Shown here: piece by piece, positions 1 through 64,000 of the stretch
Layout: each line of letters starts with the position of its first letter
Position numbering within the stretch: position 1 is the stretch's first letter
The notes under the pieces: model-generated
What the model was told of the DNA's origin: nothing
The model's input: the letters and a program-made list of their open reading frames with translations, nothing else
The model's database searches: none
Assembly: GCA_949987565.1 (NCBI GenBank)
Contig: OX465104.1
Span: 12,396,300-12,460,299, forward strand
DNA length: 64,000 nt
Origin: Luidia sarsii
Lineage: Eukaryota; Echinodermata; Asteroidea; Paxillosida; Luidiidae
Reading direction: 5' to 3'
Translations under genes and position numbers: made by a program

Positions 1-239
1 ATGGGTGGACTGGAGCATGCTGTGTCATTCAAAGCGATCAAGGTCAAGCTCAACTTGGAGTGTCTTGAAAATGTGGAGGGCCAGATGTTTGGATGCCAGC
101 AGGACCTTTCATAGAGGCCAAACAGTTCTGCCTCCGAAAAAGGGACATGTACTAGGATCCAAATGCCAGGCCCTGTACATTATTTCAATTTGCATTTTGG
201 TTAATTTAAGTCAGTAAGCTGTTGGCAACAGTTTTTAAT

Positions 240-330
240 GTTACTCAATTACCCAATTACCTAATTACCCAATTACCCATTTACTCAATTACTCAATAAC
301 CCAATTACTCAATTACTCAATTCAACTTGG
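240..330. repeat. CAATTACY short tandem repeat
   Basis: About eleven degenerate copies of an 8-bp unit (CAATTACC/CAATTACT) lie in the HELQ intron just downstream of exon 4. Positions 1-239 show nothing that I can support beyond intron sequence. Confidence 0.7.
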
Positions 331-357
331 AGTGAACAAGCTGTTGAGCATACTGAC

Positions 358-558
358 CTCGTCGACCACGACTAGTCCCAGACTCTCCACCCTGCCCTCC
401 AGTATCAGGCAGTTGACCAGACTATGGGCCCTCTCAATGGTGGCTATGTACAGTGTGGTCTTCTTGCGACGTTTGCGAGGAGGGATGGCACCCTTGCTGC
501 CTGCGTACTCCTCCACCAGGAATCCCAGTTCCACAGCAAAGGTGGACAGTGTTGCAAC
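358..558 (-). CDS. HELQ: HELQ coding exon 4 (up to motif II)
   Basis: Sixty-seven codons in phase 0, from a CACGTAG acceptor to a GTCAGT donor. The exon encodes [20 protein letters not shown], a basic RKRRKK patch, [14 protein letters not shown] and finally VVVDE, the first half of the DExH box. The next exon is outside the window. Confidence 0.92.
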
Positions 559-3510
559 CTACGTGATGGTTCAATTCGGGAAGGTCAGGAAGTAATGAAA
601 TGTTATCTCAAATTGAACAATTGGCCAAGAAAACTTTGACTGGAACTTGAACCCGAGACCTCTGAATTAATGTACCAGTGCTCTCCCAACTGAGCTATCC
701 AGCCCTTAGATGGTGGCCTTCCCTAATAGTCAACTAGTCTTTGCCAGTTTAGGGGCGCCAGTCAGAAGCAATTCAACCATTAACTTCCGTATATCTTCAA
801 AGATCACACCCCCACTTTCATTCCGATGCAAAAAAGTAAATCTTGTAAACCTGGCTACAGCAGCTCGGGGATCACACAGAGTGGATGCAGTTTTTCAATT
901 CAAGTCAAACAAACAAAGGAAATTTGGAGATATATATCTATTGATGCATGTAGCAAAGAAATTTTCACTGGATCAGGACTTGAACCTGGGACCTCTGGCT
1001 TAATGTACCAGCACTCTAACAACCATAGCTATCCAGCCCTTAGGTGGCAGCACTTCCCAAATAGTCAACTACCTTTACTAGAATGGGTGCGACAGTCAGA
1101 CGTATTGAATCATTGACTGCCGTTTATCGCCAGGGAACATGCTCACATTTTTATTCAGTTGCGAACAACAGTTGGTTGTAAACCCAGCTACAGCAGATCA
1201 GGGATCACAAAGTGGATAGAGATTTAAAAGTTAGTGAAAATAGCAAAGATTTAATTTTTTACTGGACCAGGAATTTGCCTACCTTCTCCTGCACAATGGA
1301 GACATAGGGGAGGATGAGCAAGGCATCCTTCCGGTTGCATAGCAACTGCCTCATGATGAGGATCTCAGCCACCAGCGTCTTGCCTCCACTGGTTGGCAGG
1401 GAATAGATGAGATTGCGTCCTTCCCTGATGGCTGGGAGTGTAAGACAAGCATGCTGCCAGTCTGTGAAAGGAGAGAGGGAGAGGGAGAGGGAGAGGGAGA
1501 GGGAGAGGGAGAGGGAGAGGGAGAGGGAGAGGGAGAGGGAGAGGGAGAGGGAGAGGGAGAGGGAGAGGGAGAGGGAGAGGGAGAGGGAGAGGGAGAGGGA
1601 GAGGGAGAGGGAAAGGGAGACATGATCAACCACAATTCAGACATTTTAAAGGGCCAGATGTTTCAATCAGAACCTTGAATTTTTGTATTACCATTTTACC
1701 ACATTTTATGGAAAATTAAAACCACATAGTCCTGCTTTACCATAGAGCTTGTCAATGCCTCTGTTGTCTCTCAGCAGCTCGGCCACTCGGCTGGGAAGGC
1801 CGTAGAATGGACCCACATCGTTGTCCGAAGCACCCTCTGCCTCCTCCAGTGCCTTGGTCAGTGCCTCTTGGACTCTGGCCTGGCGCAGCTCGGCCAGCCG
1901 CGCAGACGTCGGGGTCGCCTCCCTGGCATTGGCCTGCAGCCTCTGCCGGAGCCTCCCAGCGGCCGAACGGACGGCGGGGGTGACCGACTGAACGGTCGCT
2001 TTGCCCGGCGCTTTGTCATCCGGATTCACAGAGCCCACAGGGCCAGCCTCGCCTGGACGAAGCCTGGGATCGGAAGCCGAACTCGCCTCCTCAAGAAAGA
2101 ATCCCGAGTGCCTGCTCGGCTCGCCGCTGCTCTGGCCCTCGATGCTGCTGAACCACTTCTCCGGCCGGGGGGTCTCTGAGCTCACTGACCGCTGGGGCAA
2201 GACCTCCCTATCGTCTCTTGTCATCGACCTCTCGGCTGTCATCCCGTGGCCGTTTGGGAGGAGGCTAGTTGTTGTCATGCTGCACTTCCGTCTGCCAACG
2301 GCAGAGGCAGAGGAGGTGGAAGAGGAGGAGGTCGAGGGGATTGGGCCAGCTGGCTTCACTCTCTCCGCCTCTTGGGACTCGGCGATCAACTGATCCATGT
2401 CCAACTTGTCGTAGAAGGAGTCCTCGTCATCCCACTCCACTGGCACCTCCTTCGCCTGGTGTTTCGAGGGCTCCGGGGCCAGACTTGTTGCACGAGGCCT
2501 GGCCGACACGATGAGGCTCTGGCTCTGCTGGTAGCGTGAGGTCTGAGGCGTCGGAGGGAGGGGACTGCCACCGGGTGAGTCTTCGTTGCACTCCTCCTCC
2601 GTCTGAAATCATGCAATGATATCATTTTGAGTCAGGGGAGTGACACTACAACCATGCAGAACTCTTCTTATTCCTCCATGCTACAACAGTCAGCAGGCAT
2701 AGCATTGTTAGGGTATCAGAACTTAAGTTACAACATCTTTAGCCCAAGAGCTTTTTGTCTGTTCAAAAGAATTATTTTAAAGAAAACTGTGTGCCTGAAA
2801 GGTATCTGTTTTCAATAGGCTAACATTGGCAAGTCTAAATAAATCAATAGGCCCCTGGGCTATAGTAGTCAGATTTACAGCAACTGGTTGTGTGCATCTG
2901 AATGAAAATGGGGGTGTGAATCCTCTAGAGAGATTATGTTAAGCCACAGGTCCAGAACTCCTGGTCATGTCAAATTTTGCTCTACCATTTGAAAAAAGAG
3001 ATCTCTAGTGCCTCAGTTTTGACTTTTGTAAGTAATCGGTTATTTTACTCTTTCATTTGATATGCTGTGTGAATAGTCTTACTCCTACTAAGTGAAGTAC
3101 TCACACTCATAGTAGTACTAGTACTAGTACTACACTACAGTACAGTACTTACTACTACTACTACTAGTTCTATTACTAGGTAAATGTGATTCAAGAAAAA
3201 CAATTAAAATGGGTACAAAATGCAAAGGTTGAAACTTGTTTCTGTGACTAGATTCAATCTAGATGACCTAGGTCATTGACCACTCTATACTCAGACTCAA
3301 GAGATGTGACTTGGACTCAAGACTGTCTCATCTACACTACACATACAATCTACACCCTGACAAAGTTACACTTGCCTGAGGTTGGTCCCATTCACTCGCT
3401 CCATCCTTGTGTTTCTTTGTGGTTGTTTCAGGCCCCTGGATAAGGCTTCTTCGTTTCCTGGTGGAGACTCTACGCTGTAGTCCTTTCACAGAGTGAATTT
3501 CATCGGCCAT
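358..3510 (-). CDS. HELQ: HELQ helicase, 5' part of gene (partial, 4 exons)
   Basis: HELQ is a superfamily-2 3'-to-5' DNA helicase of the POLQ-like group that acts in the nucleus in repair of stalled or cross-linked replication forks (family knowledge). The coding exons in transcript order are 3376-3510, 1741-2602, 1283-1461 and 358-558. Phases join exactly: 45 codons, then 287 codons plus one base, then two bases plus 59 codons, then 67 codons. Visible features are a basic N-terminus, a long low-complexity acidic/serine-rich region, the block [14 protein letters not shown] just before the helicase core, Walker [14 protein letters not shown], motif Ia region [10 protein letters not shown], the conserved VEEYAGSKG block, and the start of motif II (VVVDE) at the last donor. 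The rest of the helicase core and the C-terminal domains lie left of the window. It is divergent from SNX14. The family assignment is very secure; the extent of the first exon is less so. Confidence 0.93.
612..900 (-). mobile_element. tRNA-like SINE-type repeat (family S1), reverse copy
   Basis: Read on the minus strand, the copy has a roughly 150-bp non-tRNA segment (around TGATCTTTGAAGATATACGG) followed by a tRNA-like segment with box A (GGATAGCTCAGTTGG) and box B (GGTTCAAGTTCC), then CAGTCAAAGTTTTCTTGGCC. It lies in a HELQ intron. The same arrangement recurs at least eight times in this window. Confidence 0.7.
953..1225 (-). mobile_element. tRNA-like SINE-type repeat (family S1), reverse copy
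   Basis: Second S1 copy in the same HELQ intron and orientation, more diverged. The box B region (AGGTTCAAGTCC on the minus strand), the box A region and the upstream segment with GTTTACAACCAACTGTTGTT are recognisable. Confidence 0.6.
1283..1461 (-). CDS. HELQ: HELQ coding exon 3 (Walker A)
   Basis: The exon encodes [20 protein letters not shown] followed by the ATP-binding loop PTSGGKT and the motif Ia region ending in QEK. The acceptor CTTTCACAG lies about 10 bases from a 150-bp CT-rich microsatellite (1471-1620 on the plus strand), which acts as an unusually long polypyrimidine tract. Confidence 0.92.
1471..1620. repeat. (GGGAGA)n microsatellite, about 25 units
   Basis: A nearly perfect hexanucleotide array, purine-only on the plus strand. 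It lies in a HELQ intron about 10 bp before the exon 3 acceptor and is pyrimidine-only in the HELQ transcript. One interruption (GGGAAA) is near the right end. The homopurine/homopyrimidine tract is capable of triplex formation. Confidence 0.95.
1741..2602 (-). CDS. HELQ: HELQ coding exon 2 (disordered N-terminal region)
   Basis: This 862-bp exon is bounded by a TTTCAG acceptor and a GTAAAG donor. It encodes an acidic, Ser/Pro-rich region with few aromatic residues, then an Arg/Ala-rich helix, and ends with [16 protein letters not shown] and GIDKLY, which matches the segment just before the HELQ helicase core. The sequence is open throughout and shows no internal start that would be preferred. 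Confidence 0.88.
3098..3180. repeat. ACT/AGT trinucleotide-rich tract
   Basis: Degenerate (ACT)n and (AGT)n runs with local inverted symmetry in HELQ intron 1. The rest of that intron (2603-3375) shows no other feature that I can support. Confidence 0.6.
3376..3510 (-). CDS. HELQ: HELQ coding exon 1 (start codon, GC-AG donor)
   Basis: The ATG at 3510 opens [19 protein letters not shown], which resembles the short basic start of vertebrate HELQ (RRRVSLPKR). The exon ends in CAG, followed on the minus strand by GCAAGT. Only this GC donor leaves phase 0, which the next exon needs; the GT two bases further on would leave phase 1 and break the frame. Confidence 0.75.
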
Positions 3511-4058
3511 TTCGAAGCAAGACAGTGTGGCATCCTATCCTACAGGACTGTCACTGTCACTGCCACAGTGCCAGTGTCACTCTGTGTTCCAAAATTAAAC
3601 CGTGTTTGTATAAAAAAATTCGATGAGAAAGTATTTTTTTTATATTTGAGAAAACTGTCACAGAATGAGGTTGAAATTACATTCAGCAAGAGTGTTGATT
3701 TCACAATATGTTGTAATAAAAAACAGAGTAATGACGATCACTTACCAGTCGACATAACAGCAAAGAATATCATTCACAGGTCCAGCTCAATTTTTAGATC
3801 GTTCTCGTCGGGGAACGGGGAAAACAAACTTTTCAAGCAAACCGCGTCTACATTCGTGGGAAGAAAACAATACAGGGTACCATACGCGATTGACGATTGC
3901 AATCGTACAAAAAAGGTAGGCTGGTGCCTTGTTTTGTTTAATCGCGCACGGTACCCCGCATTCGTATCGGGATTAACGCACAACACCGCCGAACGGGTAG
4001 CCGACTATTATTTTTTGCCGATCTCAACATCAACACGACAGTAAGATTAAGAACGAAG
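3511..4058. promoter_or_regulatory. Candidate bidirectional promoter, HELQ / SNX14
   Basis: Only 548 bp separate the HELQ start codon (minus) from the SNX14 start codon (plus), so both promoters and 5' UTRs must lie here unless an upstream noncoding exon exists. The SNX14-proximal half has more CpG dinucleotides than the surrounding introns (for example 3800-4050). No TATA box is convincing. The call is inferred from gene arrangement. Confidence 0.6.
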
Positions 4059-5521
4059 ATGGCCGCTTTGCAGGTGCTCAGAGAAGACGCCGCCCACTTG
4101 AAAGGCCTGATGGCGGACAACCGGCGGCTGTCTGCTGCCGTCGGCTGCCTGGCACTGCTCACCGTGGTCTTCTACAAGTAAGCGATCCATCGGTTCACTC
4201 ATCGGCGATTGTCGTGCGCAGGCACGGACCGTTGTTTTGTCGATGAAGAATCACCGTTACAGCGCCGACCAGCACGGCAGTCTTACCGAGGTCTCACTGG
4301 CCGTGTGAATGAATGAGATTGATATTGATAAAAGGGGCGGGGCATGCCTGTGAAAAGATGGGCGGATTCTTCCCCTCTCCATTAATTATTCACATTGTTG
4401 TTTAATTATTCACTCGATCAATACTCTTCTTACTTAATTAATCAATCATTTGCTCCTGTTCATAATCATATTGTTAGTTTCAGTAATTAGACCTCAAAGT
4501 CAAAGTCAAAAGTACTTAGACTTTAGAGCAATAGTAATAAGTAATAGAGAGCATAACTTTCTTCCTACGTACCTACGTCAGAAAGTTTGTTTCTTTTCTA
4601 TATCTCCCTCATACAAACATGAAAAGCAAACAATGAGAAACGAATTCGGTTGAACAATATGGGGCCTGGCTGAGCAGTAGCACCCGCCCAAGAGCGCGCA
4701 TATCGTACGATGCCGAAAAGAAATTCCACATTTCGATCCTAGCAGTAGCACTAGCATGACCTTTATCAAAGGCCTTTGAGTTTGAGAAAGGTCCTGCTAG
4801 GATCGAAACATCAGCCCCTCTACCTTTTGAGATTTATCTATTGCGATATACAAAAATGTTGCAAACTGCTTACTGACTAAAATTACCAAAATGTAAATCT
4901 TAAAATTTAGTGGGCCTGATGTTTCGATCCTAGCAGGGCCTTTCTCAAAGGCAGAGTGTTTTGAGAAAGGTCCTGCTAGGATCGAAACGTCAGGCCCACT
5001 AAATTTTAAGATTTATGTATTGCATGTAATTTTAGTCAGTGAACAGTTGGCAACATTTTTTTAATTTTTTTAAATTAATTAACTGAATTTCTGCACTTAT
5101 GATGTTGTTTAATTATTTTCTCCAGCTCCTCACTAAGTGAAACAAATCCTAGCAATTGCAGAAATGAAATTCTCAGATTTGCATCATGTATGCATATTAA
5201 TTAAAATCAGGAAGCAGTAACAATTTTGTGTCACTGTAATTGCCTCTGAGAAAGGTCCTGCGAGGATTGAACTTTTGAGATTGAAGTATTTTTTGTCTGA
5301 TGTTTTCCATCCCTATCTCCTCGCCATCACAGATATTTGGCCGTCCTGGTCATACCCTGGTTCTTCCTCGCCGGCGTGGCCTCCTTCTACCTCCTCTTCC
5401 GCCGCATCGCGCTCCTCCCCAACCTCCTGTTTATGTGCGAGAGGAAGAAGCCGCTCCTCAGGAGGAAGGAGGCGGCCAAGGCCTGCTCCGTCTGTGGCGA
5501 CGACGACTGCTTCAGGCACAG
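4059..5521 (+). CDS. SNX14: SNX14 exons 1-2: membrane anchor and Cys motif
   Basis: Exons 4059-4177 and 5333-5521 (residues 1-102). A short helix precedes hydrophobic segment 1 (SAAVGCLALLTVVFY) and segment 2 (LAVLVIPWFFLAGVASFYLL), which form the ER hairpin anchor. A basic stretch and CSVCGDDDCFRHR follow; the latter corresponds to the conserved CAVCGKVKCKRHR of vertebrate SNX14, a possible metal-binding knot. Splicing joins AA with A to make the Lys codon. Confidence 0.95.
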
Positions 5522-8500
5522 GTGAAGATGAGAGTGTCTCCATGCTTGTCCTCCAAGGATCTCTCTCTCTCTCTGAGCTTTTTCAAAAGGAAGTGTATAT
5601 TCACCCGGCAATGGCATTCGTCCTGCAGGTCATTCCTGCTGATATTATGCATATTTATGAACACTCTTCACTCTGATTGGCCAACGTCAGAGTATAGAGC
5701 ATACATGAATATGCATAAACATGATGTAATGACAATTGGGCAATTAGACTAAGGGACCAGCAGAATAGCGTTTGCAGGAAGAATGCTGTTGCTGGGTGAA
5801 TATAACCTGCCTTTTCAAAAGAGGTGTCCTGTTTGGGTTTTTTTGTCTGATGCCAGTCCAACTTTTCTTTCTGGGAACCAAATCCAGGTCCCATCCATTG
5901 TGGTTGTACTTTTGTTTCTGATAGAATCTGACAGGATCAACTGAATCTGATAGATTCAGACAGAATCCAACTTCATCTGATAAATGTGAACTAATCCAAT
6001 ACAGTCTGTCAGAATCCAACTGAATGTAATGAATGAAAACTGGTTCTGGAATAATCAGTTGGAATCAGGTTTGATTTGACCAAATTCATTTTAACCACTT
6101 CGCACCGGGTGGTTTTACAGCGCTGATGACCGCCATACGGGTTTTTTTTAACAATGCATCATTTTCAAATCTCGCTAAATCAATCGGAACAATATATTTC
6201 TGTGAAGTAAATTGATAAATGTATACTACAGTATGGGTACAAGAGAGTAAAACCTGGCACAATTCAGACATCATTGTGGCTTTTGTCAAGAAAAAAAGGC
6301 CCATTGTGCATCAAACGAACTTGTGTGTGTGTGCGTGTACGGTACTGTCGATCTCTGACCGCAGACTCTAGTCTCCACTCCAGGCAGTCAAATCTTCGAG
6401 TTGGTTGGCCACAACCGAGCATACAGATTGTGGTGAAGAATGTGGGTGGAATTCAACTGCCTGGCCGACGACCGTTGGGCTGTGTGGCATGCCAACTCTA
6501 TGTCCCCCACGTGCTTTCAGCGGCAGTGCGGTATCCCTCAATCATCCACAGTAAAGGTCCCACAATTTCCCAATAACTGCTGCTTATCTTGCAATTATTC
6601 ATATGGCAACTTGCATCAAAAAGGGTCTTTGTGCTGATTTGTATTGCTTTGTTCTCAGCTGAAAAGAGTCTTTAGTGGTCAATAGTGGTGCCCGGATTCG
6701 GAGGGCCCCGTCGCATAGTACAACCGATTTCGGAGGTCCCAGCGCGAAGTGGTTAACCCAACTACATGTAAATCCTATAGAATCAAGCCATGACTGATTG
6801 GAAATCTAAAATCATTTCATATTCTCCCCCCACTAAATCTGTATGCATTCACAATGCTCGAATTTTATGATTTTTTTTTTTAAGGCTTAAACTTTCTTTT
6901 ACTGGCAATTTCCCTTCCAAAACTGACCACAGAATGAAAGATTTATCAGGCTCATAACTCCATCTCGTTGTGCCACTCGTTCTCTCAGGCCCGATCTCAC
7001 CCTGAACAAAGTGCAGCCGTGGAATGACATCTACATTCCCAAGAGGGTGGATGATGCTCTGTCTGAGGTAAAGCCCAAATCTATACAATGTTTTTGTCTT
7101 TTCATTGGTCAGCTGGACTACCTGACTTAGGTTTCAATTTGTGATTTTGAACAATGGCAAAGAAAACTTTGATTGGGAACAGGCTTTGAACCTGAAAGCT
7201 TTGGTTTCATTTTAGATATTCATAATGTTTGCATGGTGTGAGGGTTTGCCCTGCTCGACATAATAAGCACTTAATGCCCAGTGCTTTGCCCAATGCTTGA
7301 TGAAAACAATTTCAGGTAGCTCGGGCGGGATTCGAACCTGCGACTCTTGCTTTCTAGTGCAGACGTCTTAACCACTTTACCACTGAGCTGGTCGAAGTCG
7401 TGTGGCGAATACGAATAATGAATAGCGGCGGGTACCACGTTGCATCACAGATATGAACAGGTTTCATCTTCTATTGCTCTTACCATGCTTACCATCTGAG
7501 GTATCAAGTCCCACATCGATCACCTCAGTAAGGCTAAATTCAAGAGAGTTGTTTCATGGCTCTGTTGTTCTTCGAGTGTGGAACATTGTCAGCAAAACCT
7601 TTTTGGAAGAAAATTCCCAACCACAAAATAGGGGTGTTGAGACTGCAGCATTGCAGTCTGCAGTATTGCAGGCCGCAGGGCCACTGCAAGATTCAAACCT
7701 TGCATATAGAATGGCCTTCAACTGGCCCCAGACAATTTCAACTGTCATTTGGCCACAGGGCCACTGCTAGATTCAAACACTGCGTATAGGATGGCCTTCA
7801 ACTGGCCCCAGACAATTTCAAACTGTCATTGGGCCACTGACCCACAACTAAATTCACACCCCGATCTGTCCTGGGCCAATTTCAGGGTCCACCTCACGCT
7901 TTAGTAATGTGCGCTTTTGATTTTCAAATGGGATACTTTTTCTGTCCCATGAAATAACTTGTACTTTTTCTGACTTTACTTTGCAGCTGTTTGAGCTTAT
8001 CCTGAAAGAATATGTCTATAGCTGGTACACGTAAGTGTGATTCCTCTCCCTGTGTTACATAACTCATCAGGCCCACTATACAGTTCTTGTTAGAATCTGC
8101 AGAGCTTTAATCAAGCAGTCTCTCACTACAATCTGAATATTGCCAATTACTATACATACATTAATGAATATTCATATTTTAGGCAGCTTGGTATTCTCTC
8201 CAGGTTACATTCCTTCCTACCCGACACCCCCTTTTCCCAAAAGAAGAAAAAAGAAAAAAGAGATACCAAATCCTTGATATGGCACTTGACCAATTCATAG
8301 GATCTTGAATATTTGTTTGAAAAATCTAATATAAATGACTTTGAATTAGCATATTCGTAATTGCCCTCTGTGCTTGGGTCTATCGGTCAGTCCTCTCATT
8401 AGTAAGGACGAGGAGTTTGTGAATGAGCTACGAGTGTCCCTCCGCCATATTGTCGCTGTGGTGCTACGTCGCATCCGAGAGATTGACCTGCCCACCTTCA

Positions 8501-11500
8501 TCCTCAAGAAACTCGTGGAGGCTGCCCTCTGTCACCTGGACGTTTTGCTCCGAGCCAAACGGAAAGGTATGCAGTCAGTGCAGGTTGCCCATTAGGATGC
8601 TTTTCTCTGTGCAAATGGACATCAGTCAATCCTTCTGTGAATCCAGTGAAGCAAGAGTACCCTGCCAATGAAAGAGTGGGTACCAGTGTCTGGGTACCAG
8701 TGTCTGGGTACCAGGGTCTGGGTACCAGTGTCTGGGTACCAGTGTCTGGGTACCAGTGTCTGGGTACCAGTGTCTGGGTACCAGTGTCTGCCAATGAAAG
8801 AGTGGGTACCAGTGTCTGGGTACCAGTGTCTGGGTACCAGGGTCTGGGTACCAGTGTCTGGGTACCAGTGTCTGGGTACCAGTGTCTGGGTACCAGTGTC
8901 TGGGTACCAGTGTCTGGGTACCAGTGTCTGGGTACCAGTGTCTGGGTACCAGTCTGAGTGTCTGGGTACCAGTGTGTGTGGGCCCAGTGAAGGCTGGATG
9001 GGGAATACACCTGCCAGTAACTTGTGTGTGGATTGGCTGATCAAATGGCACATTCTGCACCTGTAGGACTGTTTCCACTACACCAAATAAACACAATTAT
9101 TTGGATCGCGATTTAAATCGTGATTCAAACTCCATTTTTTTTTGTGTGTGGACATAATGAACGCGATTACTAGTGGGATTTGAATCGTGATTCAAACTTC
9201 ACTAAGAGTGACACTTTTTCAAATAAGCACATTTATTTGCGAAGCTGTGTGTGTGGGAACACTCCACTGAATCTCCCCCGTTTTTTAAACCCCATAATGC
9301 ACTGCTCATGCTCTGACTGACAGGAAGTGCTGTGTTTGTTTATATGTCTTCCTGTGTGGGCCACCCTCAAGGACACACCCACCATTTGACCATCAGTGTC
9401 CTGAAGACGAGCAGAGAACAGACAAAACGTGGAGTTCCTCTGGTTCTTTTCAGAACCACACTTACTCACAAAAGAGAATTTACATGGTGTCTCCGCAAAC
9501 CTAATTATCCAGCTATTCTCACCATGCAAACCTTCAAATCTCATAGATTATACTATTGCCCTATTCTAAGGACCTCTAGGTGGTAGAGCTCGCCTCAACT
9601 CAAATATCTGAAGCCCTAGGTTTAACTTAGTGATTTTCCTGTCTCTCTTCGCAGCCAAGTGGGGCGAGGACTTTCAGGAGTTGGTCATCAAGACCTATGG
9701 CAATCACCTGCACTGCGCCGTGCGGAACAGGAAGGCGGAGCTGCAGTATCTCAGACACCTGTGCCAGCTACTCTTTCCTCTGCTGACCCCGCCACGCTCG
9801 CACAACAACAAGTGAGTCCGGGAAAACAGACAGACAGAGAGACAGACAGAAAGACAGAGAGCAAAACCTTTATTAAACTTTATGTAGATGACTTTATGTA
9901 AATGATTAACACCTTGCATCTTGTTTACTGATAAACCTTCTTTTGTGTTCACCACTCCACACTTCTCTCTGTGATATTTCCCCCTCTTCTCACTTATCCC
10001 TACCCTACTCCTTGCCCTTCCCTTTGATCTCACACTACTGGCTTTCCTCTTTGTCCTTTGGTTGTCATCCATGTTCTATTCACTCTCTGCCCCCTTCTTT
10101 CTTGTATCTGTTTTGTCCTTGTCAATCTGCCTTTGAGAAAGGTCCTGCTAGGATCGAAATGTCAGTCCCACTAAATTTTGAGATTTAGGTAATTCACATT
10201 ATAAAACTAACTCAAACCTGGCAGATAAGATTTGAGGGTTTGCATGGTGGAAGTACCAAGTGGAAGGATTGAGGTGACACCATGTATTTTTGATGCAGAG
10301 TGTGGCTCTGTGAGTTGCCGGCTATTGTCAGAGCCACACTGTTACATTGTGTCACCACAAATCTTTCACTTCAAAACTGGAAATTGGTGAGGTAAGTCGC
10401 CAGTATCAAGTTCAATGCTTTGACGGGTCAGACCAGTCGCATTACATTAATTGATGACATGACCATGAGTTGGAATTTCACTACACGGACTGGATATCCG
10501 AGTCTGAGATATCCCACTTTTTTTAGAGCTGGGCTGTAAATCAGAAAGAGTAAGTTTTTGGTGACACCATGCACAATTTCTCTTTTGTGAGCATGTGTGG
10601 TTCTGAAAAGAGCTCCCAGATTTTTAACCGAATAAGTCCTTGAATGTGATTTTTGTTTGTGTTCTCAGGAGTACCGAAGTGTTTGTGCGTGAGGTTGCCA
10701 GTGGCTCTGTTTTTCTACTAGGTATGGACGTGGTTGCCGATCCAGTAAGTGGCAAAATGTCCTTGTCAGAAAGTTGTCTGCTTTTTGGTTTGTACAAACT
10801 GTCAAAGATACAGAGAAACAAAGGAATAGAATCTGATGGCGAAAACATTCATGCAAATTATGAAAATCTAAAAAGTGTTGAGGTCCTGATGTTTGAATCC
10901 TTGCAGAATATTTCTCAGAGGGAGAATGTTTTCAGAGAAAGTTCCTGCTTGGATCAAAATGATAAGGCCCTCGACATTTTTAAGATATGCATTATGGTCA
11001 TTGAAGTCAGCAGGAAGTTTGCAATATTTGTGTTCATCACTCTGAATTTATGAAAAAAGTAAAGACAATTTGACTGGAATGAATTGATAAAGCTGCATAC
11101 CCGAGCTGCAGTGGCCAGGTTTACAACAATTAGTTGTTTGCATCTTAATGAAAGTGGGGGGGGGGGGTTGTGATCCCTGGAGATATATGGCAGTTGAATT
11201 GCTTCTGACTGGAGCCCCACACCCCGGCAAAGACTAGTTGACTATTAGAGAATATAGCTCAGATGGAAGAGCACTGGTACGTTAATCCAGAGGTCTCAGG
11301 TTCAAGTCCCGGTCCAGTCAAAGTTTTCTTTGCCATTTTTTCAATTTTACAAATTGACAATGGAATTTGAGCCCGAGACGTCTGGTTTTACATACCAGTG
11401 CTCTTACTACCTGAGCTATCCATCACTGCAGGCTGCCTTCCCAAAATAATAGTCAAATTTCATTGCTTGGGTGGAGGCACCAGTCAGAACCAATTAACCA

Positions 11501-14500
11501 ATAACTGCCATATATCTCCGGAATTCATTCACAATTTTTTTTAATTCAGATGCACATATTTGTTTATATTTTTTTTTTGGGGGGGGGGGATTGAAGAGAA
11601 CTTTTAAAAATAAGTTTTATTTGTTTCTTCCAGGACATTGTCAACAAGCTTCTTCTGATATTCTTTGACAAGGAACCAGTGAGTTTAGATTTTTGCTTTA
11701 TGAATATTTCTCATTGGAGGCTCACAATTTTTGTAATGGCCTCAATCTTGTGGATTGGGCTTGGCTCGGCTACACCCATACGATGACCAACTATTTAACC
11801 CTGGATAACACCCAAAACAGAAAAAATCCAACTAAGCAATGAATGAAGCACACCAGACAGACTTTGGGAGCGCCTCCCTTATTTATTTGTTTTAATTGAA
11901 TACAAACATATACATGTATACAACAGAATTAATACAGGAGCAGAGGGGAAAAATACATAAATTAATCTTCCTAACTGTTGTAGTAAACATCTGCCTAATG
12001 GTGGTAGGTAATCTGCCTAACTGTTGTAGTAATCATCTGCCTAATGGTGGTAGGTAATCTGCCTAACTGTTGTAGTAAACATCTGCCTAATGGTGGTAGG
12101 TAATCTGCCTAACTGTTGTAGGAAAACATCTGCCTAATGGTGGTAGAGTTTCTGCCTAACTGTGGTAGTAATCATCTGCCTAATGGTGGTAGGTAATCTG
12201 CCTAACTGTGGTAGTAAACATCTGCCTAATGGTGGTAGAGTTTCTGCCTAACTGGTAGTTATCATCTGCCTAATGGTGGTAGAGTTTCTGCCTAACTGTG
12301 GTAGTTATCATCAGCCCAATGGTGGTCGAGTTTCTGCCTAACTGTGGTAGTAATCATCTGTCTAATGGTGGTAGGTAATCTGCCTAACTGTGGTAGTAAA
12401 CGTCTGCCTAATGGTGGTAGAGTTTCTGCCTAACTGGTAGTTATCATCTGCGTAATGGTGGTAGAGTTTCTGCCTAACTGTGGTAGTTATCATCTGCCCA
12501 ATGGTGGTAGAGTTTCTGCCTAACTGTTGTAGTAAGCATCTGCCTAATGGTGGTAGAGTTTCTGCCTAACTGTGGTAGTTATCATCAGCCCAATGGTGGT
12601 CGAGTTTCTGCCTAACTGTGGTAGTTATCATCTGCCCAATGGTGGTCGAGTTTCTGCCTAACTGTGGTAGTTATCATCTGCCTAATGGTGGTAGGTAATC
12701 TGCCTAACTATGGTAGTAAACATCTGCCTACTGGTGGTAGAGTTTCTGCCTAACTGTGGTAGTTATCATCTGCCCAATGGTGGTCGAGTTTCTGCCTAAC
12801 TGTGGTAGTTATCATCTGCCTAATGGTGGTAGGTAATCTGCCTAACTATGGTAGTAAACATCTGCCTACTGGTGGTAGAGTTTCTGCCTAACTGTGGTAG
12901 TTATCATCTGCCCAATGGTGGTCGAGTTTCTGCCTAACTGTTGTAGTAAGCATCTGCCTAATGGTGGTAGGTAATCTGCCTAACTATGGTAGTAAACATC
13001 TGCCTACTGGTGGTAGAGTTTCTGCCTAACTGTGGTAGTTATCATCTGCCCAATGGTGGTCGAGTTTCTGCCTAACTGTGGTAGTTATCATCTGCCTAAT
13101 GGTGGTAGGTAATCTGCCTAACTATGGTAGTAAACATCTGCCTACTGGTGGTAGAGTTTCTGCCTAACTGTGGTAGTTATCATCTGCCCAATGGTGGTCG
13201 AGTTTCTGCCTAACTGTTGTAGTAAGCATCTGCCTAATGGTGGTAGGTAATCTGCCTAACTATGGTAGTAAACATCTGCCTACTGGTGGTAGAGTTTCTG
13301 CCTAACTGTGGTAGTTATCATCTGCCCAATGGTGGTCGAGTTTCTGCCTAACTGTGGTAGTTATCATCTGCCTAATGGTGCTAGGTAATCTGCCTAACTA
13401 TGGTAGTAAACATCTGCCTACTGGTGGTAGAGTTTCTGCCTAACTGTGGTAGTTATCATCTACCCAATGGTGGTCGAGTTTCTGCCTAACTGTGGTAGTT
13501 ATCATCTGCCTAATGGTGGTAGGTAATCTGCCTAACTATGGTAGTAAACATCTGCCTACTGGTGGTAGAGTTTCTGCCTAACTGTGGTAGTTATCATCTG
13601 CCCAATGGTGGTCGAGTTTCTGCCTAACTGTGGTAGTTATCATCTGCCTAATGGTGGTAGGTAATCTGCCTAACTATGGTAGTAAACATCTGCCTACTGG
13701 TGGTAGAGTTTCTGCCTAACTGTGGTAGTTATCATCTGCCCAATGGTGGTCGAGTTTCTGCCTAACTGTTGTAGTAAGCATCTGCCTAATGGTGGTAGGT
13801 AATCTGCCTAACTGTGGTAGTAAACATCTGCCTAATGGTGGTAGAGTTTCTGCCTAACTGTGGTAGTTATCATCTGCGTAATGGTGGTAGAGTTTCTGCC
13901 TAACTGTTGTAGTAAGCATCTGCCTAATGGTGGTAGGTAATCTGCCTAACTATGGTATTAAACATCTGCCTACTGGTGTTAGAGTTTCTGCCTAACTGTG
14001 GTAGTTATCATCTGCCAAATGGTGGTCGAGTTTCTGCCTAACTGTGGTAGTTATCATCTGCCTAATGGTGGTAGGTAATCTGCCTAACTATGGTAGTAAA
14101 CATCTGCCTACTGGTGGTAGAGTTTCTGCCTAACTGTGGTAGTTATCATCTGCCTAATGGTGGTAGGTAATCTGCCTAACTATGGTAGTAAACATCTGCC
14201 TACTGGTGGTAGAGTTTCTGCCTAACTGTGGTAGTTATCATCTGCCCAATGGTGGTAGGTAATCTGCCTAACTGCAGGTAATCTGCCTAACTGTGGTAGT
14301 TATCTGTGGTAGTAACCATCTGCCTAATGGTGGTCGAGTTTCTGCCTAACTGTGGTAGTAAACATCTGCCTAATGGTGGTCGAGTTTCTGCCTAACTGTG
14401 GTAGTTATCATCTGCCTAATGGTGGTAGGTAATCTGCCTAACTATGGTAGTAAACATCTGCCTACTGGTGGTAGAGTTTCTGCCTAACTGTGGTAGTTAT

Positions 14501-17500
14501 CATCTGCCCAATGGTGGTAGGTAATCTGCCTAACTGCAGGTAATCTGCCTAACTGTGGTAGTTATCTGTGGTAGTAAACATCTGCCTAATGGTGGTAGAG
14601 TTTCTGCCTAACTGTGGTAGTTATCATCTGCGTAATGGTGGTAGAGTTTCTGCCTAACTGTTGTAGTAAGCATCTGCCTAATGGTGGTAGGTAATCTGCC
14701 TAACTATGGTAGTAAACATCTGCCTACTGGTGGTAGAGTTTCTGCCTAACTGTGGTAGTTATCATCTGCCCAATGGTGGTCGAGTTTCTGCCTAACTGTG
14801 GTAGTTATCATCTGCCTAATGGTGGTAGGTAATCTGCCTAACTATGGTAGTAAACATCTGCCTACTGGTGGTAGAGTTTCTGCCTAACTGTGGTAGTTAT
14901 CATCTGCCCAATGGTGGTAGGTAATCTGCCTAACTGCAGGTAATCTGCCTAACTGTGGTAGTTATCTGTGGTAGTAACCATCTGCCTAATGGTGGTCGAG
15001 TTTCTGCCTAACTGTGGTAGTAAACATCTGCCTAATGGTGGTCGAGTTTCTGCCTAACTGTGGTAGTTATCATCTGCCTAATGGTGGTAGGTAATCTGCC
15101 TAACTATGGTAGTAAACATCTGCCTACTGGTGGTAGAGTTTCTGCCTAACTGTGGTAGTTATCATCTGCCCAATGGTGGTAGGTAATCTGCCTAACTGCA
15201 GGTAATCTGCCTAACTGTGGTAGTTATCTGTGGTAGTAAACATCTGCCTAATGGTGGTAGAGTTTCTGCCTAACTGTGGTAGTTATCATCTGCGTAATGG
15301 TGGTAGAGTTTCTGCCTAACTGTTGTAGTAAGCATCTGCCTAATGGTGGTAGGTAATCTGCCTAACTATGGTAGTAAACATCTGCCTACTGGTGGTAGAG
15401 TTTCTGCCTAACTGTGGTAGTTATCATCTGCCCAATGGTGGTCGAGTTTCTGCCTAACTGTGGTAGTAATCATCTGCCTGATGGTGGTAGGTAATCTGCC
15501 TAACTGTGGTAGTAAACATCTGCCTAATGGTGGTAGAGTTTCTGCCTAACTGTGGTAGTTATCATCTGCGTAATGGTGGTAGAGTTTCTGCCTAACTGTT
15601 GTAGTAAGCATCTGCCTAATGGTGGTAGGTAATCTGCCTAACTATGGTAGTAAACATCTGCCCAATGGTGGTAGGTGATCTGCCTAACTGTTGTAGTAAT
15701 CATCTGCCTACAACAGTTAGGCAGATTACCTACCACCATTAGGCAGATGTTTACTACAATAGTTAGGCAGATTACCTACCACCATTAGGCAGATGTTTAC
15801 TACAATAGTTAGGCAGAAACTCGACCACCATTGGGCAGATGATAACTACAACAGTTAGGCAGAAACTCGACCACCATTAGGCAGATGATAACTACCACAG
15901 TTAGGCAGAAACTCGACCACCATTAGGCAGATGTTTACTACAATAGTTAGGCAGATTACCTACCAGCATTAGACAGACGTTTACTACAACGGTTAGGCAG
16001 ATTACCTACCACCATTAGGCAGATGATAACTACCACAGTTAGGCAGATTACCTACCACCATTGGGCAGATGATAACTACCACAGTTAGGCAGAAACTCGA
16101 CCACCATTGGGCAGATGTTTACTACAACAGTTAGGCAGAAACTCGACCACCATTGGGCAGATGTTTACTGCAATAGTTAGGCAGATTACCTACCACCATT
16201 GGGCAGATGATAACTACCACAGTTAGGCAGAAACTCGACCACCATTGGGCAGATGTTTACTACAACAGTTAGGCAGAAACTCGACCACCATTGGGCAGAT
16301 GTTTACTGCAATAGTTAGGCAGAAACTCTACCACCATTGGGGAGATATTTACTACAACAGTTAGGCAGATTACCTACCACCATTGGGCAGATGATAACTA
16401 CCACAGTTAGGCAGATTACCTACCACCATTGGGCAGATGATAACTACCACAGTTAGGCAGAAACTCGACCACCATTGGGCAGATGTTTACTGCAATAGTT
16501 AGGCAGAAACTCTACCACCATTGGGGAGATATTTACTACAACAGTTAGGCAGATTACCTACCACCATTGGGCAGATGATAACTACCACAGTTAGGCAGAT
16601 TACCTACCACCATTGGGCAGATGATAACTACCACAGTTAGGCAGAAACTCGACCACCATTGGGCAGATGTTTACTGCAATAGTTAGGCAGAAACTCTACC
16701 ACCATTGGGGAGATATTTACTACAACAGTTAGGCAGATTACCTACCACCATTAGGCAGATGATAACTACCACAGTTAGGCAGAAACTCGACCACCATTGG
16801 GCAGATATTTACTACCATAGTTAGGCAGATTACCTACCACCATTGGGCAGATGATAACTACCTCAGTTAGGCAGAAACTCTACCACCATTAGGCAGATAT
16901 TTACTACAACAGTTAGGGAGATTACCTTCCACCATTGGGCAGATGATAACTACCACAGTTAGGCAGATTACCTACCACCATTGGGCAGATGATAACTACC
17001 ACAGTTAGGCAGATTACCTACCACCATTAGGCAGATGTTTACTACAACAGTTAGGCAGATTACCTACCACCATTAGGCAGATGTTTACTACAACAGTTAG
17101 GCAGATTACCTACCACCATTAGGCAGATGTTCACAACCACAGTTAGGCAGATTCCCTACCACCATTAGGCAGACGTTTACTACAATAGTTAGGCATAAAC
17201 TCTACCACCATTAGGCAGATGTTTACTACAACAGTTAGGCAGATTCCCTACCACCATTAGGCAGACGTTTACTACAATAGTTAGGCATAAACTCTTCCAC
17301 CATTAGGCATATGTTTACTACAACAGTTAGGCAGATTACCTACCACCATTGGGCAGATGATAACTACCACAGTTAGGCAGAAACTCGACCACCATTGGGC
17401 AGATGTTTACTGCAATAGTTAGGCAGAAACTCTACCACCATTGGGGAGATATTTACTACAACAGTTAGGCAGATTACCTACCACCATTAGGCAGATGATA

Positions 17501-20500
17501 ACTACCACAGTTAGGCAGATTACCTACCACCATTGGGCAGATGATAACTACCACAGTTAGGCAGAAACTCGACCACCATTGGGCAGATATTTACTACCAT
17601 AGTTAGGCAGATTACCTACCACCATTGGGCAGATGATAACTACCTCAGTTAGGCAGAAACTCTACCACCATTAGGCAGATATTTACTACAACAGTTAGGG
17701 AGATTACCTTCCACCATTGGGCAGATGATAACTACCACAGTTAGGCAGATTACCTACCACCATTGGGCAGATGATAACTACCACAGTTAGGCAGATTACC
17801 TACCACCATTAGGCAGATGTTTACTACAACAGTTAGGCAGATTACCTACCACCATTAGGCAGATGTTTACTACAACAGTTAGGCAGATTACCTACCACCA
17901 TTAGGCAGATGTTCACAACCACAGTTAGGCAGATTCCCTACCACCATTAGGCAGACGTTTACTACAATAGTTAGGCATAAACTCTACCACCATTAGGCAG
18001 ATGTTTACTACAACAGTTAGGCAGATTCCCTACCACCATTAGGCAGACGTTTACTACAATAGTTAGGCATAAACTCTACCACCATTAGGCATATGTTTAC
18101 TACAACAGTTAGGCAGATTACCTACCACCATTAGGCAGATGTTCACAACCACAGTTAGGCAGATTCCCTACCACCATTAGGCAGACGTTTACTACAATAG
18201 TTAGGCATAAACTCTACCACCATTAGGCAGATGTTTACTACCACAGTTAGGCAGATTACCTACCACCATTAGGCAGATGTTTACTACCACAGTTAGGCAG
18301 ATGACCTACCACACGGTAGCCTTTGAAGTGGGAACGTGGTTCTAATTCCCATTTTGGAATGGCGGTTCCACTTGGAACCAAGAGAATCGCCCAAGCCTAC
18401 GTAATATGTATGATATTATGAATATATGTAATTTGATTCAGTTGGTTATCGACTCTGTGTTTACTGCACAAAAACCAAGGTGCTTGCATATGCATGATAT
18501 CATGCATATGCATTATTGGGGCCACCCAAAGATGACCATCACTTTCCAATGAGATAATGCCGAAGTTTTTTGTGCATGAAATAATTTAGAATAACATCAT
18601 TATCCAGGCAGTGTGCCATCTCACACATCATTGAGAAGATTACCAGAGGTTTCATGAATATGCATGAAAGTGAATATGGACGAATCAGTTGAATATTCGT
18701 TCATGAATATGTATTAGCATTGAATATTCTGCCTGTTTCTTGTTGACATTCAGTTCCCTCCAGCCACAGAGCCTCCGACGCAGAAGGTCATCCTCCTTGA
18801 GTCTTTCAGTAACATCCATCCTATTAACAAGTCCAATGTGAGTTCACCATATATGCTAATTTTATTCCAAGTGGCAAATCAAAAAGATAAGGAGCAACTG
18901 TAGGTTGTAGGTATGATTTTTTGTGCTGAGCAGAATGTACTTCAACAAGGTATCATAATAAAACACTGTTAATCACTGGAAAAACGTTGAAAAACACAAA
19001 GGAAAGAGATCATTGTCTGACTCCGCCAAATGCCTGCACTTTTATTTTAGATTGTTTTGTCTAATGATTCTCTTTTGCCTTGAATTTCCAATTTCAGGCG
19101 CTCCAGTACGAGATGTCGGAAATTCTAAGCAATCACTCCCTCCTCTTTCCGTTTCTACAATACATGAAACGCGATGGTGCTCTCAACATTTTACAGTTTT
19201 GCCTCACTGTTGGTAAGTCATCTCCATGTGTGTTCCACCCTTAAACGGTATTGTTCAGCCAATGAACTCCTTGAAAGTAGCCTGTGGACACTTTGAAACA
19301 AGCCTGTGGACTCTTTGAAAGTAGCCTGTGGACTCTTTGAAAGTAGCCTGTATACTCATTGAAAGTAGCCTGTGGACTCTATGAAAGTAGCCTGCCTGTG
19401 AGCTCTTCTCAAGTAGCCTGTGAGGTCTTCGAAAGTAGCCTGTTAACTCTTTGTAAGTACAGTAGTAGCCTGTGAACACCTTTTTTTTTCAAAAACACAA
19501 AACAGAGGATTTTAACCGCCGTAGTCTGGTGCCCGACATGACTGACGAACAGAAGCAATCACTGCACAGGGAAGCGCAGGACCTACACTTCCTTTACTTT
19601 GCTGCGGGCGCCGTGGACAAGATCAAGTTTGACTCGGACATCGAAGAGGAAATGCAAGAGAGTGGGTGAAAGCCATTCTGATTTGTCCGTTAGAGTCCCA
19701 AGTTAGACATTGGACGATCCGATTGGTTCATTTGAAGCAAATTGAACCAATCACAATCAAGATGTAAAAACTTTCAAATTTGCATATAGTTGGAGAGAAG
19801 ATGGATGAAAACCATTCTGATTGATCTGTTTCAATTCAAAGTTAGGCATGGAATAATGTAATTGGTACATGCTAGAAAAAAAGAGTTGACATGCAGATGG
19901 GAAATTAAAGATTGATTAACTATAAGAAAAACTTCCTGGCCAATGATTTAATTTGAATTTGTTTGCTATATTGAATGAAAAAAAGGAAAGGAAATGGATC
20001 TAGAAATTTTCTTCATTTAATTAAAAAGAAAAACAAAAGTTATTGTGGCATTGTTTACCAAAACGTTACCAGTTCTTCTCTTTTGTCCTTTGCCCCCCGA
20101 ATATGAAATTATTTGTGCTTAGTCTTTGGCACCAGTTTCTACTAAGTTTTGATGAATTGTTTTCTCTCTTGAAGTTGTGAACGGACCATACGAGGGAGTA
20201 ACTAGATTGAGAACTTCGTCAACCTTATTCAGGTAAATGAAAAGAAACCGAAAATGTAATCGAACATCGGGGGCTTTGCACAAAATACAAGGAAACTTTG
20301 ACTGGCAATCTGTTTTTTAATGAACAATTTTTTTATTTAAGCTGAAGCAAACTTAAGGACTGCGATTGCAGATCATTTTGAAGATGTGTTTCCCGAGACT
20401 TGCTATCTGTAACCCTTTTATCTATTTACTCTCTATCGCGTCCGCCAATTTCACTTAACCTGGGTGTTCTTTGGTCATGTCTTGTTTGGTTCAGGGCCTA

Positions 20501-23500
20501 TGAGCATGCCTACAAGTTGATGGAGAATGTCTTCTGCCCACTATTCCACCACAGCGACGAGGTACTAACAAACAAACATCAAGTAGGAGGTTTGCGGTGA
20601 CACCATGTATATCAATATCTTAAGAGATGGAGTATGGCTCTGAAAAAAGCCAGTAACTCAACGTTTTGGGTAGTGTGCACTCTGCCCGTCATCAGGAGAC
20701 TCCTTCCCCTCATCAGTCTCCAGATGACGGACGGGCAGAGTACACCCTACCCGAAACTTTGAGTACCAGCTTTTTTCAGAGCCATACTCCTTCTAAGAGA
20801 TGACGTACATGTACATGGTGTCACTGCAAATCTACTTGGCATTTCCAACGTACAAACCTTCAAATCTTATCAAACAAACATTAATAACGAGACATCAGTA
20901 GGCTTTGTGAAATCCACCCATAGGCCCTTTTCCAAAACCTGGCTTGGGCTCAGGCTCAGTCCTCCATTTTGAAGTACGAGGCATGGAAATTGAAATCCCT
21001 TGACTTTAGTTGCTGAGAAGATTTCTGTTTTGAAAAAGGTTTCCAGCTCAACAAAAGAACCCCAACCTGTGTTATCAGCTTTTGGGAAAATCAGAGACGG
21101 AGCCGGAGCCTAAGCAAGGTCTTGGACAAAGGCCCTGGTACAGCAGCCCAAAGCTCTTGGGTTATAATCCCTTTACATTCAAATTTCCTTTTGCCATTAA
21201 TTTTCTTCAAAAATGTTGCTAACTGCTTTAAAACTGACTAAAATTACCAAAAGTCGAATATCAAAAATTGGAGGGCCTGATGTTTCGATCCTGGGAGGAC
21301 CTCTCTCAAAGGCAGAAGGTCCTGCTAGGATCAAACATCATGCCCTCCAAAATTTGATGGGAAAAAAAATAGGAACAGTCACCAAGAACAGCCAGCCATG
21401 GTTCGAGTCTTAAGGAATATTTTCCCCTTTCTCTTGCAGTATTATACTCTGATGTGTGGTAAACGGCGCCAGTTTTTGCCCATCAAACAACCGAGGTAAG
21501 CTGAGACACATGACTTCCCACAATGCACTCAAAGTCTTTTCCCAAAACCTGGCTCAGGACCAGGCTCAGTCTCTGGCTTTGTCGCCATTTCTTGGATCTA
21601 TTTTGAAATTACAAGGCATAGAACCGTGAGACAGTTGGGTTAGATTATTGAAGGATATGCTTCACCAAAGAACCTCAATCTGTGTTTTAATTTTTTGGGA
21701 AAACAGAGACAAAGCCGGAGTTGGAGCCGAAGCCTAAGCTTAGTTTTGGAGGGGAGAAATTTCCTTGCACAGTGTATACGTCTCATGAATATGTATGATG
21801 CACCCATCCTGGGCATTTGATTGGTGGAGAGATGCACTGCTCATGGTGTTATTTTAAACACACAGGTGTTGTGTGTACAACTTAGAACAACTTTTACTTT
21901 CCCTGACCAGTCCAGTGGTCACTTTCTCCTATTCTAATTCTGTTTTTTCAGGGGTCAATTTCACAAAGCCCTACGATGCCTCATAACTCAACTATCGATG
22001 GATAACCCATAGCCATTGTAATTGTTCGTATGGATTCTGTTCATATGGATTCTTTGTAGAACAAAGATGTATCTGAACAGCTTCTTCCCTTGTTCGGCCT
22101 CTCTCTGGAATTCCCTTCCTGGTTCATGTTTTCCCCCTTCCCCCTTTTTTAAAAGGAATGTCAATTCCTATCTCCAGCCTTCCTGAATCCCTCTCTATCT
22201 CCTTCTTTCCTTAGCCCTTAACCTTGAGTGGCTTTATAGCTTTGTTTTGCGTGAATTTGCATAACAAAAATTTAAACAAATGCTCCTTGTCTTGCGATGG
22301 GTCATAAGTAACAATGGAATTTTGTGAAATTGGCCACTGGTTACTTTAAGATGATTAATAGGCCTACATCATCTTGATAAAATCCTCCCTCTGAAAAAAG
22401 TCCATTATAGACAAGATTTCTTTTAAAATGAATTGCTCACTCACAGGTTGGTTGGTAAAATAATCATGTATCATATCTTTTGTGAAAAATATTTGTTAAA
22501 ATATATATTGTGTTTTTCTTGCACATACCCAAGGAAATATATAAAAACTACCAACTTAGACAGGATCTTAGCCAGTGGCTATATCTGTGGCTGTCATGAT
22601 GTATCCACACATAGCCTTTACACTGTTCATATGGCAACAGGCATAAGCCATAACCGTTCCTTCAATCTTGCCTGAGTTTGAGTGAACAGTATCCATGTTT
22701 GAAAGTTGTTATATAAATGATGAATGTTTAACATTACTGGAAAGGTAAGAATAATTTCATGAGGTGACGGATGAAATGTTCCGTTCCACGAGGCTAATTT
22801 ATACAATGCGTGCGTAAAGCATCGTCATCTAATTGGGTGATTTGTAAACTTGTACTTCTTCTTCAAAGTTCTATTTACTGCACCGTTGTACCGATATAAT
22901 CAATCCACAATCTATGCATATTCACATCATTTGCACCAGGTAGTATACAAAAAAATGAATGGTTAGGCCCTATAAGTGGAATGGTAAGAATAATTTCATG
23001 AGGTGACAGATGAAATGTCCCATTCCACGAGGCAAATTAAATTATTCTTAATATTCTGTAAAATGTGAAACATTCATTATTTGTTTTATACAATACCTGC
23101 ATCAATCTCTGGCAGATATTTCAACGTCTGTTAGGAGAACAAACAGACGTCCTCGCGTATTACAGATTGTGTTCCTAACACGAGCACCACCCACCGTAAA
23201 AATAGTACCATGCAGGCATGCAATATTAGACTGGTTCCCGGCCCTACAATTTTTGGAATGAAATGGGTGGAGGGGAGCCATGGAAGTTCGATTTAATGTG
23301 GAATAGAACTTCTGTACTGTTGAATAGAACTTTGCCGTGCGTATTGGAACAAATGATTTAGTGACATGTGATGAAGTTCCACCAATCAGGTGATGGGGAT
23401 TTATGCGGATATTGTATAATAATGAATAATTAATGGAGGTTGCCATCATGGACTCTGGTTGTTAAGAGGTGGTTGTATATCACAGTAATGGTGTTTTCAC

Positions 23501-26500
23501 ATTCAACACATTATATTATTTGTTTATTGCTTGTACATGAATGTACATGTACATGTGTTTTGTAGCACAATGGCCCTTCTTGACAAATAGGTTTGGGTTT
23601 AGGCTTGGGGTTAGGCATTGGCTTAGACTTTGGCTTCGGCTTGTGTGTCTCTGTCATCGTTTTGTCTCGGTCATACTTTGTTGTAGATGGAGCTCGATGA
23701 TCTTTATTTCAAAATGGGGTATCTTCTCCAAAACACTTACCGGTACAAGTCAAAGGCCTCGCCTTTCGTGCGTTGTGCCTAAGTCTGAGCCTAAGCCGGG
23801 TTTCGGAAAGTGCCAAGGATTGGACTCTGGCTTGGGCTTTGGCTCGTGTTCAGACTTGGGCTCTGGCATGAGTTCAAGCAAAGGATCAGTCTTAAGCAAA
23901 GTCTGTTTTTCTTACATATGTTCTATTTCATTTGTTTTAAAATGGGATAGTTTAATTAACAATTATTGTAGTGTGAAAAAACCCACATTTCTTAAAATTC
24001 GAGGTACAGAGATCTTGGCCAGGATTTGTTTTCCTTTTTCCTTTTTTATTTTGTATGACGAGGCATGAAGCCTGAGCCAGAGTCTGATCCAAGGAAGTTT
24101 GCTGCATTCCAATTTTGTCATGAACTCCTACTCACGAGATGTTGTATGAAAGTGCCCATGAACACAGAGTGCTATACAAGTTATGCATCTACGTTTCACT
24201 ACCGGTGAGAATTAGACACCAGACAACTTGAACTTGGTGGTGAGACTTCACAGCATAATTGGAATGTCAGGTTTATTTTGCATGCAGGGCACTTTGGGTC
24301 AAACGTAGTCTGTTATTCATACAGTTCATTCAGTCCTAGTTGAGCTCGACTCTGACCTCATTGTTATAAGCCTGAAGTGTTTATTCATCTGGAAGTGGTG
24401 TTCTTCCTGGAGGTCGTTACTGCCGATGTTATGCATATTCATGAACACTCTTTACTCTGATTGGCCAACATCAGAGTATAGAGCATACATGAATATGCAT
24501 AAACATAATGTCATGACAATTGGCCAATCAGAATAGCATTTGCGGGAAGAATACCATTGCCGGGTGAAGACAACCTTTAAATGAACAAAATTTAGGCAGC
24601 TCGGGTGGGATTGAAACCCGCAGGCATATGGGCAAAGCACTGAGTATTCAGTGTTTATCAAGCAGGGCAAATCCTCATTGAATATCATAACCTGCCTTAT
24701 GATGCTATGGCAAGCCCCCTCCTCCACAACTGGCCTATCAGGATTCATTATCGCCTGTCATTCAAGAATGGTGCCAAATTTCATGGCCACACGAGCAGCA
24801 GTAGACAGTCCAGACTGGTGTTATGAGTATACTCGGGCTCTTCTCGCAGTGAATGGACTGTATGAACAACTATTCACCAATTCACAATCATTCGAATAAT
24901 GTCTGTTCATGACAATTTTGGAGTGAATGCCAATCTCCGGTTGACCGCCACTGCTGTGTAAAACCTTGGTCTGACTTTTCTATCGCGTCGTACTCTCGGA
25001 AGCCCCGAGATTGAGGTTGCACCGCCCACTTCACCCGTTGTGCTGCCCCCTCAGCCCGCCACGCCTCCACAGCAACGAGCCGCCCCATCAAATAAGTATG
25101 CCAACGCCCGTTTTGGGGGTACTTTTTTTTTCTTTGGGGGGTATGTACATGTACTTGTCTGTGACTGGCTGAGTTGGAGCAGTTAGTACACTTGCATGCT
25201 TGTGAGTTCCCTCCCTCACCTTCCCCCAGAGTTGTGACATTAGTGGCAAAGCCTGCACTCGTGCATATTCATGTATGAGTGGTGCTCTCTCATTGGCTGA
25301 TTTGCTGTGATGTAATGGCTGGAACATGAACAGTCATCAAGATAGTTTGGCAAATTGGCAGAGATGTTAGGGGAATGTTAGAATGTTAGATGGTATTTTT
25401 ACATCAAATTGCAGAAATCATTCTTCAAAGTGAAAGTCACAGAGATAAGTCAAATGAAAGAAATAAATGGGATACTTCATTAAGGTGCCACCTCTTCTAA
25501 GAGTCACAATCACAGAAGACTTCTAAGAGGAGATTATTGCCATGGTTTCACTGCAAACCAAAGATCTTATAGCGCGCAAAAGCGTGCAAGATGGATTACT
25601 CTGAGCAAAGGGTGAAGTACGCACTGGATGCCATTTTAGTAAGCAACGAAATCTGTCGTTTGCTTTCGGTGCTTCGAAAATGAAGCAAGAGAGTCACAAA
25701 CAATAAAAAAGATACAACTTTGGATGCGTGAACAGAATGTGATAACTTCCGATTTGATGTGACCACGAAATGGAGAGAATGTGTGCGACTTTGCGTACTA
25801 AAATGGCGCCCAGTGCGTACTTCACACTGATGCGTGTGATCTCGCCACAGTAGGCTATCTTGCATGCTTCATGCGCTATAAGATCTTTGCTGCAAATCTA
25901 CATTGTAAATCCATCCTGCAAACCTTCCACTCTCAAATTTCATAGATATACCTGTATAAGATCTCAACCATTGTTCTTTACTTATATCAACCCATCATTA
26001 TAGTATACCCTGTGTACCATATTAATCAATATAGGCATTGCTCAATATATATTGTTTTTACTTATCTGTATTGATGTAGTATCTGTAGAGTAATTGTGAT
26101 ACTGTCTGATAGTAAATGCATACAATTTGTACCTGCATGCTATACCCATTCCCTATATGTATAATTGTAAGAGCTTGCTGTCATATTTTGTGTCAGCTAG
26201 ACAGAAGATTGAATTACAATTGATGTTTCCGTCCCAAGGATTCCAGCACTGTTCTTATACCAGCAGTTAATAGACTTTCAGCATTTAGAGGATCAAGGTT
26301 ATCCACAATGTTTGTGGTGGTGGTTTTGAAGATGAAGAATGTTAATTGTGTATATATGTTGATTAATGTTAGATTTCAGACTACTGTACTTGGAATTAGT
26401 GGTTAGCCTTGTAGTAACTTAGTGTGATGTTTAGTGTAGTATGAGTGTTTGTGCATGGTGCTAATGATGAGCTTACTTGAGAACTGTCTACCAACTGATT

Positions 26501-29500
26501 GTCACCAAGCAACCAAGCAATCATGCGATGAAAATTGCCAAGTGTATTCTTCAAGCTTTAACAATTTGTTTTCCTCATAAATCATCCATGCTTTGCTTTG
26601 TTCACCGATGGTATGAAATGCTATTATTTTTAGACACTAACTTTTGTAAAGTTTGGGTGATATACAAAAATGTTGCAAACTGCTTACTGACTAAAATTAC
26701 CAAAAAGTAAATCTAAATTTTTTTAAAGTTTGTTCATATGAATTTATGAATTTATGAAAACACACTGCTTTTTTGAGCCAAGCCAGACATAATGATAAGT
26801 AACTTAGGAGTGCAAATTTAACTAGAAAATTCAAATGTTGGTGTTTTGGGGGCTTTTTGTTGTTGTTGAATATTTCTAAATAAGAATGCTATACAAGCTC
26901 AATGATTCTGACACTTATTTCCCCCTATGCTTTGTTTTCATGGAACAGACAACTCAAACTGTTGAAAGATCTTTTCAATACAAAGCATGGATGGGATGAG
27001 ATAGTGACTTTGTTATTTCTTTGCTTACCCTTGTAGGGTTGTCACAAAGCGAGCAACAGACCCCATAGCAGCCATGCATCGGCTGGGCAGTAAGATCAAA
27101 GGTGTTTTTCGCAGCTCAAATGGTAAGCTAAAAGCTGAACAAGTCAAAGTTGATAGGAATGACACCTGAATCCCAGAAAAGATGTTTTGTTAAACCTGAC
27201 TTTGACAGAACAAATAAAAATGAAAAGGAGCAGAGAAAAGAGACTCGAGTGTCCAGACTGAAAGACTACACGTAGCTAGGAGTTAACCATCAGGAGGTGG
27301 AGCTACATGTACATGTATAGGAGAAAACAAACTACAGACAATTGTGGCATGACATGATCACAGACATCAAGAGATGTGATACTTGTACCTAGAGAGAAAG
27401 AGAGACAGAGGGGAGAGAGAAGAGAGAGAAGAGGAGGGAGGGGAGAGAGAGGGGAGAGAGTCGAGAGAGAAGAGGGAGAAAGTGGGTTAGAGAGAGAAGA
27501 GGGGGAGAGAGAATGGATGGAGAGTGAGGAGGGAGAGGGAGAGCAAGAGAGAAAAAGATCAAGAGTGAGAGAGAGAGAGAGCGAAAGAGGAAGAATCATG
27601 AATTCCACATTACATTAGGAAGCATAAGTGATTTGATATTGAAGAAATGCAAATCTAATGCAAAAATTGGGAAAACTGAATATTTCCAACCATTACTTGA
27701 ATCATACAAATCCTTAAACCTTCAATAGATTAAAGGACCCGGTGTTTTGATTCTAGCCTTGGAGAGGCATGCAGTCATATTGCTGCTGTTATGTTTAAGT
27801 TGGAGACAGCAAATTGCAGAATCTTAAGGATAGAGACATTTAGCCCTTGACTTGAGAGATATTCTGCTAGCATTGAAACATATTGAAAACAGATTCTTTC
27901 TTTCCTCAATTAGCTGACAGTGACACGGGTAGTCTCTCCTCATTGGACATAGGAGAATCAGAATCAAGCCAACCTACTGTAAGTCAGTGTATCACATCAC
28001 ATTTTTCTTGACATCTTGTGAACAGATATTTGGGAAGAGAATTGGTTGAAATAAGAACAGATGGTCTTTCTCTTTTGTGAGAAACTTTCACATGTCTCTC
28101 CCCAAATTGTTTTCACTTGTTTTTCCTCATGTGAAAAAATAAGAGGGTCTGATGTTTGGATCCTAGCAGGACCATTCTCAAAGGTAGAGTGAGAAAGTTT
28201 CTTTGGGAATGGTCTTGCTAGGTTCGAAACGTCAAACTCTCCTAATTTTTCATATTTTAATTTTTTGTCTTTTTAGTCAGTAGGCAGTTTGTAATATTTT
28301 TGCAGATTTCCTTTTTCATGTATTTACCTTTTCACATTATTCAGTCAAGATCATTTTCTAGTTTTTCTTCAAACAACAAAAGGAAAAAAAATGACTGAAA
28401 ACATATAAACAATTGGCAACGAAAAATGGCAAAGAAAGCTTTCATGAGACCAGCACTTGAACCTGGGAACCTGGGTTTTGCTAACAAGCACTCTAACCAT
28501 CTGATGAGCTATCCAGCCCTTAGATGGTGGCCTTCCCAATTTTTAGTCAACTAGTCCTTGCAAGTCCTTACTAGTGGGGGCCCCAGCCGTATATCTCCAG
28601 GGATCATGCCCCCACTTTCATTTGTTGGAGCTGACCCTTCAGCCTTGACCTTTTATCTCTGGTATATCTCCCCTACCATTACACACACAGTCTGACACGG
28701 AACTAATTTCCGACGAGGAGGAATCCGGAATGAAGTCGCCCATCCACGACCTGAGTGCGTGGCGTGTCAGCATTCCCAGAGTAGAGGCCCGCTTGGAGGG
28801 GACCAAGGACTTCTTCGTCTACATCATTGCTGTGCAGCGGATTGACGTCAACGTGGAACTGGGCGAGCAGACTTCCTGGGAGGTGGAGAGGTTTGTACTG
28901 GACTCTGAGATTGATTTCTGAAAAAACTCAGAGAGCGCAGACCTCCATTTACTGCAATTTTAACCAAAAATTCAAAGTGCTCCAGAATCCAGGATTTGAT
29001 CCAGATCATCACACCAAAAAAGAATCACCTCAAGCTATCGAAAGTACCGACATACTGCAAACATTTCAGAACAATACATTAAAAACTTTTCAGGTTGATT
29101 TTGCTAACAGACAGAAAAACAAACAAACGCTGGCAAAAGCATTTAACCTCCTTATCGGAGGTAAAAATGGACTTAACCTGGGACTTGAACTTGTGACCTC
29201 TGGCAGAGTCAGAATGGGAAGGTGTTTTTTCCTATTCAATTCGATAATTAAATCTTTTCAGAGAAAACCGTCCTGTTAGCATGGAAATGTCAGACCCACT
29301 AACGTTTTCAAGTGCAAACAAAAATAGAGGGCCGGACATTTAAATCCCGGCAGTACCTTTTGTGTTTCCCAAATCAATTTGTTGTATTGGTGCATAGGAA
29401 TTTTATCTAATGATATTGATATTAATTCTTTGTTTGCAGGCGCTATCATGAGTTTCATGTCCTGGAGGCCAAATTGCGAGAATTCCATGGTAATATCTCC

Positions 29501-32500
29501 TCCCCTTCTCTTTGTAGTCTGTTTCATGTTTTTGATTTAATCCCGGAAGTAAGAAAAAAGACTGTAGTGTGTTAATATTTGGTTTTTTGATTCCCTGGGA
29601 AATTTCAAAGAGTCGAGATTAGAATCCTGATATAGCCGTGTAGTGTAGGAAGGAATCTGCAACAGGACTCTGACCAAATTTCTAATCAATATTCTTCTTC
29701 TTGCATATGGCACTTCTGCTGTTGCTTCTGTCTCTGGTTGTTGTCATTTGCCTGACAGATCACTGAGATCAGATACCAGGGCTCACCTTGTGGAGAATGA
29801 AAACTTGAGTCCCTGATCAATATTTAAAACGGTCTGCATAAATAAGTAACCAATGAATCGCTTCTTCTTGGTGAAATGATTTCAGGTATATTTGAGGATG
29901 CCCCGTTGCCTCAGCGACGACCTCTACCCTTTGCCTCCAGGTCGCTGGAGTTCATGGACAAGCGGAGAGAAAGCTATGAGAAATTTGTGCAGGTGAGTTT
30001 CATGGCACTGCAGACAAACCAAAATGTTTCTTTGTGGCTATACCGGTAAGAAAACCATGCTTTCAGTCAAGCCAAAGGAAACGCAATTTTTAAACAATTT
30101 AGGAAAATAGCAAAGGAAATTTGACTGGGCTGGGATTTGAATCTGGGCCTCAGGTTCTATGTATGTGAAACAGGTTCAATGTATGTGAAACAGAGGACTA
30201 GCTTCAATTTCCGGTCCATTCAAGCTTTCTTTGCTATGTTGGTAAGCTATTTTAAAAAGATTATATTCTTTTTGTCTGTAGTGGCACTATGTGAAAAAAT
30301 GTCTTTGGGAGTTGTGTGGTTCTGAAGAGAAGCAATGATCTTGGGAGAGTATATGCCATGGTCAGGAATGATAAATTGCATGGATATTATTCATATTTAT
30401 CCTGGTGATATACTGCATTTACTGGTTAAATGCTTCTGACTATCTAGTGCCCCCATCTTGGCAAAGATAGTTTACGATTTTTAAAAGCTGCCATCTAAGG
30501 GATGGATAGCTCAGTTGGTAAGAGCACTGATACATTAAGCCAGATGTCTCGGATTCAAGTCCTGAAATTATTTCTATTTGGAGGCATTCATTCCATGAAT
30601 ATAACAGCGCCAAGTGGCTGCTTAGTATCACGCACAAGTACACAGATGCTCTCCGTTTCGGGAATGTTTTTATGGTTGAGTTCTCGCTTTGATTCGCAGA
30701 CCCTGCTGACCAAGCCCATCCTAAGAAGCAGCCAGCTCCTCTACAGCTTCCTGACCAAGAGTGATGAGTTTGTCAGCAAGCTTCTGGGAGACGTCAACCT
30801 AGGTACGGCCCATTGAGGAATTAAGAATCTGGAAAGTGGGGATTTTCCCCCTTTTTTTGGGGGGGGGGCACTACTTTGAACCACATCAAATCGAATTGGA
30901 TGGGATGGGATGGGATTGGATACGATGGGATAGGATGTGATGGGATGGGATAGGATGTGATGGGATGGGATGGGATGGGATGGGATGGGATGGGATGGGA
31001 TGGGATGGGATTGGATTGAATGGGATCGGATGGGATCAGATCAAATTAACCTTTATTTCATTAAAGCAATAAAACAAGTAATACCGACATTTAATTGTTA
31101 GTAGAATGATAAGAGAAAAAAAACCCAAATTGTCTGTATTCCCCTATGTCTCCACACGTGTGTGCTGGAAGACTGTTCCGGAATGTAGGTGCACAGGAAA
31201 AAAAGGCACGATTGCCAGAGTGAGTTTGAAGTACCAGTAACAAGCTGAGTGTGTGATGTGAAGTCAAAACGAATACGTCTTGGTGAGGGTGGCAGCTTTA
31301 TCCAAAGTTTCACAAGGTCTTGCCAATAATTATGAAAGAACGAGGTTAGGGTTCATTTAATTCATTTAGGCAAGTTTAAATCTAACAGGCCCGTACTGGG
31401 TTCTTTTCTTCTTTCTTTTTCAGGCAAATTTGTCCGAACAATGTCCTACCGGGTCATCAAAGAGGTAAGAGTTCCGCTTTGTAATTTGAAATCATATCTT
31501 GCAATTCCACTCATTGTGATTCTTAAAAGGATAGAAATGTGGCAAACTGCCTGGCTGATAAGAATGGCCTAAAGTAAAACTACATGTACATGTGAGAAAA
31601 TGAAGTTCATCTCTATTTTTGATTAGTCCAGTAGGAACCAATACTGTATGTTATCATTAGAAAGTGGAAAAGAGTTCTCATCTCTGACAAAGCATGTGGA
31701 TCAGTTTCTACTTTCTGGATGATTTTTATATTCTCTCCATTCTCCAGCGAGGGCAGCATCTGGATCCCTTCTTGCAGGCTTTCATTGCGTCAGTCGAAGC
31801 TCCCAAACCGAAGGCAGGGTAAGGAAGGATGGCCATGATTCCTTTCCAGTGCTTGCCAACTGCTAGTCTAGGATAGTGGGCCAGTGGTGGACTCAACGTT
31901 TCAAACAGTGCACTCTGTCTGTTTTCAACGTCTGCACCCTAACAAGCACTGGCCATTCAAACCAGCTCCAACATTTTACACCATTATGTAATGTGGCTCC
32001 ATCTATGTATGCATGGCCATGGAATTCCCAACCCAACTTTGAAACATCCGATTCTTTAGTTTTTATCTCTTTTAATTTGCGAATAACATTACATGACCTG
32101 ATATGATTATCCAAGCCTGACCACTCTCTTTTAATTTGCCTTGAAAGTGATATAAACTGCTTACTGCTGAGTGCTTTATATTGACTTGAATGGTTGATAG
32201 AAAACAAATGCTATTTTTAGAGGTCCTGATAATCAACCCTCCTTGGTAATCAACCTTCGCAGGATCTCTTTTTAAAATTTGTCAAAAAATTGGAGAGCCA
32301 GACATTTTCATCTTAACAGGCGGATTCAGTTTCTCTTTTATCGCCGTTGATTACCGTAATGTTGATATGTCTTTAAATTAATACAAATTGCTTATCGCTT
32401 CAAAATTCTCAGACGTAAATAACCCAAAGCATACAATTGCCTGGTATTTTGATTCTAGCAGAAGCTTCATGTACCGTACATGTACATGTATATCACTTTT

Positions 32501-35500
32501 GATGGTTTTATTATATTTTTTTTGCAGAAAAACTCAGGATCCCGTGGACCCCGACCAACAACTTAATGAAAAGGTTTATAGAATTCTTTTTTAGGAATTT
32601 ATTTTCACTAGGAAGAACTTCACTGCAAATAAAGAGGTTTCAGTGGGGCACCGAACTGATAAGTGACAAAATAGCCCATGGTCTCATTGTAGAGATTAAC
32701 TCTTCAGTTCTGTTTAAAAAAATATTAGTTCAATTGTCTCATTTTCGTTTTGTTGCTAAAAAAATCAGTTTGATCTGGATGTTCTGACTGAAATTTCCAC
32801 CTAGCAAGTATGGTTGGCTTTATGGGAAGCTTCTCATCTAAGGTCTAGAGAGCTTGTGGAAGAGCATTTCAAGGTTAAACTATAGTCGCAAGTTCAATCA
32901 GTTCAGTCAAGTTTTCTGTGCTTTTAAAATTTCCATTCAGTTGTCATTGTTTGTTTGAAATGTGGTTTTGGGTTGGTCTTCTCTGCTGGCATTTTCTTTC
33001 TTTTTTCTTTTTTTTCTCAGCTGGTCAGTGCCTTGTATGAGGACAATGCAGGGGTGCCATTAGTTCGAGAGACCCTCTGTGAGCCCATTCCTGACCCCAC
33101 AGCAGACATCTTACATCTCAACGGCATCTTTGACTACATCCTTTACCTTGGTGAGCTGACGCTACTGACTTGCACTATTGTTATGGGAAAATAATTGAGT
33201 ACGGCTATAGCTACTGCTACAGTTATGGCTATGGTTACAGCTACTGCTACTGGTATGGCTACATCTATGGTTATGTTCAATGCTACTGCTAACAGCTATG
33301 ACCAAGGCTACTGTAACAGCTATGGCCAAGGCTACTGCTAACAGCTATGGCCAAGGCTACTGCTAACAGCTGTAACAAAGGCTACTGCAAACAGCTATGG
33401 CCAAGGCTACTGCTAACAGCTGTGTCAAAGGCTACTGCTAACAGCTATGGCCAAGGCTACTGCTAACAGCTGTGACAAAGGCTACTGCTAACAGCTATGA
33501 CCAAGGCTACTGCTAACAGCTATGGTTAAGGCTACTGCTAACAGCTATGGCCAAGGCTACTGCTAACAGCTATGGTTAAGGCTACTGCTAACAGCAATGA
33601 CAAAGGCTACTGCTAACAGCTATAGCTTTGGCAATGACTTTGTCTGGCATTAAGCAAGATTCAGTGCTTTTGCAGCTCTCTGACATGATGACAAGTCAGA
33701 ACCGTAATAACTGAGCTTTCATTTGTTCTGTCTCCACTTTAGCCACTGCTGTGTTCGATGTAGCTCCGTGGTTACACCAAGGCCTGATTGTCATTCAGAA
33801 GCTTTTCAAGAATTCACTGGAGACATTCCTCGACAGGTTTGTATGACTTTAGCTAAGAAAGAAAAGAACAAATCAGTTCTGAGTTCCAGTACTTTGATGT
33901 AGTTTCAGTTCCCTCCTGAAATCAATTTCAGAATTTGTCTGATAGTTATTTCAATTCAATTCACCTCAACTCAATAGCTGTTATTTCCAGGCTCTAAATC
34001 TTCATTTGAGTTCTGAAACTTCAACAGTCCTTCAAACTCTGCCAGTGTTCCAATTGATCCTTCAATTTTCATCAGTTTAATAACAGTTTTGAAAAATAGC
34101 AATCAAAGTTCGATTTGAGTACATGTTGTGTAGGTCTTAAACCCGAGACCTCTGGTTAAATGTACCGGGCACTCTTACCACCTGAGCTTCCCAGCCCTTA
34201 GATGGTGGCCTTCACAAATTGCCAACTATCTTTGCCGTTTTTTTTCTTTCTAATTGTCCCTGTTTGGAGTTTGTGTGGAATGGATCATCAAGAATAGTTT
34301 GCAGTGATACCTGGATACCATGTACAATTGATGCCTATATTTGTAGTTTTTGTGCCTCTGAGAAGAATCAAGGGACTCCTACAGAGCCCCACATACTCAG
34401 AAGATATTTATTGTATGTGCTTCCATTGCAAACTATTCTTGACTTGCTACCTACAGTAGTTATTTTTTTGATTTTCCCTCTCACTCACCTCACAGTTATC
34501 TTGCCAAAAAGCTGGACATTGTCCAGTCCGAAGAACAAGTGGAAGACATCATTCACAATCTAAGAGGTAACTAAACATAGGTTGTTGTTTTTTCTCTCAA
34601 AATTGTAAAGGGCCTGACATTTCAATCTGGTTGTGCTGGGATTTAAATGTCAGGCCCTCCTATTTTTTTAGGTTTGCCTGTCGGTCATATAAAGTCAGTA
34701 AGCAGTTTGCAACATTTTTTTTTTTTTTTTATGTTTCTGTTTCTGCTCTTGTAAACCCTTTTTGAGAAAAATTACATATTCAGGGGATCATGCGCATCAT
34801 TCAGACTGTGATTTTCAGTTGGTTGAGTATTTTCACAGTTTCAGGCAGTGCTTTTAGGTCGTCAATATCATCAAATTTACAGTTTCAAAAAATCCGACAG
34901 GACCTTTCTCAAAGTCCGAATGACAGAAGATTCTGCCTTTGAGAAAGGTCTGTCAAGGATCAGATCAGGCCCTCGACATTTTTGCTGAGCTTCACTTAGG
35001 TCTTTTAAGCCAGTAAGCACTTTGCAACAGTTTTTGTTTGTTACCTGAATTTGCAGTGTGTTTAATGGTACCCTTACAAGGTGCTAAGTCAAAGGGATTG
35101 CGATGACAACATGTAACACTTCTCTTTCGGGAAGGAGTGTGGCTCTTCAAAAGAGCTGGTAAATCAATGTTTCAGGTAGTGTATGAAACATTCAGTTTCT
35201 GGCTCTTTTCAGAAACGTTGAGTTACCGGCTATTTTCATAGTCACTCTCTCACACATTCTCAAAAGAGAAGTGTTACATAGTGTCACCACAAACCTTCCA
35301 TTTAGTATTTCCACCATGTAAACCTTCAAGTCTTATCTAACAAGGTGCTTATGTTACGTTGGATTTTAACTTTTCTAGTCATCTTTTCGATCCATAGACG
35401 TTCTCTTCTTCGATGACGAACCACCGAGGACAGACACTCAGAAACTCAAACGAAAGGAGGAGACCTTTGAAGAGGCTCTCAACTTCTTCCCAAGTGAGAC

Positions 35501-38428
35501 ATCATTATCTAACTAGAAAAAAGGCCAATCTTTCAAAAAACGAAATTCCTGTTGCAAATTGATTTACAGGTGAAAATGACTTTGGAATTTAGAAGTTTGG
35601 GCTATTTAGGTGGTTTTTCTTTCCCTTTAAAATAGACTAAAAGAAATAGACTAGTTGACTATTTGGGGAGGCCACCATCTACTGTAAGGCTGGGTAGCTC
35701 AGATGGGTAGAGTGCTGGTACACCAAACCAGAGGTCTCGGGTTCAAGTCCTGGTCCAGTCTGTTTTCTTTGCCAAAAATTGTTCAGGATGTCTACGACTT
35801 GTGTCATTTAGACCTTTTCTTTTTTCCCACCCCTTTTCTAGAGCAACTGCATCACATCATTGGTGAGGATAAATTCTGCGGCGGTCTCAAGTTTATTTTT
35901 GACGGATTGCAGTACCCAAAACTCAACAAACAGGTCAGTGCCCGGATTTTTGGAAGTTGTGCACGAGTCATCATGTACTAGTGACCACTGCACACAGACA
36001 ATTAATGCACAGAAAACTATTTGTTTTCTTTGCCATTTTTCGAAAGTTTCCAGTTAGTTTTTCCTTCATTTGTTTGAATTAAATTGAAAAAGCTGCATCC
36101 ATTTTGTCTGAGCTCCGAACTGCTGTAGCCTGATTTACAACAATTGTTTTTTGCATCTGAAAGAAAATTGGGCATGATCCTGCAGTTTTAACTGGTAGGA
36201 CGTACCCCGACAGAGACTAATTGACTACTTGGGAAGGACACCGCCTGAGGGCTGAATAATGTAGATGGTAAAGCGCTGGCACTCTAAACCAGAGGTCTTG
36301 GCTTCAAGTCCTGGTCCAGTCAAAGTTTTCTTTGCCGTTTTTCAAAATTGTTCACATGTTCCCTGTCTGTTTTTCCTTCATTTGTTTGACAGAAACTAAT
36401 TAACACAAAACTTCATGGTCTGTCTTTCTTTTCCTTTGTTCATGCTGCAGCTTGCCTACACTCTGCTGGATATCATCATCCTAGAAGCTTTTCCTGAAGT
36501 TGCAGGCGTAAGTTCACCAAGAAAATAAAAAACTGAAACAGAAACAGGAACAGCAATTTCCATGGGATCGTGGGATTTTAAAGTCAGAATAACTTTTACG
36601 GGGGAGGTCTGCTTCCCTTTTTCTGTCATCTGTTCATAACCATAAGTTTAAAAAATTGCTGTAGATAGGTTTACAGCTGATTTTTTTTTTTTTGCATTAG
36701 AATATTAGAGGGTTCAAGGATTCTGGGGTCCCTTGAAGTGGACGTTCATTGCGTCTGACTGAAGTTTGCAGTGAATTGTTTGTATCTGAATGAATGATCC
36801 CTAGAGAAAAATGGCAGTTAATGACTAGATGCTTCTGACTGGCGCTCCTATCCTTTCAAAGATTCTTTGACAATTTGAAGAAGGCCACCAGCTGAGGGCT
36901 GGATAGCTCTGGTAGTAGAGTGCCGGTACACCACAAAACCAGAAGCTCAGGATTATACCCAAGCCAAGCCCTGTTGAAATTTCTAGGCATTGTGATTTAT
37001 TGCCTTTTTCCTTTCTCTCTCTTCAACGTTAGACGCTCAAGCTGGATGCTGCAATCTAAGGCAGAATCACCCCATTGGCCAAAGACATGTCTTGGCACTT
37101 TCTGCGCACACCCAAAAGAAAAAGAAATCTGAAATGAAACAGCAAACGAATTAAGCGCTGGCCATAGACACCACCATCCAGACGGTAGGCATTGCCACAC
37201 CAAACAATGGTCCATATTGAAATGGACCGCAACCTCGAAGTGATTTTGGCTCAGCTACACCCGTATGAGTGAAGCTGATAACCAAAGATTAACCACTTCA
37301 CCGCGCAGGGGCCATTTCCAGTGTCCATGACTGCCATACAGGTTTTTTTAATCAATGTGTCGTTTGAAAATCTCGCTACACAATTGGGAACAATATCTGT
37401 GAAATAAATCAATAAGGGTATGCTGTGTGTACAAGTGAGTCAAACCGGGCATAATGCAGGCGTTGGTGTGGCTTTCATCAAGGTATTATATGCCCCCCCA
37501 AAAAGGGCCCATTATTCTGCATTGTCAATGGAGAGTAGCACGACTGTGTGTGTGCTCTGTGTGGCCAAGTAGTCCCTGTACTAACCGCCTTTGACTGTAG
37601 ACTAGCCCTACTCCATGCGGTCAAATCTTTGGGGTGGTTGGCCTCAACTGAGTGTACAGTTTGCAGTGAAGATAGTGGGTGGAATTCCACTGCCTGTCCG
37701 ACGACCATTCGGTCGTGGAACATGCCAACACGCTGTCTCCCACGATCACGCTATCCCTCGATCATCCATAGTGAAAGTCCCACGGTCGGCATCACCTCGC
37801 CACAATGGACCGAACTGATTTCACCACATTTGCCCTGTCCAAATTATTCCCTCTGAAAAATACCCCTGTGGACAGGGTTTGCGATTGAGCAGTGCAGTAT
37901 TCACATTCAAATTTCATCCTCTCTCAAAATACCTCATTTGGAAGTTTATTCACTGTCCGCTGGGGACCTTGTCATGTGACTGGTATTACTCGATCTTTGA
38001 TAAAATGCCTTCAACAAAATTCCAGACTGTTTGTTTTTTAAGCCATTTCTTGAATCCTGTGGCTATGGCTTAAACTTTAACATAAGAATGGCTGTGGCTG
38101 CCACCATTGACCGGCATGTAATTTAAGGCCATAGCCATAGCCAAGACGAAAAGCCCCATGAACAAAAAGCCTCAGGAAAAACATATATCGATTGACCATT
38201 TTATGGAGTTATCAGACCATTTCTGTATCGAGAAGCCATACAGCCATTTGAAAGAAAGCTGAAAACAATTTGTATGGAATCATGAATTCTTAGACGGAAA
38301 TAGGTTTTTTTTAGTCAGGTTGTTTTTGAATCTCAAGTCTTCAAATCCTTTAGGGACCAAAATAATGTTTCTTCTTTGCACATTGCCCATATATGTTTCC
38401 TGTCCAGAGTGTGCAGTTAGTGCGATAA
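4059..38428 (+). CDS. SNX14: SNX14 sorting nexin, complete (30 coding exons)
   Basis: SNX14 is an ER-anchored sorting nexin of the Mdm1 group that works at ER contacts with lipid droplets and endolysosomes in lipid handling (family knowledge). Coding exons: 4059-4177, 5333-5521, 6989-7067, 7987-8030, 8391-8566, 9655-9811, 10669-10744, 11634-11678, 18754-18837, 19098-19212, 19506-19661, 20175-20232, 20495-20561, 21440-21495, 27037-27122, 27914-27978, 28691-28890, 29440-29489, 29886-29992, 30700-30802, 31424-31464, 31748-31818, 32528-32573, 33021-33150, 33743-33836, 34496-34566, 35398-35493, 35842-35933, 36451-36507, 38408-38428. They total 2751 bases, 916 codons plus stop, close to the human length of about 946. 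All junctions are GT-AG and in phase. Order: two membrane segments, PXA, RGS, PX, nexin-C. No stop or frameshift was seen. The start is the first ATG in phase, followed by a hydrophobic segment as in the family. Confidence 0.96.
4849..5066. mobile_element. Foldback element, family M1 (long terminal inverted repeats)
   Basis: The arms, about 100 bp each, begin ATACAAAAATGTTGCAAACT on the left and end with the reverse complement on the right, and include GGTCCTGCTAGGATCGAAAC. The centre is TCAAAGGCAGAGTGTTTTGA. A partial copy adjoins it on the left (4765-4848). No coding capacity. This is the best intact copy of a family repeated many times in the window. Confidence 0.8.
5586..5815. mobile_element. 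Foldback element, family M3
   Basis: Ends are inverted repeats (TATTCACCCGGCAATGGCAT and ATGCTGTTGCTGGGTGAATA). The interior ATTATGCATATTTATGAACA is symmetrical to CATGAATATGCATAA. A second copy with the same interior is at 24398-24580. Lies in SNX14 intron 2. Confidence 0.75.
6091..6756. mobile_element. piggyBac-type nonautonomous DNA transposon (family M4)
   Basis: Flanked by TTAA at both ends, with inverted termini TTAACCACTTCGCACCGGG (left) and the complement of CCAGCGCGAAGTGGTTAA (right). TTAA target duplication is the hallmark of piggyBac-like transposons. No transposase reading frame remains. Related copies are at 37289-37800 and 54834-55319. Confidence 0.8.
6989..11678 (+). CDS. SNX14: SNX14 exons 3-8: PXA domain
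   Basis: Exons 6989-7067, 7987-8030, 8391-8566, 9655-9811, 10669-10744 and 11634-11678 (residues about 103-295). Family signatures include LTLNKVQPWNDIYIPKRVDD, LFELILKEYVYSWYT, FVNELRVSLRHIVAVVLRRI, ELQYLRHLCQLLFPLLTPP, VREVASGSVFLL and VNKLLLIFFD. The PXA domain is thought to bind acyl lipids and associate with the ER/lipid-droplet interface. The order of conserved blocks is complete. Confidence 0.95.
7225..7395 (-). mobile_element. tRNA-derived repeat (family S2), reverse copy
   Basis: On the minus strand it contains AGTGGTTAAGACGTCTGCAC, CTAGAAAGCA and the box B GGTTCGAATCCC, followed by CGCCCGAGCTACC. The acceptor stem does not pair, so it is not a functional tRNA. Related sequences are at about 24590-24690, 46375-46530, 56675-56820 and 60185-60345. 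Confidence 0.65.
8664..8975. repeat. 14-bp KpnI-type minisatellite (GGGTACCAGTGTCT)
   Basis: About 21 copies in SNX14 intron 5. A 127-bp block starting with CCAATGAAAGAGT is itself duplicated (from 8666 and from 8791). Both strands stay free of stop codons over hundreds of bases purely because of the unit, so the apparent proteins rich in Trp, Tyr and Thr are not real. Confidence 0.95.
10130..10200 (+). mobile_element. Half copy of foldback family M1
   Basis: One arm only, from GCCTTTGAGAAAGGTCCTGC to AAATTTTGAGATTTAGG. It directly precedes an M2 element in SNX14 intron 6. Confidence 0.65.
10228..10372. mobile_element. Foldback element, family M2
   Basis: Arms GAGGTGACACCATGTA and its partner GTGTCACCACAAATC flank GAGTGTGGCTCTG and CAGAGCCACACT. 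Other members: 20588-20876, 35092-35338, 45214-45358, 57032-57222, 57870-58038, and an interrupted copy at 52785-53410. Confidence 0.75.
11065..11335 (+). mobile_element. tRNA-like repeat (family S1), forward copy
   Basis: Best complete copy: GTTTACAACAATTAGTTG, TGATCCCTGGAGATATATGG and GCAAAGACTAGTTGACTA, then tRNA-like TATAGCTCAGATGGAAGAGC with GGTTCAAGTCCC, then CAGTCAAAGTTTTCTTTGCC. A reverse copy follows at 11360-11555. Confidence 0.7.
11965..15696. repeat. 46-bp minisatellite, left arm of giant inverted array
   Basis: About 80 copies of a unit of roughly 46 bp made of two related halves, TCTGCCTAACTGTGGTAGTT with ATCA and TCTGCCTAATGGTGGTAGGT with AA. Variants recur in a fixed order (for instance the CTGCAGGTAATCTGCC block at about 14,273 and again at about 14,934), which is higher-order structure with a period of about 660 bp. 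It lies in SNX14 intron 8. Confidence 0.97.
15697..15707. other. Orientation switch point of the inverted array
   Basis: TAATCATCTGC separates TGCCTAACTGTTGTAG (15681-15696) from its perfect reverse complement CTACAACAGTTAGGCA (15708-15723). With a few mismatches the symmetry continues outward into the arms. Confidence 0.93.
15708..18309. repeat. 46-bp minisatellite, right arm (inverted)
   Basis: About 56 copies of the reverse complement of the left-arm unit (for example CTACCACCATTAGGCAGATG). It has its own higher-order pattern: the block GTTCACAACCACAGTTAGGC occurs at about 17,130, 17,911 and 18,141. A segment around 16,920-17,280 is nearly repeated at 17,700-18,060. Confidence 0.96.
18754..20561 (+). 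CDS. SNX14: SNX14 exons 9-13: RGS-like domain
   Basis: Exons 18754-18837, 19098-19212, 19506-19661, 20175-20232 and 20495-20561 (residues about 296-455). Blocks include FLQYMKRDGALNILQFCLTV (the RGS entry), EDFNRRSLVPDMTDEQK, VDKIKFDSDIEEEM, VNGPYEGVTRLRTSSTLFR and AYEHAYKLMENVFCPLFHHS. They match the SNX14 RGS region, which in the family is divergent and not shown to be a strong GTPase activator. Exon 10 to exon 11 crosses a 293-bp intron made mostly of minisatellite. Confidence 0.95.
19266..19478. repeat. 22-bp minisatellite filling SNX14 intron 10
   Basis: About nine degenerate copies of GAAAGTAGCCTGTGGACTCT with TT. The array starts 53 bp after the exon 10 donor and ends 27 bp before exon 11, so it occupies most of a 293-bp intron. 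Confidence 0.85.
20588..20876. mobile_element. Foldback element, family M2
   Basis: Nearly full copy with both arms (GGTTTGCGGTGACACCATGT and GGTGTCACTGCAAATC) around two GCCCGTCATC/GATGACGGACGGGC segments. In SNX14 intron 13. Confidence 0.75.
21210..21360. mobile_element. Foldback element, family M1
   Basis: Arms AAAAATGTTGCTAACTGC to GGACCTCTCTC and GGTCCTGCTAGGATC to AAAATTTGATGG. The right outer arm is missing. In SNX14 intron 13. Confidence 0.7.
21440..27978 (+). CDS. SNX14: SNX14 exons 14-16: linker between RGS and PX
   Basis: Exons 21440-21495, 27037-27122 and 27914-27978 (residues about 456-524). Exon 14 encodes YYTLMCGKRRQFLPIKQP, exon 15 a basic stretch with AAMHRLGSKIKGVFRSS matching IGSKIKGVFKS of the vertebrate protein, and exon 16 a short Ser/Glu-rich acidic segment. 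The 5.5-kb intron 14 (21496-27036) holds no exon that I can find, only mobile elements and simple sequence. Confidence 0.9.
22738..23035 (+). repeat. Pair of direct repeats of about 60 bp
   Basis: GGTAAGAATAATTTCATGAG and following bases occur at 22745 and 22983. Each is followed by GTGAC, GATGAAATG and CCACGAGGC. They lie in the 5.5-kb SNX14 intron 14 and could be the ends of an element; I do not recognise it. Confidence 0.55.
24398..24580. mobile_element. Foldback element, family M3
   Basis: Shares with 5586-5815 the stretches GATGTTATGCATATTCATGA and CATACATGAATATGCATAAA and the end GCCGGGTGAA. A fragment of tRNA-derived family S2 follows at 24590-24690. Confidence 0.7.
25545..25905. mobile_element. 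Foldback element, family M5
   Basis: The left arm (AAAGATCTTATAGCGCGCAA, CGTGCAAGATGG) and right arm (CTATCTTGCATGCTTCATGC, GCTATAAGATCTTTGCTGCA) are inverted repeats of about 40 bp around 270 bp with no open frame worth calling. Single copy in the window, in SNX14 intron 14. Confidence 0.7.
27390..27595. repeat. GA-rich low-complexity tract
   Basis: Imperfect GAGAGA/GGGAGA purine-rich stretch in SNX14 intron 15. Not in a single register, so no unit can be given. Confidence 0.85.
28138..28310. mobile_element. Foldback element, family M1
   Basis: Arms GATGTTTGGATCCTAGCAGG and GGTCTTGCTAGGTTCGAAAC around a short centre; right end AGTCAGTAGGCAGTTTG. A reverse S1 tRNA-like repeat follows at 28425-28625. 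In SNX14 intron 16. Confidence 0.7.
28425..28625 (-). mobile_element. tRNA-like repeat (family S1), reverse copy
   Basis: On the minus strand: TGATCCCTGGAGATATACGG, CTAGTTGACTAAAAATTGGG, the tRNA-like GGATAGCTCATCAG and GGTTCAAGTGC. It ends 65 bp before SNX14 exon 17. Confidence 0.65.
28691..30802 (+). CDS. SNX14: SNX14 exons 17-20: PX domain
   Basis: Exons 28691-28890, 29440-29489, 29886-29992 and 30700-30802 (residues about 525-677). Starts acidic, then LSAWRVSIPRVEARLEG, an FFVYIIAVQR strand, the PX signature RRYHEF at the exon 17/18 junction, a proline-rich loop (PLPQRRPLPF) and the helical end LLTKPILRSSQLLYSFLT. In this subfamily the PX domain binds phosphoinositides weakly or not at all (family knowledge). 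Confidence 0.95.
30400..30566 (+). mobile_element. tRNA-like repeat (family S1), forward copy
   Basis: Contains TGGATAGCTCAGTTGGTAAG (box A) and CGGATTCAAGTCC (box B) after a shortened upstream segment. In SNX14 intron 19. Confidence 0.65.
30896..31040. repeat. (GGGAT)n pentanucleotide repeat
   Basis: GGATG/GGGAT array with occasional GGATT and GGATA variants in SNX14 intron 20. Confidence 0.9.
31424..32573 (+). CDS. SNX14: SNX14 exons 21-23: PX to nexin-C linker
   Basis: Exons 31424-31464, 31748-31818 and 32528-32573 (residues about 678-730). Encodes GKFVRTMSYRVIKERGQHLD then PFLQAFIASVEAPKPKAG, matching the vertebrate block [20 protein letters not shown], and a variable hydrophilic segment. 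Confidence 0.92.
33021..38428 (+). CDS. SNX14: SNX14 exons 24-30: nexin-C domain and stop
   Basis: Exons 33021-33150, 33743-33836, 34496-34566, 35398-35493, 35842-35933, 36451-36507 and 38408-38428 (residues about 731-916). Blocks include LNGIFDYILYLG, APWLHQGLIVIQKLFKNSLE, EALNFFP, FCGGLKFIFDGLQYPKLNKQ and LAYTLLDIIILEAFPEVAG. The last exon carries only seven codons, SVQLVR plus stop, after a TGTCCAG acceptor, comparable to the short vertebrate tail. If intron 29 were retained, six codons (VSSPRK) and a stop at 36526-36528 would follow, so an alternative end is possible. Confidence 0.9.
33199..33625. repeat. 25-bp minisatellite in SNX14 intron 24
   Basis: About 15 copies of GCTATGGCCAAGGCTACTGC with TAACA; the first copies are degenerate. 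The tract starts about 50 bp after the exon 24 donor. Confidence 0.92.
34597..35045. mobile_element. Two partial copies of foldback family M1
   Basis: One at 34597-34725 (arm pair around GGTTGTGCTGGG, right end AAGTCAGTAAGCAGTTTGCA) and one at 34900-35045 (GACCTTTCTCAAAGTC paired with CTTTGAGAAAGGTC). Both in SNX14 intron 26. An M2 element follows at 35092-35338. Confidence 0.65.
35630..35775 (+). mobile_element. tRNA-like repeat (family S1), forward copy
   Basis: CTAGTTGACTATTTGGGGAG, then GGGTAGCTCAGATGGGTAGA and GGGTTCAAGTCCTGGTCCAG. In SNX14 intron 27. Confidence 0.65.
36085..36985 (+). mobile_element. Two tRNA-like repeats (family S1), forward copies
   Basis: Copies at 36085-36340 (SNX14 intron 28) and about 36640-36985 (intron 29), with SNX14 exon 29 between them. 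The first has GGCTTCAAGTCCTGGTCCAG; the second has GGATAGCTCTGGTAGTAGAG. Confidence 0.6.
37289..37800. mobile_element. piggyBac-type element, family M4, decayed copy
   Basis: Left end TTAACCACTTCACC matches the 6091 copy. Internal blocks (CGTTTGAAAATCTCGCTACA, GTCAAATCTTTGGGGTGGTT, CGATCATCCATAGTGAAAGT) align in order. The right terminus is not recognisable. In SNX14 intron 29. Confidence 0.65.
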
Positions 38429-39780
38429 GCAGTCTCCTGAATGTTGGCTTGTGTAAAGCATTGAGTGGTCACTTGTATGATGGTCTGAAGCTGTAGCATT
38501 CTTAAAGTTGCTGGCGTTTGTGTAGTTTCACCCAGGATTGTGCTAGACCTATTTGTAACAGAAAATAATTATTGGGGTGAGCTGTGCTGAGTTCATGTTT
38601 GCCATGCATTTTTTTGTAAGGGAAGGTATAAGAATCCAGTATGTCTTCGTGGATTTATTTTAGTAATGTCAAAACATGATGGGCATGCCCTTAAAAAGTA
38701 TACAGAAGTGTATTCTAGTCAAGGTAAAAAAAATGGTAACAAAATTAAGAAAGAATTGGTGTGTGTATGCAGTGCTCATGCATGACATAGGGCAGTACCA
38801 CAAAGCAATAATTGCAGGCAACTTGGAGGCAACCAACTATGTTGTGTACTAAAAAGGGGTGCATTATTTCTCAACGTCTACGAAAAACTACCGAAATTAC
38901 TTGGGCCCAGCTGCTTCAGCTTGAAAATCTGATATTTAGTATGAGGAACATGCATAGACATATAGACCTATAGACGGACAATTGCGGGTGCCAGACTGAA
39001 AATGCCATGGAGGCTGCCATTTGACAAAAGTATGGGCATAAGTAAAGAACACCGGCATGCACATATATAACTAAAAGCCACATTATGTGTGTGAGTGTCA
39101 CTTCATAGTGTCAAGGAATCACTGGCAAATTTGAACACGCTTCATGCCACTCAAACGTGTGGCAGTGCTCTTTTTGACCTCTGCCTATACTTTGATACTA
39201 GTTCCTTAATTGAACAGGATAGGAAAGAATGTTCCCGATGTTTGAACACAATTCAGACGAAATAGGCATCATGTTGGAAAAAATTGTTGGCATTCTTGTT
39301 TTAACGAGGAGAAAATTGTATGCCCTGCAGATTTCCTTGCTGAAGCTGCCTGTGACATTAGGACCCCGGCAATGATGTGGACATTCATAAATGGTTATAC
39401 AATGTAAATGGTTGGCAGGAACCAACTGCCTGTGAATTGTCTCGGTGGACTGTTCATGTACCTTTATCCAGACAGCACAATGTGTAGTGCAAGAGTACAA
39501 CTGTTGTATAATTTGTATAAACGAAAGATGATCGTAGCTGATTGTACCAGATGACTTTTACATGAAAACCTGTACAAAGTCCTCCAAAATGCACAGAGCC
39601 AAATGTATAGCATTTACGTTGCCGATTGTGAATCAAAAGAGTGTGTCATTTTATTTAATGTACATGTTTATATATAAATTGCTTGGTAAATGTGAGATGC
39701 CACTATCAATTTTTTTATGAGACCACAAAATTGTTTTATTGTTGTACAAGTAAAATGCAATAAAGGCTAAAGGAAAGGTG
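38429..39780 (+). other. SNX14: Probable SNX14 3' UTR
   Basis: Sequence from the stop codon to the AATAAA at 39759, about 1.35 kb, without recognisable mobile elements. This contrasts with the flanking introns and fits a transcribed untranslated region. Confidence 0.6.
39759..39764 (+). terminator. SNX14: Polyadenylation signal AATAAA (SNX14)
   Basis: Canonical hexamer in TGCAATAAAGGCTAAAGG, the first well-placed one that follows the element-free 3' UTR. Cleavage would fall near 39,780. Confidence 0.55.
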
Positions 39781-39954
39781 ATACATGTATCTTGGTCATG
39801 ATCTTGGTGAAATAGTGCTTTTTTATCAGAAAGCCAACGCTAAACTGTTGTTGCTGAGGACAACTAATTGTTGTTGGCTAGCATTCAAATTTATTTACCC
39901 GGTATTTTATTTTATTTTAGAATCATCTGGCCTAAAACTGTCTCAAACAAAGAA

Positions 39955-40260
39955 TTATATGCTAGATGCAGCCAAGAGAGCATGGAAGACAACCCCATCA
40001 AATTAGAAGGTGGAGATGGATCGGGCACATCCTGAGAAAGGAACAGACTGACATCACTAAGACAGCTCTACATTGGATCCCTGGAAGGGAAGAGGAAGAG
40101 GGGACGTCCCAAGATCACCTGGTCACGCACCTTGGAGACGGAACTGAAGAACCTAGAAAAAGAACTGGCTCTCAATCCAGAGACTGACCCAAGACAGACA
40201 GGAGTGGAGAACTTGTGTTGCTGTCCTACACGGCAGGAGGCATAGTGGGCAGTAAGTAAG
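39955..40260 (+). pseudogene. Decayed non-LTR retrotransposon, C-terminal reverse-transcriptase end
   Basis: Encodes RRWRWIGHILRKEQ and then, after a one-base frame change near 40,085, GKRKRGRPKITW and LETELKNLEK, the conserved tail of RTE/CR1-like non-LTR polyproteins (consensus RWxGHVLRM...RKRGRPxxTW). It ends in a TAG at about 40,243 and a short AGTAAGTAAG tail. Only the last roughly 90 residues remain. It lies in the tail-to-tail gap between SNX14 and PM20D2. Confidence 0.75.
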
Positions 40261-40264
40261 CATT

Positions 40265-41485
40265 GGAATTAAGAGTTGGGGCATGATCCCTGGAGATATA
40301 CTGCAGTTACTTGTAATGGTGAAATGCTTCTGACTTGTGCCCCAACCCCAGCAAAGACTAGTTGACCATTTGGAAAGCCCCCCCCCCCCACCTACCGGTA
40401 AGGGCTGGATAGCTCAGGCAATAAGAGTGCTTGGATGCAAAACAAGAAAGATATGTTCAAATCCCAGACCATTTCATTATTTGATTAAATATGAAGGTAT
40501 TTACGGCCATGATGGAAAATATCGGGAACTGTTTCACTGTACCCATCAATACCACAGACACTGTACTCAAGTTAAACATCTGACAAGGCACTTATCTTCA
40601 GCGCATTTGCTGCTTTATTCAAGTTAACTTTACATAGAAGAATACACTTGATTTCGCCAAGAAAAAGCCGCCATAATACAAATTAATTACAAGATTAATT
40701 ACAAGCTTGATTACTCAGTTAAACCACTTTTTCAATTGAGATGCATATTCTTTAAAAAATTTAACTGTTTGCTTTGAAGGATTGTACTAAAAAAATCATT
40801 AACAAGATAACACTGCTAATAAAATATACATAATGTAGATATTCATTCATGCATTTAATTTGCGCATTAATTAAAAATACCAACCTCACATTAACATATC
40901 CCTTTTCCCCATCTCGGTGGAATTTCAAACATTTCAGAACAATAGTAATTTAATAAAGATTTTGTTTCCTTTTGGTGATTCTAAACCATAGACGACTCAA
41001 GTGAAATTCTCAAGGCATACAATTCTAAAAAGAACGGGTCTACCCAGTTCATGTCAGCATTGAGTTAGTGGCTTATGTTGAGTTACTGACTCTTCTCAGA
41101 CCCACACTCATTCTAAAAAAAAAGAGAACGGTGTTACTGCATACTTTCCACATATCCTACCCATAGAGATAGCTACCTCCATGCCCTAAATGAAAATCAG
41201 CCCATTTTTAAGAAAAAGGTGAACACACCCTGCTTTGGCTTTGAAAGCTGGAGTGACTGTGTTAAAAGTGTGTAAGACACCACATGGTATCTTCAAAACA
41301 AGTGATACACCTTTAATTATTTCAGAACAGAAAGAGCGCCCTCTATTTACCCACCAGATGGTATGTTCTCTTCCCAAGTACCATTTGCTTGTGTTTTTAT
41401 GCCAAGCTGTTTTCCTATGGGAAACTATTACTGATAATCCTCCTTCTATGTCCAGGATGATTAATCGACCGCCATCGAGGGCGCC
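40265..41485. other. Intergenic gap, SNX14 / PM20D2 3' ends
   Basis: Holds a forward S1 tRNA-like repeat at 40265-40480 and a fragment of an M2 foldback element near 41,060-41,160. On the minus strand possible PM20D2 polyadenylation signals are ATTAAA at 41327-41322 and AATAAA at 40619-40614; I cannot choose between them. Nothing else is seen. Confidence 0.5.
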
Positions 41486-41643
41486 CTAAGCTTCGTCGGG
41501 GGTTGGGAGCTTGCTGATGGTTTCCTTGAACTCCTTCTGGATCTTCTTGAGGAGGTCTTGGCTGGCGGGCTGGAGCAACTCGATGGCCGTCATGGCCAGC
41601 GCTTTGGCCTGCAGCAGGGTGGGTGCCTGTGCCTCGGGCGACC
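41486..41643 (-). CDS. PM20D2: PM20D2 terminal exon
   Basis: Enters with two bases that complete Gly, then [20 protein letters not shown] and [11 protein letters not shown], ending LPTPDEA and TAG at 41486. Matches the human end [20 protein letters not shown]. The acceptor (CCCCTGAAG) is somewhat weak. Confidence 0.9.
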
Positions 41644-44600
41644 CTTCAGGGGACGGCGATGGTGGAGAGGTTCGGTGAGGAGGGGTGGGGGGAAGGAGAA
41701 AACATTCTCAAAGATGCCGGAAGAAATGCAGATGGATACAGAACACTGATGTACGTGATAAAGTAAAAGAAAACTGACTGTGATTGTTTTTTGTTTGGGG
41801 GGGGGCTGAATCTCAGGACAGGCAGTAGGGTCTGCAAATCCACGTGTGAATTCGTCCATGAAGTATTCCAGACAGAAAAAGCATTCATGCCTTTGATAAC
41901 ATCAACCAAATAAAGGAAAAACTGACTGGGAACATTTGAGCAATTTTGTAATCTGGCAAAGACAATTTGACTGGAGCAGAAATTGAACCTGAGATCGCTA
42001 GTACATTAGACCAGATGTGACCAGTCTACCTAGTAAGGCCACATGCTCTCTGCTCTCTCTATATCCTAATTGTATTCAGTCTTCAGGATTAATCTGCTGG
42101 TGTCACCTGGGCTCAATTTCATAGAGCCGCTTAAGTGTGAGAATCTGCTAAGCAGGTAAAGTCTTCCTTACGTAAGCAGGATTACAAATCGCACAGCGGT
42201 GTGATGTCATTTTTTTTTATTTTTTTTTTTACTTACTTTTACTTAACTTAAAACAATAGTTTTGGGTTGGCCAGGTGGTCCTATGCATCATGATTTTGGG
42301 GTTAAGCATATTTTAGGGCTTAAGCAGCTCTATGAACTTAGCCGCTGGTCCCTTTACAGGTTTTCAAACAAATTCCTTTTCATCAATAAGCATTCACTTT
42401 GCTTTGCAGTGTATTGCAATGAGCAGTCAGGCCATGCCATGCCTCTTGCGACTGCCATGCATTACGCTGTCCTAAATTTATGCAGCTAGTCCTACAGCCA
42501 TTCAATTAAGTTGAATAGTCTTTTGTTGCTGCCCTGCATCCTCAAAGTCCTACCATTGGAAAGCCTTGGATTGTTCCACCCTGCCTTGTTGAGTGCGGGC
42601 TGGTTACTTGGGTTGGACTCCATGTGCTTCAGGACTCCCAAGAATGAGCAGCAAACCGTGCTCTCACACTCTCAAAAGTAGACATTGCTTCGTGCAAATA
42701 ATTCTCCTGTCCACCCTGTCTCCCTGTCCACTAATTGGCACAAGTCGTGGGACGCTGCATGGTAAGCTCATTACTCAGGTCTATTTCTTTCTACACAGTG
42801 AATTTTATCTACTGCTTGCATATACTGTATTTTGGGAACATTTAGATGTATATAGAGATGTCAAGCATCTGTGTCCTTGCAAATACAATAATTCATTGTA
42901 AATTCGTGCTATGATGGAAAAATGAACACCCAGTACCTCTGTATACTAGTACCTGATGTTTAGTGCTATCCATTTTGGAAACTCTCAGACATTTACTGGT
43001 GGTAGTGTGCTAGTACATGTACAATGTAGTGAGGCATGGGTGCAAGTCTTATCCTAGTCAAATTGTCTTTGCTATTTCTTTAAAAAAAAATCAATCACCA
43101 AGTCAGTTTTGCTATCCTTATTTTTTTTCCATAGATCTCAAAGGCTGACGTCAATGCAAAAATAGCATTTATGACACTGACAATGTGACATATAAACAAT
43201 AACACAAACAAAACAATGTTTGCCCTATTCTTTGATTTGAGTGTCTGTTCTCAAACTCTCAAAATAAAAATAAATCAATAGAATTGAAATGCACCCACCA
43301 CTATTAACCTGAGTGCTTGAATGAATAAACATGTATTAGTAGATGTGCCTTCATGCAATGTTAGGCATGCTGGTGTGAAACAGCTTCCAAAACAGCGGGC
43401 GTCCACAGATTTGACAAGGCCTCATACAGAGAATGGAAAATGACGGTTTGTCCATTATGAGTTTGGATGGATTTGGCCAGGCCAAGTATGACCAACGGCA
43501 ACTTAGAAATGATGGCTTCTCCAAAGTGAGAAGTGGATCTTACAAGTGGATGGATTTTGCAAAAGCCATGTACGGCTAACGGTAACGGGTTTGTCCGTCG
43601 TGCTTTGAGTTGGACCATATGTCGGTCGAGGTCGTGCACAAAAAACGCCCGGCCCCTCGGCTTACACACCTGCCAGTGCCGTGAACGACCTCGTGTGGAT
43701 GGCCTCGCCACGGTGGCCCACCGCAAACTTGGGCTGGATGCTGGGCACCGCGTACGACACGTTGCCCATGTCTGTGGAGCCCCCCAGCCGGTGGGCCTCG
43801 TCCCGGCTCGGCTCGAGGCCAAGGGCCCGCGCGTGCGCCTCGTACGAGCCAGCCATCCCCTCATTGCTCACCAGATTGGCATAGGAACAGATGTCTTTAT
43901 CACACTCCACCTATTAGACACATAAACAAGTGGCAAGAGTTCTTCTAGTTGTGGCGCGACGATCTCTGTTTTTTGGGGAGATGTTTTGATTTTTAGAGTT
44001 CGGACTGGAGAGGCTGACTTTATTAGCGCGGCTACATGCAGAAGTCTGGGTACCAGATCATTCCATTAAAAAAAATCAACCTTCCCCCAACCATTGTCCT
44101 AGTCAACTGTTCAGCAGCCGATTTCAAGAAAAGTTGCGTAAGTTACGCAACTTACAAATGTTGCACAAGTCTTGCGCCACAAGGACTCTTTTCAGCAATA
44201 TCTAGTAAAGGCAGCAAGTTTCTTGAAATCGGCAGCTGGTGCATGTGAATACCTGCAGTGGCAGTGAACACATGCGTGTGGATGTTGGCATGGTCGGTGA
44301 CGCTGAACATGGGGTGGATACCGGGCACCACGTAGGACAGATTGCCGAAGTCGGTGGAGCCGACGCTCGTGTCGTGGGGCGCCCATTCATAGCCCAGCTC
44401 AAGGGCGTGCTTCTCGAACACCTCGACCAGACCAGCGTTGGTCTGGACATTGGCAAAGGACACCGAGGTGCTAGTGTCCACCTACACCAAAGGAACACAC
44501 AGTGTTATTATCCCCTCCCGTCACCTTCCTCATCATCAACTAGATCGGTCAAGATAATAGCAAAAGGACATCCAGGTGTCCACCAACACTATAAGGAATG

Positions 44601-47600
44601 AAAAACTTTCATGAACCTACTCACTACTCATGCATGCACGTCTTGACCCACGTTGGTCAAGATATTACCAAGTAGTACCTCAGACCTAGTGTCCTCCTCT
44701 CTCCTCAACCTACACCTGTGCTCATCAAGTCATTCGCAAAGGATAGGATTCACTTTCACCATGAGCGAATTGTACACCAGTGAATGCAACCCGAGGTGCA
44801 ATGTTGCAAAAAGTGACATAAAATCTTCTCCCGGGGCAGGCATCTTTTTGCTGTTTTTACCTGCCAAGACCGTGGACTGGGCAAGGCTGTCCGGAGTGGT
44901 CGGCGTGACCGCGTACATGGGGCTGATGCTGGGCACAGCACGCGAGGCATCGCCACAGTCAGAGGCCACCACAGAGTGGCCGCCGGGCGGGCCATTGGCC
45001 AACTCCAGGCCAAGCTCGGCCGCCTGCTTCTCGTACAGGCCGGCCAGCAGGGCATTGGTCAGGAGTTTGGAATGGGAGATGCCGCACTCCAAGCTCACCT
45101 TTTTTTGTTTTGTGTTTTTGGTCGGCACGTTCAATTAAGTTCAAATGACGGGCAATATGGGGAAGGAGGAAAATTGACAAAAAATCAAATTAATTCGGGA
45201 TTTGACAGTCTCCTAACGACGGGCAGACCACACACTACCCATTGAATTACTGGCTCTTTTTAGAGCCACACTCCATCTCTAAAAGAGATGACTTATATGG
45301 TGTCACCGCAACCTTTCCATTTTGTGTGTCCACCATGCAATCCTTTATATCTTATCTAGGGTTTGACAAGGCTTGAATTTCTGCCATTTTACGGAGTGAG
45401 GCCACTTTGAGGGCACACAGACCTCTTAGTGGGGCACGGAACAGCTTGTCCAAATTGCTCACCTGTAATACTGTAATAAGCCAACAGCAGCTGGCACAGA
45501 TTGCTATCTCAAACGGAAATACAGGATGTCCCCCCAAAAAGAAAATCTTGGTCGCTACTGGCAACACAAACCTTGCATCCGGTTGCCACGGCAGCACCCT
45601 CAGCGCAGGCTTGCATCTTCTCCTTCAGGATGGCCAGGTCCCCCTCGTCCAGGGCCCGGGCACAGTAGGTCAACTCTGCCTCCTCTGGGATGACGTTGGG
45701 GGCCGCTCCACCGTTAGTGAAAATGCCTGAGTATAAAAACGGCTGACTGAATGAGAAAAATACCTTCCTACATTTGAGAGCTGGCCTGATCAGGTCAGAT
45801 CAGGTCAGGATGGGTTGGGTCAGGTCAGGTTGGGTTGGGTCAGGTCAGGTTGGGTCAGGTCAGGTCAGGTCAGGTCAGGTCAGGTCAAGTCAGGTCAGAT
45901 CTGATCAAAATTGCCATTTGACTAACGAATCAAAAAGATAAATAGAATTGGGAATGAAAGATTGGCGGAAAAGAAGTGAAAGGTATGATTCTCCCTTCCA
46001 CCAAAAAAACAATCATTCCAGAACTTCTGGACCTACCGTGAATTCTGCTGGAAGGCTTGACCTGTTGTCGCATGTTGGAGATGGACTGGTAGCACATGAC
46101 GGCGGCGTCCAGGGCATTGACCCCATCCCAGGGTGCCGCAGAGGCGTGCGCCGCCTTGCCCTTGAACTTGAAGACCAGCCTGGGGACGAATCGGGCAAAA
46201 GAACAGAACTCCCACTGGTCACCGGACCGACCCCTTTTTTACTGATCGATTCCTTAGCTAGTCCTCTGGTCAGCTTAAGTACGGGTTTGCGGGCACAATG
46301 TGCGGATTGAAGCTTGCAAGAAGAGGTGTGGTTTTGACAAGAACCAATGAGAGCAAACTCGACTGTATGCTCAGTTGTTTGTCCAATTGCCTGCTGAAAA
46401 AAAGACGTCTGCACTAGAAAGCAGACGTCGTGGTTTCAAATACTGCCCGAGCTGCCTGAATTTTTTCAGCAGGCAAATTGGCAAAGCACTGAGTATACAG
46501 TCATTAGTTACACGTTGAGTAGGGCTAACACTTCTTTAAGGAATGTTGGTTTTAAGAAGAAAAAAGAAGAAAAGATTCACATTGTCATGGAGAGAGCGAT
46601 GGGGCGGGGCACGTTGTAGCGGTAGGGGTGAGCCATCATGGCTGCTGCGATGCCCACGAAGGCATTGGCCTTGATCAGTCTCTTCTTGCCACCACCTCCT
46701 TCCTCGGCCGGCGTTCCCATCACCGTCACCTGATGTCCAGAAAGCAAGAAAAAATTAATGCCAGCTACCGATTAAACAAGTTGGACTGACTCCCTTGGAG
46801 CATAACTGCCAACCTTTCTTAAAGGAAAAAATGAGGAATTACACAGCAAACATTTCTAAGCCAAAAAACAGAAGCTGTATTGTCAAGAGCTTGTAAATAG
46901 TGATAGATTTTTACCAAAAATGAGGAATGATTCCTGCAAAATAGGAATGGTTGGCAGCTATGTTGGAGGATAACCCGTTGTAAGTTGATACATCGTATGG
47001 TTTCTGCGCATCGCTCATCATCTTGCGATTGATCGTAAGTTAAGAGGGGTTTGGTGAAATCCACCCTAGGACTCGGACTGACTGACTGGCTGTTACTGGC
47101 CACTTCCTCACCTTTCCGTACTTATTCCCACTGGCCTCCAAGGCTGCTTTGATGCCAATACCAGCCGCCGCCCCGCACTCGGCTATCAGGTTGTGGCCGC
47201 AGGCATGGTCAATCTCCGGCAGGGCATCGTACTCGCAGATGACGCAGATGTTGGGGCCGGCGTTGTCCGAGCCAAACGTTGCCCTGAATTTTTCAAACGC
47301 AAAGTGGCAAACGCCACACAGAAATGACGTTTAAGCTGTGTTTCCCTTTGAACTTGTTTAGTCAAGTGGTGGACATGATGAACGGCCCAGTGGATAATTC
47401 AAATGGCAAGCGGTATACACACAACCTTCATGCAGCCAACACCCAAAACAGTACATACACGATGGTACTTCACACATTGAGCAATGCAGTGTCCTGATGA
47501 ACCTATCGAGACAGTGCCAGATTGCGATCATCGTATTGTATACTGCATCGATAATACTAGAGAGAACTCCTAGCAGGACCTTTCTCAAGGTCCTGCTAGG

Positions 47601-48008
47601 ATCGAAACGTCAGGCCCTCTTACATTTGAGATTTATGTATTGCAGGTCATTTTAATCAGTGATCAGTTTGCAACAGTTTTTTGTATTTAATAACTATTGT
47701 GAACTGCCGCCTTGTATACGTACAATTTTGGCTGCATGACGGTCACGTATATACTCACTTCCATTTGAAACCCCTGCAGTCTCTCACCTGAAAGCCGTCT
47801 CCAGGACAAAGTGGCGCTCCACGTTGAAGCCTTGCTTCTCCAGAAAGTCGGTCAGGACCTCGTGGGCGTGGTGCTCGTTGAAGTTGAGCTCCGGGTGGGA
47901 CCAGATATCCTGGCTGAGGATGTTCAGCTCGCCGGCCAGGCTGTCTATCTTGGCCCGGGCCGCCTTCATGAAGTCGACCATGGTCTGGGAGTTCTGGGCG
48001 TCCGCCAT
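41486..48008 (-). CDS. PM20D2: PM20D2 M20-family dipeptidase, complete, with a triplicated exon
   Basis: PM20D2 is a cytosolic metallopeptidase that hydrolyses dipeptides of beta-alanine or GABA with basic amino acids, a metabolite-repair role in animals that make carnosine (family knowledge). Exons in transcript order: 47788-48008, 47112-47283, 46581-46729, 46037-46179, 45572-45726, one of three alternatives (44861-45098, 44253-44481 or 43670-43910), and 41486-41643. With the middle alternative this gives 408 residues; human has about 436. Metal-site and family motifs are [58 protein letters not shown] and GSTDFGN. All junctions are GT-AG and in phase. The ATG at 48008 has a purine at -3 and G at +4; an upstream in-frame ATG at 48047 and a 5' UTR intron (CTGCAG just upstream) are possible. 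Confidence 0.95.
43670..43910 (-). CDS. PM20D2: PM20D2 alternative exon 6, copy A
   Basis: Eighty codons plus one base, with acceptor TCTAATAG and donor GTGTGT. Starts [18 protein letters not shown], contains [18 protein letters not shown] and [11 protein letters not shown], so the family residues are kept, but the 35-45 residue loop ([11 protein letters not shown]) differs from copy B in length and sequence. Confidence 0.9.
44112..44238. repeat. Inverted repeat beside alternative exon B
   Basis: CAGCAGCCGATTTCAAGAAA (44112-44131) pairs with TTTCTTGAAATCGGCAGCTG (44219-44238) with one mismatch. Inside is a perfect 11-bp palindrome, AAGTTGCGTAA and TTACGCAACTT (44131-44153). In the transcript the stem starts about 14 bases after the exon B donor. 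Confidence 0.85.
44253..44481 (-). CDS. PM20D2: PM20D2 alternative exon 6, copy B (most canonical)
   Basis: Seventy-six codons plus one base, with acceptor GGTGTAG and donor GTATTC. Contains [17 protein letters not shown], nearly identical to the human GSTDFGNVSFVVPGIHP, and [12 protein letters not shown], aligned with NHTEQYTEAAG, which holds the final metal-ligand histidine. This is the likely ancestral exon. Confidence 0.92.
44861..45098 (-). CDS. PM20D2: PM20D2 alternative exon 6, copy C (degenerate)
   Basis: Open for 79 codons plus one base. Starts [20 protein letters not shown], keeps [11 protein letters not shown] and ends VLAG at a GTAAAA donor. Compared with copies A and B it has ASDCGDAS in place of GSTDFGN and lacks the histidine before the end (DSLAQST where the others have IHT). 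Upstream of the acceptor AAAAAAAG the coding strand is A-rich with no pyrimidine tract. It could be a noncatalytic alternative exon or a decaying duplicate. Confidence 0.7.
45214..45358. mobile_element. Foldback element, family M2
   Basis: Arm with TTTTTAGAGCCACACTCCAT, AAAAGAGATG and GGTGTCACCGCAACC; the left arm is short. In the PM20D2 intron between exon 5 and alternative exon C. Confidence 0.65.
45572..45726 (-). CDS. PM20D2: PM20D2 exon 5 (last constitutive exon before the switch)
   Basis: Encodes [20 protein letters not shown] through [10 protein letters not shown] and ends in phase 0 at AAG with donor GTTTGT. The next exon must therefore enter in phase 0, as all three candidates do. 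Confidence 0.94.
45785..45902. repeat. (TCAGG)n pentanucleotide repeat
   Basis: Mostly CAGGT units with GGGTT variants, in PM20D2 intron 4. Confidence 0.9.
46037..46179 (-). CDS. PM20D2: PM20D2 exon 4 (start of lid domain)
   Basis: Encodes [20 protein letters not shown] and [20 protein letters not shown], matching the dimerisation/lid domain entry GKASHSASYPWEGLNALDA of the human protein. Confidence 0.95.
46375..46530 (+). mobile_element. tRNA-derived repeat (family S2)
   Basis: AAGACGTCTGCACTAGAAAG, GTGGTTTCAAATACTGCCCG and AGCTGCCTGAA, then GGCAAAGCACTGAGTATACA. Related to 7225-7395. In PM20D2 intron 3. Confidence 0.6.
46581..46729 (-). CDS. PM20D2: PM20D2 exon 3 (catalytic Glu pair)
   Basis: Encodes [20 protein letters not shown] and [16 protein letters not shown]. 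The EE pair and the MAHP histidine match the M20 catalytic base and metal ligand positions. The donor GTGAAT leaves two bases. Confidence 0.95.
47112..47283 (-). CDS. PM20D2: PM20D2 exon 2 (first metal ligands)
   Basis: Acceptor AAATTCAG, donor GTGAGG. Contains [20 protein letters not shown]; the Cys and His of HACGHN are the first metal-site residues in the M20D group. Confidence 0.95.
47567..47685. mobile_element. Foldback element, family M1, one arm longer
   Basis: TAGCAGGACCTTTCTC joins AAGGTCCTGCTAGGATCGAA, followed by the long right arm ending ATCAGTTTGCAACAG. In PM20D2 intron 1. Confidence 0.7.
47788..48008 (-). CDS. PM20D2: PM20D2 exon 1
   Basis: Encodes [20 protein letters not shown], then [18 protein letters not shown] and ends in ETAF with two bases of the next Arg codon. 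The block [18 protein letters not shown] matches WSQPELAYEEHHAHRVLT of the human protein. Confidence 0.92.
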
Positions 48009-49420
48009 ATCCGAGGACTTCCGCAAAAACCTGCAGCAGGTGCACAAGGACGAACGATTTACTCTCCTGGGGTCTTTTTTTTTGCAGTTAGATCAGCTCC
48101 CCGTTTAAATTCAGATGCAATCAAGCAAACAACTTATTATTGTAAACCTGGCTACAGCAGTCCAGGGATCATACAAAGTCAGAACATTGCAGAAAGTGGA
48201 TGCATCATTTATCAATTAACATCAAACAATAAACAATCAATGTTTGATAATTTGCAGATAGAAATCAAAACTACATGTAGGTTGTACTTGCAAGTTGTAC
48301 TTGTAGAGCTACAGACACAGTAACTGTAAGCCCGTAATCCCTTTTCATTTTTTGACGATCAAAATTTAAAATGTTAAAAAATTTGTAAAACAAAGAGCTA
48401 CAGTTTAGTGTGGCCTATATAATAACATGTATTACTATTAGTACTATTAGTACTATTACTACTAGTAGTAGTAGTACTAGTAATACTACTAGTACTACTA
48501 GTACTACTTACTACTGTAATACTAATACTTTGTAATTACTAATATAATACTAGTAATAGTAATACTTTATACATGTAGTATTACTATATTAAGTATTAGC
48601 ATTAAAGCATAGCGTTTTGGTCCAAGTTACTCAGATTGAAAAGTTGGGTCCTACCAACGATTGGGAAAAAGCTCACAATTTCCCTTCAAAGACGCCCGAT
48701 TGTTTATGTTAAATTTCTAAACAATTCTGAACTCCTAACTCTAGGCCAATGTCAACGTTTCCTCTAGTCCTAGTTTCGCCTTCTGTCGACTGGATCCCTC
48801 GAAATGGCTTATTTTTATTCACGAAATCGCCAGGGCTGACGTGGGCCTGGCACCTAGGCGTCTCGGCGTTGCATAGAAGCACAAAGATTGATTAGTCTGG
48901 CACTCATCGCTTCAGCGACTTTGCCCTGTAAGCTGTATGTGCAAACACATTGTCAACAAGCTTTGCAGCATCTGTTTTGGTGTTTTCTGTCCAACTTTTT
49001 GGAATGACCATCGTCCAACGAGATTAAACGGTTGGCTTGGTGAGTTTCCCACACGTCAGTCTCCGATTGATTTGTCACGATCCCATGTTTAACCGTTCTA
49101 TCCCTGACTTTGAACGGCCACAACAACTTGTGGTTTGTGAGGTGGGCGTGTTTTCAAGAAGGGGGCGGGGTAAGTCCCAAGTTCAGTCATTGAATGAGGG
49201 CAGGAATGGGGGGGGGGGTATTAAACTTTTGTTTTGATTACTAAACTAATGCTAATGGAGTAATGCTAATGTAATGGTGGGGTTTATGAAGACACATTAG
49301 GAATGGTGTGGTATTTTAAAGTTTTACATGTATACCAAGGATGTGGTCTTCCTTTTTTTTAAAGCTAGCCTAGTACTAGTAGTAGTAGGCTATAGTTAGT
49401 CCATCCTCTACCTCCATGGT

Positions 49421-49547
49421 TAGTCCCACTTACTGGGCCGCTACTGGCTAGTACTAGTAGCTCCCTTAAACGAGTTTTGAGATTATCTGTCGCAATAATC
49501 TCAAAACTCGTTTAAGGGAGCTACTAGCGCCCCAGTAAGTGGGACTA
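49421..49547. repeat. Perfect hairpin, 33-bp arms, with outer symmetry
   Basis: Arms 49454-49486 and 49495-49527 are perfect reverse complements around an 8-base loop (CTGTCGCA). Outside them AGTCCCACTTACTGGGCCGC and GCGCCCCAGTAAGTGGGACT extend the symmetry with few mismatches. Probably a recent foldback element. Confidence 0.88.
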
Positions 49548-49609
49548 GGCTATAGTATAGGCAGGGATGCGTGTACTCGGATTACATGATATACGTACAT
49601 TAGGTGTAG

Positions 49610-49703
49610 TCCGAGTTACTTGGACCCAACAAGTCACCCTTTATTATCGAATTTGAAATTCGATAAAAAAAAAAGGTGACTTGTCGGGTCCAAGTTACTC
49701 GGA
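49610..49703. repeat. Near-perfect hairpin, about 45-bp arms
   Basis: TCCGAGTTACTTGGACCCAA through TATCGAATTT (49610-49654) pairs with AAATTCGATAAAAA through CAAGTTACTCGGA (49656-49703), with almost no loop. Fragments of the same sequence (GGTCCAAGTTACTC) occur near 48,619. Confidence 0.88.
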
Positions 49704-52700
49704 CCTTCCTTCCTCCATGCTCGGACTATAGGTGGGGCTATAGAGACCCCCTCAATTATTTCTTTAAAAGGGCGATTGGTCCAAGCTATTCTGACTAAGC
49801 CTAGAGCTAGACCCGTAAACAGGGCCCAGATCTTAACTTAGACGTTAGTTTTCCTGTGGTCGATTTCACCAAACTCATCGTAGCTATGATCAATCGCAAG
49901 GCGATGAGCGATGCACAGAAATTACACAGTGTATCACAACTAACGATGGGTTAGTATGAACCGTTATCCATCGTAAGTTGAGTTACGATACATCGTAAGG
50001 CTTTGTGAAATCCAACCCAGGGAATGTTTCTATTTTTGCAATGAATAGATATATATACCGGTTGTCTTTATTAATTGAGCACTGTCAATCTGTTGCAATA
50101 CTTGCATGACTTGCATAATGTCTGAAAAATGTCGCGCCCCTTATGTTTTGAAGCCAGCAGGACCTCTCTCAATTAGTCTCAAAGTACTTTATAATAAAGT
50201 TATAACATTTGGATTGGTGCTTGCCGCTAGGTTGTCTGATTCTGGTCCTACTTAGGTCCTGTGTTACTCAGTAGTGCGGCACAAATATACAGTACGTTCT
50301 ACAGTATGAAGAGTAGACTCCGTGCACAAAGATTTGGTCAATGAGGTTTATTGTAAACCCAGACTAATTTTGGTGTTGGAGCTGGATGGAAGGCAGGAGA
50401 AGAAGAACCCTGCAGATGATAGTGGACAGTTCCCTTGATACAAAAAAATAATGGGGACGGGTAGGGGACGGGGTGGTTTCAGACATTACCGCAAAAGGAC
50501 TTGTTCCTACATTTGTTGAGTATTAAATTGGAAGAAAATGAATAATTGTATCAGAGGTTCAACCTATTCCTATTAATTATGCAGGTATTGCAATAAATAC
50601 CTAGCTGACCTCAGATCATAAATTGCATGTTATGCAGTACACTTCACGCAAGGGCTTTATAACATTTGTACAAACGGATGTGTCACATGTTTATTTTAAT
50701 ACAGTAGTCAGGTTGTTACGCAAACAGGGAACTGTGTGCCCCATGCATTATCACTCACAAGTAAAGTCAGTTCATTTTTGGTCCAGACCTGTTGCCAATT
50801 TTTGGATTTTTTTGCAAATAGCGGAACATTATGCTAATCCCCCTCAACTACATGTACATGTATGTATACAGGATGGCCGGAACAGGTAAAAAAAAGGTGG
50901 ATGAATTTTCAGGCAAAGCATACAGCTGACAATTTGAAAGTCTAATTAATTACTTGTTTGATCCTTGATGATCCACAGACCAGACACTGCCAACTATAGC
51001 ATGACTAGTACATTACCAGCATTAAGTCAGAAAGGATTGATGCATGGCTTGCATTGCAAATTATGCCAAGTCATAGTACCGGTAGACTGATTTTCAGCAT
51101 CCTGCAAACCCCAGCTGGGAATTACTATGGTAATTTTTTTCTCATCATTGTCATCGCATACATGTACATCTACACTGTACTGCAGTTCTGAAAACAACAA
51201 TCCCAAAACATTTGTACGTTCACAAATTTATGGTAGCTTTGCTGTAAATTTGTTTGAAGACTCTAATACAGGTTATTTGGTGTAACCCTAACTCTCTCAG
51301 TTCAACCTGGATGCGTAAATTTAGATCATTGTATGTAGTGAGTGCAATGCTGCTCACATCAGTTTCTCAGAGCTGCCATTTTAGAGCTCAAAGTCCATCC
51401 TTATCCCTTGCATAATTATGACTGAGGGGAATTGGCAGACCCTGGGAACAATGCAAGCAGAATATACTCATGTAGGAAAGCCATACCCAATGTCTGTATG
51501 TATATAGTTTTGGCTTGAACACCCGTGGCGGTCACAAATGGTGCTGTAGGCCAAAGTCAGAGTCAAATATGGCTTGGCTTTTCAGAAAAAGAAACATAAA
51601 ATGTCTTAATAGTAGGCCTACTGTGACTGCATTGCTGTATGGATGGATAATGTGAAATCAAACCAAACTTTATGACATTTATCCTAAAACCAGGCATTGT
51701 GATCAGCCCATTGTGATCGGGATGGTAAATCGATTCTGGCCCACATTGACTCTGACTCTGGCTGTGACTCTGGCTTTGGTTCTGGCTTTGGCTTTATTGG
51801 TTCTTGTTTTGGCTCTGACTCTGTATTTAGCTCTACAAGTAGCTCTTACTCAGACTCTGGCATTGGTTCTGGATCTGATCGGACTCAGCCTCTGGCTCTG
51901 ACTCAGCCTCTTGCTCAGCCTCTGGCTCAAACCTGCAAGGTTTTTTTGTTGAATTCAAAGCTTTTTGCATTATGAAACTTGCCTGCCGACCAGCACATTA
52001 TAATTGGTGTGAGAAATACTGTACCTACTACCTAAGCCCAGCATACAGTGTACATGTTAGCTCAAGGTTTTCTATAGGCCTAAAGGGTGATCTGCTCATC
52101 AATACAGTATCAGACTTACCTCCACTTGCTAACTGGAGCTGGTGCGGGCTGAGCTTCATTCTTGGACATTTTTTCCTCCCTGAACAGCCAGCTAGATAGA
52201 ACCACTTGCTTCTATCCCCCTTCTAAGAAAATCCTCTGTAAGGAACACTAGCTAGAGATTGCTTGTGCTACTATGCACAGTAATAAAAAGGATCGAGTTT
52301 GAACTCACTGCCGATCCACGGGTGAATTTGTGCAGGCTATTTCATTCCCATAAATCTACCATTTGCCTGTAACTTAGTACCAGGGCAGTACCAACAATGT
52401 ACGTGTATGGTAGAGAGTCACTTATGGCAAAGGTCTGTGCCTGCCCGCTCGTATGCAAATTTTATCCCTGGCTGGCTACTAAAATGAATGATTCTGCATG
52501 TGACTCCCGTCATTGAAATTAATGGTGCAGAACTGTGTTCATTTGCCAGTGCCTGGGCAGGGCCATGGTTGAAGTGAGACAGAAGTCATTGTAAAATGCT
52601 GGTTGGATTTTGTTTCTAATTGATTTGTTCATGTATCTCATTAAAAAAAATTGAATAAAACTGATAATTCATGATCTAGTTTGATGTATGTATATTGAAC

Positions 52701-52784
52701 ATATTTTAGAATACTGTAGGTACATGTAGGCTAGGCCTATTGCTAGGATTTGAATTTTTGCATTATGCCTTTGGAAGCACAAAG

Positions 52785-53410
52785 CGGAAGGGAGTGACAC
52801 CATGTAAGTCTGCTCTTTTGAAGTGGAGTATGGGTCTGAACAGAGCTGTTACATGTACATGTAACTGAAAGATGTGGGCAGTGTGTGCTGTGCCTGTCAT
52901 CAAGAGACTTTTCAGAGCCATAGTCCTAACCTCCCCAAATCCTACAGAATCCTAGTTTCCTACTGCAGGAAATTGTAGGGTTTGGGGTACTTGAGAGTTG
53001 ATGCATTGTAGGAATTTGCAGGATTGGGGGCATAAGGCGGTTTGTCACTATAGGAAAATGCAGGATACGGGTTACTAGGACCAATGTGATGGAGGATGAA
53101 CTTGTAGGATTGGGGCTCCATGGGACAAACACCAAAATAGGATTTTGAAGGATTTGGGTCATGTGGTTATAAAATTATACATTGTGATTGTAAAGTTTAT
53201 TAGCCACAGAAAAACCAAAGAAGTTTTTTGTCCCTTCAAAAACTTCAAAACAAATTTCCAAAAAAATTCAATGCAGGATTCGGGCAGTGGCGCACTGCCA
53301 ACAGTATTGCAGGATTGTGTAGGGGCTTTTAACACTGAAGGATTGTAGGATCTTGCAGGATTTGTGTCGTAAGCAACAAAAAAGGTGTCACTGCAAACTT
53401 TCCACAATAT
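52785..53410. mobile_element. Foldback element M2 interrupted by an AGGATT-rich tract
   Basis: The left half (GGGAGTGACACCATGTAAGT to TCAGAGCCATAGTCCTAAC, 52785-52930) is separated from the right end (AGGTGTCACTGCAAACTTTC, about 53380-53400) by about 440 bp in which TGCAGGATT/GTAGGATT recurs irregularly. Confidence 0.6.
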
Positions 53411-54063
53411 GTTGGTAGACATTGGAGAGCATATTTCTAAAATGCTATTTGAATCCATTGTCTTCGGTATTAATAACAGTTCACATCCTTGAACCTTAGA
53501 AATCTAGGGGACCTGACATTTTGAAGCTTTACGTGTTTTACAAGCTTTGATGTTTTTGTAGATTTGCATATTATTTAGTCAATTATCTACATGTCTGAAA
53601 GCATTGTTAGACATTTTTGCTTTAAAAAAAAGATAATAATAATAATGGGAAGCAATGTTTGAATTACCGGTACACGTATGTGCATGAATAATTAATTCCA
53701 TACCTTCTACCATTCCCAGGGTAGCTGTACTGATTGTTTCAGATCAGACCACCTTTAATGAAAATGCATTCCATCTGGTGCACCTTCAGAATTTATTATT
53801 TTTAGTGTCTGGGTTTTTATTATCTATGTTTGTAATTATGCTGGTACTCAACATCTTTGATGCTCCTGTTATTATTATTAACCTTAGATTGCATTGATCA
53901 GCTTCAAAGAGACACAATGTCTGTTGGAATAGGCCTACAGGAGAACTATTTTGTGTATACTTAATTTCTTTTTATATTTTTCTGTATTTAGGTATTATTT
54001 ACTTGTAAGTGTTTGATTGTGATCATAAATTGTGATTTCTATTTTCCCACAAGTTAGAACTTA

Positions 54064-54210
54064 TAATATGCAAAAATATTGCAAACTGCTTACTGGCTAA
54101 AATGACTAAAATGACCAAAATGCAAACATGGCAAATATCAAGAAATTGAAGGTCCAATCCGAGCAGGACCTTGCTGCTAGGATCGAAACGTCAGGCTCAC
54201 AGATGTTTTA
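54064..54210. mobile_element. Foldback element, family M1
   Basis: Starts TATGCAAAAATATTGCAAAC and includes GAGCAGGACCTTGCTGCTAG and GATCGAAACGTCAGGC. It lies about 240 bp upstream of the ACSM3 start codon. Confidence 0.7.
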
Positions 54211-54452
54211 AACTATTGCCTGCAATAGTTACATGTACATGTACATGTAACTGACAAGCTACTGTATGGGAAAGAAACCAAAGCCCAACCCCAGCCCAAT
54301 CCTACACGTCACATTTCTTTGAGGGTCTTTCATTCTAGTAATTGATGACTTTCGACATGTCCTATTAATTACAGTGGATATTTCTTTCTCGGACATTGTT
54401 CTAGATGTGACTGAATCCAGCCCAAAGTGTATGAAAGGAGTGGGCCGTCCAA

Positions 54453-54800
54453 ATGGCGGCCATCTTGCGTCAATGCTTCCTTGCGAGCCCGTCTCGCCCC
54501 GGCCTTCGTGGTCTGCGGTTGGAACCCAGGCACCTCAGCGGCTGTTCTGTACCGGGTCGCTGCAGTCTTGGCCCGGTCTCTGGGCGAACCCAGCGCCGCT
54601 CTCCATGCAGTAGCGGGAGAATCCATCCTCTGGCGGGAGTTGGTCAGCCGAGGTGGTTGCCTGTCCGAACCTTCCTGTCGGCACTCTCCTCCACGGGTTT
54701 CAACGATTACGAGCTGGGCCGGAAACAGTTTCAGCTCGACGTTCCCGAGTACTTCAACTTTGCCAGTGATGTCCTCGACCAGTGGGCAACCAAGGAACAG
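54453..54800 (+). CDS. ACSM3: ACSM3 exon 1: transit peptide and N-terminus
   Basis: 116 codons. The first 70-80 residues are basic and low in acidic residues, and longer than in vertebrate ACSM3. Then [20 protein letters not shown] and [14 protein letters not shown], matching PEYFNFAKDVLDQW. The true start could be a later methionine only if the transit peptide were lost; none is suitable. Confidence 0.85.
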
Positions 54801-57800
54801 GTACCTGACCGTCGTTATGGAGAAACTCATGCACTGGGCCACTTTTCAGTGCCCATGACTGCCACATGGGGAGTTTTAAAATTCAGAGCATGCTAAACTG
54901 TGAAATTGTGAAATCTATAATTTGCCAGGTGCCTTGTTGAAGGGCATAAGGGCAAGGCTGTGTTCACACATTATGTCATGATGAAATAAAACTGTTTGTA
55001 AAAGGGTGTAAAACGGACCAGAAGGAATTTGTTCCCAGCAAAAGGGTATAAAGTTATTTTGGCGTCTGAATGCACTTATGCCCTTCTGCTGGGCACCCAA
55101 CAAATTGACACAGTAACATGTGCACAGGAGAGTCAAAACTGGTACAAGGATGTCTGTGGCTTTTGTCATGCTACATATTGTTTCGTGGTTGACTGAAAAC
55201 ACTAACAGTCTTTGTTTAAAACTTGGACAATTTAGTGGTGGCCAGATTCGGAGGACCCGGTGCATAGCAACGATACCACCGGCCCTCCAAATTTGGAGGT
55301 CCCGGCGCAAAGTGGTAAAAGTGTCACAACAAAAATATTGAGAGCCCAATTTTCCAATTCCAGCAGGACCTTTCTCTAAGGTATTTTCTCATTATGCATT
55401 AATTGATTGGAAATTGTTTGAACTGATAATTTTGGTTGGGTAGGTAATTCAATGTCGAGGTCACTGAACTATTTGATACTCGATTTGTTTGATACACTGT
55501 AATTGATTTTTGATATGATTTATTTGGTTGTTCTCCCATTCCAAGGCGGGAGTGAGGAAATCTAAGAAACCGGCATTTTGGTGGGTGGACGACCATGGCA
55601 ACGAAATCAAATGGAGTTTTACTGACCTGCGGAATAGATCGATGACGTAAGTACACTAAAGTGAAACTTTAACCAAATGCAGCCCCAACACTAGCTAATC
55701 GAACCTTTGTTTTTTTGAGAATATGTGTTGCTGATTCCTATTCCTTCATAGAAATAACAATTTTATGGAGCAGCTTAAGTGTAACATTCTGTTAAGCATG
55801 AAAAGTCTTCCTTGTGTAAGCAGGATTACAGACCAAATTGTTGAGTGAGGTTACAGTTGCTTTGGATTTGTTTTCCACCCTACTTTTCTTTGTATGAAAC
55901 AAAAGTGAAATTTGGTTGGCAATGCAAGCTGATATCTTACGAATTATGGAATTTTGTAGTTTTGTAAATTGGCCCAGAATGCTTGCTACATTGCAGACTT
56001 GTCTTCGAGTCCCAAAATGTAGAGTGATTCTAAGTCGCGAGTCATCCAGGTTGACACAATGGTTGAGTCCGAGTCACAAGTCACGATACTAAGGTTAAGT
56101 CTTGAGTCCAAGTCTATATTATTTTAATACTAACTATGTATGTATATATTGGAAACACATGTCCCGATTTTTGACAGTTTTTTCCTCAAATCATCCTCAT
56201 CAAAGTTGTGTTTGCATTGGACAAGTCGTAAAAAGTCAAATCTGAATCACTACATGTACAGGTCCGAGTTTGAGTCTGAGTTTTTTGTTATTGTGATGGG
56301 TTCGAGCTGGAGCTGTGGAAAATAAGACTCAAGTCAGACTGGAGTCCAAGTCTGACTTTTGAGTTGGATGGTACAATACGTTAGTTATACACTGTATTGA
56401 ATGGTGGCTGTTTGTTTTTATCTCTCTGGTTATGTTAGGGTTGCGAACATACTGAGCCAAGACTGCAGCCTGGTCAGGGACGAATCGGTGATGGTCATAT
56501 TACCCAGGGTGCCAGAGTGGTGGCTTCTCAACATCGCCTGTCTCCGCACTGGTGAGATCCAAGAAGTAGCCTTTTTCACAAGGCCTTCCTCACATCATGT
56601 TATATCTGTGATGCAGAGCAGTAACTGCCGCTATACATTATTCAGCCACACGACCTCGACCAGCTCGGTGGTCAATCAAGTGGTTAAGACGTCTGCACGA
56701 GAAAGCAGGAGTCGCAGGTTTGAAACCCGCCAGAGCTTCCAGAAATTAGTTCATCAGGCATTAGGGCATTCAGTGCTTGTTACGTCAAGCTGGGCAAACT
56801 CTCATTGAATTACATTCTCCTCAATGTAAACATCATGTTATGCCTTCCCTGCTGTCTCAAAATTGGTCTGTGTTTCCAATTTCTCTATGAATCACAAGAT
56901 TGAGTGATCAGTGGCCAATTTCACAGATTTAATTTTAAGCCTGAAAGAAAAGTCCTGTGACCAAAATGTCTCGCTTATTAATTCTGTCAATATTTATTTA
57001 CTTTTTTCATTCTTGTCAAGAACCAAAGTGGAAAGTTTGCAGTGTTACCATATAATCTCTGAGTTGGAGTGTGGTTCTGAAAATAGCTGGTAACACAATG
57101 TATCGGGCACTGTGATGGGCAGAGTATGCACTGCCTGAAATGGTGAATTACTGGCTATTTTCAGAGCCACACTCCATCTCAAAAGAGATTAATTACATGG
57201 TGTCACCATGAAAACCCTCAAATCTGATCTATAGTCAATGAGCAGAATTTGTGTATAACTGTAAACCCCTCTTCATAAGTCATGATTTGTGTTACATTGT
57301 GAAGTGCCAAACATATACATATATTAAGCTGATTATTGTGTGATTTAATAAATGTCAAAGAAAATTCTTAATCTGTGAATGTACCAGCAGTCTTACTTCT
57401 AGATATATCAAGGCCTTAGATGGTGGCCTTCCCTTTCTTACTAATGTGTTTTGTTTTGTTTTTTGTTTGAAGGAACCATTTTAATTCCAGGAACAACCCA
57501 GCTTACGGCAAGAGATATAAAGTATCGTCTCCAAGCCTCCAAAAGTCATTGTATCATCACAGATGAACACACCGCTCCACTAGTAGATGAGGTACATGTA
57601 CATCTTACGGACGATTTCCTCTCATCAGGGATTCAAATCCCAACCTTGCTTTTTTTTTCAAGAAGGCAATGGGGAAAAAGCATCATAATGTATAGTCAGT
57701 CGGTAGCCGGCGCCAGACTGAAATGCTATTGAGGCTGCCATCAAAGAAAACTACAGGTGGAAGTAAAGAGCACCACCATGCCCAATGCTCAATGCTTGAA

Positions 57801-60800
57801 CTTTCTTTGGGAGTTGAGATGCTTTCAGGGAGATCTCAACATTGGCTCAAGCAGGTATTTAATTATTTTTTCAAGTGGAGGGTTTGCATTGACACCATGT
57901 ACCACTTCTTCAAGGAGTGTGGCTCTGAAAAGAGCCGGTAACTCCTCTTTTCAGAGCCACACTCCTTCTCGAAAGAGAAGTGTCACTGCAAACATTCAAC
58001 TTAGTATTTGCACCATGCAAACCTTCAAGTCTTTATCTAGCCATGATTTCATTTATTACTTTCTTCCTTCACATGATGACCCTTTACATTGGCAGATGAT
58101 CATTTTCATTTTCTCTTTGCCAATTTTCCTTCCGGCCTGCAGTACATATCCGAGTGCCCCGGTGTGAAATGTAAGCTGCTGGTCAGCCAGGATGGGCAGT
58201 CCAGGCCTGGTTGGCTAAACTACCAGGAATGCTACGAGAACGCCGCCAGTCAGCACGAGGTACTTCCAATTCAGTTCTCACAAAAGTCTGTGGATATATC
58301 ACACCAAGAATTCCCTCTGCCTTTGAGAAAGATCCTGCTAGGATCGAAACGTCAGTTGATTTCCGAGAACAGTCTTGGCCAGACTTATGGTGTGTAGCAT
58401 TAAAGTGGCCTGTCTGTGTTTGTGAAAACAGAATTTCCCTGACATTTAAGGTAATAGATTGATCAACTGATCACTTGATTGGCTGTTTAGTTAGATAGTG
58501 GGTTGTTCGTCAGTCTGTTGGTAAATTTATTGGTCAATTGGTTTATCATTGAATGGGGCAATTGATTGTTTGGTCAATTCAGTGATTGATTAATCAATTG
58601 ACTGATTGGTTGGTGGTTTGATCAATCAGGGTCAATTGATTGATAGATAATGACGGATTACTTGATAGATTGATCAGTCGCTTGATTATTCAACCATGAT
58701 TAATTGATTGATCAATTGTAATATTTGATTGATCAATTCCAACATTCAATCCTGATCATTAGATTTGTCAGGTGGGTAGGTGGGTGGGTTGGTTGATTGG
58801 GTGGATGGATGGATCGGTTGATTGGTTGTTAAGTACGTATGTCAGTTGGTGGTTGGATGGATGGTTGGGTGATTGAATGAATGGCAGTGTTCTGTATTTG
58901 GTTGGGGAGGGAATTGTCAAGTTACTGTAATCAAAGAATCTGGCATTAGCCATTAAGTTCATACATAAACTACTCAAAGTCAAAACAGGAGCGAATCTGT
59001 CTTCTATCTCTCTGTGCAGTGTGTAAAAACCAAAAGCGAGGAGCCCATGACCATGTTCTTTACCAGCGGAACCACGGGAAAGCCCAAGATGGCGCTACAC
59101 ACCCACGCCAGCTATGGCCTCGGCCATGTCATCACCGGAAAGTGAGTGGAGCAGGGATGGATCATGGCCCCATTTTCATTCCAATGCAAACAGTACTTTG
59201 TTGTAGACCTGGCTGTTGCAGTTCAGAGATCACACAAAGCGTTTACCGGTATGTCACTGGTGACTAAGGCTTACTGGTGACAATGGCATGTCTTCTTGCC
59301 CTGCAGATACTGGCTAGATCTGATGCCGACCGATGTCATGTGGAATATCTCGGACACTGGCTGGGCCAAGTCAGCCTACAGCAACTTCTTTGCCCCGTGG
59401 AGCCAGGGAGCCTGCGTCTTCATCAACCACACCGCCAAGTATGACACCATCAAAACATTGAAGGTCAGGCCAGAATGGATTTGGCTGTTGCTATGGGGTT
59501 GGGACTGTTGCTATTGGGATGTAGTTGTTTCTAAGAGGATGTTGCTGTTTGCTATTGGGGGATCGGAGGTGGAGGTTGCTGTGGGGCTGTGGCTGTTGCT
59601 ACAAGGGTATGTGGCTGTTGCTATGGGGATGTGGCTGCTGCTATTGGGATGTGGCTGTGTAATGGGGATGTGGCTGTTGCTATAAGGGTATGTGGCTGTG
59701 TAATGGGGATGTGGCTGTTACTATAGGGGTGTGGTTGTTGCTGTGGGGATGTGGCTGTTGCTATGGGGATGTGGCTGTGTAATGGGGATGTGGCTGTTGC
59801 TATAGGGGTGTGACTGTTGCTGTGGGGATGTGACTGTTGCTATCGGGATGTGACTGTTGCTATCAGCAAAAGTGCAACTGCCCACAATAAAGACTAGACA
59901 TGCATTGGATACCCCTTGATTAGTGAGGGCTGTAGCCATCTACGGTATTGAGTTGCAATGGGCAATAGTGCATTTGCTTGCACTAAAAGAAACGGCTGTC
60001 CACATGAACAATCTTAGTGATAGCCAAAGCCATACTTCCAGTCAGCAACGGCACATCCGGTCGCACCAAAAAATAGGCTGTCTATAGATACAGACTTTCT
60101 GGTAGGCGCTCATTAAGTTCTGACCTTGTGAGAAGAACTTCAGAGGTGTCGTGCCTAACAGTATGATACATACATGTACCTAGTGTCTGTATACCTAGAC
60201 TCCTGCAAGAGAAAGCAGTAGTTGCTGGTCTGAATGCGGCCTAAACCGCCTATGTGATTACTTATGGCAGGCAGTCGGGAAAAGCCTTGAGCATACAGCG
60301 CTAACTACTTGTCACTACTACAACTCTCATTGTCATTGTCTGATTCTGGTCTCTTTTTCTCCTTTTTTGTTTTGATCAGGTTCTGGAGCGATACCCCATC
60401 AGTACCCTGTGCGCCCCTCCCACAGCCTATCGCATGATGGTCCTGGAAGATATCTCCAAGTACAACCTCAAGTCACTGCGGCACGTCGTCAGTGGGGGGG
60501 AGCCCTTGGTGAGATGTTCTTTGTGTTTCAGACACCTGACGTTTAGACCTAACTAACCCTCAGTCTCGGCTACTCTCGTACATGTAGTCACAAAATGTCG
60601 AGTCACAATTTGAGTCACAAAATCTCGAGTTTGAGTCCGAGTCACATCTCTCCAGTCCTAGTCCAAGCCCCGAGTCACCCACTCCAAGTCCAAGTCCAAA
60701 TCATAAGTTGAGTCTCTGTATTGGAAGCACTTTCATTTCAACTGTTTGGGGTTTTCAAATGACATTTACTTGTAATAGGCTGGCTCATCACGCAGTATAC

Positions 60801-63800
60801 TTTCTCCTCAGCATATAGTTGTGTTTGCATTGGACTTGATTACTATCATTGAGTCTCAGGTCAAGCAAATTAAATCCAAGTCCAAGGCCAAGTCAGTTGG
60901 GACTGAGTCTGAGTCATTTGGTATTGTGACTCAAGTGTGACTCAAGATTCGAGTCAGACTTGAGTGTGGGTCGGAATCATGAAAGCCTGGCTACTCTTTC
61001 TGAAAGGAAGACTCTCTTATTACCTCATGAAGGAGGATGACACTCAGATTCATTATTCATGTTTTTTTGTGGTGGTGGTCTTTTTTTTGAACAGAATCCT
61101 GAAGTCTTAAAATTTAGTGGGCCTGACGTTTCGATCCTAGCAGGACCTTTCTCAAGGGTCCTGCTAGGATCGAAATGTCAGGCCCACTAAATTTTAAGAT
61201 TTACATTTTGGTAATTTTAGTCAGTAAGCAGTTTGCAACATTTTTGTATATCACCTTTAGAATCCTGAAGTGATGGAAGCATGGAGAGCAGGCAGTGGTT
61301 CCAGGATCCATGAAGGTTATGGGCAAACAGAAACAGTTAAGTCCATCGTGAGACCAGAGTGATTTGCTGTAGCACAGTGCAGAAATATTCTCTTACTTTT
61401 TACAAAATATTAGGAGGGCCTGGAGTTTCGGTCCTGGCAGGACCTTTCTCAAAGGCAGCCTTTGAAAGCAGGACCTTTTTTTCAAAGGCAGTCTGCCTCT
61501 GAGAAAGTTCCTGCTATGATGAAAGCATTAGAACCTCCTAATATTTGATACTTTTTTGGTCATTTTAGTCAGTAAGCAGTTTGCAACGTTTTTGCATATT
61601 AACCTCTTTCTTTTGTGTGTGTTATTATTATATTTTTATTTGGGCTAATATTTCATGATCATGGGCAGGGCAGCAAATATTAGCTGGATATCACCATCCT
61701 TGCATTGAAGACTCTGGTTTCAATGCTTGAAAGTAAATACACACTGTATTTCACATATTCTGCCCTTTGAGAAAGATCCTGAGAGAATCAAAACTCTGAA
61801 TTTGATATATTTGACATTTTTGGTGAGTAAAAGCAGTTTTGCACCAGTTTTTTATACGACTTCACTTCACACGAGTGCGAATGTCTTGGATTGAATCCTC
61901 GCAGGTCTTGATCTCGGGAATGTTCCGTTGTCTGAAGCCCAAGCCAGGCTCCATGGGCAAGCCCTCGCCCGGCCACGACCTCTGCATTGTGGACCAGGAC
62001 GGCCGGGAGCTGCCCCAGGGCGAGGAAGGCGACATTGGGATCCGGGTCAAGCCCCACCGCCCCGTGGGCCTCTTCTCCCACTATGTGGTCAGTGGACAGT
62101 GTCTGTGTGTGTGTTTAATGGGGTTTTTTGGCACAAAATGTGACCCATCATCACCACAAAACGAACTTAAAGACTGAATTTTCAGAAAATGAGCTTTTGG
62201 TATTTCTGAAATCTGCAGATCAGAGATTTCCAATTATATAACATTCAGGGTAACATTAATGCTCCAAGCTGATGACAGAGCTTGTGGAAGCAAGAGAGAT
62301 CACACTATTCTATTGAGAAAGATTTGACTTTGACCTTCTGCTCTGGGAAAAGGTGCAATGCAACTTTCAGCTGATTTTGTTGCGACAGGTCACATATATA
62401 GCATCCATATCCATATCCAGGGCATGTACCAGTATCACACTGAAATTAGGAGCCCCTCCCTGGAATGCATCCATTGACATCTGTCCTTGGCTGTCCTAAT
62501 TGACCACGTGGGGCCAATTCCTCTGTTGAGATCATCTCTCCATCTGGTCTTTGAAAGTCCTGGTTTTTCTCATCCAGTCTCTAGGGCTCCAGTCAGTCAC
62601 TCAGATGGTCCATCTATTCTCATATAGCATCCCCCTTCCTAGAAACCACCCCCCCTCCCAAAATAAGCCCCGCCCTCTTCCCATAGCCTCCCATACCAAG
62701 CCGTACCCGTTTTTTGTAACCCCTCAACCTTTTCCCCTTCCCAGCCCCCACCATACCAAGGTGCTCCCCCTTTTCCGTTCCTCCCCCTTTTAACAGTTTG
62801 CAACATTTTTTCGTTCCTTTTTTGAGGGCAAAATTTTAGTTAGTGGCCTAACGTTTCGATAATAGCAGAACCTTCATCAGAGGATAAAATACTCAAACAC
62901 ACAAGTGGACAAATAAGAGCCCTTTTTTCTACAAAAATCCTCACCCTCTGCACATTTGACCTCTGCCTGACCTCCTCCCTGTCCACCGTTCACAGGATGA
63001 CCCGGAGCGGACGGCCAAGGTGTTCCGTGGTGACTTCTACTTGACCGGTGACCGGGCCGTGTACGACGAGGAAGGCTACCTGTGGTTTGTCGGCCGAGCT
63101 GATGACATCATCCTCTCAGCAGGGTCAGAGCAATCCCTACTCCCTCATCATCCCTGTCTGAATTCATTGGCTGTGGCTTTGAATCACACACACACACGTC
63201 TATGGACACTGGTAGTTAGTGCCTTCTAATCACCATAGACTCATGGCTATGGCTTTAAATCACACACAATTCTATGGATGCTGCCAGCCACTGGCTGCAG
63301 CCAATCACCATACACTCATGGCTATGGATTTAAATCACGCACAATTATATGGATGCTGCCAACCACTGGCTGCAGCCAATCACCATACACTCATGGCTAT
63401 GGATTTAAATCACGCATAATTATATGGATGCTGCCAGTCAATGGCTGCAGCCAATCACCATACGCTCATGGTTTTGGCTTCGAATCGCACACAAATTTAT
63501 GGATGCTGCCAGCCACTGGCTGCAGCCAATCACCATACATGATCATGACTATGGATTTAAATCACGCACAATTATATGGATGCTGCCAGCCACTGGCTGC
63601 AGCCAATCACCATACACTCACAGCTATGGATTTAAATCACACACAATCATATGAATGCTCCGCCCTGCTTCTGATGCAGCCATTCACCATAGACCTACGA
63701 CTTTGGCTTTCAATTATACCCTATGGATGCTGCCTGCCAGTGGTTAAGATTTGGTTGTTCTCCCCCCCCCCCCTATTGTCATTGTGCTGGATAGATATCG

Positions 63801-63894
63801 CATCGGGCCATTTGAGGTGGAGAGCGCCCTCATTGAGCACCCCTCCGTGGCTGAATCGGCCGTCGTCTCCTCACCGGACCTAACGAGAGGAGAG
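54453..63894 (+). CDS. ACSM3: ACSM3-like mitochondrial acyl-CoA synthetase (12 exons, 3' end outside window)
   Basis: ACSM enzymes activate medium-chain fatty acids to acyl-CoA in the mitochondrial matrix by an acyl-adenylate route (family knowledge). Exons: 54453-54800, 55546-55646, 56439-56551, 57473-57591, 58143-58259, 59020-59141, 59307-59463, 60380-60508, 61261-61335, 61905-62087, 62996-63123, 63795-63894. All 564 codons read in phase. The Arg/Ser/Leu-rich start with almost no acidic residues ([20 protein letters not shown]) looks like a transit peptide. Adenylation motifs are complete: [58 protein letters not shown]. The last exon ends in LTRGE at a GTAAAT donor; about 60 residues with the C-terminal catalytic lysine lie outside. 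Wording such as [14 protein letters not shown] favours ACSM3 over ACSM1/2. An out-of-frame ATG lies at 54431. Confidence 0.92.
54834..55319. mobile_element. piggyBac-type element, family M4, decayed and interrupted copy
   Basis: Left CACTTTTCAGTGCCCATGAC and right GGAGGTCCCGGCGCAAAGTG correspond to the ends of the 6091 copy. An unrelated inverted-repeat segment (about 54925-55100, TTGAAGGGCATAAGGGC and CTTATGCCCTTCTGCTGGG) interrupts it. In ACSM3 intron 1. Confidence 0.55.
55546..58259 (+). CDS. ACSM3: ACSM3 exons 2-5: N-terminal adenylation subdomain
   Basis: Exons 55546-55646, 56439-56551, 57473-57591 and 58143-58259. Blocks: [74 protein letters not shown] and [14 protein letters not shown]. 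All are in the expected ACSM order. Confidence 0.93.
56675..56820 (+). mobile_element. tRNA-derived repeat (family S2)
   Basis: AAGTGGTTAAGACGTCTGCA, CGAGAAAGCAGGAGTCGCAG, GTTTGAAACCCGC, then GGCATTCAGTGCTTG. In ACSM3 intron 3. A more diverged relative is at 60185-60345 in intron 7. Confidence 0.65.
57032..57222. mobile_element. Foldback element, family M2
   Basis: GAGTGTGGTTCTGAAAATAG and CTATTTTCAGAGCCACACTC around a short centre; right end GGTGTCACCATGAAAACC. In ACSM3 intron 3. Another copy is at 57870-58038 in intron 4. Confidence 0.75.
57870..58038. mobile_element. Foldback element, family M2
   Basis: AGGGTTTGCATTGACACCAT, AGGAGTGTGGCTCTGAAAAG and CTTTTCAGAGCCACACTCCT, then GTGTCACTGCAAAC. 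It ends about 105 bp before ACSM3 exon 5. Confidence 0.75.
58450..58880. repeat. ATTGATTG / GGTTGGTGG low-complexity tract
   Basis: Degenerate tetranucleotide-like repetition (TTGATTGATC, GATGGATGG) in ACSM3 intron 5. Confidence 0.75.
59020..59463 (+). CDS. ACSM3: ACSM3 exons 6-7: ATP-binding loop
   Basis: Exons 59020-59141 and 59307-59463. Carries the phosphate-binding loop [18 protein letters not shown] and the substrate-pocket block [20 protein letters not shown]. Confidence 0.95.
59475..59870. repeat. 20-bp minisatellite ATGGGGATGTGGCTGTTGCT
   Basis: About 19 degenerate copies in ACSM3 intron 7, starting about 12 bp after the exon 7 donor. Confidence 0.92.
60380..61335 (+). CDS. ACSM3: ACSM3 exons 8-9: core with the GYGQTE motif
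   Basis: Exons 60380-60508 and 61261-61335. Encodes [31 protein letters not shown], then [20 protein letters not shown] and GQTET. The acceptor and first bases of exon 9 are also present upstream of an inserted M1 element (61093-61105), see findings. Donor GTTAAG of exon 9 is weak. Confidence 0.92.
61106..61258. mobile_element. Foldback element M1 inserted at ACSM3 exon 9
   Basis: CTTAAAATTTAGTGGGCCTG to TCTCAAGGGTC then the other arm to TTGCAACATTTTTGTATATC. Flanked by the direct repeat AGAATCCTGAAGT (61093-61105 and 61259-61271). The outer 50 bp of the left arm are absent. Confidence 0.85.
61395..61615. mobile_element. Foldback element, family M1
   Basis: AATATTAGGAGGGCCTGGAG, GGTCCTGGCAGGACC, an internal duplication of the TTTCAAAGGCAG part, and the right end TCAGTAAGCAGTTTGCAACG. 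In ACSM3 intron 9. Confidence 0.7.
61905..63894 (+). CDS. ACSM3: ACSM3 exons 10-12: hinge and C-terminal subdomain (incomplete)
   Basis: Exons 61905-62087, 62996-63123 and 63795-63894. Encodes [60 protein letters not shown], the hinge [20 protein letters not shown] and [14 protein letters not shown]. Continues beyond the window. Confidence 0.93.
63160..63735. repeat. 75-bp minisatellite in ACSM3 intron 11
   Basis: Seven to eight copies of a 75-bp unit (GGCTATGGATTTAAATCACG, ATATGGATGCTGCCAGCCAC, TGGCTGCAGCCAATCACCAT). The outer copies are more diverged. It fills most of the intron between exons 11 and 12. Confidence 0.92.
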
Positions 63895-64000
63895 GTAAAT
63901 CCAGAAAGAGGAAAACCAGTTTGCAATCTTCGCATCCAATAGTAGAAGTTGTTGTTTAAAAAAAAAATGCCTCCTTTCTAATGTACCATTCCGCAGTGCA

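What the first reader, a model, noticed from the sequence alone, without database searches (positions are those of the whole stretch)
43670..45098. Three tandem copies of one PM20D2 exon that can only be used one at a time
Between PM20D2 exon 5 (donor in phase 0) and the last exon (entry needs one carried base) lie three homologous exons: 44861-45098, 44253-44481 and 43670-43910. Each starts with GTG in phase 0, ends with a single G before GT, and has length 3n+1. One copy keeps the frame; two give 3n+2 and three give 3n, so both break it. All three are open. They encode the last part of the metallopeptidase domain, including the GSTDFGN block and the final metal-ligand region, so switching would change the active-site wall and probably substrate choice. 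The frame arithmetic is direct observation; mutually exclusive splicing is inference. I know of no description of this in PM20D2.
Basis: partly seen in the sequence, partly recalled or inferred. Interest (0 to 1): 0.88.

Follow-up and report, generated by a model that had tools for sequence, protein, structure and literature searches.

The report
Starfish PM20D2's three swappable active-site exons
A starfish-like gene for a small dipeptide-cutting enzyme carries three alternative versions of one active-site exon, of which only one at a time keeps the reading frame, and one version lacks a highly conserved active-site histidine, so splicing may choose between an enzyme, a modified enzyme and a probable non-enzyme.

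Summary
The window is starfish-like and encodes PM20D2 (Xaa-Arg / beta-alanyl-lysine dipeptidase) on the minus strand. Coding exon 6 exists in three open, homologous copies (6a, 6b, 6c) of 3n+1 bases. One copy keeps the frame; every two- or three-copy form stops at the fourth codon of the next copy; skipping ends early in the last exon. Support from relatives: five Patiria miniata and four full-length Acanthaster planci annotated isoforms differ only in this exon and hold one copy each (a fifth Acanthaster model has one copy and an unexplained tail). The window copies group with 6a-, 6b- and 6c-type exons of those species; Asterias has 6b and 6c types. The exon carries the position of human Tyr314, the GSTDFGN block and the last conserved histidine. 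Position 314 is Tyr in 6c, mixed in 6b, His in 6a. 6a-type exons lack the last histidine, which 150 of 153 relatives have, while the metal-site motifs of the constitutive exons are kept. Best reading: mutually exclusive splicing swaps an active-site wall, and 6a gives a conserved, probably inactive or altered isoform. Annotated scallop isoforms swap exon 3 instead. No RNA evidence could be examined.

The parts
47788..48008 (-). PM20D2 coding exon 1 (starts ATG)
   Evidence: Pfam match of the spliced protein
47112..47283 (-). exon 2, holds HACGHN metal-site motif
46581..46729 (-). exon 3, holds PAEEGGGG and AHP metal-site motifs
46037..46179 (-). exon 4, dimerisation (lid) domain
45572..45726 (-). 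exon 5, end of dimerisation domain, donor in phase 0
45099..45209 (-). acceptor region of 6a: 109-nt zone without AG, 15-nt pyrimidine run far upstream, A-rich just before the exon (distant branch point inferred)
44861..45098 (-). exon 6a, 238 nt; His at position 314, no GSTD, last conserved His replaced by Ser
   Evidence: counterparts P0009, P0011
44253..44481 (-). exon 6b, 229 nt; Phe at position 314, GSTDFGN, last His present
   Evidence: 6b group
44113..44238 (-). strong RNA hairpin starting 14 nt behind the first base of the 6b donor (function inferred)
   Evidence: z -5.24, 0 of 200 shuffles, for 44100-44270; a 15-nt stretch of each arm occurs nowhere else in the window
43670..43910 (-). 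exon 6c, 241 nt; Tyr at position 314, GSTDMGN, last His present (canonical set)
   Evidence: 6c clade
41486..41643 (-). exon 7, last coding exon with stop TAG; entry needs one carried base

Best explanation
This is a mutually exclusive exon cluster in a starfish PM20D2 gene. One of 6a, 6b or 6c is spliced between exons 5 and 7 (annotated that way in two other starfish; inferred here). Frame enforces the choice: any pair or the triple stops at the fourth codon of the next copy, more than 200 nt before the last junction, and so should be destroyed by nonsense-mediated decay (inferred). Each choice swaps one wall of the active site on an unchanged metal site and lid domain. 6c gives the canonical dipeptidase; 6b gives a dipeptidase with a changed position 314 (human Tyr314) and probably changed substrate preference; 6a gives a folded protein without the last conserved histidine, most likely inactive or with altered metal binding, acting as a partner subunit or binder rather than an ordinary peptidase (inferred).
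For: Frame arithmetic and open frames. Five Patiria and four full-length Acanthaster isoforms identical except this exon, one copy each. Exon tree: 6a 100/100, 6b 100/99, 6c 97/87; a second tree keeps 6a (100/100) and 6c (95/88). 6a against P0009 and P0011: E 9e-22 and 2e-25, against 5e-13 to the 6b-type P0001. Last His in 150 of 153 relatives; the three without are the two 6a-type proteins and P0018, which has also lost other catalytic residues. Human Tyr314 maps into this exon. 6a- and 6b-type Patiria proteins are both predicted with the human PM20D2 fold (pLDDT 91.5 and 92.5; TM 0.91 and 0.92 to 7yh4). GC3 as in the other coding exons.
Against: No RNA reads could be examined; the relatives' isoforms are annotation models. 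Acanthaster X6 (P0012) has a 6b-type copy followed by an unexplained 15-residue tail, so not every annotated form is clean. In the second tree 6b copies are not a separate clade: 6a attaches among them unresolved. The 6a region search found no relative at E <= 10 among 101 candidates. Exon 6 diverges faster than the rest of the starfish gene (65% against 89% for the Patiria-Acanthaster 6a pair), which relaxed constraint could also give. Window 6a is the most diverged 6a copy and its Pfam M20 score is near the cut-off (26.4 against 24.6 bits). No 6a type was seen among the listed Asterias proteins. That the last His binds metal is recalled for the M20 family, not measured here.
Confidence: 0.62

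Rival explanations
1. The three exons are spliced one at a time, as above, but all isoforms are active dipeptidases that differ only in substrate preference; in 6a another residue takes over from the lost histidine.
For: 6a-type proteins keep CGH, EE, AHP, the lid His and the Asp of STD, and have His at position 314 in 3 of 3 sequences; 6b-type exons vary at 314 (Y, F, W, N).
Against: The last His is present in 150 of 153 relatives and the Ser of GSTD, also lost in 6a, in 150 of 153. His at 314 is not special to 6a: 7 of 153 have it, five of them with the last His in place.
Confidence: 0.24
2. Only 6b and 6c matter; 6a is a decaying relic that is rarely or never spliced in this species.
For: 6a has an A-rich acceptor (pyrimidine fraction 0.25 against 0.55-0.80 at the seven other acceptors), the lowest Pfam score and the lowest identity to its counterparts (52-53%). 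No 6a type among the Asterias proteins listed.
Against: 6a is open over 79 codons with GC3 0.82, shares class-specific residues with Patiria and Acanthaster X2 isoforms and groups with them 100/100; its far pyrimidine run with a long AG-free zone is an unusual but usable-looking acceptor.
Confidence: 0.12
3. The copies are an assembly artefact or collapsed tandem genes.
For: Echinoderms do have PM20D2 paralogues, and sea urchin paralogues are mosaics of one another.
Against: The three copies share only 38-43% aa identity, so are not assembly duplicates; a protein-level search of the gene region around them listed no other full copy (listing cut), and the same arrangement is implied by isoforms of two other species.
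Confidence: 0.02

Closest known systems
Mutually exclusive clusters of tandem duplicated exons in animals (human catalogue PMC5740500; human events PMC9741552; passages of both read)
   Same: Tandem homologous exons used one per transcript; lengths not divisible by three are common: 377 (60%) of the human clusters in PMC5740500.
   Different: Three copies here in a metallodipeptidase, with one conserved copy lacking an active-site histidine. The PMC9741552 passages stress ion transporters and mostly conservative substitutions.
Annotated PM20D2-like isoforms X1-X5 of Patiria miniata and X1-X4 and X6 of Acanthaster planci
   Same: Same gene, same exon swapped, same three classes.
   Different: Patiria has three and Acanthaster two 6b-type exons among the listed isoforms; the window has one. 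They are database models; my searches listed no paper on them.
Human PM20D2, cytosolic beta-alanyl-lysine dipeptidase (PDB 7yh4, 8zei, 8xzc, 8zel)
   Same: Same fold and active-site motifs.
   Different: One sequence at this position, with Tyr314; alternative exons of the human gene were not looked for.
Scallop PM20D2-like isoforms (Argopecten P0036 and P0041, Ylistrum P0050)
   Same: Argopecten isoforms X2 and X3 differ in one active-site stretch of 50 residues, with [11 protein letters not shown] or GTPDEECEGGK.
   Different: The stretch matches exon 3, not exon 6 (by inspection): an independent event in the same gene family.
Enzyme genes whose alternative exons change kinetics or substrate use, such as KHK or CYP4F3 (recalled, no call)
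   Same: A homologous alternative exon changes the enzyme.
   Different: The recalled cases keep catalysis; 6a seems to remove a conserved active-site histidine.

Membership tests
PM20D2 / M20 peptidase family | Peptidase_M20 and M20_dimer domains above curated cut-offs | tested here: met
   all three isoforms (6a M20 at 26.4 bits against 24.6)
PM20D2 / M20 peptidase family | CGH, EE and AHP metal-site motifs | tested here: met
   encoded by constitutive exons 2 and 3
PM20D2 / M20 peptidase family (6b and 6c isoforms) | last conserved histidine (metal ligand by recall) | tested here: met
PM20D2 / M20 peptidase family (6a isoform as an active peptidase) | last conserved histidine (metal ligand by recall) | tested here: not met
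   Ser in the window, Thr in P0009 and P0011
PM20D2 / M20 peptidase family | dipeptidase activity on basic dipeptides | not testable with these tools
   needs an assay
Mutually exclusive exon cluster | tandem homologous exons with equal phases | tested here: met
Mutually exclusive exon cluster | double inclusion or skipping breaks the reading frame | tested here: met
   all four multi-copy forms and the skipped form
Mutually exclusive exon cluster | transcripts with exactly one copy | tested here: inconclusive
   9 of 9 listed full-length Patiria and Acanthaster isoforms have one copy; Acanthaster X6 has one copy and an unexplained tail; no RNA data for the window species
Mutually exclusive exon cluster | counterparts of the copies kept in related species | tested here: met
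   all three classes in Patiria and Acanthaster; 6b in A. amurensis and 6c in A. rubens
Mutually exclusive exon cluster by docking RNA structures | docking site pairing with a selector near each copy | tested here: inconclusive
   none of 9 intron pairs stood out against 40 shuffles each, but the method is crude; one search shows one strong local hairpin behind 6b
Mutually exclusive exon cluster by steric block | introns between copies too short to splice | tested here: not met
   introns of 379 and 342 nt

The most novel reading that the evidence does not exclude
Splicing of PM20D2 in starfish is an enzyme/non-enzyme switch: the 6a exon, kept since before the window species, Patiria and Acanthaster split, makes a subunit with an intact lid and the rest of the metal site but no last histidine, which pairs with 6b or 6c subunits to tune or retarget them, or binds a ligand without cutting it. 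Scallops independently put the alternative into the other active-site exon (exon 3), and sea urchins spread exon-6 diversity over mosaic paralogues instead.
Probability: 0.35. Interest if true: 0.78.

Novelty: new variant of a known kind. Interest (0 to 1): 0.64.

Why it matters
Mutually exclusive exons are best known (recalled, and for ion transporters) from channels, receptors and muscle proteins. Here they exchange the active-site wall of a small metabolic hydrolase, and one conserved exon class removes an otherwise near-universal active-site histidine. That gives a clean system for asking how one gene makes several enzyme specificities and perhaps a pseudoenzyme, and why the same family seems to have solved this by exon copies in starfish (exon 6) and scallops (exon 3) but by paralogous genes in a sea urchin. 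The isoforms can be expressed and assayed at once.

Tried and rejected
Further copies in the introns: not established. A DNA alignment of 6b to the 6a-6b intron was matched by 1 of 200 shuffles, but the protein-level test was not significant (21 of 200, in which the 2-kb intron behind 6c was tested only in its first and last 700 bases). So the decayed extra copy upstream of 6b that I first suspected (note) is not shown.

Competing intron structures: over 9 intron pairs, duplex energies were no better than shuffles (40 shuffles per pair, whole-intron duplexes); the best pair, the introns before 6a and after 6b, was matched by 10 of 40.

Steric exclusion: rejected, the introns are 379 and 342 nt. 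Minor-spliceosome incompatibility: not scored; all sites are GT-AG.

Exon classes older than starfish: 6c groups with one urchin type (92/88, not starred). Holding all starfish copies together gave p-AU 0.055, and 6b with 6c together 0.033. This is borderline, on 78 columns, and the groups were named after seeing the first tree, so only suggestive. In that tree the 6b copies do not form a clade of their own.

The region search with 6a found nothing at E <= 10 among 101 candidates, though P0009 and P0011 match it well pairwise. I cannot explain that miss and treat region searches as insensitive; the 6c region search also missed P0007.

Metal ligands from literature: searches gave no PM20D2 structure paper; only passages of PMC11511702 were seen, so the ligand role of the last His is recalled. 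A search for enzyme cases of mutually exclusive exons returned no paper. PMC10570016: abstract and outline only, set aside as not a splicing case. PMC9013439: four terms looked for, no passage found.
Full report
What is there. On the minus strand the window carries a complete PM20D2-like coding region. Coding exons are 48008-47788, 47283-47112, 46729-46581, 46179-46037, 45726-45572, then three alternatives 45098-44861 (6a), 44481-44253 (6b) and 43910-43670 (6c), then 41643-41486 with the stop. All introns are GT-AG. With one copy the protein has 411 (6a), 408 (6b) or 412 (6c) residues. All four multi-copy forms stop at the fourth codon of the next copy, and skipping gives a stop in the last exon. 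Pfam finds M20_dimer and Peptidase_M20 in all three isoforms; the M20 score is 37.3 bits for 6b, 32.3 for 6c and 26.4 for 6a against a cut-off of 24.6.

Is it more than chance? 2.4-3.0% of same-length stretches sampled from the four introns around the cluster are open in frame 0, and about 12-13% of random sequences at exon-like GC. All three copies are open, start and end in the same phases, and have third-position GC of 0.80-0.82, like the other coding exons (0.75-0.92), while those introns have 42-45% GC. Against each other the copies are 38-43% identical in protein, so they are old duplicates, not assembly copies.

Whose gene? The best protein matches are starfish: Patiria miniata, Acanthaster planci and Asterias. 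Outside exon 6 the window protein is 84% identical to Patiria, 82% to Acanthaster and 79-80% to Asterias. A tree of the part before exon 6 places it with Patiria, then Acanthaster (82/90 and 87/97, not starred). The window species itself is not named.

The same exon is swapped in other starfish. The five listed Patiria isoforms share 272 residues before and 54 after, and the four listed full-length Acanthaster isoforms share 271 and 50; what lies between is exon 6, less a first or last residue that the copies happen to share. Each isoform has one copy. Acanthaster isoform X6 (P0012) has a 6b-type copy and then a different 15-residue end, which could be read-through, another exon or a joined copy; I could not tell. 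A tree of 39 exon-6 sequences puts the window copies with these isoforms: 6a with Patiria X2 and Acanthaster X2 (100/100), 6b with Patiria X3-X5, Acanthaster X3-X4 and Asterias amurensis (100/99), 6c with the X1 isoforms of Patiria, Acanthaster and Asterias rubens (97/87). A second tree of 35 sequences under a mixture model keeps 6a (100/100) and 6c (95/88), but leaves the 6b copies unresolved with 6a attached among them; the window 6b still sits with the Asterias 6b copies (94/89). So the types existed before these lineages split, and 6b and 6c before the split from Asterias; 6a may have come from a 6b-like copy. The 6b type numbers three in Patiria, two in Acanthaster and one here. These isoforms are database models; that such models usually rest on transcript alignments is my recollection, and I could not look at reads.

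What the exon does. The human enzyme, named in PDB titles as cytosolic beta-alanyl lysine dipeptidase, has been crystallised as wild type and as Tyr314Phe, the latter also after soaking with a beta-alanyl compound. The one-letter difference between the two chain sequences shows Tyr314 near the start of the segment matching exon 6. At that position 6c-type exons have Tyr (4 of 4), the eight 6b-type exons Tyr (4), Phe (2, the window among them), Trp (1) or Asn (1), and 6a-type exons His (3 of 3). In the 153 relatives held, Tyr is found in 128, Phe in 12 and His in 7, so neither Phe nor His there need mean inactivity. The exon also carries the GSTDFGN block and the last conserved histidine, which I recall as the final metal ligand of M20 peptidases. 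That histidine is present in 150 of 153 relatives. The exceptions are the two 6a-type proteins P0009 and P0011 and the Asterias protein P0018, which has lost other catalytic residues too. Window 6a also lacks it. The 6a-type proteins keep CGH, EE, AHP, the lid His and the Asp of STD, but have also lost the Ser of GSTD.

Does 6a still fold? AlphaFold2 models of Patiria X2 (6a type) and X3 (6b type) have mean pLDDT 91.5 and 92.5. Both match human PM20D2 7yh4 first, with TM 0.91 and 0.92. Within exon 6, confidence is lowest at residues 301-310 (64 for the 6a type, 71 for the 6b type); in the 6a type residues 306-309 are under 50. The models do not show metals.

Rates. Exon 6 diverges faster than the rest in the starfish gene: Patiria-Acanthaster 65% (6a), 74% (6b X3/X3), 61% (6b X5/X4) and 73% (6c) against 88-89% elsewhere. 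In the second Patiria-Acanthaster gene, with no isoforms listed, it is 73 against 78. Of seven further hand-picked pairs, five (three urchin, one mollusc, one acorn worm) differ by at most 6 points, while a Diadema pair (49 against 68) and two S. purpuratus paralogues (38 against 84) also show a fast exon 6. So the alternative exons evolve unusually fast, which fits either diversification or weaker constraint. Class-specific residues kept in 6a argue against simple decay: 40 of 74 aligned residues identical to Patiria X2 (E 9e-22) and 42 of 78 to Acanthaster X2 (E 2e-25), against 28 of 81 to Patiria X3 (E 5e-13).

How the choice may be made. Frame is the clear enforcer: all four multi-copy forms place a stop soon after the first copy, more than 200 nt before the last junction, so decay is expected (inferred). 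In the human catalogue 377 (60%) of clusters have lengths not divisible by three, joined reads were found for 83 (22%) of these, and the authors name further regulation such as RNA-protein interaction and RNA structure (PMC5740500, passages). Here 6a has a peculiar acceptor: a 109-nt AG-free zone, a 15-nt pyrimidine run far upstream and only 0.25 pyrimidines next to the exon, against 14-61 nt zones and 0.55-0.80 at the seven other acceptors. A distant branch point is the natural reading, and such sites are often regulated (recalled). Just behind the 6b donor lies a strong hairpin (z -5.24, 0 of 200 shuffles) that could affect 6b use. I found no convincing docking-selector pairs, but the method was crude.

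A second case. Two Argopecten isoforms are identical except for 50 residues that by inspection match exon 3 of the window gene and carry [11 protein letters not shown] or GTPDEECEGGK; outside, 122 and 226 residues are shared. The alternative form is 76% identical to that of Ylistrum isoform X2 but 48% to its own partner. So scallops seem to swap the other active-site exon. In Strongylocentrotus, with exon limits projected from the window gene, P0019 is 96-98% identical to P0020 over exons 1-4 but resembles P0024 over exons 5-7 (96, 79 and 98%), exon 6 being the most different of those three: there, exon-6 diversity is spread over mosaic paralogues.

Literature. Searches for PM20D2 with alternative splicing, mutually exclusive exons with echinoderms (20 of 31 papers listed), PM20D2 structure, its dipeptidase names and starfish with mutually exclusive splicing (10 of 23 listed) listed no paper whose title or abstract start is about this. 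Beyond the listings I saw passages of PMC5740500, PMC9741552 and PMC11511702, the outline of PMC10570016, and a term search without hits in PMC9013439. The library lacks most subscription journals.

Verdict.

Noticed in passing
P0036, P0041 (Argopecten irradians), P0050 (Ylistrum balloti): Scallop PM20D2-like isoforms differ only in a stretch matching exon 3 (PAEEGGGG or PDEECEGG form), an apparent independent mutually exclusive pair in the other active-site exon.
   Followed up: partly
P0019, P0020, P0024 (Strongylocentrotus purpuratus): Mosaic paralogues: P0019 shares exons 1-4 with P0020 (96-98%) but exons 5 and 7 with P0024 (96 and 98%), exon 6 at 79%; suggests conversion or recombination between copies.
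   Followed up: partly
P0018 (Asterias rubens, 452 aa): PM20D2-like protein that has lost several catalytic residues (H to Q, EE to QD, D to H, last H to Y): a likely stand-alone pseudoenzyme or a poor gene model.
   Followed up: no
P0012 (Acanthaster planci isoform X6, 362 aa): Has a 6b-type copy followed by a 15-residue tail unlike exon 7; read-through, another exon or a joined copy.
   Followed up: no
window 44113-44238, minus strand: Long hairpin with a nested palindrome just behind the 6b donor; a 15-nt stretch of each arm occurs nowhere else in the window.
   Followed up: partly
window 44482-44760, minus strand: The intron between 6a and 6b holds short stretches resembling the start of 6b; not significant at protein level.
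   Followed up: yes
window 56401-56805 and 61827-62174, plus strand: Weak AMP-binding enzyme matches, below Pfam's cut-off (E 4e-4 and 3e-5), perhaps exons of one neighbouring gene.
   Followed up: no
window 1262-1636, minus strand: DEAD/DEAH box helicase match (E 8e-8, above cut-off), perhaps an exon of a gene at the window's left end.
   Followed up: no
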